DNA from: Micromonospora noduli
GTDB lineage: Bacteria; Actinomycetota; Actinomycetes; Mycobacteriales; Micromonosporaceae
Length of the DNA stretch: 64,000 bases
Direction: 5' to 3'
Assembly: GCF_003264365.1 (NCBI RefSeq)
Contig: NZ_PYAK01000020.1
Span: 1 to 64,000, forward strand
Shown here: positions 1 to 64,000 of the stretch, in pieces
Position numbering within the stretch: the first letter of the stretch is position 1
Layout of the letters: every line of letters begins with the position of its first letter
Made by a program: the position numbers and the translations under genes
Notes under the pieces: generated by a model
The model's database searches: none
Told to the model about the DNA's origin: nothing
What the model saw: the letters and a program-made list of their open reading frames with translations, nothing else

Positions 1-42
1 CAGGAAACACCGCCCCGATGACCGAAACCCCTTGATCACCGG
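1..42. repeat. Right half of a REP-like palindrome, cut by the window edge
   Basis: Bases 20-42 (TGACCGAAACCCCTTGATCACCG in two pieces: TGACCGAAACC, CCTTGATCACCG) match the right arm of the complete palindrome at 27523-27584 with one mismatch in about 23 bases. The left arm would lie before base 1. Two copies at unrelated loci suggest a dispersed intergenic element of this genome, possibly working as a transcription terminator. Confidence 0.55.
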
Positions 43-169
43 CGCGGTCGAAAGCGGGGTGGGCCGGGGCGGGCGGGCGGGGCGGGCGGGCCGCGCGGCG
101 TGGTGGGCACGGGAAGTAGAAGGTCAGGCCGGGTGGCGCACCTCGTGGGCGGACTTTTGTCAGTTGAAG

Positions 170-180
170 CGAAACTTCCG
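170..180. promoter_or_regulatory. Possible sugar-utilisation operator upstream of the first operon
   Basis: CGAAACTTCCG differs by one base from CGAAACTTTCG, the palindromic operator described for xylan-utilisation genes in Streptomyces. It lies 261 bases before the first gene, within the 440-base leader that otherwise shows no convincing gene. The leader also has a G-rich simple tract (about 56-95) and an AT-richer patch (226-246) that could hold the promoter. Assignment is by resemblance only. Confidence 0.3.
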
Positions 181-440
181 GCGAACGCGACAAAGCTTTG
201 CCTTCGTCCGGGGGCAAGGGTAAGGTCTCGATCTAGATAGAGGGTTGCCCATTCGTCGATCAACTTGCCGCCACCTCTGCCGGGTCGCCGCGTTCCGCTC
301 CCGATGGGTCCGGGCCGCACCCGCGCCGTCCCTCACCGTCCAGCCGGAGCCCGCCTCCGGCCGGTTCGGCGCGCCCGGCGGACGGCAGTCAGGTCGACCG
401 CCGCCGACGGCGTACCAGCCGTCAGGAAGGGACCACCACC

Positions 441-1406
441 ATGGATCAACAACTCAACCGACCGGAGCCGACGCCGGCGTCCGAGCCGGTCAGCCGGCGT
501 GGAGTGCTGCGCGCCGCGACCGTCTCCGCGGCCGCTGTCGGCGCCGCCGGTCTGCTCGGCGGCACCGCCGTCGCCGCGCCCGCCGCATCCACCGGGCAGG
601 CCCAGGGCCGCCGCCGGGTGCCAGTGGACCGGATCAGCATTCAGCTCTACACGCTGCGCGATCAGCTCGCCGCCGACCTGCCCGGCACCTTGGACGCGCT
701 GCGTCGGATCGGCTACCGGCGAGTGGAGCACGCCGGTTTCGTCGGACGCACCGCCGCGCAGTTCCGGGCCGCGCTCGACGAGGCCGGGCTGCGTTCCACC
801 TCCGGGCACGTCGGCATCCCGCAGCCGTTCGACGCCGCCATCTGGGAGCAGGCTCTCGCCGACGCCAACGTGGTGGGCTGCAAGAAGATCGTCCACCCGT
901 ACTTCGGTCGGGACGCGAGCGGCCAGCCGATCCGGGACCCCGCGGTCTACCGGGCCCTGGCTCGGGACCTGAACCGTGCCGGCAGGCTCGCCGAACGCGC
1001 GGGGCTCGACTTCGGCTACCACAACCACCAGCTCGAGTTCGTGCCGCTGACCGGCGGCTCGACCGGGTTCGACATCCTCAGCTCGCAGACCGATTCCCGG
1101 CTGGTCCACTTCGAGCTCGACCTCTACTGGACCTGGCGGGGCGCCCACGACCCGGTCGACGTGATCCGGGCCAACCGCGGTCGGATCCGCCAGGTGCACG
1201 TCAAGGACCTCGACGTCGAGGGTGGTTTCGCCGACCTCGGCGACGGCGTCATCGACTTCGGCCGCATCTTCGCCCACGAGCGGGAGGCCGGCATCGAGGA
1301 GTACATCGTGGAGCGTGACGATGCGGGCACCGCGCCGCGCTCCCCCGCCGACGCCCTGGACACCGCTCGCGTCGGCTTCGACTATCTCGCTTCACTTCGG
1401 TACTGA
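441..1406 (+). CDS. Tat-exported sugar phosphate isomerase/epimerase family protein (TIM barrel)
   Basis: A 321-residue protein of the xylose isomerase-like TIM-barrel superfamily. Residues 18-42 form a twin-arginine signal (SRRGVLRAA followed by an Ala/Gly-rich hydrophobic stretch), so it is probably exported folded, as is common for secreted members of this family in actinobacteria. The barrel starts near residue 60 (RISIQLYTLRDQL) and keeps family-typical metal-site stretches such as GYHNHQLEF and QVHVKDLD. The ATG at 441 follows an AGGAAGG ribosome site. It lies 23 bases before the sugar dehydrogenase gene and is likely co-transcribed with it, pointing to extracellular sugar oxidation or isomerisation. 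The exact substrate is not visible. Confidence 0.85.
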   Translation: MDQQLNRPEPTPASEPVSRRGVLRAATVSAAAVGAAGLLGGTAVAAPAASTGQAQGRRRVPVDRISIQLYTLRDQLAADLPGTLDALRRIGYRRVEHAGFVGRTAAQFRAALDEAGLRSTSGHVGIPQPFDAAIWEQALADANVVGCKKIVHPYFGRDASGQPIRDPAVYRALARDLNRAGRLAERAGLDFGYHNHQLEFVPLTGGSTGFDILSSQTDSRLVHFELDLYWTWRGAHDPVDVIRANRGRIRQVHVKDLDVEGGFADLGDGVIDFGRIFAHEREAGIEEYIVERDDAGTAPRSPADALDTARVGFDYLASLRY

Positions 1407-1429
1407 AACCACCCCGGGGGACTCACCTG

Positions 1430-3529
1430 ATGAACAGGACCGCATTCGCGTCCGCCCTGCTGCTGGTGACGGCCGGTCTGGTCGTACCACCGTCGGCAGT
1501 GTCCGCAGCGCCGGCCGCGCCGCCGGACAGCAGCTTCCAGAAAGTGACACTGAACGACTTCCCGGGCGAGCCGATGAGCCTCGCCGTCCTGCCCGACCTG
1601 CGGGTGCTGCACACCTCCCGCACCGGTGAGGTCCGCATCCACGACCCGCGCACCGGGCTGAACACCCTCGCCGCCGACATCCCGGTGTACGAGCACGACG
1701 AGGAGGGGTTGCAGGGGGTCGCCATCGACCCGAACTTCGCCCAGAACAAGTGGGTGTACCTCTACTACTCGCCGCCGATGGACACTCCGGTGGACGACCC
1801 GGCGACCCCCGGTGTCAACGAGGGGGACGCGCCGGAGACCGGCACCGAGGCGGACTGGCAGCGGTTCAAGGGCGCGCTGCGGCTGTCCCGGTTCAAGCTG
1901 GACGGGATGAAGCTCAACCTCGCCAGCGAGCAGCAGATCATCGACGTGCCCACCGACCGGGGCATCTGCTGCCACGTCGGCGGCCAGATCGACTTCGACA
2001 GCAAGGGCAACCTGTACCTGTCGACCGGTGACGACACCAACCCGTTCGCCTCCGACGGCTACATCCCGATCGACGAGCGGGCCGACCGCCACCCGGCGTA
2101 CGACGCCCAGCGCACCTCGGCCAACACCAACGACCTGCGCGGCAAGCTGCTGCGCATCAAGGTGAAGGCCGGTGGTGGTTACACGGTGCCGGCCGGCAAC
2201 CTGTTCAAGCAGGGCACGGCGCAGACCCGCCCGGAGATCTACGCGATGGGGCTGCGCAACGCGTTCCGGTTCGCCGTCGACAGGCGTACCGACAACGTGT
2301 ACGTCGGCGACTACTCGCCGGACGCCTCCAGCCCGGACCCGGAGCGCGGCCCGGCCGGTCACGGCCGGTGGATGCTCGTCGACAAGCCGGCGAACTACGG
2401 CTGGCCGTACTGCGTGACGCCGACGATCGCCTACCGCGACTACGACTTCGCCACCGGCGAGTCCGGCGCCAAGTTCAACTGCAAGCGCCCGGTCAACGAC
2501 TCACCGCACAACACCGGCAAGCGCGTGCTGCCGCCGGTCGAGCAGCCGGAGGTCTGGTACGCGGCCGCCCCCTCGGCCGAGTTCCCGCAGCTGGGCACCG
2601 GCGGCATCTCTCCGATGGGTGGCCCGGCGTACGACTACGACGGAACCAGCACGTCGCGCACCCGCTGGCCGGCCTACTACGACGGGGTGCCGCTGTTCTA
2701 CGAGTGGTCCCGCGACTACATCAAGGAGTTCCGCCTCGACGAGGACGGCGACGTGACGGACATCCGTCCGGTGGCGCCGTCGCTGGTGGTGGACAACCCG
2801 ATGGACATGGAGTTCGGCCCGGACGGCGCGCTCTACGTGCTGGAGTACGGCGACGGTTACTTCGCCGAGAACCCGGACGCGCAGCTGTCCCGGATCGACT
2901 TCGTCCGGGGCAACCGGACGCCGATTCCGAAGATCAGTGGCACCCCGACCGTCGGGCAGGCCCCGCTGACCGTCGCGTTCTCCAGCGCCGGCACGACCGA
3001 CCCGGACGGTGACAAGCTCAGCTACGCGTGGGACTTCAACGCGGACGGCTCGGTGGACAGCACCGCTCCGAACGCGAGCTGGACGTTCCCGGAGAACGGC
3101 TCGTACACGCCGACGCTGAAGGTCACCGACCGCACCGGACGGTCCGCCTCGGCGTCCCTGCCGCTGGTGGTCGGGCCGACCGCGCCGGTCGTCGAGTTCG
3201 TCGCCCCGGAGGCCGGGCAGCCGTTCCAGTTCGGGCAAACGGTCGCGTACGAGGTGAAGGTCACCGACGATCTGCCGGTGGACTGCTCCCGGGTGAAGGT
3301 CACCTACGTGCTCGGGCACGATGAGCATGGGCATCCGCTCTCCACCTCGACGGGTTGCTCCGGGACCATTCCCACCTTCCTGGACGGTGGGCACAGCGGC
3401 GCGGACAACCTGACCGCGGTGTTCGTCGCGGAGTACACCGACGCCCCGACGGACCCGGGCGTACCCCCGCAGTCCGCTTCGGCGACGGTGGTGCTGGACC
3501 CGACCCCGGTGGCCGGTCTGGCCGGCTGA
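1430..3529 (+). CDS. Secreted PQQ-dependent sugar dehydrogenase with PKD domain
   Basis: A 699-residue secreted protein. Residues 1-27 are a Sec signal peptide (MNRTAFASALLLVTAGLVV). The body is a glucose/sorbosone dehydrogenase beta-propeller, which oxidises aldoses with pyrroloquinoline quinone; typical stretches are EGLQGVAIDPNF, CCHVGGQIDFDSKGNLYLSTGDD and GLRNAFRFAVD. From about residue 505 a PKD-type Ig-like domain follows (AGTTDPDGDKLSYAWDFNADG), then an extra beta-rich C-terminal domain. Such proteins often act on extracellular polysaccharide breakdown products. It forms an operon with the upstream Tat protein and ends at a strong hairpin terminator shared with the convergent gene. 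Confidence 0.88.
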   Translation: MNRTAFASALLLVTAGLVVPPSAVSAAPAAPPDSSFQKVTLNDFPGEPMSLAVLPDLRVLHTSRTGEVRIHDPRTGLNTLAADIPVYEHDEEGLQGVAIDPNFAQNKWVYLYYSPPMDTPVDDPATPGVNEGDAPETGTEADWQRFKGALRLSRFKLDGMKLNLASEQQIIDVPTDRGICCHVGGQIDFDSKGNLYLSTGDDTNPFASDGYIPIDERADRHPAYDAQRTSANTNDLRGKLLRIKVKAGGGYTVPAGNLFKQGTAQTRPEIYAMGLRNAFRFAVDRRTDNVYVGDYSPDASSPDPERGPAGHGRWMLVDKPANYGWPYCVTPTIAYRDYDFATGESGAKFNCKRPVNDSPHNTGKRVLPPVEQPEVWYAAAPSAEFPQLGTGGISPMGGPAYDYDGTSTSRTRWPAYYDGVPLFYEWSRDYIKEFRLDEDGDVTDIRPVAPSLVVDNPMDMEFGPDGALYVLEYGDGYFAENPDAQLSRIDFVRGNRTPIPKISGTPTVGQAPLTVAFSSAGTTDPDGDKLSYAWDFNADGSVDSTAPNASWTFPENGSYTPTLKVTDRTGRSASASLPLVVGPTAPVVEFVAPEAGQPFQFGQTVAYEVKVTDDLPVDCSRVKVTYVLGHDEHGHPLSTSTGCSGTIPTFLDGGHSGADNLTAVFVAEYTDAPTDPGVPPQSASATVVLDPTPVAGLAG

Positions 3530-3546
3530 TCAGTTCAACCACGACA

Positions 3547-3580
3547 GTGGCGGCGGCCGGATCACTCCGGCCGCCGCCAC
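3547..3580. terminator. Bidirectional hairpin terminator
   Basis: A perfect 15-bp inverted repeat (3547-3561 and 3566-3580, arm GTGGCGGCGGCCGGA) with a 4-base loop, placed between two convergent genes. There is no U-tract, as is usual for high-GC actinobacterial terminators. Confidence 0.75.
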
Positions 3581-3647
3581 ACGTCGTTGAGCTCCGAGAT
3601 CTCGCCGGCACCATCGCCCGGGCGTCCAGACGGCGGCCGGCGGCGGG

Positions 3648-5333
3648 TCAGCTCCAGTCGCTGTCCACGTGATTGTCCCGCCATCGTCCGCCCACCGGCG
3701 GGGTGTCCAGTCGCATCCCCTCGTCGGCGTTGCCGGCCAGGTCGTTGTCCTCGACCCGGCAGTCCACGCAACTGCCCCGCTCGGTGATCCACAGTCCGTG
3801 CGTCTGGGTCGGGTTGTCGTGGTTGTCCCAGACCCGATTTCCCCGGATGGTGGCCGAGTCGAACGGCGCGTCGATGGTGATGCCGGCCCGCAGCTTCGGC
3901 GCGGCGGCCAGTTCGTACCCGCATCCCGGCGGTGGCACGTCCCCGCTCCACGCGCTGAACGCGTCCGGGCGGACCGGGGCGAGGGTGAGTTCGTCGCCGG
4001 TGTTGGAGGCCACCGTGGCCACGGCCTTCCCGACCCGTAGGACCTTTCCCCGGTGCCCGTCGTGCGGCCAGTTGGCCGACCGGTCCACCAGGCACCGCTC
4101 GCTGTAGTGGACGGCGTCGCCGGTACCGCCGGTGCCCTCGCCGTACTGTCGTCCGTTGTTGCGGATCCGGTTGTTGAGCAGCACCGCGTCGGTCATCTGG
4201 TGGTCGATGCGGATCGCGTCGAGGCCGTTGCCCCAGAACTCGTTGCTCTCGATCACCACGTCCCGGATCGAGCCCCGGTAGCCGCGCCCGAGGTCGTGCG
4301 AGTGGTAGCCGTGCCGGCCGTTGCCGCTGATCCGGTTGCCCCGGACGGTGTACGGGCCGGGGCTGTTGCCGATGCTGACCCCGTCGCGCAAGTTGCCGTC
4401 GATGACGCAGTCGGTGAGCAGCCCACCCCGGCCGGCCACTGACGAGGTGCCCTGCGACGACACGTCGAAGCCGGCCTCCAGGTTGCCGGTCATCGTGCAG
4501 GCCGAGACGATCAGACCGTCGGCGCCCCAGTCGGAGATGCCGAACCGGTTGCCCTGACTGTGGCAGCCGACGATGCGGTAACCACGGGGCGGTTCCCAGT
4601 AGTCCTTCTGCAGCTCCAGGAAGATCCCGTTGGTGCCGTTGGCCAGGGCGGTGCAGTTGGCGATGGTCAGCCGCTCCACCGCTCCCCAGCCACCGATGCC
4701 GATCCCGATGCCGGCGCCGCCCATCTGCTCACCGTTGTCCAGTCGGCCACAGCCGACCACCACCACGCCGTCGATCAGGGAGTCCTGGAGGAAGTCGCAG
4801 CCCAGCCCGGTGGCGGCGGTGTGGTGGATGTAGAGGTTGCGGAAGACTCCCCGCACCACGTACTGGAGGCCGAGGCCCTTGGCCAGGTAGTTGTACTCGG
4901 CCATGGCGACGCCGGAGCCGTCGATCTGGAAGTCGGAGAAGGTGCAGTCGGCGATGTGCCGGTCCCGGTCGGCACCGTGCTGCACTGTGGTCCAGAACGC
5001 CAACGGGGTGGGGTCGGCCCGGTTGCCCTCGTTGCTGAGCATGAACCGGGTCGCCGCCGGGCCGGCCCCGATCAGCGAGACGCCGCTGCGCCACACCGTG
5101 CCCGCGTCCCGGATCGAGTAGATGCCCGGCGGGCAGTAGATGACCCGGGCCCGTCCGTCGGAGGCGTACCCGGCGCCGAGGCGGTCCACCAGGGCGGCCA
5201 GCGCCGGCTGGTCGTTGGTCGCGCCGTCACCGGTCAGCCCGTACTCCAGCGCGTCGCAGTACAGCGGCGCGCCGGCCGAGGCGGGCCGTCGTACCCGGAC
5301 CGAGTTCAGTAGCAGCTCGTTCGCCACGGCCAC
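3648..5333 (-). CDS. Right-handed parallel beta-helix protein (pectate lyase-like)
   Basis: A 561-residue protein with the signature start of pectate-lyase-superfamily beta-helices (EYGLTGDGATNDQPALAALVDRLG at residues about 31-54), followed by YCPPGIYSI and many short repeats typed as rungs (for example LLNNRIRNNGRQY, VIESNEFWGNGLDAIRI). Catalytic residues cannot be assigned, so the polysaccharide target is unknown; phage-tailspike-like or carbohydrate epimerase/lyase roles are equally possible. No signal peptide is obvious. The GTG at 5333 is preceded by AAGGGAG at good spacing. It is monocistronic and convergent to the sugar dehydrogenase. Confidence 0.75.
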   Translation of the reverse strand: MAVANELLLNSVRVRRPASAGAPLYCDALEYGLTGDGATNDQPALAALVDRLGAGYASDGRARVIYCPPGIYSIRDAGTVWRSGVSLIGAGPAATRFMLSNEGNRADPTPLAFWTTVQHGADRDRHIADCTFSDFQIDGSGVAMAEYNYLAKGLGLQYVVRGVFRNLYIHHTAATGLGCDFLQDSLIDGVVVVGCGRLDNGEQMGGAGIGIGIGGWGAVERLTIANCTALANGTNGIFLELQKDYWEPPRGYRIVGCHSQGNRFGISDWGADGLIVSACTMTGNLEAGFDVSSQGTSSVAGRGGLLTDCVIDGNLRDGVSIGNSPGPYTVRGNRISGNGRHGYHSHDLGRGYRGSIRDVVIESNEFWGNGLDAIRIDHQMTDAVLLNNRIRNNGRQYGEGTGGTGDAVHYSERCLVDRSANWPHDGHRGKVLRVGKAVATVASNTGDELTLAPVRPDAFSAWSGDVPPPGCGYELAAAPKLRAGITIDAPFDSATIRGNRVWDNHDNPTQTHGLWITERGSCVDCRVEDNDLAGNADEGMRLDTPPVGGRWRDNHVDSDWS

Positions 5334-5444
5334 GGGCGGGCTCCCTTCGACGCGTTCGGTGCGCTCCGGCGGGGCCGACTTCCCGGTGAGGCCGCCGGGA
5401 AACCCCGGCCCGATGACACCGCCGGGGAGTCCTTAGACGTGCGC

Positions 5445-5478
5445 CGGCCCCGGCGCCGCACGGGCGGCGCCGGGGCCG
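5445..5478 (-). terminator. Terminator after the 2-oxoacid dehydrogenase operon
   Basis: A perfect 15-bp inverted repeat (5445-5459 and 5464-5478) with a 4-base loop, just downstream of the E2 stop codon. Confidence 0.7.
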
Positions 5479-5490
5479 AGGGGGTACGCG

Positions 5491-6849
5491 TCAGACGGCG
5501 GCGATCAGCAGCGCCGGTCGCTCCACGCAGTCGGCGACGTGCCGCAGGAAGCCGCCGGCCACCCCGCCGTCGCAGACCCGGTGGTCGAAGGTGAGGCTGA
5601 GCTGGGTCACCTTGCGGACGGCGAGCTGCCCGTCGACCACCCACGGCTTGTCCACGATCCGCCCGACCCCGAGCAGGGCCGCCTCGGGGTGGTTGATGAT
5701 CGGCGTGGAGCCGTCGACACCGAACACCCCGTAGTTGTTCAGCGTGAAGGTGCCACCGGTCAGCCGGGCCGGGGGCAGGCTGCCGGCCCGCGCGGCGGCG
5801 GTGGTCGCCGCCAGTTCGGCCGCCAGCTCGGCGGTGGTGAGCCGCTGGGCGTCGCGCAGCACCGGCACCAGGAGCCCCCGGTCGGTCTGCGCGGCGATGC
5901 CGAGGTGCACCCCGGCCGACTGGACGATGCGCTGCGCCTCGGTGTCGACCCGGGCGTTGAGCTGCGGGAACCGGCGCAGCCCGCTGAGGCAGATCCGGGC
6001 CAGCAGGGCCAGGATGCTCACCGGCGCGTCGGGCGTCGCGGCGTTGATCGCGGCGCGGGTCTCCAGCAGCCCGGTGGCGTCCACGTCGACCCAGATGGTC
6101 ACCTCCGGGATCTCCCGCCGGCTGCGGGAGAGCTTGTCGGCGATCACCTTGCGGACGCCGGTCAGCGGGACGATGACGTCACCGTCACCGTCACCGAGCG
6201 GGGACGACCCGACCTGCGGGTCCGGCACGGCGGCGAGCCGGGCGGCGGGCGCGGTCAGCGCTGCCTCCACGTCGGCACGTCGGATCACACCCCCCGGTCC
6301 GGTGCCCCGCACCGTGTCGAGGTCGACGCCGTGCTCGCGGGCCAGCCGCCGCACGATCGGCGAGATGACCAGGGCGGCGGTAGGCGGTGCCGGGTCGCCG
6401 GAGGCGACACCGGCAGCCGCGCCGGTCGGGCCGTTCGGGCCGGTGTCGGACGGATCGGGGGCCACCGCCAGGCGGGGCCGACGCCGACGGCGGGTGGCGG
6501 TGCCGTGGCCGGTGCCGTACCCGATCAGCACGTTGCCGGAGCCGGCGCGTTCCTCCTCGCGGTAGGTGGCGTGCCCGGCGGGCTCGTCGCCCCCGTCCAG
6601 CGGCGCGATGGTGATCAGCGGCTGGCCGACCGGGCGTACCTCACCGGCCGCGCCGTGCAGGGTGACCACCCGCCCGGCGTACGGGCAGGGCACGTCGACG
6701 ACGGCCTTGGCGGTTTCCACCTCGACCACGCTCTGGTCGACGGTGACCACGTCACCCACGGCGACCCGCCACTCGACGATCTCGGCCTCGCTCAGCCCCT
6801 CGCCCAGGTCGGGCAGGAGGAAGACCTGCGTCCGTTCGACGGTGGTCAT
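5491..6849 (-). CDS. bkdC: Dihydrolipoamide acyltransferase (E2) of branched-chain 2-oxoacid dehydrogenase
   Basis: The 452-residue core subunit that transfers the acyl group from lipoate to CoA. The N-terminal lipoyl domain (LLPDLGEGLSEAEIVEW) carries the lipoylated lysine in ETAKAVVDVP. A peripheral subunit-binding domain follows (SPIVRRLAREHGVDLDTVRGTG), then the CAT domain ending in the catalytic signature FDHRVCDGG. The open frame extends further upstream, but homology begins at the ATG at 6849, which overlaps the E1beta stop codon as ATGA and indicates translational coupling. Neighbouring E1alpha and E1beta genes complete the set; no E3 gene is nearby. In actinomycetes the Bkd complex supplies branched acyl-CoA for fatty acids and polyketides. 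Confidence 0.93.
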   Translation of the reverse strand: MTTVERTQVFLLPDLGEGLSEAEIVEWRVAVGDVVTVDQSVVEVETAKAVVDVPCPYAGRVVTLHGAAGEVRPVGQPLITIAPLDGGDEPAGHATYREEERAGSGNVLIGYGTGHGTATRRRRRPRLAVAPDPSDTGPNGPTGAAAGVASGDPAPPTAALVISPIVRRLAREHGVDLDTVRGTGPGGVIRRADVEAALTAPAARLAAVPDPQVGSSPLGDGDGDVIVPLTGVRKVIADKLSRSRREIPEVTIWVDVDATGLLETRAAINAATPDAPVSILALLARICLSGLRRFPQLNARVDTEAQRIVQSAGVHLGIAAQTDRGLLVPVLRDAQRLTTAELAAELAATTAAARAGSLPPARLTGGTFTLNNYGVFGVDGSTPIINHPEAALLGVGRIVDKPWVVDGQLAVRKVTQLSLTFDHRVCDGGVAGGFLRHVADCVERPALLIAAV

Positions 6850-7847
6850 GCCGCCGCCCAACGCGCGTCCGGCTGGTCGTCCCACTGGAGGCGGGCCACC
6901 GCGTCGAGCACCCGGTCCACGCCGGGCAGGTGGGTGTGCTCCAGCATCGGCGCCGGGTACGGGATGTCCAGTCCGGCGACCCGCAGCACCGGGGCGTGCA
7001 GCGCGTGGAAGCAACGCTCCTGCACCCGGGCGGCGATCTCCGCGCCGACGCCCGCGAAGCCGGGCGCCTCCTGGATCACCACGCACCGGCCGGTACGCCG
7101 GACCGAGGCGGTGATGGTCTCGTCGTCGAACGGCACGATGGTGCGCACGTCGACGACCTCGAGGTCCCACCCCTCCTCCCGGGCTGCCTCGGCGGCCTCC
7201 AACGCGACCGGCACCGCCGGCCCGTACGCCACAAGGGTGGCGTCGCGTCCGGGCCGGCGCACGACGGCCCGGCCGAACGGCTCGTTGCGGGTCGGCAGAG
7301 ACGCCTCGGCGCTGGCGAAGTAGAGCTTCTTGGGCTCCATGAAGACCACCGGGTCGGGGTCCTCGATCGCCTCGCGCAGCAGCGAGTACGCGTCGTCGAC
7401 GGTCGCCGGGGTGACCACCTTCAGCCCGGGGGTGTGCGCGTAGTACGCCTCGGACGAGTCGCAGTGGTGCTCGACCCCGCCGATCCCACCCGCGTACGGC
7501 ACGCGGATGACGATCGGCACGCTCAGCGCGCCCCGGGTGCGGTTGCGCAGCTTCGCCACGTGCGAGGCGATCTGCTCGAACGCCGGGTACGCGAACGCGT
7601 CGAACTGCATCTCGACCACCGGGCGCAGGCCGGACATGGCCATGCCGACGGCGAAGCCGACGATGCCGGCTTCGGCGAGGGGGGTGTCGAAGCAGCGGTT
7701 CTCGCCGAAGCGGGCCTGGAGGCCGTCGGTGATCCGGAAGACGCCGCCGAGCGCGCCGACGTCCTCACCGAAGACGACGACCCGGTCGTCGGCGGCGAGC
7801 GCGTCGGCGAGCGCGGTGTTGAGCGCCTTCGCCATGGTGGTGGCCAT
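6846..7847 (-). CDS. bkdB: 2-oxoacid dehydrogenase E1 beta subunit
   Basis: A 333-residue transketolase-fold beta subunit that pairs with the upstream alpha subunit to form the TPP-dependent decarboxylase. Family stretches include VFGEDVGALGGVFRITDGL near the start, DTPLAEAGIVGFAVGMAMSG and EMQFDAFAYPAFEQI. It overlaps the alpha gene as TGATG and the E2 gene as ATGA, so the three are one translationally coupled operon. The branched-chain type is inferred from the sequence style and the Lrp-type neighbour; pyruvate as the substrate cannot be excluded. Confidence 0.92.
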   Translation of the reverse strand: MATTMAKALNTALADALAADDRVVVFGEDVGALGGVFRITDGLQARFGENRCFDTPLAEAGIVGFAVGMAMSGLRPVVEMQFDAFAYPAFEQIASHVAKLRNRTRGALSVPIVIRVPYAGGIGGVEHHCDSSEAYYAHTPGLKVVTPATVDDAYSLLREAIEDPDPVVFMEPKKLYFASAEASLPTRNEPFGRAVVRRPGRDATLVAYGPAVPVALEAAEAAREEGWDLEVVDVRTIVPFDDETITASVRRTGRCVVIQEAPGFAGVGAEIAARVQERCFHALHAPVLRVAGLDIPYPAPMLEHTHLPGVDRVLDAVARLQWDDQPDARWAAA

Positions 7848-9013
7848 CAGGCGTCACCCTCCTCGGCGTGGGCGGCGGCCAGCTCGGCGCGGACCTGCTC
7901 ACGCTGTTCGATCAGTTGCGGGGTGGGCTCGGCGTAGACGTGGTCGAAGAGGCTCAGCGGGTCGACAGTGGGCTGCTCATTCATCCGGGTCCGCAGCTCC
8001 GCCGCGTACGCCTCGGCCTGCTCGGCGATCTCGGCGATCGCCGCGTCGTCGAGCACGCCGCGGGCGCGCAGGTAGGTCTCCAGCCGGGCGACCGGGTCCC
8101 GGTCGCGCCAGGCGTCGACCTCGGCGCCGTCGCGGTAGCGAGTGGCGTCGTCGGCGTTGGTGTGCGGCTCCATCCGGTAGGTGTGCGCCTCGACCAGGAA
8201 GGGCCCCTTGCCGGCCCGGGCGTGGGCGACCGCGCGGGTGAGCACGGCGAGCACCGCGACCGGGTCGTTGCCGTCGACCTGCTCGCTGGGTACGCCGTAG
8301 CCGACGCCCTTGTAGGCCAGCGACGGCGCGGCGGTCTGCCGCGACAGCGGGACGCTGATGGCGTACTTGTTGTTCTGCACGAAGTAGACCACCGGCGCCT
8401 TGAACACGGCGGCGAAGTTGATCCCCTCGTGGAAGTCGCCCTCGCTGGTGGCGCCGTCGCCGATGAAGGCCAGCGCCACGGTGTCGCGACCCTGGTACGC
8501 CTCGCCGTGCGCCAGCCCGGCGGCGTGCACGCACTGGGTGGCGAGGGGCGTGCACTGCGGGGCGGTGTGTACCTCGGTCGGGTCGTAGCCGCAGTGCCAG
8601 TCGCCGCGCAGCAGGGTGAGCACCTCGACCGGGTCGATGCCTCGGGCAACCAGCGCCATCGATTCGCGGTACGTGGGGAAGACCCAGTCGGTGTCGCGGA
8701 CCGCGAGGACCGCGCCGACCTGGCACGCCTCCTGGCCCCGCGAGGACGGGTAGACGGCGAGCCGGCCCTGCTTTGTCAGGGCGGTCGCCTGGGTGTCGAA
8801 GCGGCGGCCGAGCACCATCCGGCGGTACAGCTCGCGCAGCACCTCGGCGGGTGGTTCGGGGTAGTCGGAGCGGGCGGGCAGCGGCGTGCCGTTCTCGGCG
8901 AGCAGGCGGACCGGCTCGGCGTCTGGCAGCAACGAGCGCGCCGGGTCGGGCGGGGTGACCGTTCGACGGGTGCGCGGGGATGCCCTGCGGACCGCCTGGG
9001 GAGTGGTCGTCAC
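7847..9013 (-). CDS. bkdA: 2-oxoacid dehydrogenase E1 alpha subunit
   Basis: A 388-residue TPP-binding alpha subunit. The thiamine diphosphate motif is GDGATSEGDFHEGINFAAVF...NN; SSRGQEACQVGA and TYRMEPHTNADD are typical of branched-chain E1alpha. The frame is open further upstream, but the GTG at 9013 has a perfect AGGAGG (9021-9026) seven bases before it, so I place the start there. It is the first gene of the operon. A TAGGCT box on the minus strand (9040-9045) would start transcription about 20 bases before this GTG. Confidence 0.92.
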   Translation of the reverse strand: MTTTPQAVRRASPRTRRTVTPPDPARSLLPDAEPVRLLAENGTPLPARSDYPEPPAEVLRELYRRMVLGRRFDTQATALTKQGRLAVYPSSRGQEACQVGAVLAVRDTDWVFPTYRESMALVARGIDPVEVLTLLRGDWHCGYDPTEVHTAPQCTPLATQCVHAAGLAHGEAYQGRDTVALAFIGDGATSEGDFHEGINFAAVFKAPVVYFVQNNKYAISVPLSRQTAAPSLAYKGVGYGVPSEQVDGNDPVAVLAVLTRAVAHARAGKGPFLVEAHTYRMEPHTNADDATRYRDGAEVDAWRDRDPVARLETYLRARGVLDDAAIAEIAEQAEAYAAELRTRMNEQPTVDPLSLFDHVYAEPTPQLIEQREQVRAELAAAHAEEGDA

Positions 9014-9118
9014 GGCGGAACCTCCTGGGACGTGTGGTGAGCCTATGCTTCCGCTTGTGGATGATTGACTCAAGATCGACACAGAAGGCGGGACGGTTGG
9101 CATGCGGAGGACCCATCA
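9014..9118. promoter_or_regulatory. Divergent promoter region of bkd operon and Lrp regulator
   Basis: A 105-base intergenic region between divergent genes. On the minus strand TAGGCT (complement of 9040-9045) fits an actinobacterial -10 box. ATTGACTCAAGATCGAC (9064-9080) is relatively AT-rich and is a candidate Lrp/AsnC site by position only. The spacing suggests that the regulator controls both genes from here. Confidence 0.5.
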
Positions 9119-9625
9119 GTGAGCCAGGAGACCGCCGACGAAGCGAGCCGGGGCGCGGGAACGGGACGATCGGCCCGAGCCCTGGACGAGGTCGACCGGC
9201 GGATCCTCGACGAGCTGGTCCGCGACGGTCGGACGTCGGTGCGCACCCTCGCCGAACGGATCCACATCTCCCGCACCAACGCGTACGCGCGGGTGGAGCG
9301 GCTGCTGCGCGACGGGGTCATCACCGGGTTCCGGGCCCAGGTGGCGCCCGAGGCGGCCGGGCTGGGCACGTCGGCGTACATCGCCCTGACCATCGAGCAG
9401 AACACCTGGCGGGAGGTGTCGGCCGAGCTGGCCCGGGTGCGCTACATCGAGCACGCCGCGCTGCTCGGCGGTGACCACGACGTGCTCGCGCTGGTGCGCG
9501 CCCCGGACAACGCCGCGCTGCGCGACGTGGTGCTGGGCCGGGTGCAGAGCATTCCCGGGGTGTTGTCCACCCGCACCTGGCTGGTCTTCGAGGAGTTCGA
9601 CGGGCTTGGCAGCCCCTGGGCGTGA
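9119..9625 (+). CDS. Lrp/AsnC family transcriptional regulator (likely controls bkd)
   Basis: A 168-residue Lrp/AsnC regulator. The N-terminal HTH spans about residues 22-60 (LDEVDRRILDELVRDGRTSVRTLAERIHISRTNAYARVERL) and a C-terminal RAM ligand-sensing domain follows. An earlier in-frame TTG exists, but the GTG at 9119 follows a GGAGG (9106-9110) and gives a normal family length. Divergent placement next to the bkd operon matches the known arrangement in which an Lrp-type regulator (BkdR) responds to branched-chain amino acids. That role here is inference. Confidence 0.88.
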   Translation: MSQETADEASRGAGTGRSARALDEVDRRILDELVRDGRTSVRTLAERIHISRTNAYARVERLLRDGVITGFRAQVAPEAAGLGTSAYIALTIEQNTWREVSAELARVRYIEHAALLGGDHDVLALVRAPDNAALRDVVLGRVQSIPGVLSTRTWLVFEEFDGLGSPWA

Positions 9626-9634
9626 CCGCCGGGC

Positions 9635-10606
9635 TCAGCGCTCCGGCGGGGCCTCCAGCCCGTCGCGGTCGGCCAGCTCCAGCAGTGGTTCCAGCGAGTG
9701 CCGGTCACCGTCCAGGCCGGCGTGCGGGTCGCCGCGCTCGGCGAACCGGGCCGGCATGCTGAGCACGTCGAAGTCCTCCGGACGGACCTGGTCCAGCTCC
9801 GACCAGTCCAGCGGCGCGGAGACCAGCGCGGCCGGCGTCGGCCGGATCGAGTACGCCGAGGTCACTGTGTGGTCGCGGGCCATCTGGTTGTAGTCGACGA
9901 AGACCGGCCGGTCCCGTTGCTCGCGCCACCAGGTGGTGGTGACCAGGTCCGGCAGCCGGCGCTGCATCTCCCGACCCAGCGCGAGCACCGCCCGACGGCA
10001 GTCACCGAAGCTCCACCGCGGCTCGATCGACAGGTAGACGTGCAGCCCCCGGCCGCCGGTGGTCTTCGGGTAGCCGGTCATGCCCAGCTCGGCGAGGAAC
10101 GCCCGCACCTCGTGCGCCACCGGCACCACCTGCTCGAAGCCGACGCCGGGCATCGGGTCCAGGTCGATGCGCAGCTGGTCGGGGCGTTCCACGTCGGCGG
10201 CGGTGACCGGCCACGGGTGGAACCGCAGGGTACCCAGGTTGGCAGCCCAGATGACCACGGCCAACTCACTGGGCGCGACCTCGTCGGCGGTACGGCCACT
10301 GGGGAAGGTGATGTGCGCGGTCCGCACCCACTCGGGCGCGCCGGCCGGCAACCGCTTCTGGTAGAACGCGTCGCCCCGGTTGGTCTGCCGGGTGGCGATC
10401 GTCGCGCCCTCGAAGACACCGCGCGGCCAGCGTTCCAGCATGGTCGGCCGATCCCGCAGCGCGCGCAGGATGCCGTCACCCACAGCCAGGAAGTAGCGGA
10501 CCACGTCCAGCTTGGTCAGCCCACGCTCGGGAAAGTACGGCTTGTCGGGGCTGGAGACGCGGACCAGCCGCTCCCCCACCTGGATCTCCTCCGCCGCCGT
10601 GGCCAC
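9635..10606 (-). CDS. LigD-type polymerase domain protein (NHEJ primase-polymerase)
   Basis: A stand-alone polymerase domain of the ATP-dependent DNA ligase D family, about 323 residues. Seen motifs: SSPDKPYFPERGLTKLDVVRYF near the N-terminus, the metal-binding LRIDLDPMPG (Asp-x-Asp), and TTGGRGLHVYL. The family fills gaps and adds nucleotides during Ku-dependent end joining; no ligase or nuclease domain is attached and no ku gene is in the window. The frame stays open to 10657; I use the GTG at 10606 because homology starts there, but the ribosome site is weak and the longer form is possible. Confidence 0.85.
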   Translation of the reverse strand: MATAAEEIQVGERLVRVSSPDKPYFPERGLTKLDVVRYFLAVGDGILRALRDRPTMLERWPRGVFEGATIATRQTNRGDAFYQKRLPAGAPEWVRTAHITFPSGRTADEVAPSELAVVIWAANLGTLRFHPWPVTAADVERPDQLRIDLDPMPGVGFEQVVPVAHEVRAFLAELGMTGYPKTTGGRGLHVYLSIEPRWSFGDCRRAVLALGREMQRRLPDLVTTTWWREQRDRPVFVDYNQMARDHTVTSAYSIRPTPAALVSAPLDWSELDQVRPEDFDVLSMPARFAERGDPHAGLDGDRHSLEPLLELADRDGLEAPPER

Positions 10607-10715
10607 GCCACCGAGGGTACGACGTGCGCCCACGTCGGACGCCAACCGAGCGGACATCGGCAGGGCGGATCACCGGACACGGTTACCGTCGGCGGTGCCC
10701 GGGTAGGGGGGCCGC

Positions 10716-11447
10716 ATGGCGGAACTGGCAACCCTCTGGATCGTCCGACACGGCGAGAGCACCGCGAACGTCGCGGCGACGCACGCCGAGGCGTCGGGCG
10801 CAGAGCTGATCGACCTCACCCACCGCGACGCCGACGTGCCGCTCTCCGCGACGGGCGAGGAGCAGGCTCGGGCGACCGGCCGTTGGCTGGCCGAGCTGCC
10901 GGACGCGAAGCGCCCGGACGTGGCGGTGGTCTCGCCGTACCTGCGCGCGGTGCAGACCTCGCGGCTTGCGCTGGCCGGCACCGACATTCCCGTCCACCGC
11001 GACGAGCGGCTGCGCGACCGGGAGCTGGGCATCCTCGACGGGCTGACCGGGCACGGGGTGCGCCGGCGGTACCCGGACGAGGCCGACCGCCGGGAGCGGT
11101 TGGGCAAGTTCTACTACCGGCCGCCGGGCGGGGAGTCCTGGACGGACGTGGCGTTGCGGCTGCGGACCCTGCTGGGCGACCTGCGCCGCGACCACGAGGG
11201 GTGCCGGGTGCTGCTCTTCGGCCACGACGCGCTGGTCTTCCTGCTTCGCTATCTGGTGGAGGGATTGACCGAGGACGAGCTGATGGCGCTCACCCGGCAG
11301 GACGTGATCGCCAACTGTTCGATCACCGAGTGGTCGGCCGACGACGAGGACCGCCTGGCCCTCACCGCCTTCAACGATGTCGCGCACCTGCGTCAGCAGG
11401 GCGCCCAGCCGACCAGGGAGGACGAGATCCATGCCGAGCCGGTCTGA
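10716..11447 (+). CDS. Histidine phosphatase family protein
   Basis: A 243-residue phosphoglycerate mutase-like phosphatase. The RHG signature is IVRHGESTANV at residues 8-18, the second catalytic histidine lies in LLFGHDALVF, and the acid/Arg stretch is DRELGILDGL. The substrate is unknown; the family includes phosphosugar and nucleotide phosphatases. It overlaps the downstream dehydratase gene by 17 bases and is probably co-transcribed. Confidence 0.88.
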   Translation: MAELATLWIVRHGESTANVAATHAEASGAELIDLTHRDADVPLSATGEEQARATGRWLAELPDAKRPDVAVVSPYLRAVQTSRLALAGTDIPVHRDERLRDRELGILDGLTGHGVRRRYPDEADRRERLGKFYYRPPGGESWTDVALRLRTLLGDLRRDHEGCRVLLFGHDALVFLLRYLVEGLTEDELMALTRQDVIANCSITEWSADDEDRLALTAFNDVAHLRQQGAQPTREDEIHAEPV

Positions 11448-12300
11448 GGTGAGGGTGATCACCCCGGCGTTGCTGCGGGACTGGGCGCTGCCGGTGCCGG
11501 TCGGTGGAAAGGAGAGCCGGGGCACCGTGCTGGTGGTCGGCGGTTCCCGCTTCACGCCGGGCGCGGTGCTGCTCGCCGGGGTGGCCGCGTTGCGCGCCGG
11601 TGCCGGGGTGCTCCAACTGGCCGCCGCCGAGTCCACCGCCGCCGCGCTGAGCATCCAGGTGCCCGAGGCGCTGGTGATCGGGTTGCCGGAGACCCCCGAC
11701 GGCGCAGTGGCCGCCGACCGGGACGGCCAGCTCGGCGACCTGGTCACGCAGGCCGACGTGGTGGCGGTCGGCCCCGGCCTGAAGGCGATCGACGAGACCA
11801 ACCGCCTGCTGAGCCTGGTCCTGGAGGCCGCCCGTCCGGACACGTCACTGGTGCTCGACGCGTACGCCCTCGGTGCGCTCAGCCACGCACCGGACCTGCT
11901 GGTCGGCTCGGGTCGGCCCGTGGTGCTCACCCCCAACGTCACCGAGGCCGGGCACCTGCTCGGACGGGACCCGGGCGACGACCTGGACGCCGAGGCGGCC
12001 GAGTTGGCCGCGCGGTACGAGGCGGTCGTGTCGCTGTACGGGCACGTGGCCGCCCCGGACGGTCGGGGTTGGCGGGAGGAGAGCGGCGACGCCGGGCTGG
12101 GCACCTCCGGCAGCGGGGACGTGCTCGCCGGGTTGCTGGCGGGCCTGCTGTCGCGGGGTGCCGACCCTGCGCAGGCGGCCTGCTGGGGCTCGTTCGCGCA
12201 CTCGGTGAGCGGCCAGCGGCTGATCCCCCGCTACGGCCGGATCGGCTTTCTGGCTCGGGAGTTGCTCGACGAGATCCCCCGCACCCTGGCGATGGTCTGA
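11431..12300 (+). CDS. nnrD: NAD(P)H-hydrate dehydratase (ADP/ATP-dependent), single domain
   Basis: A 289-residue ribokinase-like dehydratase that repairs hydrated NAD(P)H. Seen motifs: the N-terminal glycine-rich RGTVLVVGGSRFTPGAVLLAG, the central LTPNVTEAGHLLG and the catalytic loop GTSGSGDVLAGLLAGLL. Most bacteria carry it fused to an epimerase domain (NnrE); here only the dehydratase half is present. The ATG at 11431 has GGGAGG ten bases upstream and lies inside the end of the phosphatase gene. A longer in-frame upstream extension lacks homology. Confidence 0.86.
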   Translation: MPSRSEVRVITPALLRDWALPVPVGGKESRGTVLVVGGSRFTPGAVLLAGVAALRAGAGVLQLAAAESTAAALSIQVPEALVIGLPETPDGAVAADRDGQLGDLVTQADVVAVGPGLKAIDETNRLLSLVLEAARPDTSLVLDAYALGALSHAPDLLVGSGRPVVLTPNVTEAGHLLGRDPGDDLDAEAAELAARYEAVVSLYGHVAAPDGRGWREESGDAGLGTSGSGDVLAGLLAGLLSRGADPAQAACWGSFAHSVSGQRLIPRYGRIGFLARELLDEIPRTLAMV

Positions 12301-12379
12301 GGCGGTTTCACCTGTTTCCGCATTCGGCGTCGGGGTACCGGAACCCCACCAGCCGACACTTTTCAGGGAGGTCATAGCG

Positions 12380-12880
12380 GTGTCGACCGATGCCATCGTC
12401 CTGCTCAAAGAGGACCACAAGGAAATGCGTCGCCTGTTCAAGGCCTTCCAGGACGCCGAGGAGGGGCCGGCGAGCCAGCGGCAGAAGCTGGTGGACCAGA
12501 TCCTGGAGGCACTGACCGTGCACACCTACCTGGAGAACGAGGTGATGTATCCGGAGGTCCGCCGGCTGCTGCCCGACCTGGAGGACGACATCCTCGAGTC
12601 GTACGAGGAGCACCACGTCGCCGATGTGCTCTGCGCCGAGCTGGCCAGCATGAACGCCGACGACGAGCGGTTCAACGCCAAGACGACGGTGCTGATCGAG
12701 AACGTCACCCACCACGTCGAGGAGGAAGAGCAGGAGTGGTTCCCCAAGGTCCGCGACGCGCTGGGCCGCAAGCAGCTCCAGGAGATCGGCGAGAAGATGA
12801 TCGCGCTGCGCGCGGACGCGCCGCGTACCCCCACCGCGCCGAAGGCGATCAAGAAGGCGCTCGATGCGGTGACGGCCTGA
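12380..12880 (+). CDS. Hemerythrin HHE domain protein
   Basis: A 166-residue four-helix hemerythrin-like protein expected to bind a diiron site. Candidate ligands are seen in LKEDHKEMRRLF, LTVHTYLENEVMYPEV, YEEHHVADVL and THHVEEEEQEWFPKV. Members sense or store oxygen, iron or nitric oxide; which applies here cannot be read from the sequence. The GTG at 12380 follows AGGGAGG. It is followed directly by a hairpin terminator. Confidence 0.88.
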   Translation: MSTDAIVLLKEDHKEMRRLFKAFQDAEEGPASQRQKLVDQILEALTVHTYLENEVMYPEVRRLLPDLEDDILESYEEHHVADVLCAELASMNADDERFNAKTTVLIENVTHHVEEEEQEWFPKVRDALGRKQLQEIGEKMIALRADAPRTPTAPKAIKKALDAVTA

Positions 12881-12895
12881 GGCACCCGCTCACAC

Positions 12896-12926
12896 CGAAG
12901 GGCCCGGCATCACGCCGGGCCCTTCG
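12896..12926. terminator. Bidirectional hairpin terminator
   Basis: A perfect 13-bp inverted repeat (12896-12908, CGAAGGGCCCGGC, with 12914-12926) and a 5-base loop, between convergent hemerythrin and SDR genes. Confidence 0.75.
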
Positions 12927-12940
12927 TCGTGCACCGCGGG

Positions 12941-13747
12941 TCAGCTGCCGGATCCCGGCTCGGCCATCCGGCGGTGCTGCTCGGACTTGAGCTTGTCCGG
13001 AATGATCTTGCCGGCGGCGGTCTGCACCTTGTTCATCAGCGAGCCGGCGGTGATCGTCTGATCACCCCTCATCATCGCCTCGAAGCCCTGCTCGGCGACC
13101 TTCGCCGGGTCGTCCTTCTTTCCCGAGCCCACCCGGGTGTCCTCCATGTCGGCCCGGTCGAAGAACTCCGTGTCGGTCGGCCCGGGCATCAGCGAGGTCA
13201 CAGTGACGCCGGTGTCCTTCAGCTCGTTGCGCAGCGCCTCGGCGAAGGACTGCACGAACGACTTCGACGCGTTGTAGACCGCCTGGAACGGCCCCGGCAT
13301 GGTGGAGGCGATCGACGAGGTGAAGAGGACCCGGCCCGTGCCCCGCTCGACCATCCCGGGCAGCAGCCGCTTCGCCAGGTGCACCGTCGAGCGCACGTTG
13401 AGGTCGACGATCTCCAACTCGTCAGCGAGGTCGGTGCCGCCGACGAAGGCGCCACCGGCGCCCCGACCGGCGTTGAGCGCCAGCGCGTCCAGCGGCCGTC
13501 CGGTCGCGGTGACGGCGGCCACCAGTTCCGTCACGCCCTGCTCGCGGGCCAGGTCGACGCGGACCGACCAGATCTGCGGGCCGCCGTCGCGGCGCAGTTT
13601 CTGCGCGGCCGTCTCGATGCCGTCGTCCTCGGCCGCGATGACCAGGTCGAAGCCGTGCTCGACGAACTGCGCCGCCAGCTCGTACCCGATCCCGCTGGAG
13701 GCTCCGGTCACCAGGGCGAGCGGCCGGTCGGAGGTGGGTGTGGTCAT
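12941..13747 (-). CDS. SDR family NAD(P)-dependent oxidoreductase
   Basis: A 268-residue classical short-chain dehydrogenase. The nucleotide-binding TGASSGIG lies at residues 14-21, the NAG-type motif is [11 protein letters not shown], and the catalytic Ser and Tyr-x-x-x-Lys are in TSSIAST and YNASKSF. The substrate is unknown. The reading frame continues far upstream as an open antisense frame over glyA, but the ATG at 13747 has AAGGAG at good distance and starts the homology. It is divergent from glyA. Confidence 0.9.
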
Positions 13748-13889
13748 GTTCTCGACTCCTTCTGTGCGAACCCTGGCCGCACCCGTGACGGTGCGGTGGT
13801 CACCTACCGTGTGCCCCGCGACGCATCGCCCAATCACGTCGGCGGGGTCGCCTCCCGGAGGGCGGCCCGAACGGCCGGTTCCGGCCCGG

Positions 13890-13895
13890 TAGGAT
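13890..13895 (+). promoter_or_regulatory. Candidate -10 box of the glyA promoter
   Basis: TAGGAT fits the actinobacterial TANNNT -10 pattern and would place the transcription start near 13902, exactly where the riboswitch aptamer begins. No clear -35 is seen. The surrounding CGGCCCG (13882-13888) also pairs perfectly with CGGGCCG (13901-13907). Confidence 0.45.
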
Positions 13896-13899
13896 CCTC

Positions 13900-13984
13900 T
13901 CGGGCCGTTACTGGCGCGTGGGGATGGAGAACCATCGGGGAGCGGCCTCGTCACGTGGACGTTTGCCGAGCGCCTGGGCCTTCC
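13900..13984 (+). ncRNA. ZTP (pfl motif) riboswitch upstream of glyA
   Basis: The leader shows the conserved blocks of the pfl/ZTP aptamer in order: GGGCCGTTACTGGCG (13902-13916), a short hairpin GATGG-AGAA-CCATC (13923-13935), the signature GGGGAGCGG (13936-13944), a variable loop, and the pseudoknot strand GCGCCTGGGCC (13970-13980). This class binds ZTP or ZMP, which build up when 10-formyl-tetrahydrofolate is short, and switches on one-carbon genes such as glyA. The ribosome site (TTGGAGG) lies about 16 bases after the aptamer, so control could be by transcription or translation. Confidence 0.87.
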
Positions 13985-14005
13985 CGCACGTCTGTTGGAG
14001 GTCGC

Positions 14006-15442
14006 ATGTCCCGCAACGCCGAATCCACCGCATTCCGGAGTGCCCTTGAGGTGATCCGGGCTGTCGAGCCGCGGGTCGCCGACGCCATCGGCGCCGAACT
14101 GACCGACCAGCGGGAGTCGCTCAAGCTGATCGCCAGCGAGAACTACGCCTCCCCGGCGACCCTGCTGGCCATGGGCAACTGGTTCAGCGACAAGTACGCC
14201 GAGGGCACCGTCGGGCGCCGCTTCTACGCCGGCTGCCAGAACGTCGACACCGTCGAGGCGCTCGCCGCCGAGCACGCCCGGGAGCTGTTCGGCGCCGCGC
14301 ACGCGTACGTGCAGCCGCACTCGGGCATCGACGCCAACCTGGTCGCCTTCTGGGCGGTGCTGGCCGACCGGGTGGAGTCCCCCGCCCTGAAGAAGGCCCA
14401 GGTCCGCCAGGTCAACGACCTCACCGAGGCCGACTGGTTCGCGCTGCGCCGCGAGCTGGGCAACCAGCGGATGCTCGGCATGTCGCTGGACGCCGGCGGC
14501 CACCTCACCCACGGTTTCCGGCCGAACATCTCCGGCAAGATGTTCGACCAGCGCAGCTACGGCACCGACCCGGCGACCGGCCTGATCGACTACGACCGGG
14601 TGGCAGAGGCCGCCCGCGAGTTCAAGCCGCTGATCCTGGTGGGCGGCTACTCGGCGTACCCCCGGAAGGTGAACTTCCGGATCCTGCGCGAGATCGCCGA
14701 CTCGGTCGGCGCCACCTTCATGGTCGACATGGCGCACTTCGCGGGCCTGGTGGCCGGCAAGGTGTTCACCGGCGACTTCGACCCGGTGCCGCACGCGCAC
14801 ATCGTCACGACCACCACGCACAAGTCGTTGCGCGGCCCGCGCGGCGGCATGGTGCTCTGCCAGCCGGAGTTGGCCGACCAGGTGGACCGGGGCTGCCCGA
14901 TGGTGCTCGGCGGTCCGCTGCCGCACGTGATGGCAGCCAAGGCGGTCGCGCTCGCCGAGGCCCGCCGGCCCGACTTCGCCGACTACGCCCAGCGGATCGT
15001 CGACAACGCGCAGGCGCTCGCCGAGGGGCTGCTGAGCCGGGGCGCGACGCTGGTCACCGGCGGCACCGACAACCACCTGGTGCTGATCGACGTGTCCGGC
15101 TACGGGCTCACCGGCCGGCAGGCCGAGCAGGCCCTCCTGGACTCGGGCATCGTCACCAACCGCAACTCGGTCCCGCAGGACCCGAACGGCGCCTGGTACA
15201 CGTCCGGCATCCGGATCGGCACCCCGGCTCTGACCACCCGGGGCCTGGGCACCGCCGAGATGGACCAGACCGCCGAGCTGATCCACACCGTGCTGACCCA
15301 GACCACCGCCGGCGCCAACGCCGACGGCACCCCGTCGAAGGCGAAGTACAACCTGGACGCCGGCCTGGCCGACAAGATCGCCCGCCAGGCCACCGATCTG
15401 CTGGCCACGTACCCCCTCTACCCCGGCATCGACCTGAGCTGA
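14006..15442 (+). CDS. glyA: Serine hydroxymethyltransferase, riboswitch-controlled
   Basis: A 478-residue PLP enzyme that converts serine and tetrahydrofolate to glycine and methylene-tetrahydrofolate. Seen: [11 protein letters not shown] at residues about 33-43, [32 protein letters not shown], and the PLP lysine in [16 protein letters not shown]. The stretch between residues 115 and 160 is longer than in E. coli SHMT, as in the longer actinobacterial form. The ATG at 14006 follows TTGGAGG. The ZTP riboswitch in its leader ties it to folate status. Confidence 0.94.
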
Positions 15443-15450
15443 GCGGCGGC

Positions 15451-15576
15451 GCCTGCGACGGCAACGTCGCCCGTGGCACTTGCTCCAACCAGCGATATAC
15501 CTCTGAGTCATGGTTGTGACCCAGAGGTATATCGCTCGCTGAGGTGAGTGCCACCGGCGGCGGGACCGTCGCAGGC
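15451..15576. repeat. 126-bp nested palindrome (cruciform/MITE-like) after glyA
   Basis: Four nested inverted repeats share one centre: 15451-15461 with 15566-15576 (11/11), 15473-15480 with 15547-15554 (8/8, GTGGCACT), 15491-15505 with 15522-15536 (15/15, AGCGATATACCTCTG) and 15507-15510 with 15517-15520 around a 6-base loop. The inner arms are markedly AT-rich for this genome. It separates convergent genes and could end transcription, but it is much larger than the other terminators in the window. Confidence 0.85.
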
Positions 15577-15585
15577 AGGTGGCCC

Positions 15586-15837
15586 TCAGGCCATCGGGCG
15601 CTTCAGGTGGTAGCGGTGGACCTCGGTGCTGCCCTGGACGTTGTTGACGTCCTCGGCGGCGGAGACCAACTCCCACCCCTCCCGGCCGGCGCGGTTGAGG
15701 TGCGCGATGGCGGTGTCGCCGTAGGCGGTGATGTCCTTGCGTGACCCGTCCGGCGCGTACCAGACGAACGAGACGTGAAAATTGCGGCCCTGTCCCTGAT
15801 AGCGACGGACGAGCAGGGCGTACTCCCAGGCAACCAT
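15586..15837 (-). CDS. Small DUF4177-like hypothetical protein
   Basis: An 83-residue protein starting WEYALLVRRYQG and containing HLNRAGREGWELVSAAEDVN, a pattern seen in DUF4177-type small proteins (a beta strand followed by a helix with GxEGWELV). No function is known for that family. No signal peptide or membrane segment. It stands alone, convergent to glyA with the large palindrome between. Confidence 0.7.
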   Translation of the reverse strand: MVAWEYALLVRRYQGQGRNFHVSFVWYAPDGSRKDITAYGDTAIAHLNRAGREGWELVSAAEDVNNVQGSTEVHRYHLKRPMA

Positions 15838-15913
15838 GCGGCTTATTATGACCGTCCAACCAGGACGGCGGCACGCGGGTCGTCGCGCATTGCCATCCCA
15901 TGAACGCGGTGTG

Positions 15914-17266
15914 TCAACCCGCCCGGCGCGTCACCTCGTCGGTAATCAGCGCCGCGAGGCGATCCAGCCCGACGTCGATCTGCTCCGGTGTGACAGCGCT
16001 GACCGACAACCGCAACGCGTGGACCGGCGCGGTGTCGTCGTAGAAGTGCGCCATCGGCGTCCACAGCACCCCGTAGTCGCGCCCCGAGCGGTCCAGCAAC
16101 GCGTCGTCGACCGGGAACGGCACTGTCACCACCACGAAGAACCCACCGGCCGGCACTGTCCAACGCACCGCGGGCCGGTCCGGCTGATCGGCCTGGTCCA
16201 GCTGGTCCGGCAGAGCCGGGAAGCGCCGGGCGAGGCCGGCCACCAGGTGGCGCAGATTCCGGGTGTACGCGGACCGCTCCCGGGTGTTCGCGGCCACCAG
16301 GCTGCATCCGTGCTCCAGCAGCCGGCCGCCGATCACCGCCTGCGCGATGGGCGACGTGTTCACAGTGACCATGCTCTTGATCATGGCGAGTTGGTCGGCG
16401 AGCGGGCCGACCCGGCCTCCGGGGCCGCCCACCCGCTGGTCGGCGACGACGTACCCGACCCGCGCGCCGGGGAGCACGGTCTTGGCGAACGAGCCGAGGT
16501 AGACGACCCGCCGGCCGGTGTCCAACGCCTTCAGGGTGGGCGGGCGGGGCCCGTCGTCGCTGTGGAACAGACCGTACGGGTTGTCCTCCAGCAGCAGCAG
16601 ATCCTCCCGCGCCGCCAGGTCCAGCAACCGTTGCCGGTGGGCGGTGTCGATGCTGACCCCGGAGGGGTTGGCGAAGTCCGGCATCAGGTAGCAGGCGCGT
16701 GGCCGCAGCCCTGCGGCTCGGGCCCGGTGCACCTGGGCGGCCAGGTCGGCCAGGTCGACCCCGGCCGACCCACCGGCGACCGGCCACACCGGCAGGTCCA
16801 CCAGCCGGGCTGCCCCGGTCAGCCCGACGTAGGTCGGGGCGACCGCGAGCAGCACATCCGCCGGCCCGGCCCGCAACGCCCGCAGCACCAGGAACATGGC
16901 CTCCTGGCAGCCGACGGTCACCACCACGTCCTCCGGGTCGACGGTGATCCCCTCGTCGACCCGGAGGTTGCGGGCGATCAGGTGGTGCACGATGCCCTTG
17001 GTCCGGCCGTACTGGAGCAGCAGCCGCCGGGCCTGCTCGGGTCGGTGCCCCAGGTCGTCGACGAGGTGCCGGTGGAAGGTGTCCAGGTGCCGGTGCACCG
17101 CCGCGAGGTCGAAGAACTCCTCGTACGGCCGGCCGGCCGCGAGGGACACCGCCGCCGGGTAACGCTCGGACACCTCGTTGAGAAAGTTCATCGAGGTCAG
17201 CGCAGGATCGCCCAGCGCGGGGTGCAGGTCGGCGACGAGCAGGTCGACCGGTTCGGCGACGCTCAC
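15914..17266 (-). CDS. hpgT: PLP-dependent aminotransferase, HpgT-like (arylglycine transaminase)
   Basis: A 450-residue fold-type I aminotransferase like the C-terminal half of MocR proteins but without a DNA-binding domain. Seen: AAGRPYEEFFD, LLQYGRTKGIVHHLIARNL, MPDFANPSG and the PLP lysine in GSFAKTVLPGARVGY. This pattern resembles the hydroxyphenylglycine aminotransferase of glycopeptide pathways, which converts 4-hydroxybenzoylformate to L-4-hydroxyphenylglycine. The gene lies 3 bases after a hydroxymandelate oxidase-like gene, and hmaS is 16 kb away, which supports that role. A 2-aminoadipate-type transaminase is the alternative. Confidence 0.8.
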   Translation of the reverse strand: MSVAEPVDLLVADLHPALGDPALTSMNFLNEVSERYPAAVSLAAGRPYEEFFDLAAVHRHLDTFHRHLVDDLGHRPEQARRLLLQYGRTKGIVHHLIARNLRVDEGITVDPEDVVVTVGCQEAMFLVLRALRAGPADVLLAVAPTYVGLTGAARLVDLPVWPVAGGSAGVDLADLAAQVHRARAAGLRPRACYLMPDFANPSGVSIDTAHRQRLLDLAAREDLLLLEDNPYGLFHSDDGPRPPTLKALDTGRRVVYLGSFAKTVLPGARVGYVVADQRVGGPGGRVGPLADQLAMIKSMVTVNTSPIAQAVIGGRLLEHGCSLVAANTRERSAYTRNLRHLVAGLARRFPALPDQLDQADQPDRPAVRWTVPAGGFFVVVTVPFPVDDALLDRSGRDYGVLWTPMAHFYDDTAPVHALRLSVSAVTPEQIDVGLDRLAALITDEVTRRAG

Positions 17267-17269
17267 CCC

Positions 17270-18373
17270 TCAGCCCACCCCGAGGGTGCGCAGCTCGCCG
17301 GCCGACAGCACGTCGGCGCAGCCGGCCAGGGTGAGCGCGTCGGTCAGCTCGGCGACGAGCAGCCCCAACGCGTCCCGGGCGGCTGGTTCGCCACCGGCTG
17401 CGAGGGCCCAGAGCAGCGGCCGGCCGACCAGCACCCCGGCCGCACCCAACGCCAGCGCCCGCAGCACGTCGGTGCCGCACCGGATGCCGCTGTCCAGCAG
17501 CACCTGGCAGTCGCCCCCGACCGCGTCGACGACCTCCGGCAGCACGGTGACGCTCGCCGGTGAGCCGTCCAGTTGCCGCCCGCCGTGGTTGGAGACGACC
17601 ACCGCGTCCGCGCCGACCCGTACCGCCTCGGTCGCGTCGCGCGGATCCAGCAGCCCCTTGACCACCAGCGGCAGGTCGACCTGCTCGCGCAGCCACGCCA
17701 GGTCCGCCCAGCGCAGCGCCGGCGCGAACGACGCGGCGGTGTGCGCGGCGATCGCGGACACCCCGGGGGCACCGGAGTGCGCCAACGCGTCGCGACCGTG
17801 GGGGAGGTTCGCGGCGACCACCTCGGCCGGCAGCCGGAACGCGTTGCGCAGGTCCCGGGGACGTCGGCCGAGCACCGGGACGTCCACGGTGACCACCAGC
17901 GCCCGGCACCCGGCCGCGACGACCCGGTCCAGCAGGTCGCGGACGAGCGCCCGGTCACGCAGCCAGTAGAGCTGGAACCAGACGTCCGCACCCGCCCCGG
18001 TGACCTGTTCGATGGGGGTGCTGCCCAGCGTGCTGGCCAGGTACGGGATTCCGGCCGCGCCGGCTGCCGCCGCCAGACCCAGCTCTCCGTCCGGGTGCAC
18101 CAGCCGCTGGTACGCCATCGGCGCCACCCCGACCGGCATGGCGTACCGACGGCCGAGCAGGTGGGTGCCGAGGTCGACGGTGTCCACCCCGCGCAGCACC
18201 CGGGGCAGCACCGCGACCCGGTCCAGCGCGCGACGGTTCGCGGCGAGGGTCACCTCCGACGCGCTGCCGCCGGCCAGGTAGTCCCACACGTCCGGCGGCA
18301 GCACGGCCCGGGCCCGCTCGGCGTAGTCGGCGAGCGACACGGCCGGCAGGTCGGCCAACACCCGCTCACCCAT
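17270..18373 (-). CDS. hmo: FMN-dependent alpha-hydroxyacid oxidase (4-hydroxymandelate oxidase-like)
   Basis: A 367-residue FMN enzyme of the glycolate oxidase/mandelate dehydrogenase family. Seen: DYLAGGSASEVTL near residue 28, APMAYQRLVHPDGE, WFQLYWLRD, the FMN lysine in LVVKGLLDPRDA and the catalytic His-Arg in SNHGGRQLDG. With hmaS and the HpgT-like gene in the same region, oxidation of 4-hydroxymandelate to 4-hydroxybenzoylformate is the best guess. The start is the ATG at 18373, which overlaps the hydrolase gene by 8 bases. Confidence 0.82.
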   Translation of the reverse strand: MGERVLADLPAVSLADYAERARAVLPPDVWDYLAGGSASEVTLAANRRALDRVAVLPRVLRGVDTVDLGTHLLGRRYAMPVGVAPMAYQRLVHPDGELGLAAAAGAAGIPYLASTLGSTPIEQVTGAGADVWFQLYWLRDRALVRDLLDRVVAAGCRALVVTVDVPVLGRRPRDLRNAFRLPAEVVAANLPHGRDALAHSGAPGVSAIAAHTAASFAPALRWADLAWLREQVDLPLVVKGLLDPRDATEAVRVGADAVVVSNHGGRQLDGSPASVTVLPEVVDAVGGDCQVLLDSGIRCGTDVLRALALGAAGVLVGRPLLWALAAGGEPAARDALGLLVAELTDALTLAGCADVLSAGELRTLGVG

Positions 18374-19361
18374 CGCCCGACCCCGAGCCCGTCGCGGCAT
18401 CCGGCTCGGCCAGCTCGTCCGCTCCGCCCGGCCCGGCCGGCAGCCCGAAGCGCTCGCGGAGGAAGGCCGCCGCGCTCTCCTGCGCACGCCGACCGTCGGT
18501 GAAGGTGCCGGGCATGGCGAAGAACCCATGGATCATGCCCGGGTAGTGCTCGAACCGGGTGGAAACACCAGCGTCGCGCAGCCGCTCGGCGTACCGCTGC
18601 CCCTCGGCGCACAGCGGATCCAGTTCGGCGGTGATCACCAACGCCGGCGGCAACCCGGACAGGTCGTCGGCGAGCAGCGGCGAGGCCAGCGGATCCGTCG
18701 CCTGCGCCGGGTCGGCCAGGTAGTGCGTCCGGTACCAGGCGACCGAACGGCGGTTGAACAGCGCCGGGTCGTCGTCCCCGGCCGGTTCGCCGCTCTGGTC
18801 GGTGTTCGGGTAGACCAGCAGCTGCGCGGCGAGCGGCGGACCGTCCGTACGGCTGAGCACTGTGACCGCGGCGGCCAGGTTCCCGCCGGCGCTGTCCCCA
18901 CCCACCGCCAGCCGGGTCGGGTCGACACCCAGCTCGTCGGCGTGCCGGGCGATCCACGAGGTGGCGGCGTGGCAGTCGTGCACCGCCGCCGGGAAGGGGT
19001 GCTCCGGGGCGAGGCGGTAGCCGACGGTGATCACCTGACAGGGCACGGCGTTGGCCAGGCGCCGGCAGATGCCGTCGGCGGTGTCGATGCTGCCGAGCGT
19101 CCAGCCGCCGCCGAAGAAGTACAGCAGTGTGGGCAGCGGACCCGATCCGGTCGGCCGGTACACCCGCAGCGGCAGCTCCCCGGCGGGACCGGGGATCCGC
19201 TCGTCGCGTACCTCGGTCACCGGCTCGACCGCGCCGCTGCCGGCACGGATCGCGGCCAGGTCCGCGGCGCGCGCCTCGGACAGGGTCTGTGCGTACAGCG
19301 GCGGGGTGCCGGCCGCGGCACGGGCCGCCCGGTAGGCCGCCACCTCCGGGTGCACTGCCAT
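18366..19361 (-). CDS. Alpha/beta hydrolase, hormone-sensitive lipase family
   Basis: A 331-residue esterase-like hydrolase. The oxyanion-hole motif is FFGGGWTLG (the usual HGGG has its His replaced by Phe), the nucleophile elbow is GGDSAGGN, and Asp and His of the triad lie near ELDPLCAEG and MIHGFFAM. The ATG at 19361 is preceded by AGGAGC; a GTG five codons upstream is less likely. It sits second in the P450-hydrolase-oxidase-aminotransferase operon, so it may release or trim a pathway intermediate. The substrate is unknown. Confidence 0.83.
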   Translation of the reverse strand: MAVHPEVAAYRAARAAAGTPPLYAQTLSEARAADLAAIRAGSGAVEPVTEVRDERIPGPAGELPLRVYRPTGSGPLPTLLYFFGGGWTLGSIDTADGICRRLANAVPCQVITVGYRLAPEHPFPAAVHDCHAATSWIARHADELGVDPTRLAVGGDSAGGNLAAAVTVLSRTDGPPLAAQLLVYPNTDQSGEPAGDDDPALFNRRSVAWYRTHYLADPAQATDPLASPLLADDLSGLPPALVITAELDPLCAEGQRYAERLRDAGVSTRFEHYPGMIHGFFAMPGTFTDGRRAQESAAAFLRERFGLPAGPGGADELAEPDAATGSGSGDG

Positions 19362-19368
19362 GTCGCTC

Positions 19369-20580
19369 CTATCCACCGGTGCTGACCAGCAACGTGTCGA
19401 TGCCGCGCAGGAACAGGCTGCCGCTGTACGTCGGCGTCTCGGTGACCGTCAGCGCGGGGAACCGGGCGAACAGCCGGGGCAGTGCGAGGCGACCCTCCAA
19501 CCGCGACACCGCCGCGCCGAGACAGAAGTGCGGGCCCACCCCGAAGGCCAGCGACGGGGGGCCGGAACGGGTCGGGTCGAAGGTGTCCGGGGCCGGGAAG
19601 CGGGCCGCGTCCCGGTTGGCCGCCCCGATCATGATCAGTACGTTGTCGTCGGTGGCGACCGGCACGCCGTGCAGCACGGTGTCGGCCGGCGCGGCGCGGG
19701 CCAGGAAGTGCACGGGGCTCGCCAACCGCAGCACCTCGTCGACGCAGCCCTGCGCCAGCGTGGCGTCGGTGGGCAGCGCCGCGACGGTCTGCGGGTGGGC
19801 CAGCAGCAACGGCAGCCCGTTGCTGAACATGTAGACCGTGGTGACGAAGCTGGCGTTGAACAGCACGATCAGGTTGCTGACCAACTCCTCCTCGGTCAGC
19901 TCCACCTCCCCGGAGTCGAGCGCCTCGACCAGCCCGCTGAGCAGGTCGTCCCCGGGCACACGGCGGCGGTGCCCGAGCAGCTCCCGGTAGAAGGCCCGCA
20001 ACTCCAGTGCCGCGGTGTTGGCCGCCGCCAACCGTTGCGGGGTCTTCCCCGCCACGTCCAGGAACTCGTCGATCCACTCCACCCGCTCGCGGTACCACGG
20101 CAACTCGGCGGCCGGGATGCCGATGAACTCGGCCATCACCAGGGCCGGGATCGGGTACGCGAAGTCGGCCACGAAGTCGACAATGCCCTCCCCGGCGTCC
20201 GCCATCCGGTCCAGCAGCTCGTCGACCACCCGCAGGATCACCGGTTCCAGCGCGCCGAGCCGGCGTGGCGTGAAGGTACGGGAGAAGACGTGCCGCATCC
20301 GGGTGTGATCGGGCGGGTTCACGAACATCATCGAGGTCTGGAAGGTTCGCAGGATCTCCTGCTCCTCCCAGCCCGGCGGCGGCTGTTTCGTCCACTCCGG
20401 ATCGCGCAGCAACCCGTCGACGAGGTCGTAGCCGACCGCGACGGCGGCCACCGTCCGGTGCTCGGCGCGCGCCGGCACCGCGCTGATCGGGCCGAGCCGG
20501 TGCAGGTCCGCGTACCACGGGTACGGGTCCTGTCTGCCCTCCTCGCTGTACAGGCCGGTGAGTATCTCGTCCACGTCCAC
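19369..20580 (-). CDS. Cytochrome P450
   Basis: A 403-residue soluble actinobacterial P450. The heme-binding loop is FGVGPHFCLGA and the K-helix ExxR is EVLRL. The I-helix reads FNASFVTTV where most P450s have an acidic residue before the Thr, so the usual acid-alcohol pair is incomplete. It is the first gene of the operon with the hydrolase, oxidase and aminotransferase, so hydroxylation or coupling of an aryl amino acid or polyketide is likely. GTG at 20580 follows GGAGGA with 7-base spacing; a TTG two codons upstream overlaps that site. Confidence 0.88.
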   Translation of the reverse strand: MDVDEILTGLYSEEGRQDPYPWYADLHRLGPISAVPARAEHRTVAAVAVGYDLVDGLLRDPEWTKQPPPGWEEQEILRTFQTSMMFVNPPDHTRMRHVFSRTFTPRRLGALEPVILRVVDELLDRMADAGEGIVDFVADFAYPIPALVMAEFIGIPAAELPWYRERVEWIDEFLDVAGKTPQRLAAANTAALELRAFYRELLGHRRRVPGDDLLSGLVEALDSGEVELTEEELVSNLIVLFNASFVTTVYMFSNGLPLLLAHPQTVAALPTDATLAQGCVDEVLRLASPVHFLARAAPADTVLHGVPVATDDNVLIMIGAANRDAARFPAPDTFDPTRSGPPSLAFGVGPHFCLGAAVSRLEGRLALPRLFARFPALTVTETPTYSGSLFLRGIDTLLVSTGG

Positions 20581-20648
20581 GGCCAACTCCTCCCCAGGAT
20601 GTCGGTGACCCGGGGGCAGCGGGGATCACCCGCCGCCCCCGGCCCATG

Positions 20649-21959
20649 TCACAGGTCGAGCAGCCGCAGCGGCACGGCGTTTGCCAGTGCCTGGTTGCCG
20701 GCGTCGTTCGGGTGGATGTGGTCCCCCGAGTCGTACGCGGGCAGCAGCTGGCTGGGCCGTGCCGGGTCGCGCAGCACCCGGTCGAAGTCGAGCAGCCCGT
20801 CGAACTCCCGACTGCCGCGCAGGTACGCGTTCACCGCCTGGCGGGTGGCCTCCTTCTGCGGCGTCCACACGCCCGGCGCGCCGTGCCCCTCGTACGGCGT
20901 CAGCGTGGCCACCAGGCTGGTCAGCCCGCGCTGCTGGAGCTGCTGGTTGATCTGCCGCAGCGTGCCGATGATCGCCTCGGGTGTGTCGTTCGACATCCAG
21001 ATGTCGTTGATGCCCAGGTGGGTGACGACCGTACGCACCCCGGTCTGGCCGAACACGTCCTCGTTGAGCCGGGCCGCCGCGTTCGGGCCGAGCTGGTGGT
21101 AGCCCGGGTAGTTGCCGTCGCCCGGCTCGGTGCCCTCGTGGTTGAGCCGGTTTCCGGCCAGGCTCAGGTTGAGCACGCCCGGGGTGCGCTTGTCCGGCCG
21201 GTCGGCGAGCAGCCGGTCGGAGAGCAGGTCGGGCCAGCGCCGGTTGGCGTTGACGGTGCTGCCGTTGCCGTCACCGATGGAGTCGCTGAGCACGACCAGC
21301 GCGCCGGGGCTGCCCTTGCGCTGCACGTCGACTCCGGAGAGGAAGAACCAGCAGCAGGTCGGACGGATGGTGAACCCGGTGCCCTCGGCCGTCCCGGTCA
21401 GATCCCCGGCGCCGATGAAGTTGGCCTGCTGGGACTGCCCGTGGAACGTGGTCGGGCCGGTGGGCGTCGGGAAGTGCACTGTGACCACCAGGTCGCTGTC
21501 GTCCGCGACAGGGAAGGCCAACGGGTCGCTGAGCAGTTCGGCGCCCCGGTTCATGGTCACCGTGGTGGCACCGGTGAAGGTCAGCGGGCGTACCGACGCG
21601 GCGTCGATGTCGGAGAGGTCGTCGGGGGTCGCGGTGTTCGGCCGGGCGACGGTGGCGCGGCCGACACTGACCGCCTGCTCGCCGTAGAGGTTGCTCAGGC
21701 GGACCCGCAGCGCCGGGCCACCCACGGACACGTGCACGATCATCCGGACGCTCTGGTCGTTGAGGCCGGTGTTGGTCAACCCGACCGAGTTGCCCCGGGT
21801 GACAGCGGCGGCCCAGCTGCCCGCCCACTCGGCGCGGTCGGGTCGGCTGGCGGCGGTGCCGGACGGACCGGCGCTGGCGACGACGGCGGGTGCGCCGGCG
21901 ATCAACAGCGCGGCCGCAGCGGCGATGACAGGCCATCTCTTCGGGGTTGCCGTTGCCAT
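20649..21959 (-). CDS. Secreted SGNH/GDSL-family hydrolase
   Basis: A 436-residue exported esterase-type protein. Residues 1-30 form a signal peptide (KRWPVIAAAAALLIAGAPAVV). The nucleophile block is VVLSDSIGDG, the Asn block THLGINDIWMSNDT, and the Asp-His block SGDHIHPND, all in the usual SGNH order. An N-terminal beta-domain of about 200 residues precedes it. ATG at 21959 follows GGAGGTTCC. It has its own promoter and looks unrelated to the neighbouring biosynthetic genes. Confidence 0.88.
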   Translation of the reverse strand: MATATPKRWPVIAAAAALLIAGAPAVVASAGPSGTAASRPDRAEWAGSWAAAVTRGNSVGLTNTGLNDQSVRMIVHVSVGGPALRVRLSNLYGEQAVSVGRATVARPNTATPDDLSDIDAASVRPLTFTGATTVTMNRGAELLSDPLAFPVADDSDLVVTVHFPTPTGPTTFHGQSQQANFIGAGDLTGTAEGTGFTIRPTCCWFFLSGVDVQRKGSPGALVVLSDSIGDGNGSTVNANRRWPDLLSDRLLADRPDKRTPGVLNLSLAGNRLNHEGTEPGDGNYPGYHQLGPNAAARLNEDVFGQTGVRTVVTHLGINDIWMSNDTPEAIIGTLRQINQQLQQRGLTSLVATLTPYEGHGAPGVWTPQKEATRQAVNAYLRGSREFDGLLDFDRVLRDPARPSQLLPAYDSGDHIHPNDAGNQALANAVPLRLLDL

Positions 21960-22025
21960 GGAACCTCCATCGTGTGGCAGCCCAGGGCCGTCCGCTGACG
22001 GCGCCCGCCTGGACGATGGTCCAGA

Positions 22026-22055
22026 AACCTAGCCGCCGCCGCTGACGGGCGTCAA
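22026..22055 (-). promoter_or_regulatory. Promoter of the secreted SGNH hydrolase gene
   Basis: Read on the minus strand, TTGACG (complement of 22050-22055) and TAGGTT (complement of 22026-22031) are separated by 18 bases, a good match to the housekeeping-sigma consensus. The start would fall near 22019, about 60 bases before the ATG. Confidence 0.65.
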
Positions 22056-22239
22056 TCAACCTGATCGACGCGATCAAATGTCCGGCGGGCCGCTCGGACC
22101 GCCCGTCGGCACGGTTCCGACCAGCCGTTTCCCGCCTAGGCTTCCAGGCGGCGGCGGTGCGGTCGCCCAAGCGCGCCACCGTCGCGTCGTCACCGGGAGC
22201 TGCCCGGGGACCGCCGCTTTCTCGGATGGGGGCTGCCGG

Positions 22240-23799
22240 ATGACTGACGGACCCGGGCACACCACTACCTACGTGCACAGGGTGTTGGACCTGTTCGCCG
22301 AATTCGGCGACCGGGAGGCGTTGGTCGGCGCCGATCGGCGACTCACCTACACCGAGGCCGCCACGCGGGTCCGGGCGATGGCCGCGACGTTGACCCGGCA
22401 CGGCGTACGGCCCGGGTCGGCGGTGCTGGTGACCGTCGCGAACGCGGTGGAGGGTCCACTGCTGCAACTCGCCCTGCATCTGCTCGGCTGCCGGACGATG
22501 TGGGTCGCCCCGGTGACCGCGCGCCGGGAGGTCGACGAGTTCATCCGGTTGGCCCGTCCGGACGCCCTGGTCTACGACGCCCGGGACCGGGCCAGTCTGG
22601 GCCCGGAGCTGGTCGCCTCGCTGCCCGGCACACCGGTCTGCTGTCTGGGCGCGGGTGGCGCCGGCCCCGACCTCACCGCCGACACCGACGTGGCGGAGCT
22701 GCCGGCGTCCGTGCCGGCGCCCGAGTCGTTCCTGCAGACCAGCGGCACCACCGGCAGCCCCAAGCTGGTGCACCACCGGGAGAGTTTCTACGCCCAGATC
22801 CTCGCCCTGGCCGCCGACTTCCGCGCCGCCGGGTTCCCGTTGCTGCGGCACCTGTCGCACTCTCCGATGTGGCTGGCCAGCGGGCAGATCACCACACTGT
22901 TCAACCTGTTCACCGGCGGGGTGCTGTTCCTGCGCGACGACTGGGACCCGGTGGCCTTCGTGGACACCGTGCAACGGGAGCGGATCAACTCGACCTTCGT
23001 CACCCCGCCGATGCTCTACGAGGTGTTGGACCACCCGGCGCTGGTCGGCGCGGACTTCTCCGCCATGTTCATGTTCAACGTGGGCGCCGGGCCCGCCGCG
23101 CCCGCCCGGCTGCGCCAGGCCATCGCGCGGTTCGGTCCGGTGCTGCGCATCGTGTACGGCCTCAGCGAGGCGGTCGTGATCACCGCGCTGCCCGGGCTGA
23201 CCGATGATCCGGAGCACCCGGAGCGGTTGCGCTCCTGCGGGCGGCCCTACGGCGACGTCCGCGTCGAGATCCGCGACGACGACGGCGCGGTCCTGCCGAC
23301 GGGCCGCGACGGCGAGGTGTGGGTGCGGACCAGGCTGAGCTTCGCCGGCTACCACGGTCAGCCCGAGCTGACCGCGCAGACGCTCGTCGACGGGTGGGTG
23401 CGGACCCGCGACATCGGCCACCTCGACGACGACGGCTACCTCTACCTCGTCGACCGGGCACACGACATGATCGTCACGCATCGCCGGAACTGGGCGATCT
23501 TCTGCCGTCCCATCGAGGACGTGCTGGTCGGGTACCCCCAGGTACGGGCCGCCGCCGTGATCGGCGTGCCCGACGAGACGGTCGGCGAGGTGCCGTACGC
23601 GTACGTGGTGCTCGGGCCGGGCGCGACGGTCACCGGGGCGGAACTGATCGACCTGGTGACCGCCGAACTCAACGAGATGTGGGCACCGGCCGCCGTGGAG
23701 TTCCTCGACCGGCTGCCGGTGAACCGGTCGATGAAGGTGGACAAGCGGGCGCTGCGGGCACGGCACGCGGCCCGTCGGGCGGCGGCGGTCGGGGCGTGA
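22240..23799 (+). CDS. AMP-dependent acyl/aryl-CoA ligase
   Basis: A 519-residue ANL-superfamily adenylating enzyme that activates a carboxylic acid with ATP. The P-loop is LQTSGTTGSPKLVHH (residues about 163-177), and the A5/A7 stretches are VYGLSEA and VRTRDIGHLDDDGYLYLVDRAHDMI. A catalytic lysine lies near the C-terminus (NRSMKVDKRAL). The frame is open upstream, but the ATG at 22240 begins the homology. Its stop overlaps the start of an MFS transporter (GTGA), a pairing that suggests synthesis plus export. It may activate an aryl acid for the nearby pathway; the substrate is unknown. Confidence 0.85.
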   Translation: MTDGPGHTTTYVHRVLDLFAEFGDREALVGADRRLTYTEAATRVRAMAATLTRHGVRPGSAVLVTVANAVEGPLLQLALHLLGCRTMWVAPVTARREVDEFIRLARPDALVYDARDRASLGPELVASLPGTPVCCLGAGGAGPDLTADTDVAELPASVPAPESFLQTSGTTGSPKLVHHRESFYAQILALAADFRAAGFPLLRHLSHSPMWLASGQITTLFNLFTGGVLFLRDDWDPVAFVDTVQRERINSTFVTPPMLYEVLDHPALVGADFSAMFMFNVGAGPAAPARLRQAIARFGPVLRIVYGLSEAVVITALPGLTDDPEHPERLRSCGRPYGDVRVEIRDDDGAVLPTGRDGEVWVRTRLSFAGYHGQPELTAQTLVDGWVRTRDIGHLDDDGYLYLVDRAHDMIVTHRRNWAIFCRPIEDVLVGYPQVRAAAVIGVPDETVGEVPYAYVVLGPGATVTGAELIDLVTAELNEMWAPAAVEFLDRLPVNRSMKVDKRALRARHAARRAAAVGA

Positions 23800-25019
23800 C
23801 CCCCCGCCGGCAACTGGTCGTCCTGGTCAGCGCGGACCTGATCTCCAACCTCGGCACCCGCATCTCGGTGGTGACCATCCCGTGGCTGGTGCTGGTCACC
23901 ACCGGCAGCCCCACCAAGATGGGTCTTGTCGCGTTCGCCGAGACCCTGCCGTACCTGCTGTCCAGCGCGTTGGGCACGCCCTGGGCGGACCGGATCGGCC
24001 TGCGCCGTACCTCGATCCTCTGCGACGCGGGCAGCGCGGTGGTGATGGTCGTCGTGGCGCTGACTCCGTGGTTGGGCTTCGTCCCGCTGGTGGCGCTCGT
24101 CGCCGTGGCCGGCGCGCTGCGGGGCATCGGTGACCGGGTGAAGCACGTGATGTTCCGGCCGGCCGCGGAGGCCGCCGGAGTGCCGCTGATCCGGCTGACC
24201 TCCGCGTACGACGGGCTCAGCCGGGTGGTGACCTTGTTCGGCGCCGCAGTGGGCGGCCTGCTGATCGCCGTCTTCGGGGTGACCGAGGCGATCCTCATCG
24301 ACGCGGCCAGCTTCGGGGTCTGCGCGCTGCTCATCGGCGTCCTGGTCCGTCCGCCGGCCGTCCCGACGCAAACCACCCAGCCGGAAAGTTACCTGCGCGC
24401 CCTGCGGGGTGGCTTCAGTTACCTGGGCCGGGACCGTCCGCTGCTCGGCATGCTCGCCGTGATCTCGGCGCTGAACATGGTGGCCAACGCCAGCGTGGCC
24501 GTCTACATCCCGGTCTGGGTCGCCCGGGAGCTGCCCGGCCCGAGCGGTCTCGGCCTGGTGCTGGCGGCGTTCTCGGCGGGCGCGCTGCTGGGCAACCTGG
24601 TGTTCACCGCGCTCGGGCCCCGGCTGCCCCGGGGGCTGACGTTCCTGGTCGGCGCGCTGGTCGCCGGCACGCCCCGGCTGGTGGCGCTGGCGATCAGCGA
24701 CGAGCTGCCGGTGGTGCTCGTGGTGACGTTCCTGTCCGGAATCGGCATCGCGGCGGTCAACCCGCTGCTCGGGGTGGCTCTCTACGAGCGGGTGCCGCCG
24801 GAGTTGCAGACCCGGGTGATCGGCATCGCCGGTTCGTTGGCGTTCGTCGGGTTGCCGGTCGGCGCGCTGCTCGGCGGCTGGTCGGTGGACGCGCTGGGAT
24901 TCACCCCGGCCCTGCTGACCATGGCCGCGGCGTGCCTGGTGATCACCGCGTACCCGCTGGTGGCCCGCTCGTCCGAGTCGAAGACGCAGACGCAGTCCGC
25001 CCCCGCCGTCACGCCCTGA
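23796..25019 (+). CDS. MFS transporter (drug/metabolite efflux type)
   Basis: A 407-residue membrane protein with about twelve predicted membrane segments, beginning LVVLVSADLISNLGTRISVVTIPWLVLV and ending before a short charged tail. It resembles MFS efflux proteins of the enterobactin-exporter/tetracycline type. The GTG at 23796 overlaps the ligase stop codon, so the two are translationally coupled. In this setting it may export a pathway product. Confidence 0.87.
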   Translation: MTPRRQLVVLVSADLISNLGTRISVVTIPWLVLVTTGSPTKMGLVAFAETLPYLLSSALGTPWADRIGLRRTSILCDAGSAVVMVVVALTPWLGFVPLVALVAVAGALRGIGDRVKHVMFRPAAEAAGVPLIRLTSAYDGLSRVVTLFGAAVGGLLIAVFGVTEAILIDAASFGVCALLIGVLVRPPAVPTQTTQPESYLRALRGGFSYLGRDRPLLGMLAVISALNMVANASVAVYIPVWVARELPGPSGLGLVLAAFSAGALLGNLVFTALGPRLPRGLTFLVGALVAGTPRLVALAISDELPVVLVVTFLSGIGIAAVNPLLGVALYERVPPELQTRVIGIAGSLAFVGLPVGALLGGWSVDALGFTPALLTMAAACLVITAYPLVARSSESKTQTQSAPAVTP

Positions 25020-25069
25020 TGCGGCTCGCCGCCACCCTCAGCACCGAACGGGGACCGACCGACGGCTGG

Positions 25070-25645
25070 TCAGCGCCCGGCGGCAGCCGGGGTGGCGTGT
25101 TCGGTACGGCAGCGTGGGCAGCGCAGTCGCGCCCCTGCGGCCGTCCGGGGCACCCGGAGCCGCTGACCGCAACCGCAGGTCACCACCGGGGCCGACGCCC
25201 GTAGGTATTCGTCCCGCTCCCGGCGTGGCCACCGGCCGTGGCAGCGGGCGCACCACTTCGGCGGGTAGCTGTGGTAGTGCGCCAGGCCGAACGCGCCCGC
25301 GACCATCAGCGCAGCGGGGACCAACAGGCCGAGCGGCGCGAGCAGCGCGGCCGGCACTCCGCCGACGCCGTCGGAGACCAACACGGCGACCACAGTGAGC
25401 ACGACCACCGGCACACCGAGCACTGTGAACCCGAAACCCCAGGCGAAGGCCAGCAGGGACGGCAGGAACATCCACATGCCGCCCGGCGCCCAGCGGCGGA
25501 CCCCGTACCCGCCGCAGCGCGGGCAGTTCGGCGAGGCGCGGTGTGGCACCGACCGCAGCGCCTTCGGCGCCAGCCACTGAACAAGAAGCTTGAGGATCTC
25601 CTCGACCAGTTTCGTCGCGAGGGCCTGAAGGAACGAACCGAGCAT
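25070..25645 (-). CDS. Membrane protein with zinc ribbons, function unknown
   Basis: A 191-residue protein with one or two hydrophobic segments (FLPSLLAFAWGFGFTVLGV and the following 60 residues) flanked by cysteine pairs: CPRCGGYG before them, and CARCHGRW, CGCGQRL and CPRCRTEH after. The pairs suggest zinc ribbons on one face of the membrane. I do not recognise a named family. The ATG at 25645 follows GGGGAG; the frame extends further upstream without homology. It is convergent to the MFS gene. Confidence 0.7.
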   Translation of the reverse strand: MLGSFLQALATKLVEEILKLLVQWLAPKALRSVPHRASPNCPRCGGYGVRRWAPGGMWMFLPSLLAFAWGFGFTVLGVPVVVLTVVAVLVSDGVGGVPAALLAPLGLLVPAALMVAGAFGLAHYHSYPPKWCARCHGRWPRRERDEYLRASAPVVTCGCGQRLRVPRTAAGARLRCPRCRTEHATPAAAGR

Positions 25646-25866
25646 GCAGTCACTCCCCTCGCCGACGGATTCTGCCGTCGGCCCACCACCCATCGTGGGC
25701 GCTGGGTGCCAACAGCCCATCCCAGCGCGCCGACGCCGCGTCGTCCACGACGCCAATCCGACAGCGCCTGTGCGTTGTTCGTCGGACGTTCGGTTGATGG
25801 TCGCCCGGGCGTCGGCAAGGGCTGGCTAGCGTCGACCGTCGTCAGCACACCTGGAGGCCGCCGCGT

Positions 25867-26805
25867 ATGACGTCGTCACCCACCCGCCGCCGCACCGCCG
25901 AGGTCACCGCCGTGCGCCGGATCGGCGACAGCGCGCCGCACAGCGCGTTCACCGACCTCATCCGGTACGCCGGAAGCTGGTTCTGCGCCTTCCGGGAGGC
26001 CCGCACCCACCTCAGCGACGACGGCGTGCTCCGGGTGCTGACCTCGACCGACGGTCGGTCCTGGACCTCCGCGACCGTCATTGCCCAGGCCGGCACCGAC
26101 CTGCGCGACCCGCGCTTCGTGGCGCGCCCCGACGGGCGGCTGCAACTGCTGGCGGCAGCCGCCACCGGCGCGGCCACCAAGACGTTCCAGACGGTGACCT
26201 GGCTCTCCACCGACGGGCACGCCTGGGGCGATCCGACCCCGGTGGGCGAGCCGGGCGTCTGGGTGTGGCGGGCGGCCTGGCACGACGACGCGATGTACGG
26301 CGTCGGCTACGCCACCCGGGAGCCGAGGTTCGCCCGGCTCTACCGCAGCACTGACGGTGTGGACCTGCGGCAGTGGGTGCCGACGCTGTTCGAGGACGGG
26401 TACCCCAACGAGTCCGGTCTGGTCTTCGCCCCGGACGGTACCGCCCTCTGCCTGCTGCGGCGGGACGCGGCCACCGCGAGCGCCCAGCTCGGCACTGCCG
26501 TGCCGCCGTACCGGGACTGGACCTGGACGGATCTGGGTGTCCAGGTGGGCGGGCCGACGCTGCTCCGACTGCCGGACGGGCTGCTGCTGGCCGGGGTGCG
26601 GCTGCACGACGGCGAGGTGCGCACCGCGATCTGCGTCGTCGACCCGGACCGGGGCGAGCTGACCGAGCTGGTCGCGCTGCCGTCCGGCGGCGACACCAGC
26701 TACCCCGGCCTGGTCTGGCACGACGACCTGCTGCGGGTGAGCTACTACTCGTCGCACGAGGGGCGGACCTGTGTCTACCTGGCCGAGGTCAGCCTGACCG
26801 GCTGA
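25867..26805 (+). CDS. Sialidase-like beta-propeller protein
   Basis: A 312-residue protein with repeats of the BNR/Asp-box kind (for example LTSTDGRSWTSAT and LSTDGHAWGDPTP), which mark sialidase-type six-bladed propellers. Acidic and arginine residues are spread in the way seen in exo-glycosidases of that fold, but catalytic residues cannot be assigned with certainty. No signal peptide. The ATG at 25867 is preceded by TGGAGG. It is followed 39 bases later by an SGNH hydrolase gene and may form a small carbohydrate/ester operon with it. Confidence 0.7.
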   Translation: MTSSPTRRRTAEVTAVRRIGDSAPHSAFTDLIRYAGSWFCAFREARTHLSDDGVLRVLTSTDGRSWTSATVIAQAGTDLRDPRFVARPDGRLQLLAAAATGAATKTFQTVTWLSTDGHAWGDPTPVGEPGVWVWRAAWHDDAMYGVGYATREPRFARLYRSTDGVDLRQWVPTLFEDGYPNESGLVFAPDGTALCLLRRDAATASAQLGTAVPPYRDWTWTDLGVQVGGPTLLRLPDGLLLAGVRLHDGEVRTAICVVDPDRGELTELVALPSGGDTSYPGLVWHDDLLRVSYYSSHEGRTCVYLAEVSLTG

Positions 26806-26844
26806 GTCTGGCCCGGCAGCCCGACGGTCGGCTAGCGTGCCGGC

Positions 26845-27528
26845 ATGCCATCGACGCTCACCGAATCGACGGACCCGTACTGTCTGCGCCCTGGAGAGGC
26901 CACCGAACTGCTGCACGGGCACCAGTGGCGGCGGTTCGTGGCGCTCGGCGACAGCGTCGTGGAGGGCATGTGTGAACCGACACCGGGCTACCCGGACGTG
27001 CAGTGGGTCGACCGGGTCGCCGCCGAGCTGACCGCCGCGCGCCCCGAGCTGGCGTACCGGAATCTGGGTCGACGCGGGCTGCGCGCGCACCAGGTGCGGG
27101 CCACCCAGCTCGCCCCGGCGCTGGCCTTCGCACCGGACCTGGCGCTGGTCGTCTGCGGCGGCAACGACGCCTTCCACCCGGGGTACGACGCGGAGGCGGT
27201 GGACGCCGAGCTGACCGCGATGATCACCGCGCTGCGCGACGTGGGCGCCGACGTGATCACAGTGGGCATGTTCGACGTCTCGCACAGCCCGGCGGTGCCC
27301 GAGCACCTCCGGCCCGGCCTGGGCGAACGAATGCGCCGCCTGTCGGCACACACCGCAAGCCTGGCCGAGCGCCTGGACACGATCCACGTGCACCTGACCG
27401 ACCATCCCCTGACGGCCGACCCCACCCTCTACAGCACCGACGGACGCCACGGCAGCGCCCGCAGCGACGCCATAGCAACGGCCCAAACCCTCCGCACCCT
27501 CTCCCGCCGACTCCCCCCACCCCGGTGA
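26845..27528 (+). CDS. Cytoplasmic SGNH/GDSL-family esterase
   Basis: A 227-residue single-domain SGNH hydrolase. The nucleophile block is FVALGDSVVEGM (residues about 31-42), the Gly/Asn blocks are NLGRRGLRAHQV and VVCGGNDAFHPGYD, and the catalytic His is in GRHGSA near the C-terminus. No signal peptide. It is unlike the secreted SGNH protein at 20.6-22.0 kb. A REP-like palindrome directly follows the stop codon and may end transcription. Confidence 0.85.
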   Translation: MPSTLTESTDPYCLRPGEATELLHGHQWRRFVALGDSVVEGMCEPTPGYPDVQWVDRVAAELTAARPELAYRNLGRRGLRAHQVRATQLAPALAFAPDLALVVCGGNDAFHPGYDAEAVDAELTAMITALRDVGADVITVGMFDVSHSPAVPEHLRPGLGERMRRLSAHTASLAERLDTIHVHLTDHPLTADPTLYSTDGRHGSARSDAIATAQTLRTLSRRLPPPR

Positions 27529-27584
27529 TCAAGAGGTTTGCGTCAGGAAGCTGGCGTGTCCTGACCGAAACCTCTTGATCACCG
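27523..27584. repeat. REP-like palindrome, probable terminator
   Basis: Perfect 17-bp arms CGGTGATCAAGAGGTTT (27523-27539) and its complement (27568-27584), with an inner 7-bp pair GTCAGGA (27542-27548) and TCCTGAC (27559-27565). It overlaps the last codons of the upstream gene and lies between convergent genes. The right arm recurs at bases 20-42 of the window. Confidence 0.8.
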
Positions 27585-27596
27585 CGCAGGGGGCGG

Positions 27597-28955
27597 TCAG
27601 CCGGTCAGGAGGATTCCGGTTAGGAGGACACCGTGGGCCAGGTTGAGGACTCCGTCGCAGCCGGGGTAGCCGACCCTCGCCAGACCGCCGGAGGCGTGCC
27701 GGCCGAACAGGTACGGGGCCAGGGAGTACGGGACGTCGGCGGTGACCGTCTCACCAGTCTCGATCTGGACGAAGTCCATCGACACCCGGTCGGTCGGCAG
27801 GTACTCCTGGAGGATGGCGCCGCCCTGGTCGACGGCGGCCCGCACACCGTCGGCCCAGTCCGCCGCGCTCAGTTCCGGGCCGAGCAGCACACCGTGCCCG
27901 GCCGAACCGTCGGCCGGCTTCGCCACCAGCGTGGCCTGCTCGGCGAGGGCCCGGTCGAGCACCTCGGCGGTCAACGGCACCGTGTACGGCACGTGCCGGC
28001 GGATCAGTGCCTGGTCGTCGGCGGGGAGCCCGTCCACGTCCTCCCACAGCCAACCGAACGTGGTCTTGTTGCCGAGCAGCCAGGCCGCCGCCGACACGAA
28101 CATCGGTAGGGTGCCGGCGGCGAGGGCCACGGCCACCGCGTCCAGGCCGGCGGTCGGGGTGACCCGGTTGGGCACGAACAACCGGAACAGCGCGTCGACC
28201 GGTTCACCGTCGACGACCAGGCGGTTGTCGGCGTCCACTGTGGCGGTGGCGACCGGGGCGATGACCAGGTCGATGCCGAAGTCCCGGGCCCGTACGGCGA
28301 GGGGGTCGAGGATCCGAATGAACGTCTGCGGGTCGTCGAGGCCCGGGTAGTCGCCGTCGAAGTCCATCAGCAGCGCCACCCGGGCGCCCTCGGGCAGCCG
28401 CAGCTCCTCGCGGATCGCCACGAACCGCTGGTCCAGCAGCGACGGCGCGGCCCGCACCGGCAGGTCGTCGAGGATGCCGTGCTCCCGGTAGAGGCCCGCG
28501 TACCGCTGGACGACGGTGTCGGCGTCGAACCCGCCGCCGAGGCTGCTGTCGATGTTGTACTCGACGAACTTCGGCACCCCGGCGGAGAAGATCACGTCCG
28601 GGCGGTACGCGGCCAGCAGCGCCTCGGTCAGCGGCTCGGCCTCGTCCAGCAGCCGGGTCTCCCCCGCCGGTACGCCGAGCAGCCGACGCAGCTCACCGGC
28701 GGTGCCGGCCCGCCGACGGCAGGCGTCGAGGATGAGCTGGGCGAGCCGGTCGCAGACCTCGTTGAGTTCGCGCCAGGCGTCGGCGGTGAGCACCGGGGGG
28801 CGGGCCAACCGCCACTGCTTGTTGTAGGTGGCCCGGCCGTGGAACACCTGCTCCCAGGCAGCCGCCCCACTGGCCACCATGGCCCGTCGGCCAGACTCCG
28901 GCAGGTCGGTCCAGGCCCGGTCGGCCGCCGGCCACGGATAGTTCGGGTCGATCAT
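27597..28955 (-). CDS. ATP-grasp-like enzyme, last gene of the arylglycine/polyketide operon
   Basis: A 452-residue protein whose C-terminal third looks like an ATP-grasp fold: VAKPADGSAGHGVLLG (nucleotide-binding loop with Lys) and AILQEYLP, with an earlier FVEYNIDSSLGGG. ATP-grasp enzymes join a carboxylate to an amine or thiol through an acyl phosphate. Its position at the end of a 12-gene operon holding hmaS suggests amide formation with an aryl acid or amino acid, but that is inference and I do not recognise a characterised relative. ATG at 28955 overlaps the E1beta stop (ATGA). A longer upstream frame lacks homology. Confidence 0.7.
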   Translation of the reverse strand: MIDPNYPWPAADRAWTDLPESGRRAMVASGAAAWEQVFHGRATYNKQWRLARPPVLTADAWRELNEVCDRLAQLILDACRRRAGTAGELRRLLGVPAGETRLLDEAEPLTEALLAAYRPDVIFSAGVPKFVEYNIDSSLGGGFDADTVVQRYAGLYREHGILDDLPVRAAPSLLDQRFVAIREELRLPEGARVALLMDFDGDYPGLDDPQTFIRILDPLAVRARDFGIDLVIAPVATATVDADNRLVVDGEPVDALFRLFVPNRVTPTAGLDAVAVALAAGTLPMFVSAAAWLLGNKTTFGWLWEDVDGLPADDQALIRRHVPYTVPLTAEVLDRALAEQATLVAKPADGSAGHGVLLGPELSAADWADGVRAAVDQGGAILQEYLPTDRVSMDFVQIETGETVTADVPYSLAPYLFGRHASGGLARVGYPGCDGVLNLAHGVLLTGILLTG

Positions 28956-29929
28956 GGTCCGTCCTTCACTGTCAGGTGGATGGCGGTGGCGAGCTGGTCC
29001 CGGCCGGGCTGGACGGCCCGGTCCAGTGCGGGGGCGAACGGCAGCACCGCCCCGTCCGGGCGGGTGACCCTGCGCGGCGGGGCGAGCAGCCGGACCCGCT
29101 CCACCACGCTCGCGATGATCTCGGCGGCCATCCCGCAGGAACGGTTGCCGTCGTCGAACACCACGAGGCGTCCGGTGCGGGCCACCGACTCGGTGAGACC
29201 GTCGATGTCGAACGGATACAGGGTGCGCGGGTCGAACACCTCCACCGAGACCTGGTCGGCCAACTCCTCGGCGACGGCGAGCGCGTCGTGCACCAGGTGC
29301 CCGATCGCGACCACTGTCACGTCCTCGCCGAAGCGGTGGATCCGGCCCCGGCCCAGCGGCACCGGCGCCAGGTCGTCGACGTCGTCCCGCACGTCCATCG
29401 CGCCGGCCGGCGCGAACACCACCACCGGGTCGTCGTGGCGGATCGCGGTGACCAGCAGCCCGTACGCGTCGGCCGGGGTGGCCGGCACGACGGTGACCAC
29501 GCCGACGTGGGCGAAGAGGCTGTACGGGTGGTCGGAGTGCTGCCCGGCCCACCCGGTACGCGAACCGGAGCCGGGCACCAGGTAGGTGACGGGAACGCGG
29601 CACTGCCCGCCGGTCATCAGCGGGAACTTGTGCGCATGGTTGACGATCTGCTCGAAGACCAGGAACAGCAGCGACGGGATCTGGAACTCGATCACCGGCC
29701 GCAGCCCGGCCAGCGCCGCCCCGGTGGCGAAACTGGTGAACGCCTGCTCGGACAGGGGGGTGTCGCGGACCCGTTCGGTGCCGAACCGCTTGGCCAGGCC
29801 GGTGGTCACCAGCGACGCCCCGACCTGGACGTCCTCGCCGAGAAGAAACACCGCATCGTCGCGAGCCAACTCGTCGCCGAGGGCCCGGGTCAGTGCGCGG
29901 CGGTACGACAGTCGGGGCACCTCAGCCAC
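28952..29929 (-). CDS. TPP-dependent 2-oxoacid dehydrogenase E1 beta-like subunit (no E2 partner)
   Basis: A 325-residue transketolase-fold subunit resembling E1beta of acetoin/pyruvate-type dehydrogenases: LLGEDVQVGASLVTTGLAKRFG, DTPLSEQAFTSFATGAALAG, EFQIPSLLFLVFEQI. It pairs with the upstream E1alpha (8-base overlap). Unlike the bkd operon at 5.5-9.0 kb no lipoyl E2 is encoded nearby. The pair might decarboxylate a pathway 2-oxo acid (for example 4-hydroxybenzoylformate) and pass the acyl group to an ACP or another acceptor. That is a hypothesis. Confidence 0.87.
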   Translation of the reverse strand: MAEVPRLSYRRALTRALGDELARDDAVFLLGEDVQVGASLVTTGLAKRFGTERVRDTPLSEQAFTSFATGAALAGLRPVIEFQIPSLLFLVFEQIVNHAHKFPLMTGGQCRVPVTYLVPGSGSRTGWAGQHSDHPYSLFAHVGVVTVVPATPADAYGLLVTAIRHDDPVVVFAPAGAMDVRDDVDDLAPVPLGRGRIHRFGEDVTVVAIGHLVHDALAVAEELADQVSVEVFDPRTLYPFDIDGLTESVARTGRLVVFDDGNRSCGMAAEIIASVVERVRLLAPPRRVTRPDGAVLPFAPALDRAVQPGRDQLATAIHLTVKDGP

Positions 29930-30896
29930 CTCCGGTGCGGGCGGCCAGGCCGCTGGCGTACAGGTAGGTCAACGCGTCGGCCGGGTCGGGTTCCGGGCTG
30001 TTCAGGGCGAACCGCACCGCCTCGTCGAGGGTCGCCTCGACCTCGGCGTCCACGGCGGCGCGGTCGGTGTCGGTGAGGCGTTCGCCCTGGATGCGCACGG
30101 GGTCTCGGGCCCGACCACGGCTCACCTCGTCGGGTGGGCGGTAGTCGTCGAGGCGTACCGCGTGTTCGAAGGTGTGGTGGACGTCGAAGCGGTAGGTCCG
30201 GGCCTCGATCAGCTCAGGGCCGCCGCCGGCGCGCATCCGGTCGACGGCGGCGCGCGCGGCGACGCGTACCGTCTCGGGGTCCTGGCCGTCGACCTGGACG
30301 GCCGGGATGTCGAACGCGGCGGCCCGGCCGGCGATGCTGCCGGCCACCGCGCCGGCGACCGGCATGGTGGTGGCGTAACCGTTGTTCTCGCAGACGAACA
30401 GCACCGGCACCCGCCACAGGGCGGCCAGGTTGAACGCCTCCAGCAGCATCCCCTCGTTGACCGCGCCGTCGCCGAAGAAGCTCACCCCGACGGTGTCGCG
30501 GCCCCGGCGGCGGTGGGCCCAGACCGCGCCCGTGATGATCGCCCCGGAGGCGCCGACGATGGCGTTGGCGCCGAGCACACCGATGCTCAGGTCGGCGGCG
30601 TGCATCGAACCGCCCCGGCCGGCGTTGAGGCCGGTGACCCGGCCGCACAGCTCGGCGAGCATCCGGGCCGGGTCGGCCCCGCGGGCCAGGACGTGCCCGT
30701 GCCCGCGGTGGGTGCCGGCGAGCACGTCGTCGGCGTCCAGCGCGGCGCAGACGCCGGCGGCGATCCCCTCCTGACCGAGGTACGGGTGGATGCCGCCGAC
30801 GATCTGCCCGCCGTGGACCAGCTCCACCGCCCGTTCCTCGAACCGGCGGATCAGCCGGACCGTGCGGTAGAGCCGGACCGGGTCGGCGTCGGTCAC
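29922..30896 (-). CDS. TPP-dependent 2-oxoacid dehydrogenase E1 alpha-like subunit
   Basis: A 324-residue E1alpha-type protein. The TPP motif is [22 protein letters not shown]...[31 protein letters not shown] and [10 protein letters not shown] match the acetoin/pyruvate-type subfamily rather than the branched-chain type. The GTG at 30896 overlaps the stop of the DUF3050 gene (GTGA); the longer upstream frame is antisense noise. It works with the beta subunit encoded just downstream. Confidence 0.88.
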
Positions 30897-31684
30897 GCGG
30901 GCCCCTTGATGGCGGCCAGGATGTCGTCCCAGAGCCGGGCCCGGGCGGCGAGGGCGGTGTTGACCGTGTCGGCGCACTCCTGCCACTTGCTGTCGTCGTC
31001 GCCGCACAGGTCGGCGAGCATCTGCATGGCCATCGGGGTGTGCTGTTCGCCGTCGACCTCGATGTGCCGGTGCAGGTAGTCGACGAAGGTGTGCAGCCGG
31101 TTGCTGTGCTCGTTGACCGTGACGACCTGGGTGAACATGTCCGGGATCAGGTCCTCCCGGCCGAAGGCGAAGGCCGCCGCCTGGCAGTGCACCGGGGTGG
31201 ACTCGATGATGTGCCAGGTGGTCGCGGCGAACCTCGCCGACGCGGCCGGCACCCCGGCCTCGGCGAGCGCCTCGGTGACCGGTCGGCCGGCGCGCAGCAG
31301 GTCGACCAGCGCGTTCACCGCCGTGGTGTCCGCGCCGGCCTCGGCCATGCCCTGCACGTACAGCTCGAAGTGGCTGATGTAGCCGCCGCCCAGCTCGTCG
31401 CTCTCCTCGACCATGACGATGTCGTTGATGAGGCGGCGGCTGCCGGTCGGGCCGGTCGGGATCCACGGCACTGTGACGCAGGTCAGTTGCCGTTGCAGCG
31501 ACTTCAGCAGGGACATGAAGTCCCAGACCGCGAAGACGTGGTGCTGCATGAAGGTGACCAGCGCATCGTGGGTGTCGAGGTTGGCGTAGAGCGGGTGCTT
31601 GACCACGGCGTCGCGCCGGTCGGTCACCGCCTGCTCCAACCGTTCGATGCCCGGGTGCGTCCTACCCCAGTCGTACCGTGACAT
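30893..31684 (-). CDS. DUF3050 heme-oxygenase-like-fold protein (possible diiron oxygenase)
   Basis: A 263-residue all-helical protein of the DUF3050 family. Seen: [57 protein letters not shown] and [14 protein letters not shown]-like histidine/glutamate clusters ([12 protein letters not shown]) plus [21 protein letters not shown]. The fold is shared with heme-oxygenase-like diiron oxidases that act in natural-product pathways, and the His/Glu pattern is compatible with a diiron site. No DUF3050 reaction is known to me. It lies one base after the Fe/2OG oxygenase gene and overlaps E1alpha. Confidence 0.82.
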
Positions 31685-31685
31685 G

Positions 31686-32615
31686 TCAGCCTCCCTGCTG
31701 GGCGCGGTGGCGCCAGATGACCGGGCAGTACTCGGGGTCCGCGTAGTCCGGCCGCCCGTCGTGGGTGCGGCGGACCAGCACGTCGTGGTTGTACGCGGCG
31801 AGCGTGCCGTCGGAGAGCGGATACTCCCGCCAGGCGTTGTCGCCGTCCTGCAGGTGCAGTGAGATCGCCTGTCGGGGGCGACCGCTGACGTTGGGGCCGC
31901 TGCCGTGGTAGGTGCGGCAGTGGTGGAAGCTCACGTGTCCCTTGGGGATCACCATCGGGATCTTGCGGATCTCCGCGCCGTTGTACGCGGCGTTCTCGGC
32001 CAGCATCTCCTCCAGCTGGCTGCGGTCCCGGTCGGCGAAGTGCCGCACCACTGTGTCGTCGGCGCCGATCTCCTTCCACCGGTGCGAACCGTCGACCATC
32101 GTGATGGTGCCCATCTCCTCCCCGCAGTCGTGGAAGGGGATGAACGCGGTGAGCATCTTCTCCGACGACGAGGACGCCCAGTAGTGCTTGTCGAAGTGCC
32201 AGGGCACGATGTTGCTGGGCTCGCCGGAGATCGGCGGCTTGTAGATCAGCGTGGACTGGAAGACCCGGATCTCGTCGGCCTGGGCGAGCCGGGCGGCGAC
32301 CGCGCCGAGCAGCGGCTTGCGCAGGATCGCGCCGAGCCCGTCGTGCTCGTGGTGGACGTAGTCGTTGTGTCGCTGCACCGGGCCCAAGGACTGCTCCCAG
32401 TAGGCCAGCTTCGGTGGGCGTACCGGCAGCCGCCGGTCCCGCTCCCCGTCGTAGTAGCGCTGCGTGGCGGCGGCGAGGGCGTCCACCTCGTCGTCGGTGA
32501 ACACCTTTCCCGACAGGTACCAGCCGTGCTCGGCGTAGTGCCGCACGTCGTCGTCGGACGGCAGCAGCGCCTGCTCCTCGGCGGTCAACGTCGACTCGTA
32601 GTCGGTCGCGGTCAC
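31686..32615 (-). CDS. Phytanoyl-CoA dioxygenase-type Fe(II)/2-oxoglutarate oxygenase
   Basis: A 309-residue PhyH-family oxygenase. The metal triad reads as His and Asp in [10 protein letters not shown] and the distal His in [10 protein letters not shown], with the 2-oxoglutarate Arg following in [11 protein letters not shown]. It could hydroxylate or halogen-independently modify a carrier-bound or free intermediate. The GTG at 32615 has AAGGAGG at ideal spacing. It is separated from hmaS by a 55-base repeat-like spacer and from the DUF3050 gene by one base. Confidence 0.86.
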
Positions 32616-32670
32616 TGTGCCTCCTTGGTTCGCGACTGCGGGGCTCGCAAACCCGGCTCACTCCTCGCGC
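32616..32670. repeat. Short GAGCG/GTGAGC-rich intergenic element inside the operon
   Basis: The spacer read on the minus strand contains GTGAGCGCGAGGAGTGAGC followed by GGGTTTGCGAGCCC (a small hairpin). It resembles the spacer at 43273-43348 (GTGAGCGAGCGTAGCGAGC), so both may be copies of a genome-wide mini-repeat inserted between coupled genes. Confidence 0.4.
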
Positions 32671-33762
32671 TCACGCCCCCACCCCCTGTGGTGTGGCCGC
32701 CACGGCGGCCAGTTCCCGTTCCTTGGCCTCGTAGAGCGCCTTGATGTTGCCGCTGCCGAAGCCCCGCGCGCCGCGTCGCTCGATCAGCTCCAGGAAGAGC
32801 GTGCGACGCACGTGCATCGACTCGGCGAAGATCTGCAAGAGCTGGCCGTCGTGGTCGGAGTCGACGAGCACACCCAGCTCGCGCAGCCGGTGCAGCGGGG
32901 CGTCGATCCGACCGACCCGCGCCTCCAGGGCGTCGTAGTAGCTGGCGGGGGTGCCGGCGAAACGCACGCCGCGCCGGCCCAGGGCCTCGACCGCGCCGAC
33001 GATGTCGTCGGTGCGCAGCCCCAGGTGCTGCACTCCCCCGCCGGCGTGCTGGTCAAGGAACGCGTCGATCTGCCCGGGCCGCCGGGTGCGGTCCGGTTCG
33101 AGCAGCACCACTGTGACCCGCCCGGAGGGACTCTGCACCACCTTGGAGTTCATTCCCTGCCCGTCGACCTCGATGTACTCCTCGAAGATCTGCGCGAAGT
33201 CGAACAGCGCCTCAAAGTGCCGGACCGTCTCGTCGAGTTGGCCGGGCGGCACGCAGACCGCCAGGTGGTCGATCTCGGCGAGCACCGGCGGGTGGTCGTC
33301 CGTCGTGGACACCGCAGCGGTGATGGCGCCGGGCAGAAACGCGCCCCCCTCGCCGCGGCGCTGCACCAGCCGGTGCCGCACGTCGGCGAAGCCGTCCACC
33401 TCGGCGATCACCACCTCGGCGTCCGCGCCGGTGCGGGTGGTCGGCGGCGTCACCCCGGTCGCGCCCCGGCTCAGCAACTCGGCGTACGCGGCCGACACGT
33501 CGTCGACCTCGACAGCAACGACAGCGATGCCGTCACCGTGGCGTTGCACGTACCGCGACGCCGGATGCTCGGCGCTCAGCCCGGAGGTGAGCAGCAACCG
33601 GATGTCGCCGTGGCAGAGCAGCAGCGAGCGCTGCCCCGCCAGGCCGGTCTCCGGACCACCCTGGCCACAGATCTCGAAGCCGACGGCGGTGCTGAAGTAG
33701 AAGGCCGCCTGTCGGGCGTCCCCCACGTAGAGTTCGATGTGGTCGATACCACGGATGTCCAT
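32671..33762 (-). CDS. hmaS: 4-hydroxymandelate synthase (4-HPP dioxygenase family)
   Basis: A 363-residue two-VOC-domain Fe(II) enzyme. The metal ligands fit His in IDHLAVCV, His in VQHLGLRT and Glu in FLELIER. The C-terminal block QLLQIFAESMHVRRTLFLELIERRGARGFG is split from plant/bacterial HPPD (which usually has QIFTKPVxxRPT) and resembles hydroxymandelate synthases, as do MNSKVVQSPSGRVTV and EPDRTRRPGQIDAFL. The enzyme turns 4-hydroxyphenylpyruvate into 4-hydroxymandelate, the first step to hydroxyphenylglycine. ATG at 33762 follows AGGGGG. Catabolic HPPD is the less likely alternative since no homogentisate genes are near. Confidence 0.85.
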   Translation of the reverse strand: MDIRGIDHIELYVGDARQAAFYFSTAVGFEICGQGGPETGLAGQRSLLLCHGDIRLLLTSGLSAEHPASRYVQRHGDGIAVVAVEVDDVSAAYAELLSRGATGVTPPTTRTGADAEVVIAEVDGFADVRHRLVQRRGEGGAFLPGAITAAVSTTDDHPPVLAEIDHLAVCVPPGQLDETVRHFEALFDFAQIFEEYIEVDGQGMNSKVVQSPSGRVTVVLLEPDRTRRPGQIDAFLDQHAGGGVQHLGLRTDDIVGAVEALGRRGVRFAGTPASYYDALEARVGRIDAPLHRLRELGVLVDSDHDGQLLQIFAESMHVRRTLFLELIERRGARGFGSGNIKALYEAKERELAAVAATPQGVGA

Positions 33763-33837
33763 GTCCCCTGAAACCCTTCCCACCCGATTCCCCCTGTGTT
33801 GCCGTCCGGGCACACCCCGCCCGGGATGCCGCCTCGA

Positions 33838-35076
33838 TCACCCCCTCGGCTCGGCGACGCGGGCCAGCAGCAGGCTCACGTTCTGGCCGCCGAACCCGAA
33901 CGAGTTGGTGACCGCGTACTCCAGGTCGGCCTTTCGGGGCGTGCCACGGATGTGGTCCGCCGGGCAGGCCGGATCCGGATCGTCGAGGTGGTACGTCGGC
34001 GGCAGCAACCCCCGACCGAGCGCCAACGCGGTGGCCGCCGCCTCCAGCACCCCGGAGGCACCGAGCAGGTGACCGGTGAGCGCCTTGGTGGAGCTGACCG
34101 GCACACCGCCGACGCCGAAGACGTCGGCCAGGGCGGTGGTCTCCGCGATGTCACCGAGCTTCGTGCCGGTGCCGTGCGCGTTGACGTAACCGACCGCCGC
34201 CGCCGGCACACCGGCACTGCGCAGCGCCCGGCGGATGCACGCCGCCGCGCCGGCGCCGTCCGGGCGGGGGGCGGTCGGGTGGTACGCGTCCGTCGTCGCG
34301 CCGTGGCCGGCCACCTCGGCGTACCCGGCGACGCCGCGCGCCGCCGCGTGCTCGGCGCGTTCGAGCACCAGCAGCGCGGCACCCTCGGACAGGACGAACC
34401 CGCTGCGCGAGGTGTCGAACGGGCGACTCGCCCGGCCCGGGTCGGTGCCGGCGCGCGCCAACGCCCGCGCGTTGCCGAACGTGTCGGCGAAGGTCGGGAA
34501 GAGCGGTGCCTCGCTGGCCCCGCAGAGCACCACGTCGACCTCTCCGGTCGTGATGAGCCGCACCCCGTCGGCGACCGCCTGGGCGCCGGAGGCGCAGGCG
34601 GTGCCGACCGACGAGCTGTAGCCGCGGATTCCGTGCGCGATGGCGATCCGCGCCGCCGGCATGTTCGGCAGGATCCCGGTGAGCAGGTACGGGCTGACCG
34701 CCGCCCGACCCCGGGCCGCCCGGGCCAGCACCTGCGACTCGAGGGTGGCCATCCCCCCGACCCCACCGACGATCACACCGATCCGATCCGGGTCGATGTC
34801 GCGGCCCACCTCGATGCCAGCGTCGGCGAGAGCGTCGGCGGCGGCGAGCAGGGCGAGGACGACGATCCGGTCCAGCACCCGGGTCTCCGGCCCGGACGCG
34901 ACCGTCCGCGGGTCGATGTCGGGCAGCAGGCCGGCAACGTCCAGCGACTCCCTGACCGGGTGGCCCTCGGGCGGGCGGGTCAGCCCGGACCGGCCGGTGG
35001 TCAGCGCGTCGAAGGTCTCCTCGACGCCCCGCCCGACCGGGGTGAACAGACCCATCCCCGTGATCAACGCGGTCAC
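33838..35076 (-). CDS. Beta-ketoacyl synthase, intact FabF/KSalpha type
   Basis: A 412-residue condensing enzyme with a complete Cys-His-His triad: Cys161 in GTACASG, His in VNAHGTGTKLGD, and His in STKALTGHLLGASG. It belongs to the FabF/KSalpha family and would extend an ACP-bound acyl chain. It is encoded with a second, altered KS, a KS fragment, two ACPs and an AMP-ligase. The GTG at 35076 overlaps the ligase stop codon. With the partner KS-like proteins it may form a heterodimer as in type II PKS. Confidence 0.9.
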   Translation of the reverse strand: MTALITGMGLFTPVGRGVEETFDALTTGRSGLTRPPEGHPVRESLDVAGLLPDIDPRTVASGPETRVLDRIVVLALLAAADALADAGIEVGRDIDPDRIGVIVGGVGGMATLESQVLARAARGRAAVSPYLLTGILPNMPAARIAIAHGIRGYSSSVGTACASGAQAVADGVRLITTGEVDVVLCGASEAPLFPTFADTFGNARALARAGTDPGRASRPFDTSRSGFVLSEGAALLVLERAEHAAARGVAGYAEVAGHGATTDAYHPTAPRPDGAGAAACIRRALRSAGVPAAAVGYVNAHGTGTKLGDIAETTALADVFGVGGVPVSSTKALTGHLLGASGVLEAAATALALGRGLLPPTYHLDDPDPACPADHIRGTPRKADLEYAVTNSFGFGGQNVSLLLARVAEPRG

Positions 35077-36689
35077 GAGCTGGCCTCGGTGAGGTAGCGC
35101 TCGCGCAGGACCACCTTGCGGACCTTGCCGGTCACGGTGACCGGGATGTCGGCGGAGCGCACCGGCACGACCCGGCGCAGCGTGGCGCCGACGTCCGGGC
35201 CGAGGGCGGCGCGGACCCGCTCGGTGCGGTCCTCGGCCTCGTCGGCGCCGGCGGCCAACTCCAGCAGCACGTCGGTGACGACCGCGCCGGCCTCGGCGAC
35301 GATCACCACAGTGCAGTCGGTGACGTCCGGGCAGGCGGCGAGGATGCGTTCCTCGGACAGCGCTGTGTAGAAGCGCCGCCCGTCACCGGCGTCGACCGAG
35401 TCCACCGCCCGGTCCAGGTGGTAGTAGCGGCCGTCGGTGTCGGCCCGGACCAGGTCACCGGTGAGGTACCAGCCGCGCTGGCGGAAGCGGTAGGTGGTGA
35501 CCGAGTCGTTCCAGTAACCCCGGAACAGCGACGGCGAGTCGATGCCCAGGAAACCCACCTCGCCGACCGGCACCGGCTCGCCGTCGGCGTCGAGCACCGC
35601 GACAGTGGCGAACTGGTACGGGCGGCCGATGCAGCGGCCGTACCGGTCGGTGTCGGCGCGGTGGGTGATGTGGAACATCGAGTGCCCCATCTCGCTGGAG
35701 CCCAGCCCGTCGATGAAGACCGAGCCGGGCACCTTTGCCACCCCGTCGCGGGTGATGGTGTCGCGCCAACCGACCGCGACGAGGCGACGGATGTGCGGCT
35801 CGTGCGAGGCGTCGCCGGTGTTGAACCACAGCCGCACCGAGTCCAGGTCGTACCCGGACAGGTCGAAGCGGGCCAACTCCGCCCAGGTGACCGAGAAACC
35901 GAACACCCCGTCGGGGCGCCAGCGTTGGATGGCGTCGAGCACCCGCTCGCCGCCCTGCTCGGAGAGCAGGAACATCTGCGCGCGGTTGCCCAGCGCCTGG
36001 TTGACCATCAGCACCGTGGCGGTGTGCGGTGCGGGCAGCGCGTTGAGGATCCGGGTGGTGCCCTGCGCCTGCGGCATGGTGAGCAGGTGCCGGGTGGCCG
36101 CGAAGAGGCTGGCGTGCGAGTGGAGCACCGCCTTGGGCACCCCTGTCGTCCCGGAGGTGTGGGTGATCACGATCGGGTCGTCCGGGTGGTGCCGGTAGTG
36201 CGCCGGGGCCGTGGCCGGGTCACCCGTGCCGGCCTGCGCAGGGGTACCGAGCACTGGTACGCCCAGGTCGTGCCCGGCCAGCGATGCGGTGTGCGCGTCG
36301 TCGGCCAGCACACCGACACCCCGTAGGCGACGGATGTACTCGGCGGCGATCTCCGGGCGGAGTTTGCCGTTCATCAGCGCCGGGATCGCCCCGAGCCGGG
36401 CCAGCGCCAGGAAGCTGAGCACCATGTCGGCGGCGGTGGAGGCCCAGACGGCGACCGGGTCGCGGGGGCGTACCCCCTGCTCGTGCAGCCAGGCGGCGCG
36501 GGCAGCGACCCGCTCGTCGAGCCGCCCCAGCGTCAGCGGCGTTTCGGCCGGGTGCCCGTCGACGGCGGTGTCGAAGGTCAGGCCAGGCCCGTCCGGGTCG
36601 GCGCCGTGCGCCAGCACCCGGGCCAGGACGTTGCCCGCACCCAGCTCGGTGTCGGCGGCCAGTGCGCCGCGCAGTCCCCGTGTCCTCAT
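35073..36689 (-). CDS. AMP-dependent ligase/synthetase inside the ketosynthase operon
   Basis: A 538-residue ANL adenylating enzyme. The P-loop is ITHTSGTTGVPKAVLHSH, the A5 block GLGSSEMGHSMF, the A7/A8 region GWYLTGDLVRADTDGRYYHLDR, and the catalytic lysine near the C-terminus lies in VTVTGKVRKVVLRE. It probably activates an aryl or fatty acid as starter unit for the neighbouring ACPs or CoA. It is coupled on both sides by ATGA overlaps (KS fragment upstream, KS downstream). Confidence 0.88.
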   Translation of the reverse strand: MRTRGLRGALAADTELGAGNVLARVLAHGADPDGPGLTFDTAVDGHPAETPLTLGRLDERVAARAAWLHEQGVRPRDPVAVWASTAADMVLSFLALARLGAIPALMNGKLRPEIAAEYIRRLRGVGVLADDAHTASLAGHDLGVPVLGTPAQAGTGDPATAPAHYRHHPDDPIVITHTSGTTGVPKAVLHSHASLFAATRHLLTMPQAQGTTRILNALPAPHTATVLMVNQALGNRAQMFLLSEQGGERVLDAIQRWRPDGVFGFSVTWAELARFDLSGYDLDSVRLWFNTGDASHEPHIRRLVAVGWRDTITRDGVAKVPGSVFIDGLGSSEMGHSMFHITHRADTDRYGRCIGRPYQFATVAVLDADGEPVPVGEVGFLGIDSPSLFRGYWNDSVTTYRFRQRGWYLTGDLVRADTDGRYYHLDRAVDSVDAGDGRRFYTALSEERILAACPDVTDCTVVIVAEAGAVVTDVLLELAAGADEAEDRTERVRAALGPDVGATLRRVVPVRSADIPVTVTGKVRKVVLRERYLTEASS

Positions 36690-37273
36690 GGTCGTGCTCC
36701 TCCCCCCAGCAGCACCGCGACCGCCTCGGTCGGCTTCTCGGGTGCCTGTTCGATCAGGATCAGCAACACCTCGTCGGCGTCGCCGTCGTCGCGCAGCAGG
36801 TCGGCCTCGGCGACACCGTCGGTGTACGGGTCGCCGGTCGGGCTGAGGCAGACCACCGGGCCACGCAGGCCCCAGCGGGCCGCGAGGTGCCCGGCGACGC
36901 TGTTGGGCACGGACTGGAAAAAGAACAGTGGGCCGATCCGCCCGCCGGCCTCGACGGTGGCCCGTACGTGCTGGGCGCTGGCGAGATCACCGCTGGCGCT
37001 GACCAGCACGATCCCCGTCCGCACCCCGGCGGGCACTCCCGCCGACCCGTACCCCCGTCGCAGACACCGTTCCGCGACGGCCACCACCACCGGCGCGAAG
37101 TCCGAGTGCACGAACCCCGGCACCCCCGCCGCGCCGCCGCCGTCCCCACCCTCAGGCCACCAGGCCCGAGCCCTCTCCCCCGGCGATCTTGCGGTTTCGG
37201 TCGTCGTTTCGCGTGGTTGGTCGGATTCGTCGGGACAGGAGGTGCAAGATCGCGGGGAGTTGGGGGCGGTCAT
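36686..37273 (-). CDS. Short beta-ketoacyl synthase-like protein (N-terminal domain only)
   Basis: Up to 195 residues. The part from about residue 51 (VPGFVHSDFAPVVVAVAERCL) through FFFQSVPNSVAGHLAARWGLRGPVVCLSP resembles the short KS-like proteins (Ketoacyl-synt_2 type) found in aryl-polyene and related type II clusters. It has no catalytic His domain and no C-terminal half. The ATG at 37273 couples by ATGA to the upstream KS, but the first 40 codons are low-complexity and contain an inverted repeat (37183-37253); a GTG at 37123 could be the true start, giving 145 residues. Confidence 0.7.
   Translation of the reverse strand: MTAPNSPRSCTSCPDESDQPRETTTETARSPGERARAWWPEGGDGGGAAGVPGFVHSDFAPVVVAVAERCLRRGYGSAGVPAGVRTGIVLVSASGDLASAQHVRATVEAGGRIGPLFFFQSVPNSVAGHLAARWGLRGPVVCLSPTGDPYTDGVAEADLLRDDGDADEVLLILIEQAPEKPTEAVAVLLGGGARP
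37183..37253. repeat. Inverted repeat in the 5' part of the KS-like fragment gene
   Basis: GCGATCTTGC (37183-37192) and its exact complement (37244-37253) flank a 51-base AT-richer core. It looks like an intergenic REP-type insertion that either extends the N-terminus of the KS-like fragment or lies in its leader. Confidence 0.5.
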
Positions 37274-38409
37274 CCGACGCCGACCAGGAGAGCGGTGTTG
37301 GCGCCGCCGAATGCGGCGTTGAGGGTCAGGGCGTGGGTTGCCGTCGTCCTTCGCGGGCCATCCTTGACGACGTTCAGAGGGCAGGACTCGTCCTGGGCCA
37401 GCCAGCCGGCGTTGACCGGCAGTTCGCCGTGGCGCAGCGCGAGCGCGGTGACCACCAGTTCGAGCAACCCGGACGCCTCCAGCGCGTGCCCGTGCACCGA
37501 CTTCGTGGAGCTGACCGGGACCCGGTCGGCATGCCCGCCGAGGGCCCGGCGCAGGGCTGCCGCCTCGGCGGTGTCGCTCTGCGCGGTACCGGTGGCGTTG
37601 GCGTTGACGTAGCCGACGGACTGCGGTGGCAGCCCGGCCCGGCGCAGCGCGCCGCCGACCGCGCGGGCCAACCCGGTGCCGCCGGGCTCCGGCTGGCAGG
37701 GATGGAACGCGTCACCGGCCCGCCCCCAACCGACCACTGTGGCCACCGGGTCGACGCCGCGTCGCCGGCCGGTGCTCGATTCCAGCACCACCGCGGCCAC
37801 GCCGTCGCCCAGCAGCAACCCCCGGCGGCCGGCGCTGAACGGGCGGACCGCCCCGTCGACCGCGAGGGCGCGACCGGCGTCGAAGAGCGCGAACTGGTCC
37901 GGCTCCACCAGGTAGCCGGCCGCTACCACCACACGCTCGACATCACCCCGGGTGATCCGGGCGGCGGCGTCGGCCACCGCCGTGCTCGCGGACACGCAGG
38001 CGCTGGTGTAGACCCGGGTGTGACCCGAGAGTCCACAACGGGCGGCGAGTTGGCCGGCGAGCACGGCTGGCGCCGGACCGAGGGCCGGGCCTGCACCGGC
38101 GACCGGGCCCGCGCCGAGGGTCGGGCCGCCGTGCACGGCGAGCAGCAGCGCGCACCCGGCGCGCTGCGCGCGGTCCAGGCCGGCCGCCCGGCAGGCCCCG
38201 TCGATCGCGGCGGCCAACTCGTCGGGGAGGGTGGCGACCTCGGGCACTGTGGCCGCCACTGTGACCCGGCGGGCGGCGGTGTCGAATCGGTCCACCGGGC
38301 CGAACGCCGGCACCCCGGCCAGCGCACCGGCGAGCTGCGCGTCGGCGCCCCGTCCCAGGGCGCTGACCGCGTACACGCCGGTGAGCTGGGCGACGCGCGC
38401 CTCAACCAT
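37270..38409 (-). CDS. Divergent beta-ketoacyl synthase with Cys-Asn-His triad
   Basis: A 379-residue KS-family protein. The nucleophile is present (Cys138 in YTSACVSAST) and so is the last histidine (His308 in STKSVHGHALEASG), but the middle motif reads VNANATGT (Asn271) where active enzymes have VNAHGTGT. The codon is AAC. Loss of this histidine usually impairs malonyl decarboxylation, so the protein may act as a chain-length-factor-like partner, an acyltransferase or a non-condensing KS. ATG at 38409 overlaps the ACP stop by 8 bases. Confidence 0.88.
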   Translation of the reverse strand: MVEARVAQLTGVYAVSALGRGADAQLAGALAGVPAFGPVDRFDTAARRVTVAATVPEVATLPDELAAAIDGACRAAGLDRAQRAGCALLLAVHGGPTLGAGPVAGAGPALGPAPAVLAGQLAARCGLSGHTRVYTSACVSASTAVADAAARITRGDVERVVVAAGYLVEPDQFALFDAGRALAVDGAVRPFSAGRRGLLLGDGVAAVVLESSTGRRRGVDPVATVVGWGRAGDAFHPCQPEPGGTGLARAVGGALRRAGLPPQSVGYVNANATGTAQSDTAEAAALRRALGGHADRVPVSSTKSVHGHALEASGLLELVVTALALRHGELPVNAGWLAQDESCPLNVVKDGPRRTTATHALTLNAAFGGANTALLVGVG

Positions 38410-38647
38410 CTGCGGAGGCGGTCAGCGACGCCCGGAACACCACCAGGGCGTCGTCGACGGTGCGGATGCCGGCCAGTTCGTCGTCGGTGAGGTCCAGCCG
38501 GCGTTCGTAGCGCTGCTCGACGAGGTGCACCAGCCAGGCAAGCTCCATCGAGCCGATCCGGTCGGACACCTCGGCAGCCGGTTTCGCGGTGAGTTCGGCG
38601 AGCATGGTCATCAGGTCAGCTCGCCCCAGATCGGGCTGACCGCTCAT
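38402..38647 (-). CDS. Acyl carrier protein
   Basis: An 81-residue carrier protein with the phosphopantetheine serine in DRIGSMELAWL (the usual DSxxL appears as GSMEL). It follows a second ACP gene (TGATG overlap) and precedes the divergent KS. Two different ACPs in one operon suggest separate carriers for starter and extender or for two branches. Confidence 0.82.
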   Translation of the reverse strand: MSGQPDLGRADLMTMLAELTAKPAAEVSDRIGSMELAWLVHLVEQRYERRLDLTDDELAGIRTVDDALVVFRASLTASADG

Positions 38648-38913
38648 CAGCCTTTGTCGCTCGTCGCCTCGGTGACGCGATTGGCGACCATGGTGGTGAA
38701 CTCGCCGACCGTCATGAGGGCCAGCTGCTCCGACTCGTCGTCGGCGAACGTCACGCCGTACCGGTCCTCGACCCGCACGGACAGGTCGGCCAGAGCGAGC
38801 GACTCCAGGTCGACGCCGGAGGGGCCGAGCGTGGTGTCGTCGTCGAGCCCCTCGACGTCGTAGTTCATGTCGGCGAGCTGCTCGACGACGAAGGCGCGGA
38901 CCTCGGCTCTCAT
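38647..38913 (-). CDS. Acyl carrier protein, first gene of the 12-gene operon
   Basis: An 88-residue carrier protein, phosphopantetheine serine in GVDLESLALADL, with the acidic helix II surface typical of type II ACPs. The ATG at 38913 starts only 15 bases from the divergent PPTase start, so the promoter must overlap coding sequence or the mRNA must be leaderless. A much longer open frame upstream is antisense to the PPTase gene and is not used. Confidence 0.84.
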   Translation of the reverse strand: MRAEVRAFVVEQLADMNYDVEGLDDDTTLGPSGVDLESLALADLSVRVEDRYGVTFADDESEQLALMTVGEFTTMVANRVTEATSDKG

Positions 38914-38928
38914 GGATACCCTCTCTGC

Positions 38929-39615
38929 GTGGCTCAGCTGACGGTGCCCGGTCGGGACACCGCCTACGTGTGGGTCGGCCGCGACACCGGCGGTCAGCCG
39001 GATCCGGCCGCTGTGCTGGTGCGGCGGGCGGGTGCTCTGCTGCTCGGCCGCCCGGAGACCGAGTTGGTGCTGACGCACGACCGCGAGGGACGGCCGGTCG
39101 TCCGGGTCGACGAGGTGACCGGGTCGGTGGAGGTGGCGGTCAGCGTCAGCCGCACCGCCGGGCTGGTGGCGGTCGCCGCCCGTCGGGCCGGCGCGGTCGG
39201 GGTGGACGTGGAGCGCATCCGCCCGCTGCCGGCGCTCGCGCTGGCCCACCGCTGGTTCCCGCCCGCCGAGCTGGCCTGGTTGGGCGATCGGCCCGAGGCC
39301 GGCCGGACGGTGGACTTCCTGCGGCTGTGGACCGCCAAGGAGGCGGTCGGCAAGGCGCTCGGGCGGGGGTTGCGCGACGGCGGGCTGCACCGGTTGATGC
39401 CGCCGCCGGGGCTGCCGTTGCGGCCGGTGCCCGGCGACGAACTCCTGCGGGTCGGTCACCCACGGCTGGGCGGGGACCTCGTCCTGGCGGTCGCAGTGCG
39501 GGCGAGCGCGCAGGTCGACGTCGAGGTGGTGCAGCGGCCCGGTCACGGGGTGACCGCCGAGCGCAGCGCGTCGGTCGAGCGGACCAGCTTGCCGGTGGTG
39601 GTACGGGGCAACTGA
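38929..39615 (+). CDS. 4'-phosphopantetheinyl transferase (Sfp type)
   Basis: A 228-residue PPTase that converts apo-ACPs to holo form. Mg/CoA motifs are GVDVERIRP (residues about 84-92) and WTAKEAVGKALG (about 128-139). The GTG at 38929 is the first possible start; a GTG five codons later is an alternative, and neither has a strong ribosome site. Its 3' end overlaps the opposing AMP-ligase gene by 73 bases. Placement beside two ACP genes fits activation of these carriers. Confidence 0.88.
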   Translation: MAQLTVPGRDTAYVWVGRDTGGQPDPAAVLVRRAGALLLGRPETELVLTHDREGRPVVRVDEVTGSVEVAVSVSRTAGLVAVAARRAGAVGVDVERIRPLPALALAHRWFPPAELAWLGDRPEAGRTVDFLRLWTAKEAVGKALGRGLRDGGLHRLMPPPGLPLRPVPGDELLRVGHPRLGGDLVLAVAVRASAQVDVEVVQRPGHGVTAERSASVERTSLPVVVRGN

Positions 39616-40931
39616 TCGAGCAGGTGCAGCGCCCGGGGCCGTTTGTAGCCGGCCAACCGCTCGGCGAGGAGCTTGTCCAGCGTCTCCTCCGACAGCGGGC
39701 CGTCGGGTTGGACGTACGCGGTGATGCCGTCGTCCCAGACCACCACCGCGGCGGCAACCCCGGTCAGCTCGGCGACGGTGGCCTCCACCTCGGTCAGGTC
39801 GACCTTCATCCCGCCGACGGAGACCTGCGAGTCGAGTCGACCGCGCACCGTGACCAGGCCGGTGTCCTCATCGACGGTGCCGGCGTCGCGGGTGTGCAGC
39901 CAGCCGTCGGACCAGCGGGTCGGGTCGCTCAGGCCGACGTACGGCGACGCCGGGCAGGACACCCACAGCTCACCGCCGGACTCGCGGACCTGGATCCCGG
40001 GCGCGGGGGCGATCGACGGTCGGTGCGACCCGTACAGGTCGGTGCCGATCACCCCGACCTCGGTCATCCCGTACATGTTGCCCAGCGGCACCCCGTACCG
40101 GTCGGTGAACGCCCGGGCGACGGCGGCCGGCACCAGCTCGCCGCCGGTGGTCATCCGCCGCAGCTGCGGCAGTGGCCCGGCCGGGCGGGTGGAGGCGAGC
40201 AGTCCGATGTGGAACGGGACACCGAGCACGGTGGCCGGTGTGGTGCCGGCGCTGATCGCGGCCAGCACGGCGTCGCCGCTGAGCCGTTCCGGCGGCACCA
40301 GCTCGACCCCGGCGTGCAGCCCGTAGAGCAGGCCGCCGACCAGGCCGAGCACGTGCACCATCGAGGGCAGCAGGATGATCCGCTCGCCGGGCAGCGCCAC
40401 CCCGTCGATCCGGGTGTAGCGGTGCACCTCGGCGACCAGGTCGGCGGCGGTGCGGCCGATCACCTTGGACGGGCCGGTGGAGCCGGAGCTGAGCTGGATC
40501 ACGGCATGGCCGCTGACCGCCGGGCGGTCGGCGTACCGGGTGACGCCCTCGGTGACGTCGACGAAGATCTTCAGCGCGCCGCCACCGGTCCGCACCGGAG
40601 CGACCACCACCTGCGGGGTCAACCGGGCCAGCGCCCGGTCCACCTCGTGGTCGGTGAGCCGGTGGTCGAGCAGGATCGCCTGCCCCCCGGCGCGCCAGGT
40701 GGCGAGCAGGTTCACCACGTACGCCAGCGACGGTGGCAACCGCAGCGCCGCGGCGCCACCGGGGCGCAGTCCGGCGGTGGTCAACCGGTCCTGCGCGTCG
40801 GTCACCAGCCGGTGCAGTGTGGCTCGGTCGACGGGCTCGGGCAAACGGAGACAAACGTCGGTCGGGTGGCCGGCGAAAAGGACTTCGTCCACCCAGCCGG
40901 GGTCGGTCGCCGTAGGATCTTCTGCCGTCAC
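39543..40931 (-). CDS. AMP-dependent ligase (aryl/acyl-acid activating)
   Basis: A 462-residue ANL-family enzyme, shorter than most. The P-loop is LSSGSTGPSKVIGR, the A5 block NMYGMTEVGVIG, the A7-A8 stretch HTRDAGTVDEDTGLVTVRGRLDSQVSVGGMKVDLTEVE, and the catalytic lysine is in TTTGKLVRS. The short N-terminal part resembles ligases for small aryl acids. It is the third adenylating enzyme in the region. The GTG at 40931 follows a 290-base region without other genes. Confidence 0.86.
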   Translation of the reverse strand: MTAEDPTATDPGWVDEVLFAGHPTDVCLRLPEPVDRATLHRLVTDAQDRLTTAGLRPGGAAALRLPPSLAYVVNLLATWRAGGQAILLDHRLTDHEVDRALARLTPQVVVAPVRTGGGALKIFVDVTEGVTRYADRPAVSGHAVIQLSSGSTGPSKVIGRTAADLVAEVHRYTRIDGVALPGERIILLPSMVHVLGLVGGLLYGLHAGVELVPPERLSGDAVLAAISAGTTPATVLGVPFHIGLLASTRPAGPLPQLRRMTTGGELVPAAVARAFTDRYGVPLGNMYGMTEVGVIGTDLYGSHRPSIAPAPGIQVRESGGELWVSCPASPYVGLSDPTRWSDGWLHTRDAGTVDEDTGLVTVRGRLDSQVSVGGMKVDLTEVEATVAELTGVAAAVVVWDDGITAYVQPDGPLSEETLDKLLAERLAGYKRPRALHLLDQLPRTTTGKLVRSTDALRSAVTP

Positions 40932-41217
40932 TGCCGTTCACCGCCCAGCATGAAAGAGGGCGAATCCGCCCATCACGTACGCTTGTCGGGGTGCTGCGGG
41001 GAACCATACGACGCCCACAAGGCCATTGCTAGATGCGAATGGATGGATCAAAAGCAGCGGCCAGCCGGATTGCCGACAGCCCGTTCGGCGGACAGAATCA
41101 GGCGGGCGACTTGGCGGAGCGTCACCGAGGTATGACCCCTCGTACCACCGTCGCGCGGTGCCAGCCGGACGGCCGATGGCGTCGCGCTCACCGGGTGAGC
41201 CAGACGATGCGCGCGCG

Positions 41218-41658
41218 CTAGCTCGGTTTGATGCTGGCGAGTTGCACCAGCAGCTGAACCAGCCGGTACGCCTCGGCGACGTCGGCGGCGTGGAAGGCGA
41301 CCGTCCGGCCGCCGCCGACGCGGGTCACACCCGGCACCAGAGTTGCGAGGTCGACCATGTACGGGCCGTACAGGTCGACCTCGACGTCCAACGGCCCGGC
41401 CATCTTCGGCGGCGGAATCGAGGCGCGCCGGGCGATCGCGTCGGCGGCGGCGCGGCGCAGCCGCTCCCGTGCCTCCTGCGGATGCAGGGCCACCGCGGCG
41501 GCCTGCCCCAGGGTCTGCCTGACGGCGACGTTGAGGCCGATCTTCGCCCAGCGATCGTCCGGCCACCCGCACGTCGAGGATGGCGTCACGCAACGCCGCG
41601 CGCGAGGAGATCGTGCTCGTACAAGGAAATAGTGGCCTCCACCCGAGGGCGAGGCCAC
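41218..41658 (-). pseudogene. Remnant of an M55 D-aminopeptidase gene (C-terminal part)
   Basis: The frame ends with a stretch typical of the C-terminus of M55 (DppA-like) metallopeptidases: WAKIGLNVAVRQTLGQAAAVALHPQEARERL, then MAGPLDVEVDLYGPYMVDLATLVPGVTR and GRTVAFHAADVAEAYRLVQLLVQLASIKPS, stop TAG. The N-terminal half with the metal ligands is missing and the first ~33 residues of this frame do not fit the family. I read it as a truncated relic (real similarity about 41218-41560). Flanks 40932-41217 and 41590-41701 hold nothing else I can support. Confidence 0.65.
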
Positions 41659-41701
41659 TACATCCTGGATCGAGCGCGATCATCCAGGCCGGCGCAGAGC
41701 G

Positions 41702-42019
41702 TCAGGTCAGCGCCGGCGTCTGGGCGTGGATGTGGAAGCGCAGCGAACGGGCGTCGGTGAAGCACTCCCGCATCGGGCGTACGAGGTCCCGGTGCTCCGG
41801 GCTGCGTTCCCACTCTTCGAAGTCGGCCAGGCTCGCCCACTCGCTGGTGATCAACCACTGCTCCGGGTCGGTCGACGACCGGCACACCTGGTCGACCAGG
41901 TGCCCCGGCACACCGCTGGCGACGAGGTGCCGCACCTCCTCGTACGCGGCGAGGAACTGCTCGGTGCGCGGCACCGGCACCCGTACCAGAAAGACCACCC
42001 GGGCCCGTTTGTCGCTCAT
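41702..42019 (-). CDS. Antibiotic biosynthesis monooxygenase (ABM) family protein
   Basis: A 105-residue ferredoxin-like alpha+beta-barrel protein of the cofactor-free monooxygenase type (VVFLVRVPVPRTEQFLAAYEEVRHLV, EWASLADFEEWERSPEHRDLVRPM). In aromatic type II PKS loci such proteins oxidise ring carbons to quinones. ATG at 42019 overlaps the KSbeta stop (ATGA). It is the last gene of the pigment-type operon. Spore-pigment clusters carry a similar protein near KS/CLF. Confidence 0.82.
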   Translation of the reverse strand: MSDKRARVVFLVRVPVPRTEQFLAAYEEVRHLVASGVPGHLVDQVCRSSTDPEQWLITSEWASLADFEEWERSPEHRDLVRPMRECFTDARSLRFHIHAQTPALT

Positions 42020-43272
42020 GACGCCTCTCCCCTCATCGGCGCGGCCCCGCGCAGGACCAGCGCGCTGTTGAACCCGTCGAAGCCCCGCGCGCAGATCAGG
42101 GCGAGTCGGCTTCGCGGGCGGCGGTGCTCGCGTAGGAAGTCCAGGTCGCAGCCCTCGGCCACCTCGTCCGGTCCCGCCGACGCGGGCAACGTGTCGTGGG
42201 CGAAGGCGAGCAGCGCGGTGGCCACGTCCAACGCCGAGCCGCCCTGGTACGCCCGACCGGTCAGCGGCTTCTGCGTGGTCACCGGGGGCGGCCGGTCGGC
42301 GAACACGGCCCGCAGCGCCTCGGCCTCGCTGCGGTCGTAGCGGTGCACGCCGAGCGCGTCGGGCAGCACCACGTCGATTCCGGCGGCGGCGACGCCCGCC
42401 CGGTCCAGGGCCAGCCGCATCGCCCGTGCGTACTGGGCTGGGTCGCCGCTGCTCTCCGCCGTGGTGTGCGCGGCGTCGTGGGTGGAGCCCCACCCGCTCA
42501 CCTCGCCGTAGACACGGGCGCCCCGGGCCAGGGCGTGCCCCAACTCCTCCACCACGAACACGGCTCCGCCCTCGGCCGGCAGGTAACCGCTGGCCGTGGC
42601 GTCGAACGGCCGGTACGCCCGCTCCGGGTCGGCGACGTCACTGAGCAGCCCCGAGCGCAGCTGGCAGGCGAGCGCGTACGGACTCAACGGGCACTCGGTG
42701 GCCCCGGCGATCACGACCGGGGTGCCGCGGCGCACCGCGCGGGCGGCGTGCGCCAGGCTGTCCAGCCCGCCGGCCGACTCCGCGACCAGCACCCCGCTCG
42801 GGCCCTTGAACTGGTGGTGGATGGAGAGCTGCCCGACGCTGGCCGCGTAGAACCAGGCGATCGACTGGTACGCGCCGACCGTCCGCGACGTGCCGCCCCA
42901 CAGCCGTTGCAGTTCCCGCTGACCGAACAGGTTGCCCCCGGACGAACTGGCCAGGGTCACCGCGTAGCCGTACGGGTCGGGGGCCCGGTCGGGCAGGCCG
43001 GCGTCGGCCAGCGCCAGCCGGGTGGCGGCGAAGCCGAGGTGCGTCCACCTGTCGGTCTGCACCAACTGTCGGCTATCGGCGTAGGAGTCGGCGGTGAAGC
43101 CGGGCACCTCCCCGCCGAAGCGGGTCGGATAGCCGGCCGGGTCGAACAACGTGATCGGCCCGGTCCGGCGGGTGCCGGCGAGGACCGTGCGCCAGTGCGC
43201 GTCCGCGCCGATGCCGCTCGGTGCGACCACCCCGATGCCGGTCACCACGGCGCGAGCCACCTCCGCGCTCAC
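42016..43272 (-). CDS. Type II PKS chain length factor (KSbeta)
   Basis: A 418-residue KSbeta lacking the active-site cysteine: the equivalent motif is VAESAGGLDS, with Ser166 where most CLFs have Gln (EQAGGLD). The middle His motif is also lost (LPDALGVHRYD), as normal for CLF. It pairs with KSalpha and sets chain length. A 76-base spacer with a short repeat separates it from KSalpha instead of the usual overlap. GTG at 43272 is the start. Best viewed as part of a pentangular/spore-pigment PKS. Confidence 0.9.
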   Translation of the reverse strand: MSAEVARAVVTGIGVVAPSGIGADAHWRTVLAGTRRTGPITLFDPAGYPTRFGGEVPGFTADSYADSRQLVQTDRWTHLGFAATRLALADAGLPDRAPDPYGYAVTLASSSGGNLFGQRELQRLWGGTSRTVGAYQSIAWFYAASVGQLSIHHQFKGPSGVLVAESAGGLDSLAHAARAVRRGTPVVIAGATECPLSPYALACQLRSGLLSDVADPERAYRPFDATASGYLPAEGGAVFVVEELGHALARGARVYGEVSGWGSTHDAAHTTAESSGDPAQYARAMRLALDRAGVAAAGIDVVLPDALGVHRYDRSEAEALRAVFADRPPPVTTQKPLTGRAYQGGSALDVATALLAFAHDTLPASAGPDEVAEGCDLDFLREHRRPRSRLALICARGFDGFNSALVLRGAAPMRGEAS

Positions 43273-43348
43273 GCCAGCACTCCGCTTCGCTCCGCGCCGG
43301 CGCGAGACGCCGCGCTGCTGTGCCTGATGGTTCGCTCGCTACGCTCGC
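43273..43348. repeat. Mini-repeat spacer between KSalpha and KSbeta
   Basis: A 76-base spacer, read on the minus strand as GTGAGCGAGCGTAGCGAGC then GAGCGAAGCGGAG. It contains the imperfect palindrome GCTCGCTACGCTCGC and resembles the spacer at 32616-32670. It interrupts an otherwise translationally coupled operon. Confidence 0.4.
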
Positions 43349-44619
43349 TCACGCCGCCACCGCGCCGAGCATCCGACGGAAGACCATCGCCGACTGGAAA
43401 CCGCCGAACCCGCTGCCCACCGAAAGGGCCACGTCCACCGGAACCTCCCGTGCCTCATTGGGTACGTAGTCCAGGTCGCACTCCGGGTCCCGGGTGCTCC
43501 AGTTCGCCGTCGGTGGCACCACACCGAACTCGATGGCGAGGGCGCACGCGGCCATCTCGATCGACCCGATCGCGCCGAGCGAGTGCCCGACCATCGACTT
43601 GATCGAGCTGATCGGTATCCGGTACGCGGCCTGGCCCAGCGCCCGCTTGAACGCGGCCGTCTCGTGTCGGTCGTTCTGCCGGGTGCCCGAGCCGTGCGCG
43701 CTGATGTAGGAGACCTGCTCGGGCAGGATCCGGCCCTGCCGGAGCGCGTCGGTGACGGCGAGGCCCATCTCCAGCCCGTCCGGCCGCAGCCCGGTCATGT
43801 GGAAGCCGTTGCTGCGGCTGGCGTAGCCGGCCACCTCGCAGTAGATGTGCGCTCCCCGCCGCCGGGCGTGCCCGGCCTCCTCCAGCACCAGCACCGCCCC
43901 GCCCTCGGCCAGCACGAACCCGTGCCGGTCAGCGTCGAACGGGCGGGAGGCGTGTGCCGGGTCGTCGTTGTCCGGGCTGGTCGCCTTGATCGCGTCGAAC
44001 GAGGCGACGGTGACCGGGGAAATCGGCGAGTCGGACGCACCGGCCAGCATCACGTCCGCCTCACCGTCCACGATCATCTGGTGGGCGTACCCGATGGCGT
44101 CGATGCCGGAGGTGCACCCGGTGGAGACCACCTGCGCCGGGCCGTGCAGCCCGTGCCGGCAGGCCACGTCCGCCGCGAGGCTGCTGGGCACCAACGCCTG
44201 ATAGAGGTACGGGCCACCGCGCGTCCCGTCCACCAGCCAGCGTCGGCCGTGCTCGCTCACCGTGACGTACTCCTGCTCCAACGCCATCGTGCCGCCCACC
44301 GCCGTGCCCAGCACCACCCCGGCCCGGTCCCGTTCCGCGTCGGTGAGCACCAACTGGGCATCGGCCACCGCCTCGACGGAGCAGGCCAGCGCGAACTGCA
44401 CGTACCGGTCGGCCCGCCGCAGTTCGGCCTCGCTGAGCCCCGCCGCGACCGGGTCGAAGTCGCACTCCGCCGCGATCTGCGACCGGAACGCCGACGGGTC
44501 GAAGAAACTGATCCGCCGGGTGGCGGTCCGCCCCTCGGTGATGGTCTTCCAGAAGCGGTCCCGGCTGGCGCCGCCCGGGGCGACCACCCCAATGCCGGTC
44601 ACCACCGTGCGGCGCCCGG

Positions 44620-44623
<4 letters not shown>
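43349..44623 (-). CDS. Type II PKS ketosynthase (KSalpha)
   Basis: A 424-residue KSalpha with full triad: Cys170 in STGCTSG, His in [11 protein letters not shown], His in [13 protein letters not shown]. It builds an aromatic polyketide chain together with KSbeta and the fused ACP. The sequence style ([39 protein letters not shown]) is that of spore-pigment and pentangular polyphenol KSs. ATG at 44623 overlaps the cupin stop by ATGA. Confidence 0.94.
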
Positions 44624-47199
<2,576 letters not shown>

Positions 47200-47218
47200 G
47201 GTCAACCACCCCGCGCCG

Positions 47219-47749
47219 TCATGCCGGGTCCAGTTCGACGAGCGGCTGGTCGTACTCGACCGGCTGGCCGTCCTCGACGAGAATCGCGGCCACCCGGCCG
47301 GCCCGGTCGGCGATCACCTCGTTCATCAGCTTCATCGCCTCGACGATGGCCACCGGCTGGCCGGGGCGGACCAGGTCGCCCACCGCGACGAACGGCCGCG
47401 CGCCGGGTTCCGGCGCCCGGTAGAAGGTACCGACGATCGGTGCCCGCACCGCGGCGCGCCCAGGCACCGGCGGCCGGAGCACCGCGGGTGCGGCGCCGGA
47501 CGCCGGCACGACCGCCGGTGCCGCCTCGGCCCGGGGCAGGGGTACGTCCGGTCGGGTCGCGTCCTCGGGGTGCCACTCGACCTCCAGCACCGCCGGTCCG
47601 CTGCGCAGCCGGATCCGGCGCACCGGCCCGGCCAGCTCGGCGATCAGGTGCTGCGCCTGCCGACGCAGCCCGGCCAGCGCCTCCTCGCCGTTCATCCCGA
47701 CGTCGTCGGACGCGTCGACTGTCGACAGCGCCCGGTCGGCGGCGGTCAT
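47219..47749 (-). CDS. accB: Acetyl-CoA carboxylase biotin carboxyl carrier protein
   Basis: A 176-residue AccB-type protein. The C-terminal biotinyl domain has [18 protein letters not shown] with the biotin-accepting lysine (EAMKLM), preceded by a Pro/Ala-rich linker and a short N-terminal domain. The ATG at 47749 overlaps the stop of the carboxyltransferase gene (ATGA), and the biotin carboxylase gene follows after 19 bases. Confidence 0.9.
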
Positions 47750-49494
47750 CGCAGGCCCGCCCGGGCGCCGACGCGGTTCGCGCCGAACCGTCGGAAGCGT
47801 TGCCGGCGCAGGCGGACCAGCATGGCCGGCGGCACGTCCAGCAGCGGCAGGAGGTTGGCCAGCAGGGCGGCGCGCAACCGTTGGGCGGTCTCCGCGGGGT
47901 CGTCGTGCGCGGCAGTCGACGGCTCCGACACGACCTCGTCGACCACTCCGAGCCGGCGCAGGTCGGGCGCGGTCAGTCGCAACGCGCGGGCGGCCTGCGG
48001 TGCCGCGGAGCGGTCCGGCCAGAGGATCGCCGCGCACCCCTCGGGGCTGATCACCGAGTAGACGGCGTTTTCGAGCATCAGCACCCGGTCGGCCACCGCC
48101 AGCGCCAGCGCGCCGCCGCTGCCGCCCTCACCGGTGATCACCGCGAGCACCGGGGTGGGCAGCACGGTGAGGGTGAGGATGTTCTCGGCGATGGCCGCCG
48201 CCTGGCCCTGCTCCTCGGCGCTCACCCCGGGGTCGGCTCCGGGGGTGTCCACCAGGGTGACCACGGGCAGGCCGAGGCGGGCCGCGAGGCGCATGAGGCG
48301 CAGCGCCTTGCGGTGCCCGGACGGGCTGGCCATGCCGAAGTTGCGGGCGACCAACTCGGCGGTGGTGTGCCCCTTCTGGTGGCCGATGACCATCACGTGC
48401 CGGCCGGCCAACCGCGCCACCCCACCTACGATGGCCGGGCAGTCCGCGCCGAGCCGATCGCCGTGCAGCTCCACGAACCCGTCGAAGACGGAGTCCAGGT
48501 AGTCCAGTGTGGTGGGCCGCCCGGGGTGCCGCGCCATCCGGACGGTGTCCCACGCGTCGCGTACCGCCGGGGTGCCGGCGTCTCCCTCGGCCGCCGGGTC
48601 CGTCGGCCGCGCCAGGACCGTGCCGTCGTCGGCGAGGCGCTCGCGGTGCGACGCCGGCTCCTGCCGGGGTACGGGCGAACGCGCCGGACGGCCGGCGCGG
48701 GTCGCGGCGAGCAGCGCCATCAGCCGTCCGCGCAGCGACCGGCGCTGCACCACCATGTCGACCTGCCCGTGTCGGAGCAGGAAGTCGGCGGTCTGGAAGC
48801 CCTCCGGCAGGGCCCGCCCGGTGATCTGGCGGATCACCCGGGGGCCGGCGAAGCCCATCCGCGCGCCACTCTCGGCGAGCACCAGATCGGTGTTGGTGGC
48901 GAACGAGGCGGCCACCCCGCCGTAGGTCGGGTCGGTGAGGACGCTCACGGTGAGCAGCCCCGCCTCGCGCAACGCGGCGATGGCCTGACTGACGGTCGCC
49001 ATCTGCATCAACGACAGCGCGCCCTCCTGCATCCGCGCCCCGCCGGAGGCGGTGATCAGGACGAGCGGGGTGCGGTCGTCCAGCGCCCGTTCGGCCGCCC
49101 GGGTGATCAGCTCGCCCACCGCGCAGCCCAGGCTGCCACCGAGGAAGCGGAAGTCCATCACCGCCAGGGCCACCGGGTGCCCACCGATGGTGGCCGTGGC
49201 GCAGACGACCCCCTCGGCAAGACCTGTGCTGGCCCGCGCGCCGGTGAGCCGGTGCGGGTACGGCAGCACGTCGACGAAGTCGAGCGGGTCCGCCTCCGGC
49301 AGCCGGTCGGAAAGCAGGCGCAGCGAACCCGGGTCGACCAGTTGGCGCAGGCGTTCCGGCGCGCCGAGTCGCGCATGCTCCCCGCACTCCGGGCAGACGT
49401 CGAGGTTGCGGCGCAGCCGTTTGCGGTAGAGCAGGCTGGCGCAGCCGGCGCAGCGGGACCAGAGCTGCTCTTCGCGCGGCGCGGTGGCCGTCAC
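47746..49494 (-). CDS. accDA: Fused AccD-AccA acetyl-CoA carboxyltransferase
   Basis: A 582-residue carboxyltransferase with beta and alpha subunits in one chain. The N-terminal half has the AccD zinc ribbon (CAGCASLLY...CPECGEH) and [21 protein letters not shown]. From about residue 300 the AccA half follows ([53 protein letters not shown]). GTG at 49494 overlaps the TcmI cyclase stop. The fused form is typical of actinomycete ACCs dedicated to polyketide supply. Confidence 0.92.
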
Positions 49495-49829
49495 GACCGC
49501 CGTCCGGTGTCCGGGGCGTCGAACCGGTAGAAGCACCGCGCCATCGCGTCGCGCGGTGAGCGCCAGGTCGACAGGTACGGCGACACGTACGGGCGCAGGC
49601 GGTCACTGACCCGGATGAACTCGGGATGGTCACGAGCGGCCTCCACCGCGCCCTCTGCCGGCTGCGCGGTCTCGAGCAGATGCACATAAAGGTCGTGCAG
49701 TCGGTACAGCGAGCGGTGCCGGACACCGACCAGGCGCGGCAGCTCCGTCGCGTCCGACTCAGCGAAGATCTCGGCGACCCGCTCCTCGGCGGTCGGATCC
49801 ACCTTCGCGACGATCAGCGATCGGTCCAT
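49491..49829 (-). CDS. TcmI-family type II polyketide cyclase (first copy)
   Basis: A 112-residue ferredoxin-like cyclase ([51 protein letters not shown]...[21 protein letters not shown]). TcmI-type proteins close later rings of aromatic polyketides. It starts the long minus-strand operon of ACC, ACP-cyclase, cupin, KSalpha, KSbeta and ABM genes. A paralogue with the same WRSPRDA core is encoded on the other strand at 51182-51592. Confidence 0.9.
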
Positions 49830-49967
49830 ACTGGGCCTCCCCCCACAGCGTCCGGCCGGCGACGGGTGGCCCCCGGACGCGCTGGACGACTGCCGACACG
49901 ATGCGCCGATCCTCGTCACGGCGGCGTCACCGTGGCGGGTCGGTCAGCGACGGATGGTGGTGACGCT

Positions 49968-50112
49968 GCGTTGACGCAACCTGTGTATCAGCTATGTGCC
50001 GAGCCTGCTGCACGCGCTAATGTTTGTGCAGTTCAGAACCGATCTCGGGTTGGCCGTCGCTAATAGAACGTCCACGCTGGCGTTGACGCAACGTGACCGT
50101 TATTGATAATCT
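49968..50112 (+). promoter_or_regulatory. SARP promoter and a repeated GCGTTGACGCAAC box
   Basis: The 13-base box GCGTTGACGCAAC occurs at 49968-49980 and again at 50080-50092, each preceded by ACGCTG, 112 bases apart. The second copy contains a -35 hexamer TTGACG (50083-50088) followed after 18 bases by TAATCT (50107-50112), a strong-looking promoter for the SARP gene. The first copy may serve the divergent operon. The rest of 49830-50254 shows no gene. Confidence 0.65.
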
Positions 50113-50254
50113 TCAGCGTGGTCAGTCCGGCGGCCTCGGCGGGTGGGGCCGCGCCCGACCACGCCGCGATCGGTGGGGTCGACAGTGGCGTCGAGGGCAA
50201 CCGATCCGGGACACAGCAGACAGTCGGGACGAGCGTTCCGCAGGGGGTGCCGCC

Positions 50255-51052
50255 GTGGCCGCTGATCCGTCCGTGCCGACCGCCGGAGACCCGCCCGAGG
50301 AGGGCGTCTCACTGCATCTGCTCGGAGGGTTCCGACTCCTCCGCGAGGCGGTGCCGGTGGTGGTGCCGCGCGGGCTGCAACGGGTGATCGCGCTGATCGG
50401 GCTCCGCCCCGGCGCCACCCGCAGCCAGCTCGCCGGGCTGCTCTGGCCCGACGCGTCGGAGGAACGGGCGCTGTCCTCCCTGCGTACCGCCCTGTGGCGG
50501 CTGCGACAGGACCCGTGCTGCCCGATGACAGTGGCCAGCGACACCGTACGCCTCGGCCCAGCGGTCCGGCTCGACGTGGACGACCTGGTCGGCACAGCGG
50601 CCCGGGTCCGGGACGGCGACGACCCGCGCACCGCGGCCGGGGCGCTCGCCGCCGGGCGGCACGACCTCCTCCCCGGCTGGTACGACGACTGGGTGCTGCT
50701 GGACCGGGAACGCCTGCGCCAACTCCGCCTGCACATGCTGGAACAGGTGGCCGGGCACCACCTGGCCGCGGGGCGGCACGGCGAGGCCCTCGAAGCCGCG
50801 TTGGAGGCGATGGCCGCCGAGCCGTTACGGGAGACACCACACCGACTGGTGGTTCGCATCCACCTGGCCGAGGGCAACGCCTTCGAAGCCGTGCACGCCT
50901 TCTACGTCTATCGGGACCTGTTGCGCCGGGAGCTGCGGCTGGAGCCGAGCCCCGCCATGAGCGCCCTGCTCGACGACACCCTCGCCCCGATCCGCCAGGC
51001 CAGCCGCGAGGCCATCACCGACCGCCCGTCACCCGCCGTTCGGCGTACCTGA
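50255..51052 (+). CDS. SARP-family activator with in-frame TTA codon
   Basis: A 265-residue Streptomyces antibiotic regulatory protein-type activator. An OmpR-like winged helix (about residues 20-105, VSLHLLGGFRLLREAVPVVVPRGLQRVIALI...LRTALWRLRQDP) precedes a bacterial transcriptional activation domain (VDDLVGTAARVRDGDD...EAVHAFYVYRDLLRRELRLEPSPAM). Leu191 is encoded by the rare TTA codon at 50825-50827, so translation should depend on the bldA leucine tRNA and be late. GTG at 50255 follows CAGGGGG; a longer upstream frame starts inside the promoter region. Confidence 0.85.
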   Translation: MAADPSVPTAGDPPEEGVSLHLLGGFRLLREAVPVVVPRGLQRVIALIGLRPGATRSQLAGLLWPDASEERALSSLRTALWRLRQDPCCPMTVASDTVRLGPAVRLDVDDLVGTAARVRDGDDPRTAAGALAAGRHDLLPGWYDDWVLLDRERLRQLRLHMLEQVAGHHLAAGRHGEALEAALEAMAAEPLRETPHRLVVRIHLAEGNAFEAVHAFYVYRDLLRRELRLEPSPAMSALLDDTLAPIRQASREAITDRPSPAVRRT

Positions 51053-51181
51053 CGGCGGTGCCCGTCACCGCCCGGTCGGCGTACGTGACGGTGATGTGAC
51101 AGGCGCTGCGGCACGGTGGGCGCACAGAGCACGTGGCACCGATCCCGAGGGGTCGGGCAGGCCACCGGCGGAAGGGGTCCC

Positions 51182-51592
51182 ATGAGTCGTCTACTGATCG
51201 TCAGCCGGATCATCCCGGGAGCGGAGGGTCGGGTCGCGCAGATCTTCGCCGAGTCCGACGCCACCGAACTGCCCAGCCTGACCGGGGTCACGCACCGATC
51301 CCTGTACTGCCTGCACGACCTGTGCGTACACCTGCTGGAGACCTCGGACGACGTCGACCCGGACGCGCTCGCGGCGGCCCGCAACCACCCACTCTTCCGA
51401 CAGGTCAACGAGCGACTCTCCGCGCACACGTCGCCGTACCTGCCGACCTGGCGTTCCCCCCGGGACGCGATCGCCGGCTGCTTCTACCGGTGGGACGCGG
51501 CCGAGGCGCCAGCAGGAGCCCCGGCCAGCACCGAAGCACCCGCTCCGCGCCCGGCCGTTACCGAGGCGCCCGCCGCGCACCCGGCCGGCTGA
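51182..51592 (+). CDS. TcmI-family type II polyketide cyclase (second copy)
   Basis: A 136-residue paralogue of the cyclase at 49491-49829 ([39 protein letters not shown]...[21 protein letters not shown]), with an added Pro/Ala-rich tail of about 25 residues. ATG at 51182 follows GGAAGGGG; the upstream in-frame extension has no similarity. Its stop lies one base before the hydroxylase ATG, so the two are coupled. Confidence 0.9.
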   Translation: MSRLLIVSRIIPGAEGRVAQIFAESDATELPSLTGVTHRSLYCLHDLCVHLLETSDDVDPDALAAARNHPLFRQVNERLSAHTSPYLPTWRSPRDAIAGCFYRWDAAEAPAGAPASTEAPAPRPAVTEAPAAHPAG

Positions 51593-51593
51593 C

Positions 51594-52943
51594 ATGTCCG
51601 CCGCGCCGCCGCACGTCCTGATCATCGGCGCGGGCACGGGCGGGCTGTGCCTGGCGCACGGCCTGCGCCGCGCCGGGATCAGCGTCGCCGTCTACGAACG
51701 GCACCGCGACCGTGCCGAAGGGCTGCTCGGCTACCGGGTCGGCATCGGCCCGACCGGTAGCCGGGCGCTGCGGGAGTGTCTGCCCCCGGAGCTGTTCGCC
51801 ACCTTCCTGGCCACCTGCGCCCGGCCGCCGCACTACTTCAACGTCGTCACCCAGGGGCTCCGCCAGACCGCGTCGTTCCCGCTGCGGCCGAGCGCCGACC
51901 CGGTACGCACCGAACACTCGGTGGCCCGGATGGTGCTGCGCCAGGTGCTGCTGACCGGCCTGGAGGACGTGGTGCAGTTCGACAAGACCTTCACCCGGTA
52001 CGAGCAGCGCGACGACGGCACGGTCACCGCGCACTTCGCCGACGGCACCAGCGCCACCGGCGACCTGCTGGTGGCGGCCGACGGCACCCATTCCGCCGTA
52101 CGCCGCCAGTACCTGCCGCACGCCGTCACCCGCGACGCCGGGACGATCAACATCGCCACCCGGATCCCGCTGACACCGCACACCCGCGGTCTCATTCCGG
52201 AGCGGGTCCAGCAGGGCATCTCGCTGATCTTCGGCGTCGGCGGGATGATGGGCGTGCTGCACGTCATGGAGTTCAAGTGGGACGCCGAACGCGCGATCAA
52301 GCCCGGCGTCAGCGAGCCCGACGCCGCCCTTCTCCGGGACTGGCCCGGCCTGGCCCACGACACCACCACCGACAACATCAATCTGATCATCTGGAGTGCG
52401 GCCAACCGGTTCCCGGCCGACATCATGGAACGCCGCGGCGAGGACCTGGTGCAGGTCGCCCTGGATCTCACCTCGAACTGGCACCCTCACCTACGGGAAC
52501 TGCTCGCCCACGCGGACCCGGCCAGCGCCCTACCGATCAAGGTGTCCACGTCCGAACCGGTGCCGCCCTGGAAGAGCAGCACCGTCACCATGCTCGGCGA
52601 CGCCATCCACACCATGACCCCGGGTCGGGGCGTGGGCGCGAACACCGCGCTGCGCGACGCCCGCCTGCTCTGCGCACAGCTCAGCCGCGCCACCGCCGGC
52701 GACAAGACGCTGCTCCAGGCGGTCGCCGACTACGAGGCCGTGATGGCGCCGTACGGCTTCGCCCGGGTCGCCGAATCGCTGAACCGCAGCGGCACCAGCG
52801 GCGACGACCGGATGTACCGACCGGTGGTGGGTCGGCTCGCGCTGCTCGGCGCGCGCGGCTACTTCGGAGTGACCAGCCGGGTACCACGGCTCCGTCGCCG
52901 GTTCGTTGACGACTTCCACACCTACGAGGGCGACCGGGACTGA
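51594..52943 (+). CDS. FAD-dependent aromatic hydroxylase/monooxygenase
   Basis: A 449-residue class A flavin monooxygenase. The dinucleotide fold is VLIIGAGTGGLCLAHGLRRAG, the DG motif LLVAADGTHSAVR, and the GD motif VTMLGDAIHTMTPGRGVGANTALRDA. It resembles the hydroxylase (ORFVIII) of whiE pigment loci, which is also transcribed divergently from the PKS operon. It probably hydroxylates the aromatic polyketide late. It is in an operon with the second TcmI cyclase. Confidence 0.9.
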   Translation: MSAAPPHVLIIGAGTGGLCLAHGLRRAGISVAVYERHRDRAEGLLGYRVGIGPTGSRALRECLPPELFATFLATCARPPHYFNVVTQGLRQTASFPLRPSADPVRTEHSVARMVLRQVLLTGLEDVVQFDKTFTRYEQRDDGTVTAHFADGTSATGDLLVAADGTHSAVRRQYLPHAVTRDAGTINIATRIPLTPHTRGLIPERVQQGISLIFGVGGMMGVLHVMEFKWDAERAIKPGVSEPDAALLRDWPGLAHDTTTDNINLIIWSAANRFPADIMERRGEDLVQVALDLTSNWHPHLRELLAHADPASALPIKVSTSEPVPPWKSSTVTMLGDAIHTMTPGRGVGANTALRDARLLCAQLSRATAGDKTLLQAVADYEAVMAPYGFARVAESLNRSGTSGDDRMYRPVVGRLALLGARGYFGVTSRVPRLRRRFVDDFHTYEGDRD

Positions 52944-52957
52944 CCCCGGCATCGCCC

Positions 52958-52992
52958 GACCCGGGCTCGGCGTCCCACGCCGGGCCCGGGTC
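52958..52992 (+). terminator. Terminator after the hydroxylase gene
   Basis: Inverted repeat GACCCGGGC (52958-52966) with GCCCGGGTC (52984-52992), inner CGGCGT (52968-52973) with ACGCCG (52977-52982) and a 3-base loop. It ends the SARP/cyclase/hydroxylase transcript. Confidence 0.72.
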
Positions 52993-53221
52993 TCATCGTG
53001 TCCGGAGTGCTCGACCCGACCGATCCATGCCCGGCCCGGTCTCGTCTCGTCGGATTTGGCGTGATCGGACGACGCAGTGTTACGCGGCAGGCACCGGCTG
53101 AGGTGGCTGGCCCACCGGCAACGCTGACGGCCGATCCTGCCTGTCGTCGGCAATACGCGTGTGCGAAGCTGCGGCGAGTTTTTCTCGTGACTTTTCCAAC
53201 GAGCTGAGAGGGAGGTTCGCC

Positions 53222-54349
53222 GTGGCGTGGTCTTTCGGACACTCGCTGATAGTGGTACTGGCACTGTTGCTGGGCCTGGCCGCCGGGTGGCTGCTGCGCG
53301 GCCGACGGGGCGTACAGGGCAATTCGATTGTGGATGGTGACCCCGTCGCCGGTCTGGCCGTGATCACCACGCCCACGCCGGCTGCCACCACCGACGAGGT
53401 CCAGCCTGCGGCCGCCGTCGACCCGGCACCCACCGCGGTCGCCGACGAGCCGGTACCGGTCGACACGGTCAGCGCGCCAGCCGCGCTGACCGAACCGGAC
53501 GGTCCCGCCCCGGTGCCCGTGCCGGCGGAGGCTCCGAGCACCGTCGACCCGGCGGACATGGCGCTGACCGAGAACCCGCCGCCCGTACCGGCCAACGAGC
53601 AGCCCGACGCGGCTGAGCTGCGGCAGGAGCCGGCGGTTGAATCGGCCCCCGAGCCGGTCACTGTCGACGACCAGCCCGCCCCGGCGGCCGTGGTCGCTCC
53701 CCGCCAGCCCGCGGACGACCTCCCGCCGGCCGACGCGGCGCCGCTCGACACGACGCCGGCCGACGACGCGGCGATCGACGATGCGCCGGTCGCGGCCACC
53801 CCCGCCGACAGCGCGCCCGCCGACACGACGCCGGCCGACGACGCGGTGGCCTCCGTCGGCGCGTCCGACGATGCGGAGACCAAGGCCACGGCGATCGACC
53901 CGGCAGAGGAACAGACGACCGCCGAGCCGATGCACTCCGAGCCGGTGAACGCTGAGCCGGGGCAGGCCGAGTCCGCGGTCGACGCCGCGGAGGCCGAGCG
54001 GTCGGCGGTGGCCGTACCTCCGGTCCGCCCGACCGCCGCCGCGACCCCTCCGGTCCGTTCAGCCGCCGACACGACGATCAGCAGCATCGATGCCGACCCG
54101 ACGGGCCCGGCCGACGACTTCCGCCGGATCCAGGGGATCGGGCCGAAGATGGCGGCCGCGTTGCAGGACGCCGGCGTGCGCACGTACGGCCAGCTCGGCG
54201 AGTTGGACGAGCCGGCACTGCGCGACCTGATCCGGGCCGCCGGCCTGCGCGCCGCACCTGGGCTGGCCAGTTGGCCGCAGCAGGCACGCGTGCTCGCCGG
54301 CGCCGGCCACGAGATGGCAGCGGTGCTGCCGAGCGGCAACCAGGCCTGA
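53222..54349 (+). CDS. Membrane-anchored protein with long Pro/Ala/Asp linker and C-terminal helix-hairpin-helix
   Basis: A 375-residue protein of unknown function. Residues 3-24 form one membrane segment (WSFGHSLIVVLALLLGLAAGWLL) followed by RGRRG. Then comes an about 260-residue Ala/Pro/Asp/Glu-rich, very acidic and repetitive linker (repeats of DTTPADDA type). The last ~70 residues are a helix-hairpin-helix DNA- or protein-binding domain (FRRIQGIGPKMAAALQDAGVRTYGQLGELDEPALRDLIRAAGL). It may hold DNA or a partner at the membrane. GTG at 53222 has GGGAGG upstream. Confidence 0.8.
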   Translation: MAWSFGHSLIVVLALLLGLAAGWLLRGRRGVQGNSIVDGDPVAGLAVITTPTPAATTDEVQPAAAVDPAPTAVADEPVPVDTVSAPAALTEPDGPAPVPVPAEAPSTVDPADMALTENPPPVPANEQPDAAELRQEPAVESAPEPVTVDDQPAPAAVVAPRQPADDLPPADAAPLDTTPADDAAIDDAPVAATPADSAPADTTPADDAVASVGASDDAETKATAIDPAEEQTTAEPMHSEPVNAEPGQAESAVDAAEAERSAVAVPPVRPTAAATPPVRSAADTTISSIDADPTGPADDFRRIQGIGPKMAAALQDAGVRTYGQLGELDEPALRDLIRAAGLRAAPGLASWPQQARVLAGAGHEMAAVLPSGNQA

Positions 54350-54359
54350 CCGCCTGCAT

Positions 54360-54406
54360 CCGAGCCCCCGGCAGCCGTCCACCGCGACGGCACGCCGGGG
54401 GCTCGG
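54360..54406 (+). terminator. Terminator after the helix-hairpin-helix protein
   Basis: Perfect 13-bp arms CCGAGCCCCCGGC (54360-54372) and the complement (54394-54406) around a 21-base loop with a smaller internal stem (GCCGTC/GACGGC). Confidence 0.65.
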
Positions 54407-54591
54407 GCGTTAGCTGCCGTAACTCCTTCGACGCCCACCGCGCTGGACGATCGACTCGGCATTCAGGAAACCGCGCGATCCACCCGACCGGGACACCCCG
54501 ACTTCCAGAAACCCGAGTCGATCACACAGCCAGCGGCCGCCCACCCGCGCCCACGCGCCCGGTCACCGGCGCCGGGGGGTGACGTCCAGGG

Positions 54592-55308
54592 TCAGACGCG
54601 CAGCTCGGCCGCGAGGTCGCCGATCGACGCCATCGCGTACCGCTGCATTCCTGGACCGAAGGTGATGCGTGTGGCGCCCTGCCGTCCCAGCTCGGCCACG
54701 GACTCCCGGTCCGGTCCGGCGGCCATGTTGATCGGCCCGGAGATGCCGTCCCGCAGCTGCGGGAGCACCTGCAGTGGCGCCAGGATCGGGTAGACGCAGT
54801 CGGCGCCGGCAGCCACGTACAGGTGGGCGCGTTCCACCGCGTCGGCCGGGTCACCCGTTCCGACCAGGAAGGTGTCGACGCGGGCGTTGATGAAGAGAGC
54901 GTCGCCCGCCTCCGCGCGCACCTCGGCCAACCAGTCGGCGTGCCGCCGGGGGTCCTTGAGGGTGGCGTCCCCCTCCGAGTCCTCCAGGTTGCAGCCGACA
55001 ACGCCGGCCTCCAACAGCCGTCCGACCAGCTCGCTGGGGGCGAGGCCGTAACCGCCCTCGACGTCGGCGGACACCGGAACGGACACGGCGCGGACGATGC
55101 GCGCGACCGCCGCGAACATCTCGTCCGGTGGGGTCGCGCCGTCCTCGTAGCCGAGCGATGCGGCGACGCCCGCGCTCGGGGTCGCGAGCGCCGGGTAACC
55201 GGCGTCGGCCAGCACCCGGGCGCTGGCCGCGTCCCAGGGGCCCGGCAGAACGAGCGGATCGCCGGCGGCCCGGTCGTGGTGCAGGGCACGGAAGGTGGAG
55301 GCTGTCAT
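54592..55308 (-). CDS. Isocitrate lyase/PEP mutase family protein
   Basis: A 238-residue ICL/PEP-mutase superfamily TIM barrel. Seen: PGPWDAASARVLADAGYPALAT, the metal/acid stretch SADVEGGYG, and GCNLEDSEGD. The KKCGH motif of true isocitrate lyase is absent, so a C-C or P-C cleaving role on a small oxo acid is likely but unspecified. It lies next to a relic of an SDR gene and a divergent TetR regulator. Confidence 0.87.
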   Translation of the reverse strand: MTASTFRALHHDRAAGDPLVLPGPWDAASARVLADAGYPALATPSAGVAASLGYEDGATPPDEMFAAVARIVRAVSVPVSADVEGGYGLAPSELVGRLLEAGVVGCNLEDSEGDATLKDPRRHADWLAEVRAEAGDALFINARVDTFLVGTGDPADAVERAHLYVAAGADCVYPILAPLQVLPQLRDGISGPINMAAGPDRESVAELGRQGATRITFGPGMQRYAMASIGDLAAELRV

Positions 55309-55344
55309 CGTTGTCGTCTCCCGACGGGCTGCGGAGGGCGGGGC

Positions 55345-55403
55345 TCAGGCGGTGTGTCCGCCGTTGGAGTCAAGCACGGCGCCGGTGACCTGATCGGTCC
55401 ACC
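55345..55403 (-). pseudogene. C-terminal relic of an SDR oxidoreductase gene
   Basis: Read on the minus strand, 55345-55403 encodes VDQVTGAVLDSNGGHTA followed by a TGA stop, the typical last residues of classical SDR proteins. No upstream frame continues it: a palindrome and the TetR leader follow. SDR genes are often divergent from a TetR regulator, so I infer that the body of the gene was deleted here. Confidence 0.7.
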
Positions 55404-55420
55404 CTACGTTTGGTGGACCG
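55395..55420. promoter_or_regulatory. TetR-type operator palindrome
   Basis: CGGTCCACC (55395-55403) and GGTGGACCG (55412-55420) are perfect 9-bp arms with 8 bases between, 29 bases before the TetR start codon. This suits autoregulation by the encoded repressor. Its left arm overlaps the SDR relic. Confidence 0.68.
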
Positions 55421-55448
55421 ACCGGTCAACAATTGCTACGCTGGTCAG

Positions 55449-56039
55449 ATGGCCAGGCCACGGCAGTTCGACGAGGAGCAGGTGATCCGCGCCGTCCGGG
55501 ACCAGTTCTGGGACGCCGGCTACGCGGCGACCTCACTGGAAGACCTGGTGCGCGTCAGCGGGCTGGGCAAGGGCAGCCTCTACGGCGCCTTCGGCGACAA
55601 ACACCGGCTGTTCCTGAAGGCGCTGCGGGAATACACCGACACCAGCGGCGGCTACCTGCGCGAGATGCTCACCTCCGCTCCCCGCGCCCTGGACGCGCTA
55701 CGCGCGTTCGTCATGGCACCGGCAAACGACCCGGGTGGTGCTGCCGCCCGGCGCGGCTGTCTCATGGCCAACAGCACGTACGAACTCGCCACCAGCGACC
55801 CGGACGTCCTCGCCGAGGCGCGGCGCACCTACGAGGCGACGACCGCCCTGGTCGCCGAGAGCGTCGGGCGGGCCCAGGACGAGGGCGACCTGCCGCGCGA
55901 CGTCGACCCGGTCGAGACCGCGCGTGCGCTGCTCGCCGCACAGCAGGGCCTGGTGTTCATGGGGCGGACGGGGCTGGACATCGACACCCTGACCGCCACG
56001 GCCCGCACCCTCGCCGCCAAGCTCCTACCGGACGGCTGA
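55449..56039 (+). CDS. TetR/AcrR family transcriptional regulator
   Basis: A 196-residue repressor. The N-terminal HTH reads VIRAVRDQFWDAGYAATSLEDLVRVSGLGKGSLYGAFGDKHRLFLKAL. The C-terminal helical ligand domain is of the YcdC/TetR_C type seen in regulators of SDR-linked detoxification genes. ATG at 55449 is used; the frame is open 13 codons upstream through the operator. Its former divergent partner is probably the deleted SDR gene. Confidence 0.88.
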   Translation: MARPRQFDEEQVIRAVRDQFWDAGYAATSLEDLVRVSGLGKGSLYGAFGDKHRLFLKALREYTDTSGGYLREMLTSAPRALDALRAFVMAPANDPGGAAARRGCLMANSTYELATSDPDVLAEARRTYEATTALVAESVGRAQDEGDLPRDVDPVETARALLAAQQGLVFMGRTGLDIDTLTATARTLAAKLLPDG

Positions 56040-56061
56040 CACCACCCGACCGGAAGCGCGG

Positions 56062-56364
56062 TTATTTGATCTTGCGGGTGGACCGGACCACGATGCTCTC
56101 GTACTCCGGGTGCTTGACCACCCAGTCGGCGATGAACGGGCAGATCGGCACGACGGTCCGGCCCTTGCTCCGCGCATCGTCCAGCACGGCCCGCGCCAGC
56201 GTCGACCCGACGCCCTTGCCCTCGTACGCCGGATCGACCTCGGTGTGGGTGTAGGCGATGATCGAGCCGGTCAGCTGATAGGTGACGAACCCGACGACCG
56301 CGCCCGCCTCGTCGCGCGCCTCGAAACGCTCCCGCGCCGGCGCGTCTGTCACGGTGAACTGCAC
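56062..56364 (-). CDS. GNAT-family N-acetyltransferase (YjdJ-like)
   Basis: A 100-residue compact GNAT-like protein. The acetyl-CoA loop is YEGKGVGSTLARAVLDDA, preceded by YTHTEVDPA and followed by VVPICPFIADWVVKHPEY, the pattern of the short YjdJ/YidJ subgroup. GTG at 56364 is preferred because homology starts there; a longer frame to 56472 has no match. It is convergent to the TetR gene. Confidence 0.82.
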   Translation of the reverse strand: MQFTVTDAPARERFEARDEAGAVVGFVTYQLTGSIIAYTHTEVDPAYEGKGVGSTLARAVLDDARSKGRTVVPICPFIADWVVKHPEYESIVVRSTRKIK

Positions 56365-56495
56365 CCGACCATCCAACCACCCGGCCCGGCGGCGCTCGCT
56401 GCGAGGCCGGCAGGGGACGCGACCCCACGCGCATTGTCCCGGCCGAAACGGGAACGCAACGCCTCCGGGCACATCGTGGGAGGAGACACGTCACC

Positions 56496-57191
56496 ATGGC
56501 GAATCCATCGACGGACGGCGGCTTCGCCGTCGTCGAGATGTTCACGTCCCAGGGCTGCAACAGTTGCCCTCCCGCGGAGGAGTTGCTGAGCGAGATCGAG
56601 CGCGACGCACGGGACCGGGGCCAGAACGTCTTCACCCTCGGGTTCCACGTCGACTACTGGGACGACCTGGGTTGGCCCGACCAGTTCGCGGACGCGGCGT
56701 ACACCGCGCGCCAGGAGGCGTACGCCCGCGCGTTCGGCACCCGAGGCCTGTACACCCCGCAGATGGTCGTCAACGGCACCGTCGAGTTCGTCGGTTCCGA
56801 CCGCCGCCGGACGGCCGCCGCGATCATGTCCGCCATGGCCTCGACCGCCACCACACCACTGGCGCTCTCCATTGCCAACCTGGGCAATGACCGGGTGATG
56901 GTGGACTACCGGACCGAACAGCCACCGGAGCGCGCGGTGTTGCAGGTGGCGGTCGTGGAACGGGACCTGACCAGTGAGATCGCCCGGGGGGAGAACGCCG
57001 GGCGGACGCTGCGGCAGGACAACGTCGTACGCGCCTTCAGGTCGGTGGGCCTGGACGCCGAGCGGGGGCAGGTGGAGCTGGCGACACCACCTGGTCTCGA
57101 TCCGGGAAGCGCCAGCGTGGTCGGCTATGTCCAGGAGAACGGCGAACGGGCGATCGTCGGCGCCACGGCCATCGACCTGTCCACCGCGTAA
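56496..57191 (+). CDS. DUF1223 domain protein (thioredoxin-fold)
   Basis: A 231-residue DUF1223 protein: VVEMFTSQGCNSCPPAEELLSEI at residues 10-32 with a CxxC pair in a thioredoxin-like fold, then HVDYWDDLGWPDQFADAAYTARQEAYARAFG and the signature GLYTPQMVVNG. The family is often periplasmic or secreted, but no signal peptide is seen here. The function is unknown, probably redox related. ATG at 56496 follows GGGAGGAG. Confidence 0.88.
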   Translation: MANPSTDGGFAVVEMFTSQGCNSCPPAEELLSEIERDARDRGQNVFTLGFHVDYWDDLGWPDQFADAAYTARQEAYARAFGTRGLYTPQMVVNGTVEFVGSDRRRTAAAIMSAMASTATTPLALSIANLGNDRVMVDYRTEQPPERAVLQVAVVERDLTSEIARGENAGRTLRQDNVVRAFRSVGLDAERGQVELATPPGLDPGSASVVGYVQENGERAIVGATAIDLSTA

Positions 57192-57231
57192 TCTCGGCCC
57201 ATGCGGATGGTGCGGGGTGCGAGGGTTTTCG

Positions 57232-57630
57232 GTGGCTGACGCGGACGACGTACGTCGGGTGGCGCTGGCCCTGCCGCACACGGTGGAGAACCCCAGTGAC
57301 GGCTTCGACTTCCGGGTGGCCGACAAGGGCTTCGTCTGGTCCTATCCGGAACGGACACCGGGAAAGCCTCGGGTGATCCGGCTGGACATCGCTGTGCTGT
57401 TCGTCGGCGACGAGGCCGAGAAGCAGGCTCTCCTGCTCGGGGAGCCCGAGGTCTTCTTCACCGCGCCCGGTTACGACGGGCTGCCCCTGGTGTTGCTGCG
57501 TCTGGCGGCGGTCGACCTGGACCGGTTGACCGAGCTGGTGACTGACGCGTGGCGGATGCGCGTGCCGGACGCGCTGGTGAACGACCGAGAGGGCGAACCG
57601 CTGGGCGACCGTGCGGGCGCCGGCAAATAA
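57232..57630 (+). CDS. MmcQ/YjbR family DNA-binding-like protein
   Basis: A 132-residue YjbR-fold protein: ADADDVRRVALALPHTVE at the start, GFDFRVADKGFVWSY, VLFVGDEAEKQALLLGEPEVFFTAPGYDGLPLVLLRLAAVD, DRLTELVTDAWRM. The family has a DNA-binding-like fold but an unknown role. GTG at 57232 begins the homology; the open frame upstream overlaps the DUF1223 gene. Confidence 0.85.
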   Translation: MADADDVRRVALALPHTVENPSDGFDFRVADKGFVWSYPERTPGKPRVIRLDIAVLFVGDEAEKQALLLGEPEVFFTAPGYDGLPLVLLRLAAVDLDRLTELVTDAWRMRVPDALVNDREGEPLGDRAGAGK

Positions 57631-57693
57631 CGACATCAGCACGCAACGCGTTTGACACATTGACGGGGATCTCGGTACTCCATTACCGTGGCC

Positions 57694-57709
57694 GAGAGAG
57701 CGCTCTCTC
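57694..57709. promoter_or_regulatory. Perfect 16-bp palindrome, LacI-type operator upstream of the GH81 gene
   Basis: GAGAGAGCGCTCTCTC is a perfect palindrome centred on CG, the form bound by LacI-family sugar regulators of actinomycetes (compare the CebR type GGGAGCGCTCCC). It lies 78 bases before the GH81 start. The AT-richer stretch CATTACCG directly before it may hold the promoter. Confidence 0.68.
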
Positions 57710-57787
57710 ACCTGACCTTCCCCCCAATTCAGACGCAAAGCGCTGGACCCGGCAAGGGCCGCACCCGGCGCGCGCGATGGAGGCACG

Positions 57788-60655
57788 ATGAAACCTCCCG
57801 TCCCCCACCGCCGATGGGCCCTGGCCGCCGCCACCGCGCTGGCCCTGGTCGTCGGCGGCCTCGCCGTCCCCGTCACCCGCGCGGCCGAGGCCGCACCCGT
57901 CGGCGCCGGCAGCTACACCACCACCCCGGTCGGCCCGCTCCCCAGCGGCTGCGGCGCGATGTCCAGCAACCCCCGACAGTTCGCCACCGCCAACGCGCCC
58001 GCCGGGCCGATCCCCACCAACGACTGGTGGTCCTCGCTGCTGTGGAAGCGCACCGACTGCTCGTTCAGTGAGCCGCTGCACGCTCACCCGATCTCGTACG
58101 ACACCTTCGGCGACGGGCTCGGCTTCTCCGCCAACTCCACGCCCGCCATCAGCGGCACCGCCACCGGTGTCGGTGAGTTCCACTACCCGTACGTGCAGGA
58201 CATCCGGGTCGGTGTGGCCGGGCTCGCCGCACCCCTGGTGAAGGTCGACGGCTGGACGGACTGGACGGTCAGCCCGCACTGGAGCGACGGCACGCGCACC
58301 ATGCGCGCGACCATCGGCCATGGTCTGCCCTTCGCGTACTTCCAGACCACCGGGGGGAACGCGCAGATCAGCACCGCCGGCACCCCGGACGTCTGGTCCA
58401 ACAGCGGCGCCACCATCGGCTTCCGGGTCAACGGCCACGACTACGTCGGGTTCGCGCCCGGCGGCGCCAGCTGGACCGTGGCGTCCGGCCGGATCTCGTC
58501 CACCCTGGCCGGCCGCGGCTACTTCTCCGTGGCCCTGCTGCCGCCGACGTCCAGCGCGACCGAGCGCGCCGCGCTGGCCGCGACCTACGGTCAGTACGCG
58601 CACGCCCACGTGACCGGCACCCAGGTCTCGTACGCCTACAACCCCGCGACCAGCGGCCTGACCACCACGTACGCGTTCACCACGACCGCCCGGGAGGGCA
58701 CCGCCACGCAGACAGTGGTCAGCCTCTACCCGCACCAGTGGAAGTCGCTGAGCGGTTCCACAGCGATCACGCCGACCTACCCGTCGGCGCGTGGCCGGAT
58801 GAAGGTGCTCACCGGCGTCAACCAGTTCCGCACCGCCATGAAGTTCCAGGGCATCCTGCCGGAGCTGCCGGCCGTCGGCGACGGCAGCGGTGGTGATTTG
58901 TCGACGCTCACCGGGCACCTGGCCGCCACCCGCGCCAACCCGATGGACCAACGCGGCAACGACACCTACTGGACCGGCAAGGGGCTCGGCCGGGCCGCGC
59001 GGATCGCCGAGATCGCCGATCAGGTCAACGACACCACGACGCGCGACAGCGCGCTGAACGCGATCCGCAGCACGCTCACCGACTGGTTCACCGCGTCCAG
59101 CGGCAAGACCAGCCGAGTCTTCTACTACGACAACAACTGGGGCACCCTGATCGGCTACCCGGCGTCGTACGGGTCCGACCAGGAGCTCAACGACCACCAC
59201 TTCCACTACGGCTACTACATCGCCGCTGCCGCGACCCTGGCGAAGTTCGACCCGGCCTGGGCGGCCACCAGCCGCTACGGCGGCATGGTCGACCTGCTGA
59301 TCCGCGACGCCAACAACTACCGCCGCGGCGACACCCAGTTCCCGTACCTGCGCGACTTCGACATCTACGCCGGGCACGACTGGGCGTCCGGGCACGGCTC
59401 CTTCGGCTCCGGCAACAACCAGGAGTCCTCGTCGGAGGGGATGAACTTCGCGAGCGCCCTCATCCAGTGGGGGCAGACGACGGGTAACACCGCCATCCGC
59501 GACGCCGGCGTCTTCCTCTACACCACCCAGGCCGCCGCCATCCAGGAGTACTGGTTCGACGTCGGCGACCAGAACTTCCCCGCCGCGTTCGGGCACTCGA
59601 CGGTCGGCATGGTCTGGGGTGACGGCGGGGCGTACGCCACCTGGTTCAGCGGCGAGCCGGAGATGATCCAGGGCATCAACCTGCTGCCGGTCACCGGCGG
59701 TCACCTCTACCTGGGCAACAACCCGGCGTACGTGCGGACCAACTATGCCGAGCTCGTCCGCAACAACGGCGGACAACCGACGGTGTGGCAGGACATCCTC
59801 TGGCAGTTCCAGGCCCTCGGCGATCCCGACGCGGCGCTGGCGAACCTCCGCGCGAACCCGGGCTACACCCCGGAGGAGGGCGAGAGCCGGGCGCACACGT
59901 TCCACTGGATCCGTAACCTCGCCGCCCTCGGCAACGTCGACACAACGGTGACCGGCAACCATCCGCTGTCGGCGGTCTTCTCCCGCAACGGGGCCCGCAC
60001 CTACGTGGCGTCGAACCCGACGGCGACGCCGATCACTGTGACGTTCTCCAACGGCACCACGCTCGCCGTGGGAGCCGGCAAGACGGCCACCACCGGGGCG
60101 TACACCTGGAGTGGCGGCAACGCGGCCGGCGGTGTCCCCCCGACGACGCCGACGGACCCCCCACCGACGACCGACCCGCCGACGCCCCCGGGCAACCCGA
60201 CGCGGTACCTGCTGCCCGGGGGCGGGTTGGGCGCCGCCGGTAGCCCGGCCACGACGACGGTCGCGGCGGCAAACGGAAACCACGACGGTACGCCCACCAA
60301 CGCCCAGGTCTTCACGGCGACCGGCCTCAACCTCGCCTACGCCGGCGGGCAGACGGCATTCGACCTGTTCGTGGACGCCGGGACGGCGGTCGGCAACGGC
60401 GTGCAGGTGCGGATCTCCTACGACCTCACCGGCAACGGCAGTTGGGAACGGGTGGAGACGCTGCGCTACTTCGCCACCGACCCGGTCACCGGCTACGAGC
60501 ACTACACGCAGAACGCCGGCCTGTCCTCGGCCACCGGCACCTTGGGCGCGCTGAGCAACGGCACGATCCGGGTGGAGGTCTGGTCGGCGATCGGCAACAA
60601 CCCGACCACGCTGGGCATCGGCAACCAGTCGGTGTTGCGGCTTCCGTACTCCTGA
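57788..60655 (+). CDS. Secreted GH81 endo-1,3-beta-glucanase with C-terminal beta-domain
   Basis: A 955-residue secreted enzyme that cleaves beta-1,3-glucan. Residues 1-33 are a signal peptide. The GH81 domain runs from about residue 50 to 760 (PIPTNDWWSSLLWKR, HFHYGYYIAAAATLAKFDPAW) and includes NNQESSSEGMNFASALIQWG with the conserved glutamates. After a Pro/Thr linker (PTTPTDPPPTTDPPTPP) comes a ~150-residue C-terminal domain (RYLLPGGGLG...QSVLRLPYS), probably carbohydrate-binding. ATG at 57788 follows GGAGG. A LacI-type palindrome upstream suggests induction by glucan sugars. Confidence 0.92.
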   Translation: MKPPVPHRRWALAAATALALVVGGLAVPVTRAAEAAPVGAGSYTTTPVGPLPSGCGAMSSNPRQFATANAPAGPIPTNDWWSSLLWKRTDCSFSEPLHAHPISYDTFGDGLGFSANSTPAISGTATGVGEFHYPYVQDIRVGVAGLAAPLVKVDGWTDWTVSPHWSDGTRTMRATIGHGLPFAYFQTTGGNAQISTAGTPDVWSNSGATIGFRVNGHDYVGFAPGGASWTVASGRISSTLAGRGYFSVALLPPTSSATERAALAATYGQYAHAHVTGTQVSYAYNPATSGLTTTYAFTTTAREGTATQTVVSLYPHQWKSLSGSTAITPTYPSARGRMKVLTGVNQFRTAMKFQGILPELPAVGDGSGGDLSTLTGHLAATRANPMDQRGNDTYWTGKGLGRAARIAEIADQVNDTTTRDSALNAIRSTLTDWFTASSGKTSRVFYYDNNWGTLIGYPASYGSDQELNDHHFHYGYYIAAAATLAKFDPAWAATSRYGGMVDLLIRDANNYRRGDTQFPYLRDFDIYAGHDWASGHGSFGSGNNQESSSEGMNFASALIQWGQTTGNTAIRDAGVFLYTTQAAAIQEYWFDVGDQNFPAAFGHSTVGMVWGDGGAYATWFSGEPEMIQGINLLPVTGGHLYLGNNPAYVRTNYAELVRNNGGQPTVWQDILWQFQALGDPDAALANLRANPGYTPEEGESRAHTFHWIRNLAALGNVDTTVTGNHPLSAVFSRNGARTYVASNPTATPITVTFSNGTTLAVGAGKTATTGAYTWSGGNAAGGVPPTTPTDPPPTTDPPTPPGNPTRYLLPGGGLGAAGSPATTTVAAANGNHDGTPTNAQVFTATGLNLAYAGGQTAFDLFVDAGTAVGNGVQVRISYDLTGNGSWERVETLRYFATDPVTGYEHYTQNAGLSSATGTLGALSNGTIRVEVWSAIGNNPTTLGIGNQSVLRLPYS

Positions 60656-60679
60656 TCGACAGGTTCGAACGCGACACGA

Positions 60680-60727
60680 CGTCGGCCGGTGTGGAGGACC
60701 AGGATCGGTCCTCCACACCGGCCGACG
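60680..60727. terminator. Bidirectional terminator between GH81 and GH10 genes
   Basis: A perfect 21-bp inverted repeat (60680-60700 and 60707-60727, arms beginning CGTCGGCCGG) with a 6-base loop between two convergent glycosidase genes. This is the longest uninterrupted stem in the window. Confidence 0.85.
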
Positions 60728-60749
60728 CTGTGCGGTCAGTCAGTCGTTC

Positions 60750-62195
<1,446 letters not shown>

Positions 62196-62335
62196 TCAGC
62201 AACGGTCGCCGTCGCGGCAGCGGTGCGGGGAGTCCTGACCCGACGTCCGGCATGCCCTGGGCGGACGTCGCGGGTCGAGGTGCCACAGCAGGTTCGCCCG
62301 GTGAACCACAGGTGCGGCTGCCCTCAACCATCGAC

Positions 62336-62349
62336 TGTGAGCGATAACA
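62336..62349. promoter_or_regulatory. Possible LacI-type operator upstream of the xylanase gene
   Basis: TGTGAGCGATAACA, read on the minus strand TGTTATCGCTCACA, is an imperfect palindrome of LacI-operator form, in the 340-base region between the GH43 and GH10 genes (62124-62463). Besides this site and the GH43 terminator I see nothing else there. Confidence 0.35.
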
Positions 62350-62421
62350 TGCCGTTCGTCAAGTCGTAACCAACCGCGCTGGGAAACCTGTCGCTCCGTC
62401 GCAGTGGTGGGGCACGTCGCC

Positions 62422-62460
62422 GTGCTGCCGGAGCCGCGCCGAGCACGGCTCCGGCAGCAC
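62422..62460 (-). terminator. Terminator after the GH43 gene
   Basis: Perfect 15-bp arms (62422-62436, GTGCTGCCGGAGCCG, and 62446-62460) with a 9-base loop, four bases downstream of the GH43 stop codon on the minus strand. Confidence 0.8.
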
Positions 62461-62463
62461 CCG

Positions 62464-64000
62464 TCACTGGAACGTAGCGTCGTCGACGAGGAGGCTGTCG
62501 GTGCCCTCGGCCGTCTCGACGTAGAAGGCGGCGCTGGTCAGGGTGCCGCTCCACGACACTGTCGTGATGCCGGTGAGCAGGGTCCAGCCGTTGACGTTCA
62601 CCCCCACCGCAGGCGTCAGCTGGAGGTAGTTCGTCGTGCCGTTCGCGGTCAGCGACAGCGTCGCCTTCGCCGACGGGGTGCCGCCCTGTGCTCGTACCCA
62701 GACGTTCGTGGTGTAGCTCTTGCCGTTGGTGAGCTTGGCGGTCACGTCCTGACTGGGGCCGTTCCAGGCGCCGGTCCGGCCGGTGATCGACAGTGATCCG
62801 CTGCCGCCGTGCGCGACAGTGGTGTTCCTGGCGAGGGTGCCGCTGCCGTGCACACCCCAGCCCGTCGTGCCGTTCTCCACGTCGCCGTTGGTGATCAGGT
62901 TGGTGGCGCTGCCGCCACCGGTGCCGCCGAACTGCCACCAGTTGATGTTGAACAGGTTGCCGCTGCCGCCGGCGAAGCGCAGGTAGAGATCATGGGTGCC
63001 GGTCGCTCCGCTGACCGAACAGGTGCTGGTGGTCCAGGTCTGCCAGCCGCCGGTGCCGCCCACGGTGCAGGTGCCCACGGTCGGGCCGTTGGCGCTGTCG
63101 AGGCGTACCTCGATCCGGCCGCCGCTGGTGGCCGACGCGACCCGGGCGCTGAACGCTGTCGCACCCGCGCCGAACGCGACGCCCTTGACCTTGATGTAGT
63201 CGCCGTTCTCGATCCAACCGACGTTCATCCCGCCCTCGCTGGACGCCTCGGTCTCGATCCCCGAGCCCCAGGCGATCGTCTCCGCCTCCTGTCGCACGTA
63301 CGGGTTCAGCGTGCCCACCTGCGGGGCACCGGTGTTCGTCATCGTGATGGCCGGGAACAGGCCATTGCTGGTGTAACTGAACTTCTCCACCGCGACCGAA
63401 CGGGTGTAACCACCGCCACCGGGCAACGCCCCGTTGTGATAGAAGAAATACGAACCACCCTGGAAGTCGATCACACCCGCGTGATTGGTGAAGCTAGCGC
63501 CCTGCCGCGGCATGATCGTTCCCCGATATGTCCACGGCCCCGTCGGCCCGGTCGCTGTGGAGTACGCGATGAACTCGGAGCAGCACTCGGCCGCGAACAC
63601 GTTGTAGTACAACCCGTTGCGCTTGAACACCCACGGCCCCTCCTCATACAGCGTCGGCCGACTCGCATTACCGTTACGGGTACCGAACCCCGCCGTCGTG
63701 AGGGGAATGCGTGTCGCACTGCCGGAGAACGAAATCATGTCCGGGTTCAACTTCACGTACCACAGACCCGGGTTACCCCAGTACAGATACGCCTGCCCGT
63801 CATCGTCGATGAACGCGTGCGGGTCGATTTCGTTGTTGCCGACCAGTGGTCGACCGAGCGCGTCGCGGAACGGCCCGGTAGGGCTGTCGGCCACCCCGAC
63901 GCCGATGACCATCTGCCCGTTGGAGCGCTGGCGCACCGGCACGTACCAGTAGAACTTTCCGTTACGCGGAACGACCTGCCCGGCCCACGCGTTGGCGTCC
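62464..64000 (-). CDS. Secreted-type GH43 arabinoxylan hydrolase with CBM6 and CBM4/9-like modules (5' end outside window)
   Basis: At least 512 residues are visible; the frame continues past base 64000, so the start and any signal peptide are missing. The GH43 propeller part shows FYWYVPVRQRSNG, VGNNEIDPHAFIDDDGQAYLYWGNPGLWYVKLN and FTNHAGVIDF. A CBM6 follows (QEAETIAWGSGIETEASSEGGMNVGWIENGDYIKV), then a C-terminal beta-sandwich of the CBM4/9/22 kind (NLITNGDVENGTTGWGVHG). Likely an arabinofuranosidase or xylosidase acting with the GH10 xylanase. Confidence 0.9.
   Translation of the reverse strand, partial: DANAWAGQVVPRNGKFYWYVPVRQRSNGQMVIGVGVADSPTGPFRDALGRPLVGNNEIDPHAFIDDDGQAYLYWGNPGLWYVKLNPDMISFSGSATRIPLTTAGFGTRNGNASRPTLYEEGPWVFKRNGLYYNVFAAECCSEFIAYSTATGPTGPWTYRGTIMPRQGASFTNHAGVIDFQGGSYFFYHNGALPGGGGYTRSVAVEKFSYTSNGLFPAITMTNTGAPQVGTLNPYVRQEAETIAWGSGIETEASSEGGMNVGWIENGDYIKVKGVAFGAGATAFSARVASATSGGRIEVRLDSANGPTVGTCTVGGTGGWQTWTTSTCSVSGATGTHDLYLRFAGGSGNLFNINWWQFGGTGGGSATNLITNGDVENGTTGWGVHGSGTLARNTTVAHGGSGSLSITGRTGAWNGPSQDVTAKLTNGKSYTTNVWVRAQGGTPSAKATLSLTANGTTNYLQLTPAVGVNVNGWTLLTGITTVSWSGTLTSAAFYVETAEGTDSLLVDDATFQ

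Follow-up and report, generated by a model that had tools for sequence, protein, structure and literature searches.

The AmcF-AmcG heterodimer of cispentacin biosynthesis is described as carrying out one C2 elongation and a cyclisation, with AmcG named a cyclization factor, or CYF (PMC10698177). In ketosynthases (KSs), a kept Cys together with loss of the catalytic His of HGTGT is given as the sign of a KS0 (PMC4661987, PMC8302727). Art14KS4, from the trans-AT polyketide synthase (PKS) for aurantinin, has Asn at the first-His position and was proposed from its sequence to transthiolate and not to condense (PMC8302727). The Cys-Asn-His triad itself is not new, as it is already in print as a KS0 sign in Art14KS4, and the initial annotation of our locus was mistaken in setting this form apart from non-condensing KSs. 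As for other heterodimers, PqsBC is a FabH-like enzyme with an incomplete triad, whose C-C chemistry is described as aided by a group of the substrate itself (PMC4807248). Finally, malonyl decarboxylation is described as requiring both KS histidines (PMC2649909).

The window analysed here is a stretch of 64,000 nucleotides from Micromonospora noduli. It contains a free-standing KS with Asn at the first-His position, here termed the KS subunit, and a truncated KS-like partner, here termed CYF, within a larger cassette (Table 1).

Table 1. Features of the cassette and of the linked aromatic PKS in the window.
Feature	Position	Strand	Remark
Adenylate-forming ligase 1, proposed carrier-protein loader	39543..40931	-	
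Acyl carrier protein (ACP), Ser in ESL motif	38647..38913	-	start codon inferred by eye; scanned as 38647-38886
Small acyl-carrier-like protein, 81 aa, Ser in GSM motif	38402..38647	-	no Pfam/NCBIfam match
KS subunit, Cys138-Asn271-His308	37270..38409	-	FabF fold, shortened N-terminal half, AmcF-like
Truncated KS-like partner (CYF), 195 aa, CYF/AmcG-like	36686..37273	-	4-nt overlap with KS gene
Adenylate-forming ligase 2, AvaA6-diazotase-like, under the model's cut-off	35073..36689	-	
FabF-like KS, intact Cys-His-His	33838..35076	-	
4-Hydroxyphenylpyruvate dioxygenase / hydroxymandelate synthase (HPPD/HmaS) family protein	32671..33813	-	
PhyH-type oxygenase	31686..32615	-	
DUF3050 haem-oxygenase-like protein	30893..31684	-	
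2-Oxoacid dehydrogenase E1 alpha-like	29922..30896	-	
2-Oxoacid dehydrogenase E1 beta-like	28952..29929	-	
KS-alpha, aromatic type II PKS, Cys-His-His	43349..44623	-	
Chain length factor, Ser-Asp-Arg at triad positions	42016..43272	-	
Aromatic-PKS acyl carrier protein	45524..45790	-	

The KS subunit is encoded by an open reading frame (ORF) of 379 aa with an ATG start. The plus strand is also open across the gene, but the ORF there does not belong to those showing a coding-like pattern of G+C by codon position, and the KS homology lies on the minus strand. In the translation, Cys138 is found in SACVSA, Asn271 in VNANATGT and His308 in KSVHGHAL. The three HMMER alignments shown, all to solved FabF sequences, place them at the Cys, first His and second His of FabF, and the triad is therefore located as first annotated. 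The AlphaFold2 model, built from 32 aligned sequences, has a mean pLDDT of 93.3 and a predicted FabF fold, with TM-scores by query length of about 0.9 to FabF, the ishigamide KS and the actinorhodin KS.

In terms of named families, AmcF is the one NCBIfam model, among those listed, that spans the KS subunit almost from end to end (NF058662, 137.3 bits); with a cut-off of 325 bits, the protein is not an AmcF member proper. Six relatives reached 157 to 223 bits with the same model. The FabF model TIGR03150 gave 215.5 bits over residues 116-376 only, below the equivalog cut-off of 493.75, and the presence of Cys138 sets the protein apart from the chain length factors. The KS0 sign is present: the Cys is kept and the catalytic His of HGTGT is gone. 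Eight KS-type proteins were found in the same genome (PF02801, E <= 1e-10), and the KS subunit alone has Asn, five being Cys-His-His and two lacking the triad like chain length factors. An intact KS nearby had also been claimed, and both the FabF-like KS and KS-alpha retain all three residues.

The KS gene is directly followed by the gene for the truncated partner, which is the gene order of the KS-CYF type. An in-frame CYF start overlapping the KS stop was found in 59 of the 61 loci examined. The CYF product matches Pfam Ketoacyl-synt_2, with a weak match to the NCBIfam model of AmcG (33 bits, cut-off 80). No Cys is conserved at the catalytic place, and Gln120 is invariant in 28 rows. Its predicted model has a pLDDT of 87.8, and the closest Foldseek structures are 7f28 and ApeC, the second-best, with TM-scores near 0.5. 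No AmcG members over the cut-off were found in 396 genomes and no AmcF members over the cut-off in 296. This partner gene, the likeness to AmcF-AmcG and the orthologues with Gln in place of the second His go beyond the initial annotation.

Homologues were gathered by a contig scan with six peptide patterns, one of them VGYVNANA, and by a genome search that kept only matches of 1e-50 or better. The scan gave 64 loci, with Micromonospora, Salinispora, Kribbella, Kitasatospora, Catellatospora, Dactylosporangium, Actinophytocola, Actinospica, Rhizocola and Lentzea among the genera. Matches at 1e-50 or better were present in 36 of 298 genomes of the order, 27 of them from the genus of the window, whose own genome is counted. 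A DNA pattern for the motif was so stringent that it did not pick up even the window.

We found 88 unique homologues, counted as aligned proteins without the window and without matches below 150 bits, with L032/L034 standing for L070/L143/L144 (L denotes loci and G genomes). They comprise 70 Cys-Asn-His, 10 Cys-His-Gln and 7 Cys-His-His forms, plus one Asn form cut off before the second position; the 70:10:7 proportion leans to Asn forms and is no unbiased census, because one pattern held the Asn motif and the 1e-50 filter was applied. The Cys-Asn-His homologues go down to about 53% identity and encode the Asn with AAC (65) or AAT (5). The next residue is Ala in most Asn forms and Gly in L137, L138, L140 and L142. 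With 70 unique homologues carrying it, Asn271 is neither chance nor a sequencing error.

None of the 87 homologues readable at both positions has lost both histidines, and the only substitutes are Asn at the first and Gln at the second. Because one His is always kept and only these two amides replace the other, the active site appears constrained and not decaying. In keeping with a catalytically dead structural subunit, similar to a chain length factor, KS and CYF belong to the faster-changing part of the cassette. We consider such a subunit very improbable: the Cys138 equivalent is present in 88 of 88 homologues, which also excludes a chain length factor or a decayed KS, the 32-row KS alignment shows no variation at Lys303 or in the FGG loop, and both chain length factors of the same genome lack all three residues.

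The cassette runs in the order ligase 1, ACP, ACP, KS, CYF, ligase 2, FabF-like KS, HPPD/HmaS-like, PhyH, DUF3050, E1 alpha and E1 beta. With some losses and shuffling, it recurs in distant genera with the Asn and Gln forms alike, which means that the triad has changed without a change of gene set. No published description of it was found in the open-licence literature, as judged by titles and the starts of abstracts.

The FabF-like KS was surveyed in 78 loci, and all 68 in which a match reached at least 55% identity have Cys-His-His, counting L146 and L147, for which the FabF-like KS had itself served as the query. The remaining 10 had no such match. Loci L051, L074, L094 and L101 end before the gene could appear. 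No FabF-like KS is present in the both-His loci L100, L135 and L141, although they are long enough to show it, nor above 44% identity in G215, the source of L141. The Asn loci L070, L143 and L144 are also long enough, yet contain no orthologue in the stretch; in G171 and G065, the sources of L143 and L144, the gene lies elsewhere (61 and 60% identity), beside E1 alpha, and the L070 protein is identical to L034 of G171. One-His forms of known neighbourhood thus have the orthologue either in the locus or elsewhere in the genomes G171 and G065. The both-His forms L134, L037/L136, L139 and L069 do have it.

We propose, with a probability of about 0.5, that the role of the KS-CYF heterodimer is to take up acyl chains and to transfer or cyclise them, with the intact FabF-like KS performing the condensation. 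This division of labour is the best reading because the KS subunit carries the KS0 sign and the cassette has an intact FabF-like KS. The KS subunit would be the larger partner of an AmcF-AmcG-like heterodimer that has turned KS0-like. Ligase 1 would load an acid onto the carrier protein, and the acyl group, or a chain built from it, would move to Cys138, which is kept along with Lys303 and the FGG loop. The neighbouring FabF-like KS, judging by its conservation, would carry out the decarboxylative condensation with malonyl. The KS-CYF pair may then hold the chain before passing it on or closing a ring, with His308 and the amide of Asn271 as the probable remaining hydrogen-bond donors. The partner or acyl-transfer role suggested at first is favoured here too, the loss of the first His with the Cys kept being the known KS0 sign and no novelty. 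Several points count against a split of roles. The gain of the FabF-like KS is a single event in the tree, so its link with the loss of His is weak, and the four both-His forms named above have this KS as well. AmcF-AmcG is described as condensing in addition to cyclising (PMC10698177), the KS subunit shows no distinct speeding-up in Asn lineages, and both-His L069 lies inside an Asn clade. The rule that both His are never lost, with amide-only substitutes, also fits a condensing enzyme.

Such an enzyme is the main alternative, possible if less probable. The KS subunit would still condense, with Asn271 replacing the first His as oxyanion-hole donor, and KS-CYF would elongate by C2 and cyclise like AmcF-AmcG, for which both activities are described (PMC10698177). 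The triad with Asn271 would mirror the Cys-His-Asn of KAS III and type III PKSs, and the Gln308 orthologues would be the unmirrored version. FabH-like enzymes are described as decarboxylating with His and Asn together (PMC4807248), and the amide-only pattern in the 87 readable homologues and the kept Lys303 and FGG loop point the same way. On the other side, Asn in place of the first His counts as a mark of KS0 (PMC8302727). The cassette, moreover, already has an intact KS. The H298Q mutant of Escherichia coli FabB is reportedly decarboxylation-deficient, which also counts against condensation; by that mutant name it was not found in the open-licence literature, among the matches listed. The same literature gave no assayed close homologue with Asn at the first-His position.

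KSs and thiolases share the thiolase fold, with the thiolase residues in the order Cys, Asn of NEAF and His of GHP. The pair might then make or break C-C bonds with no decarboxylation step, in the manner of a thiolase. The residue order Cys-Asn-His of the KS subunit is the one point in favour of this chemistry. We hold it very unlikely, as the best sequence matches are FabF-type and the Gln308 and both-His orthologues have much of the same cassette.

For the trees, 94 orthologues were reduced to 81 unique ones and 37 of the 81 (<85% identity) were kept, with L101 dropped as truncated. The main tree has 45 rows with the trait columns masked, and was rooted on the both-His rows with Thr at 306 (L100, L135 and L141), omitting all distant KS outgroups. 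In an earlier tree with such outgroups L100 and L135 fall outside as well; a second tree set omitted the chain length factor and L005. His306, two residues ahead of His308, is present in all tree rows except L066 and the three outgroup rows, where the residue is Val or Thr.

In the best tree, Asn appears in three places: a clade of 24 rows that includes the window, Kitasatospora L088/L091, and L099 together with L137, L138, L140 and L142. Forcing the Asn rows into one clade was rejected (p-AU 0.0003; 0.017 in another row set), for a test group chosen by state although the state columns were masked. The Gln forms make up one clade, weakly supported (75/73), and several deep branches have weak support. 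L069 is both-His within an Asn clade, so the Asn change can be undone. The fewest three-state changes were 6, 5 and 4 in three overlapping row sets whose trees differ in detail, in counts that do not distinguish gains from losses. The both-His outgroup makes it more probable than not that Asn was gained repeatedly. That the free-standing KS-CYF family more than once swapped exactly one His for an amide, Asn at the first position or Gln at the second, and so came to be dedicated to ring-closing or acyl transfer with a separate FabF-like KS extending, is a wider claim that we regard as rather unlikely.

In terms of rates, the median KS to FabF-like KS distance ratio is 1.71 for Micromonospora and Salinispora, 1.12 for other Asn forms and 1.46 for Gln forms, so measured against the FabF-like KS, the KS subunit does not change distinctly faster in lineages with Asn than in those with Gln. 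Apart from 271, only position 44 co-varies with Asn, weakly. A sign test of the mutual exclusion of Asn and Gln had too few independent pairs.

As for the product, the genes for the HPPD/HmaS-like protein, the E1 pair and the ligases suggest that a 2-oxo acid is converted to an acid, which the ACP would then receive. Ligase 2 has 3-aminoavenalumate diazotase AvaA6 as by far its best NCBIfam match (509 bits, cut-off 975; the next has 141 bits), a likeness that could indicate nitrite or N-N chemistry. A phosphopantetheinyl transferase gene (38929-39615, plus strand) lies between ligase 1 and the ACP and overlaps the end of ligase 1, an arrangement that recurs in many loci. No E2 or E3 gene was seen in the cassette beside the E1 pair; an annotated E2-type gene is present in L135. 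In Kitasatospora, genes for a lactate-dehydrogenase-type FMN enzyme and a PLP enzyme flank the cassette (L088 5215-7700, L099 3646-7786), and with the HmaS-like gene they recall what we take to be hydroxyphenylglycine routes. Region 41048-41683, flanked by ligase 1 and the ABM gene, has repeated matches in L040, L042, L076 and L085 and no Pfam match.

Among the named Micromonospora and Salinispora loci at least 15 kb long, 27 of 28 have the cassette linked to an aromatic PKS (KS-alpha of 70% identity or more); the one without it, L076, begins at the end of a contig. The link was found in 0 of 27 other loci, one of which (both-His L139, from G185) is of the genus of the window. A Salinispora survey describes one type II PKS as common to every strain (the context indicating S. 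arenicola) and regards it as the likely source of the black spore pigment (PMC12838356). The linked type II PKS is possibly this spore-pigment set.

If these readings are true, one orthologous enzyme offers a natural series of Cys-His-His, Cys-Asn-His and Cys-His-Gln, mostly within one conserved cassette, so that what each of the two KS histidines does could be tested without designed mutants. The cassette is also marked out in many actinomycete genera, joined in Micromonospora and Salinispora to the type II PKS that may make spore pigment. Should the CYF pair have given up condensation, the cyclising function of an AmcF-AmcG kind of enzyme would have been split from the elongating one.

Compared with known systems, two Kuenenia FabF paralogues of a ladderane study also have Asn at FabB position 298, but have lost Cys163 and His333 as well (PMC2649909). 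PqsBC is, like KS-CYF, a heterodimer with an incomplete triad; it belongs to the FabH family and has Cys-His with Val for Asn. ApeO-ApeC of the aryl polyenes (PDB 6qsp) has the same design of a KS with a truncated chain length factor, although ApeC, with a chain of 238 residues and from another pathway, matches CYF moderately (TM 0.54/0.45, 27% identity). The KS subunit resembles the KS0 Art14KS4 in keeping the Cys and the second His with the first His changed to Asn. KS0s are domains of type I modules, whereas the KS subunit is free-standing with a CYF partner and has relatives that lose the second His instead. Finally, AmcF-AmcG is described as condensing and cyclising (PMC10698177), while KS-CYF is known here from sequence alone and is accompanied by an extra FabF-like KS, oxygenases and an E1 pair. 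The two systems share a KS with a shortened N-terminal half, then a small truncated KS-like partner, with ligase and ACP genes adjoining.
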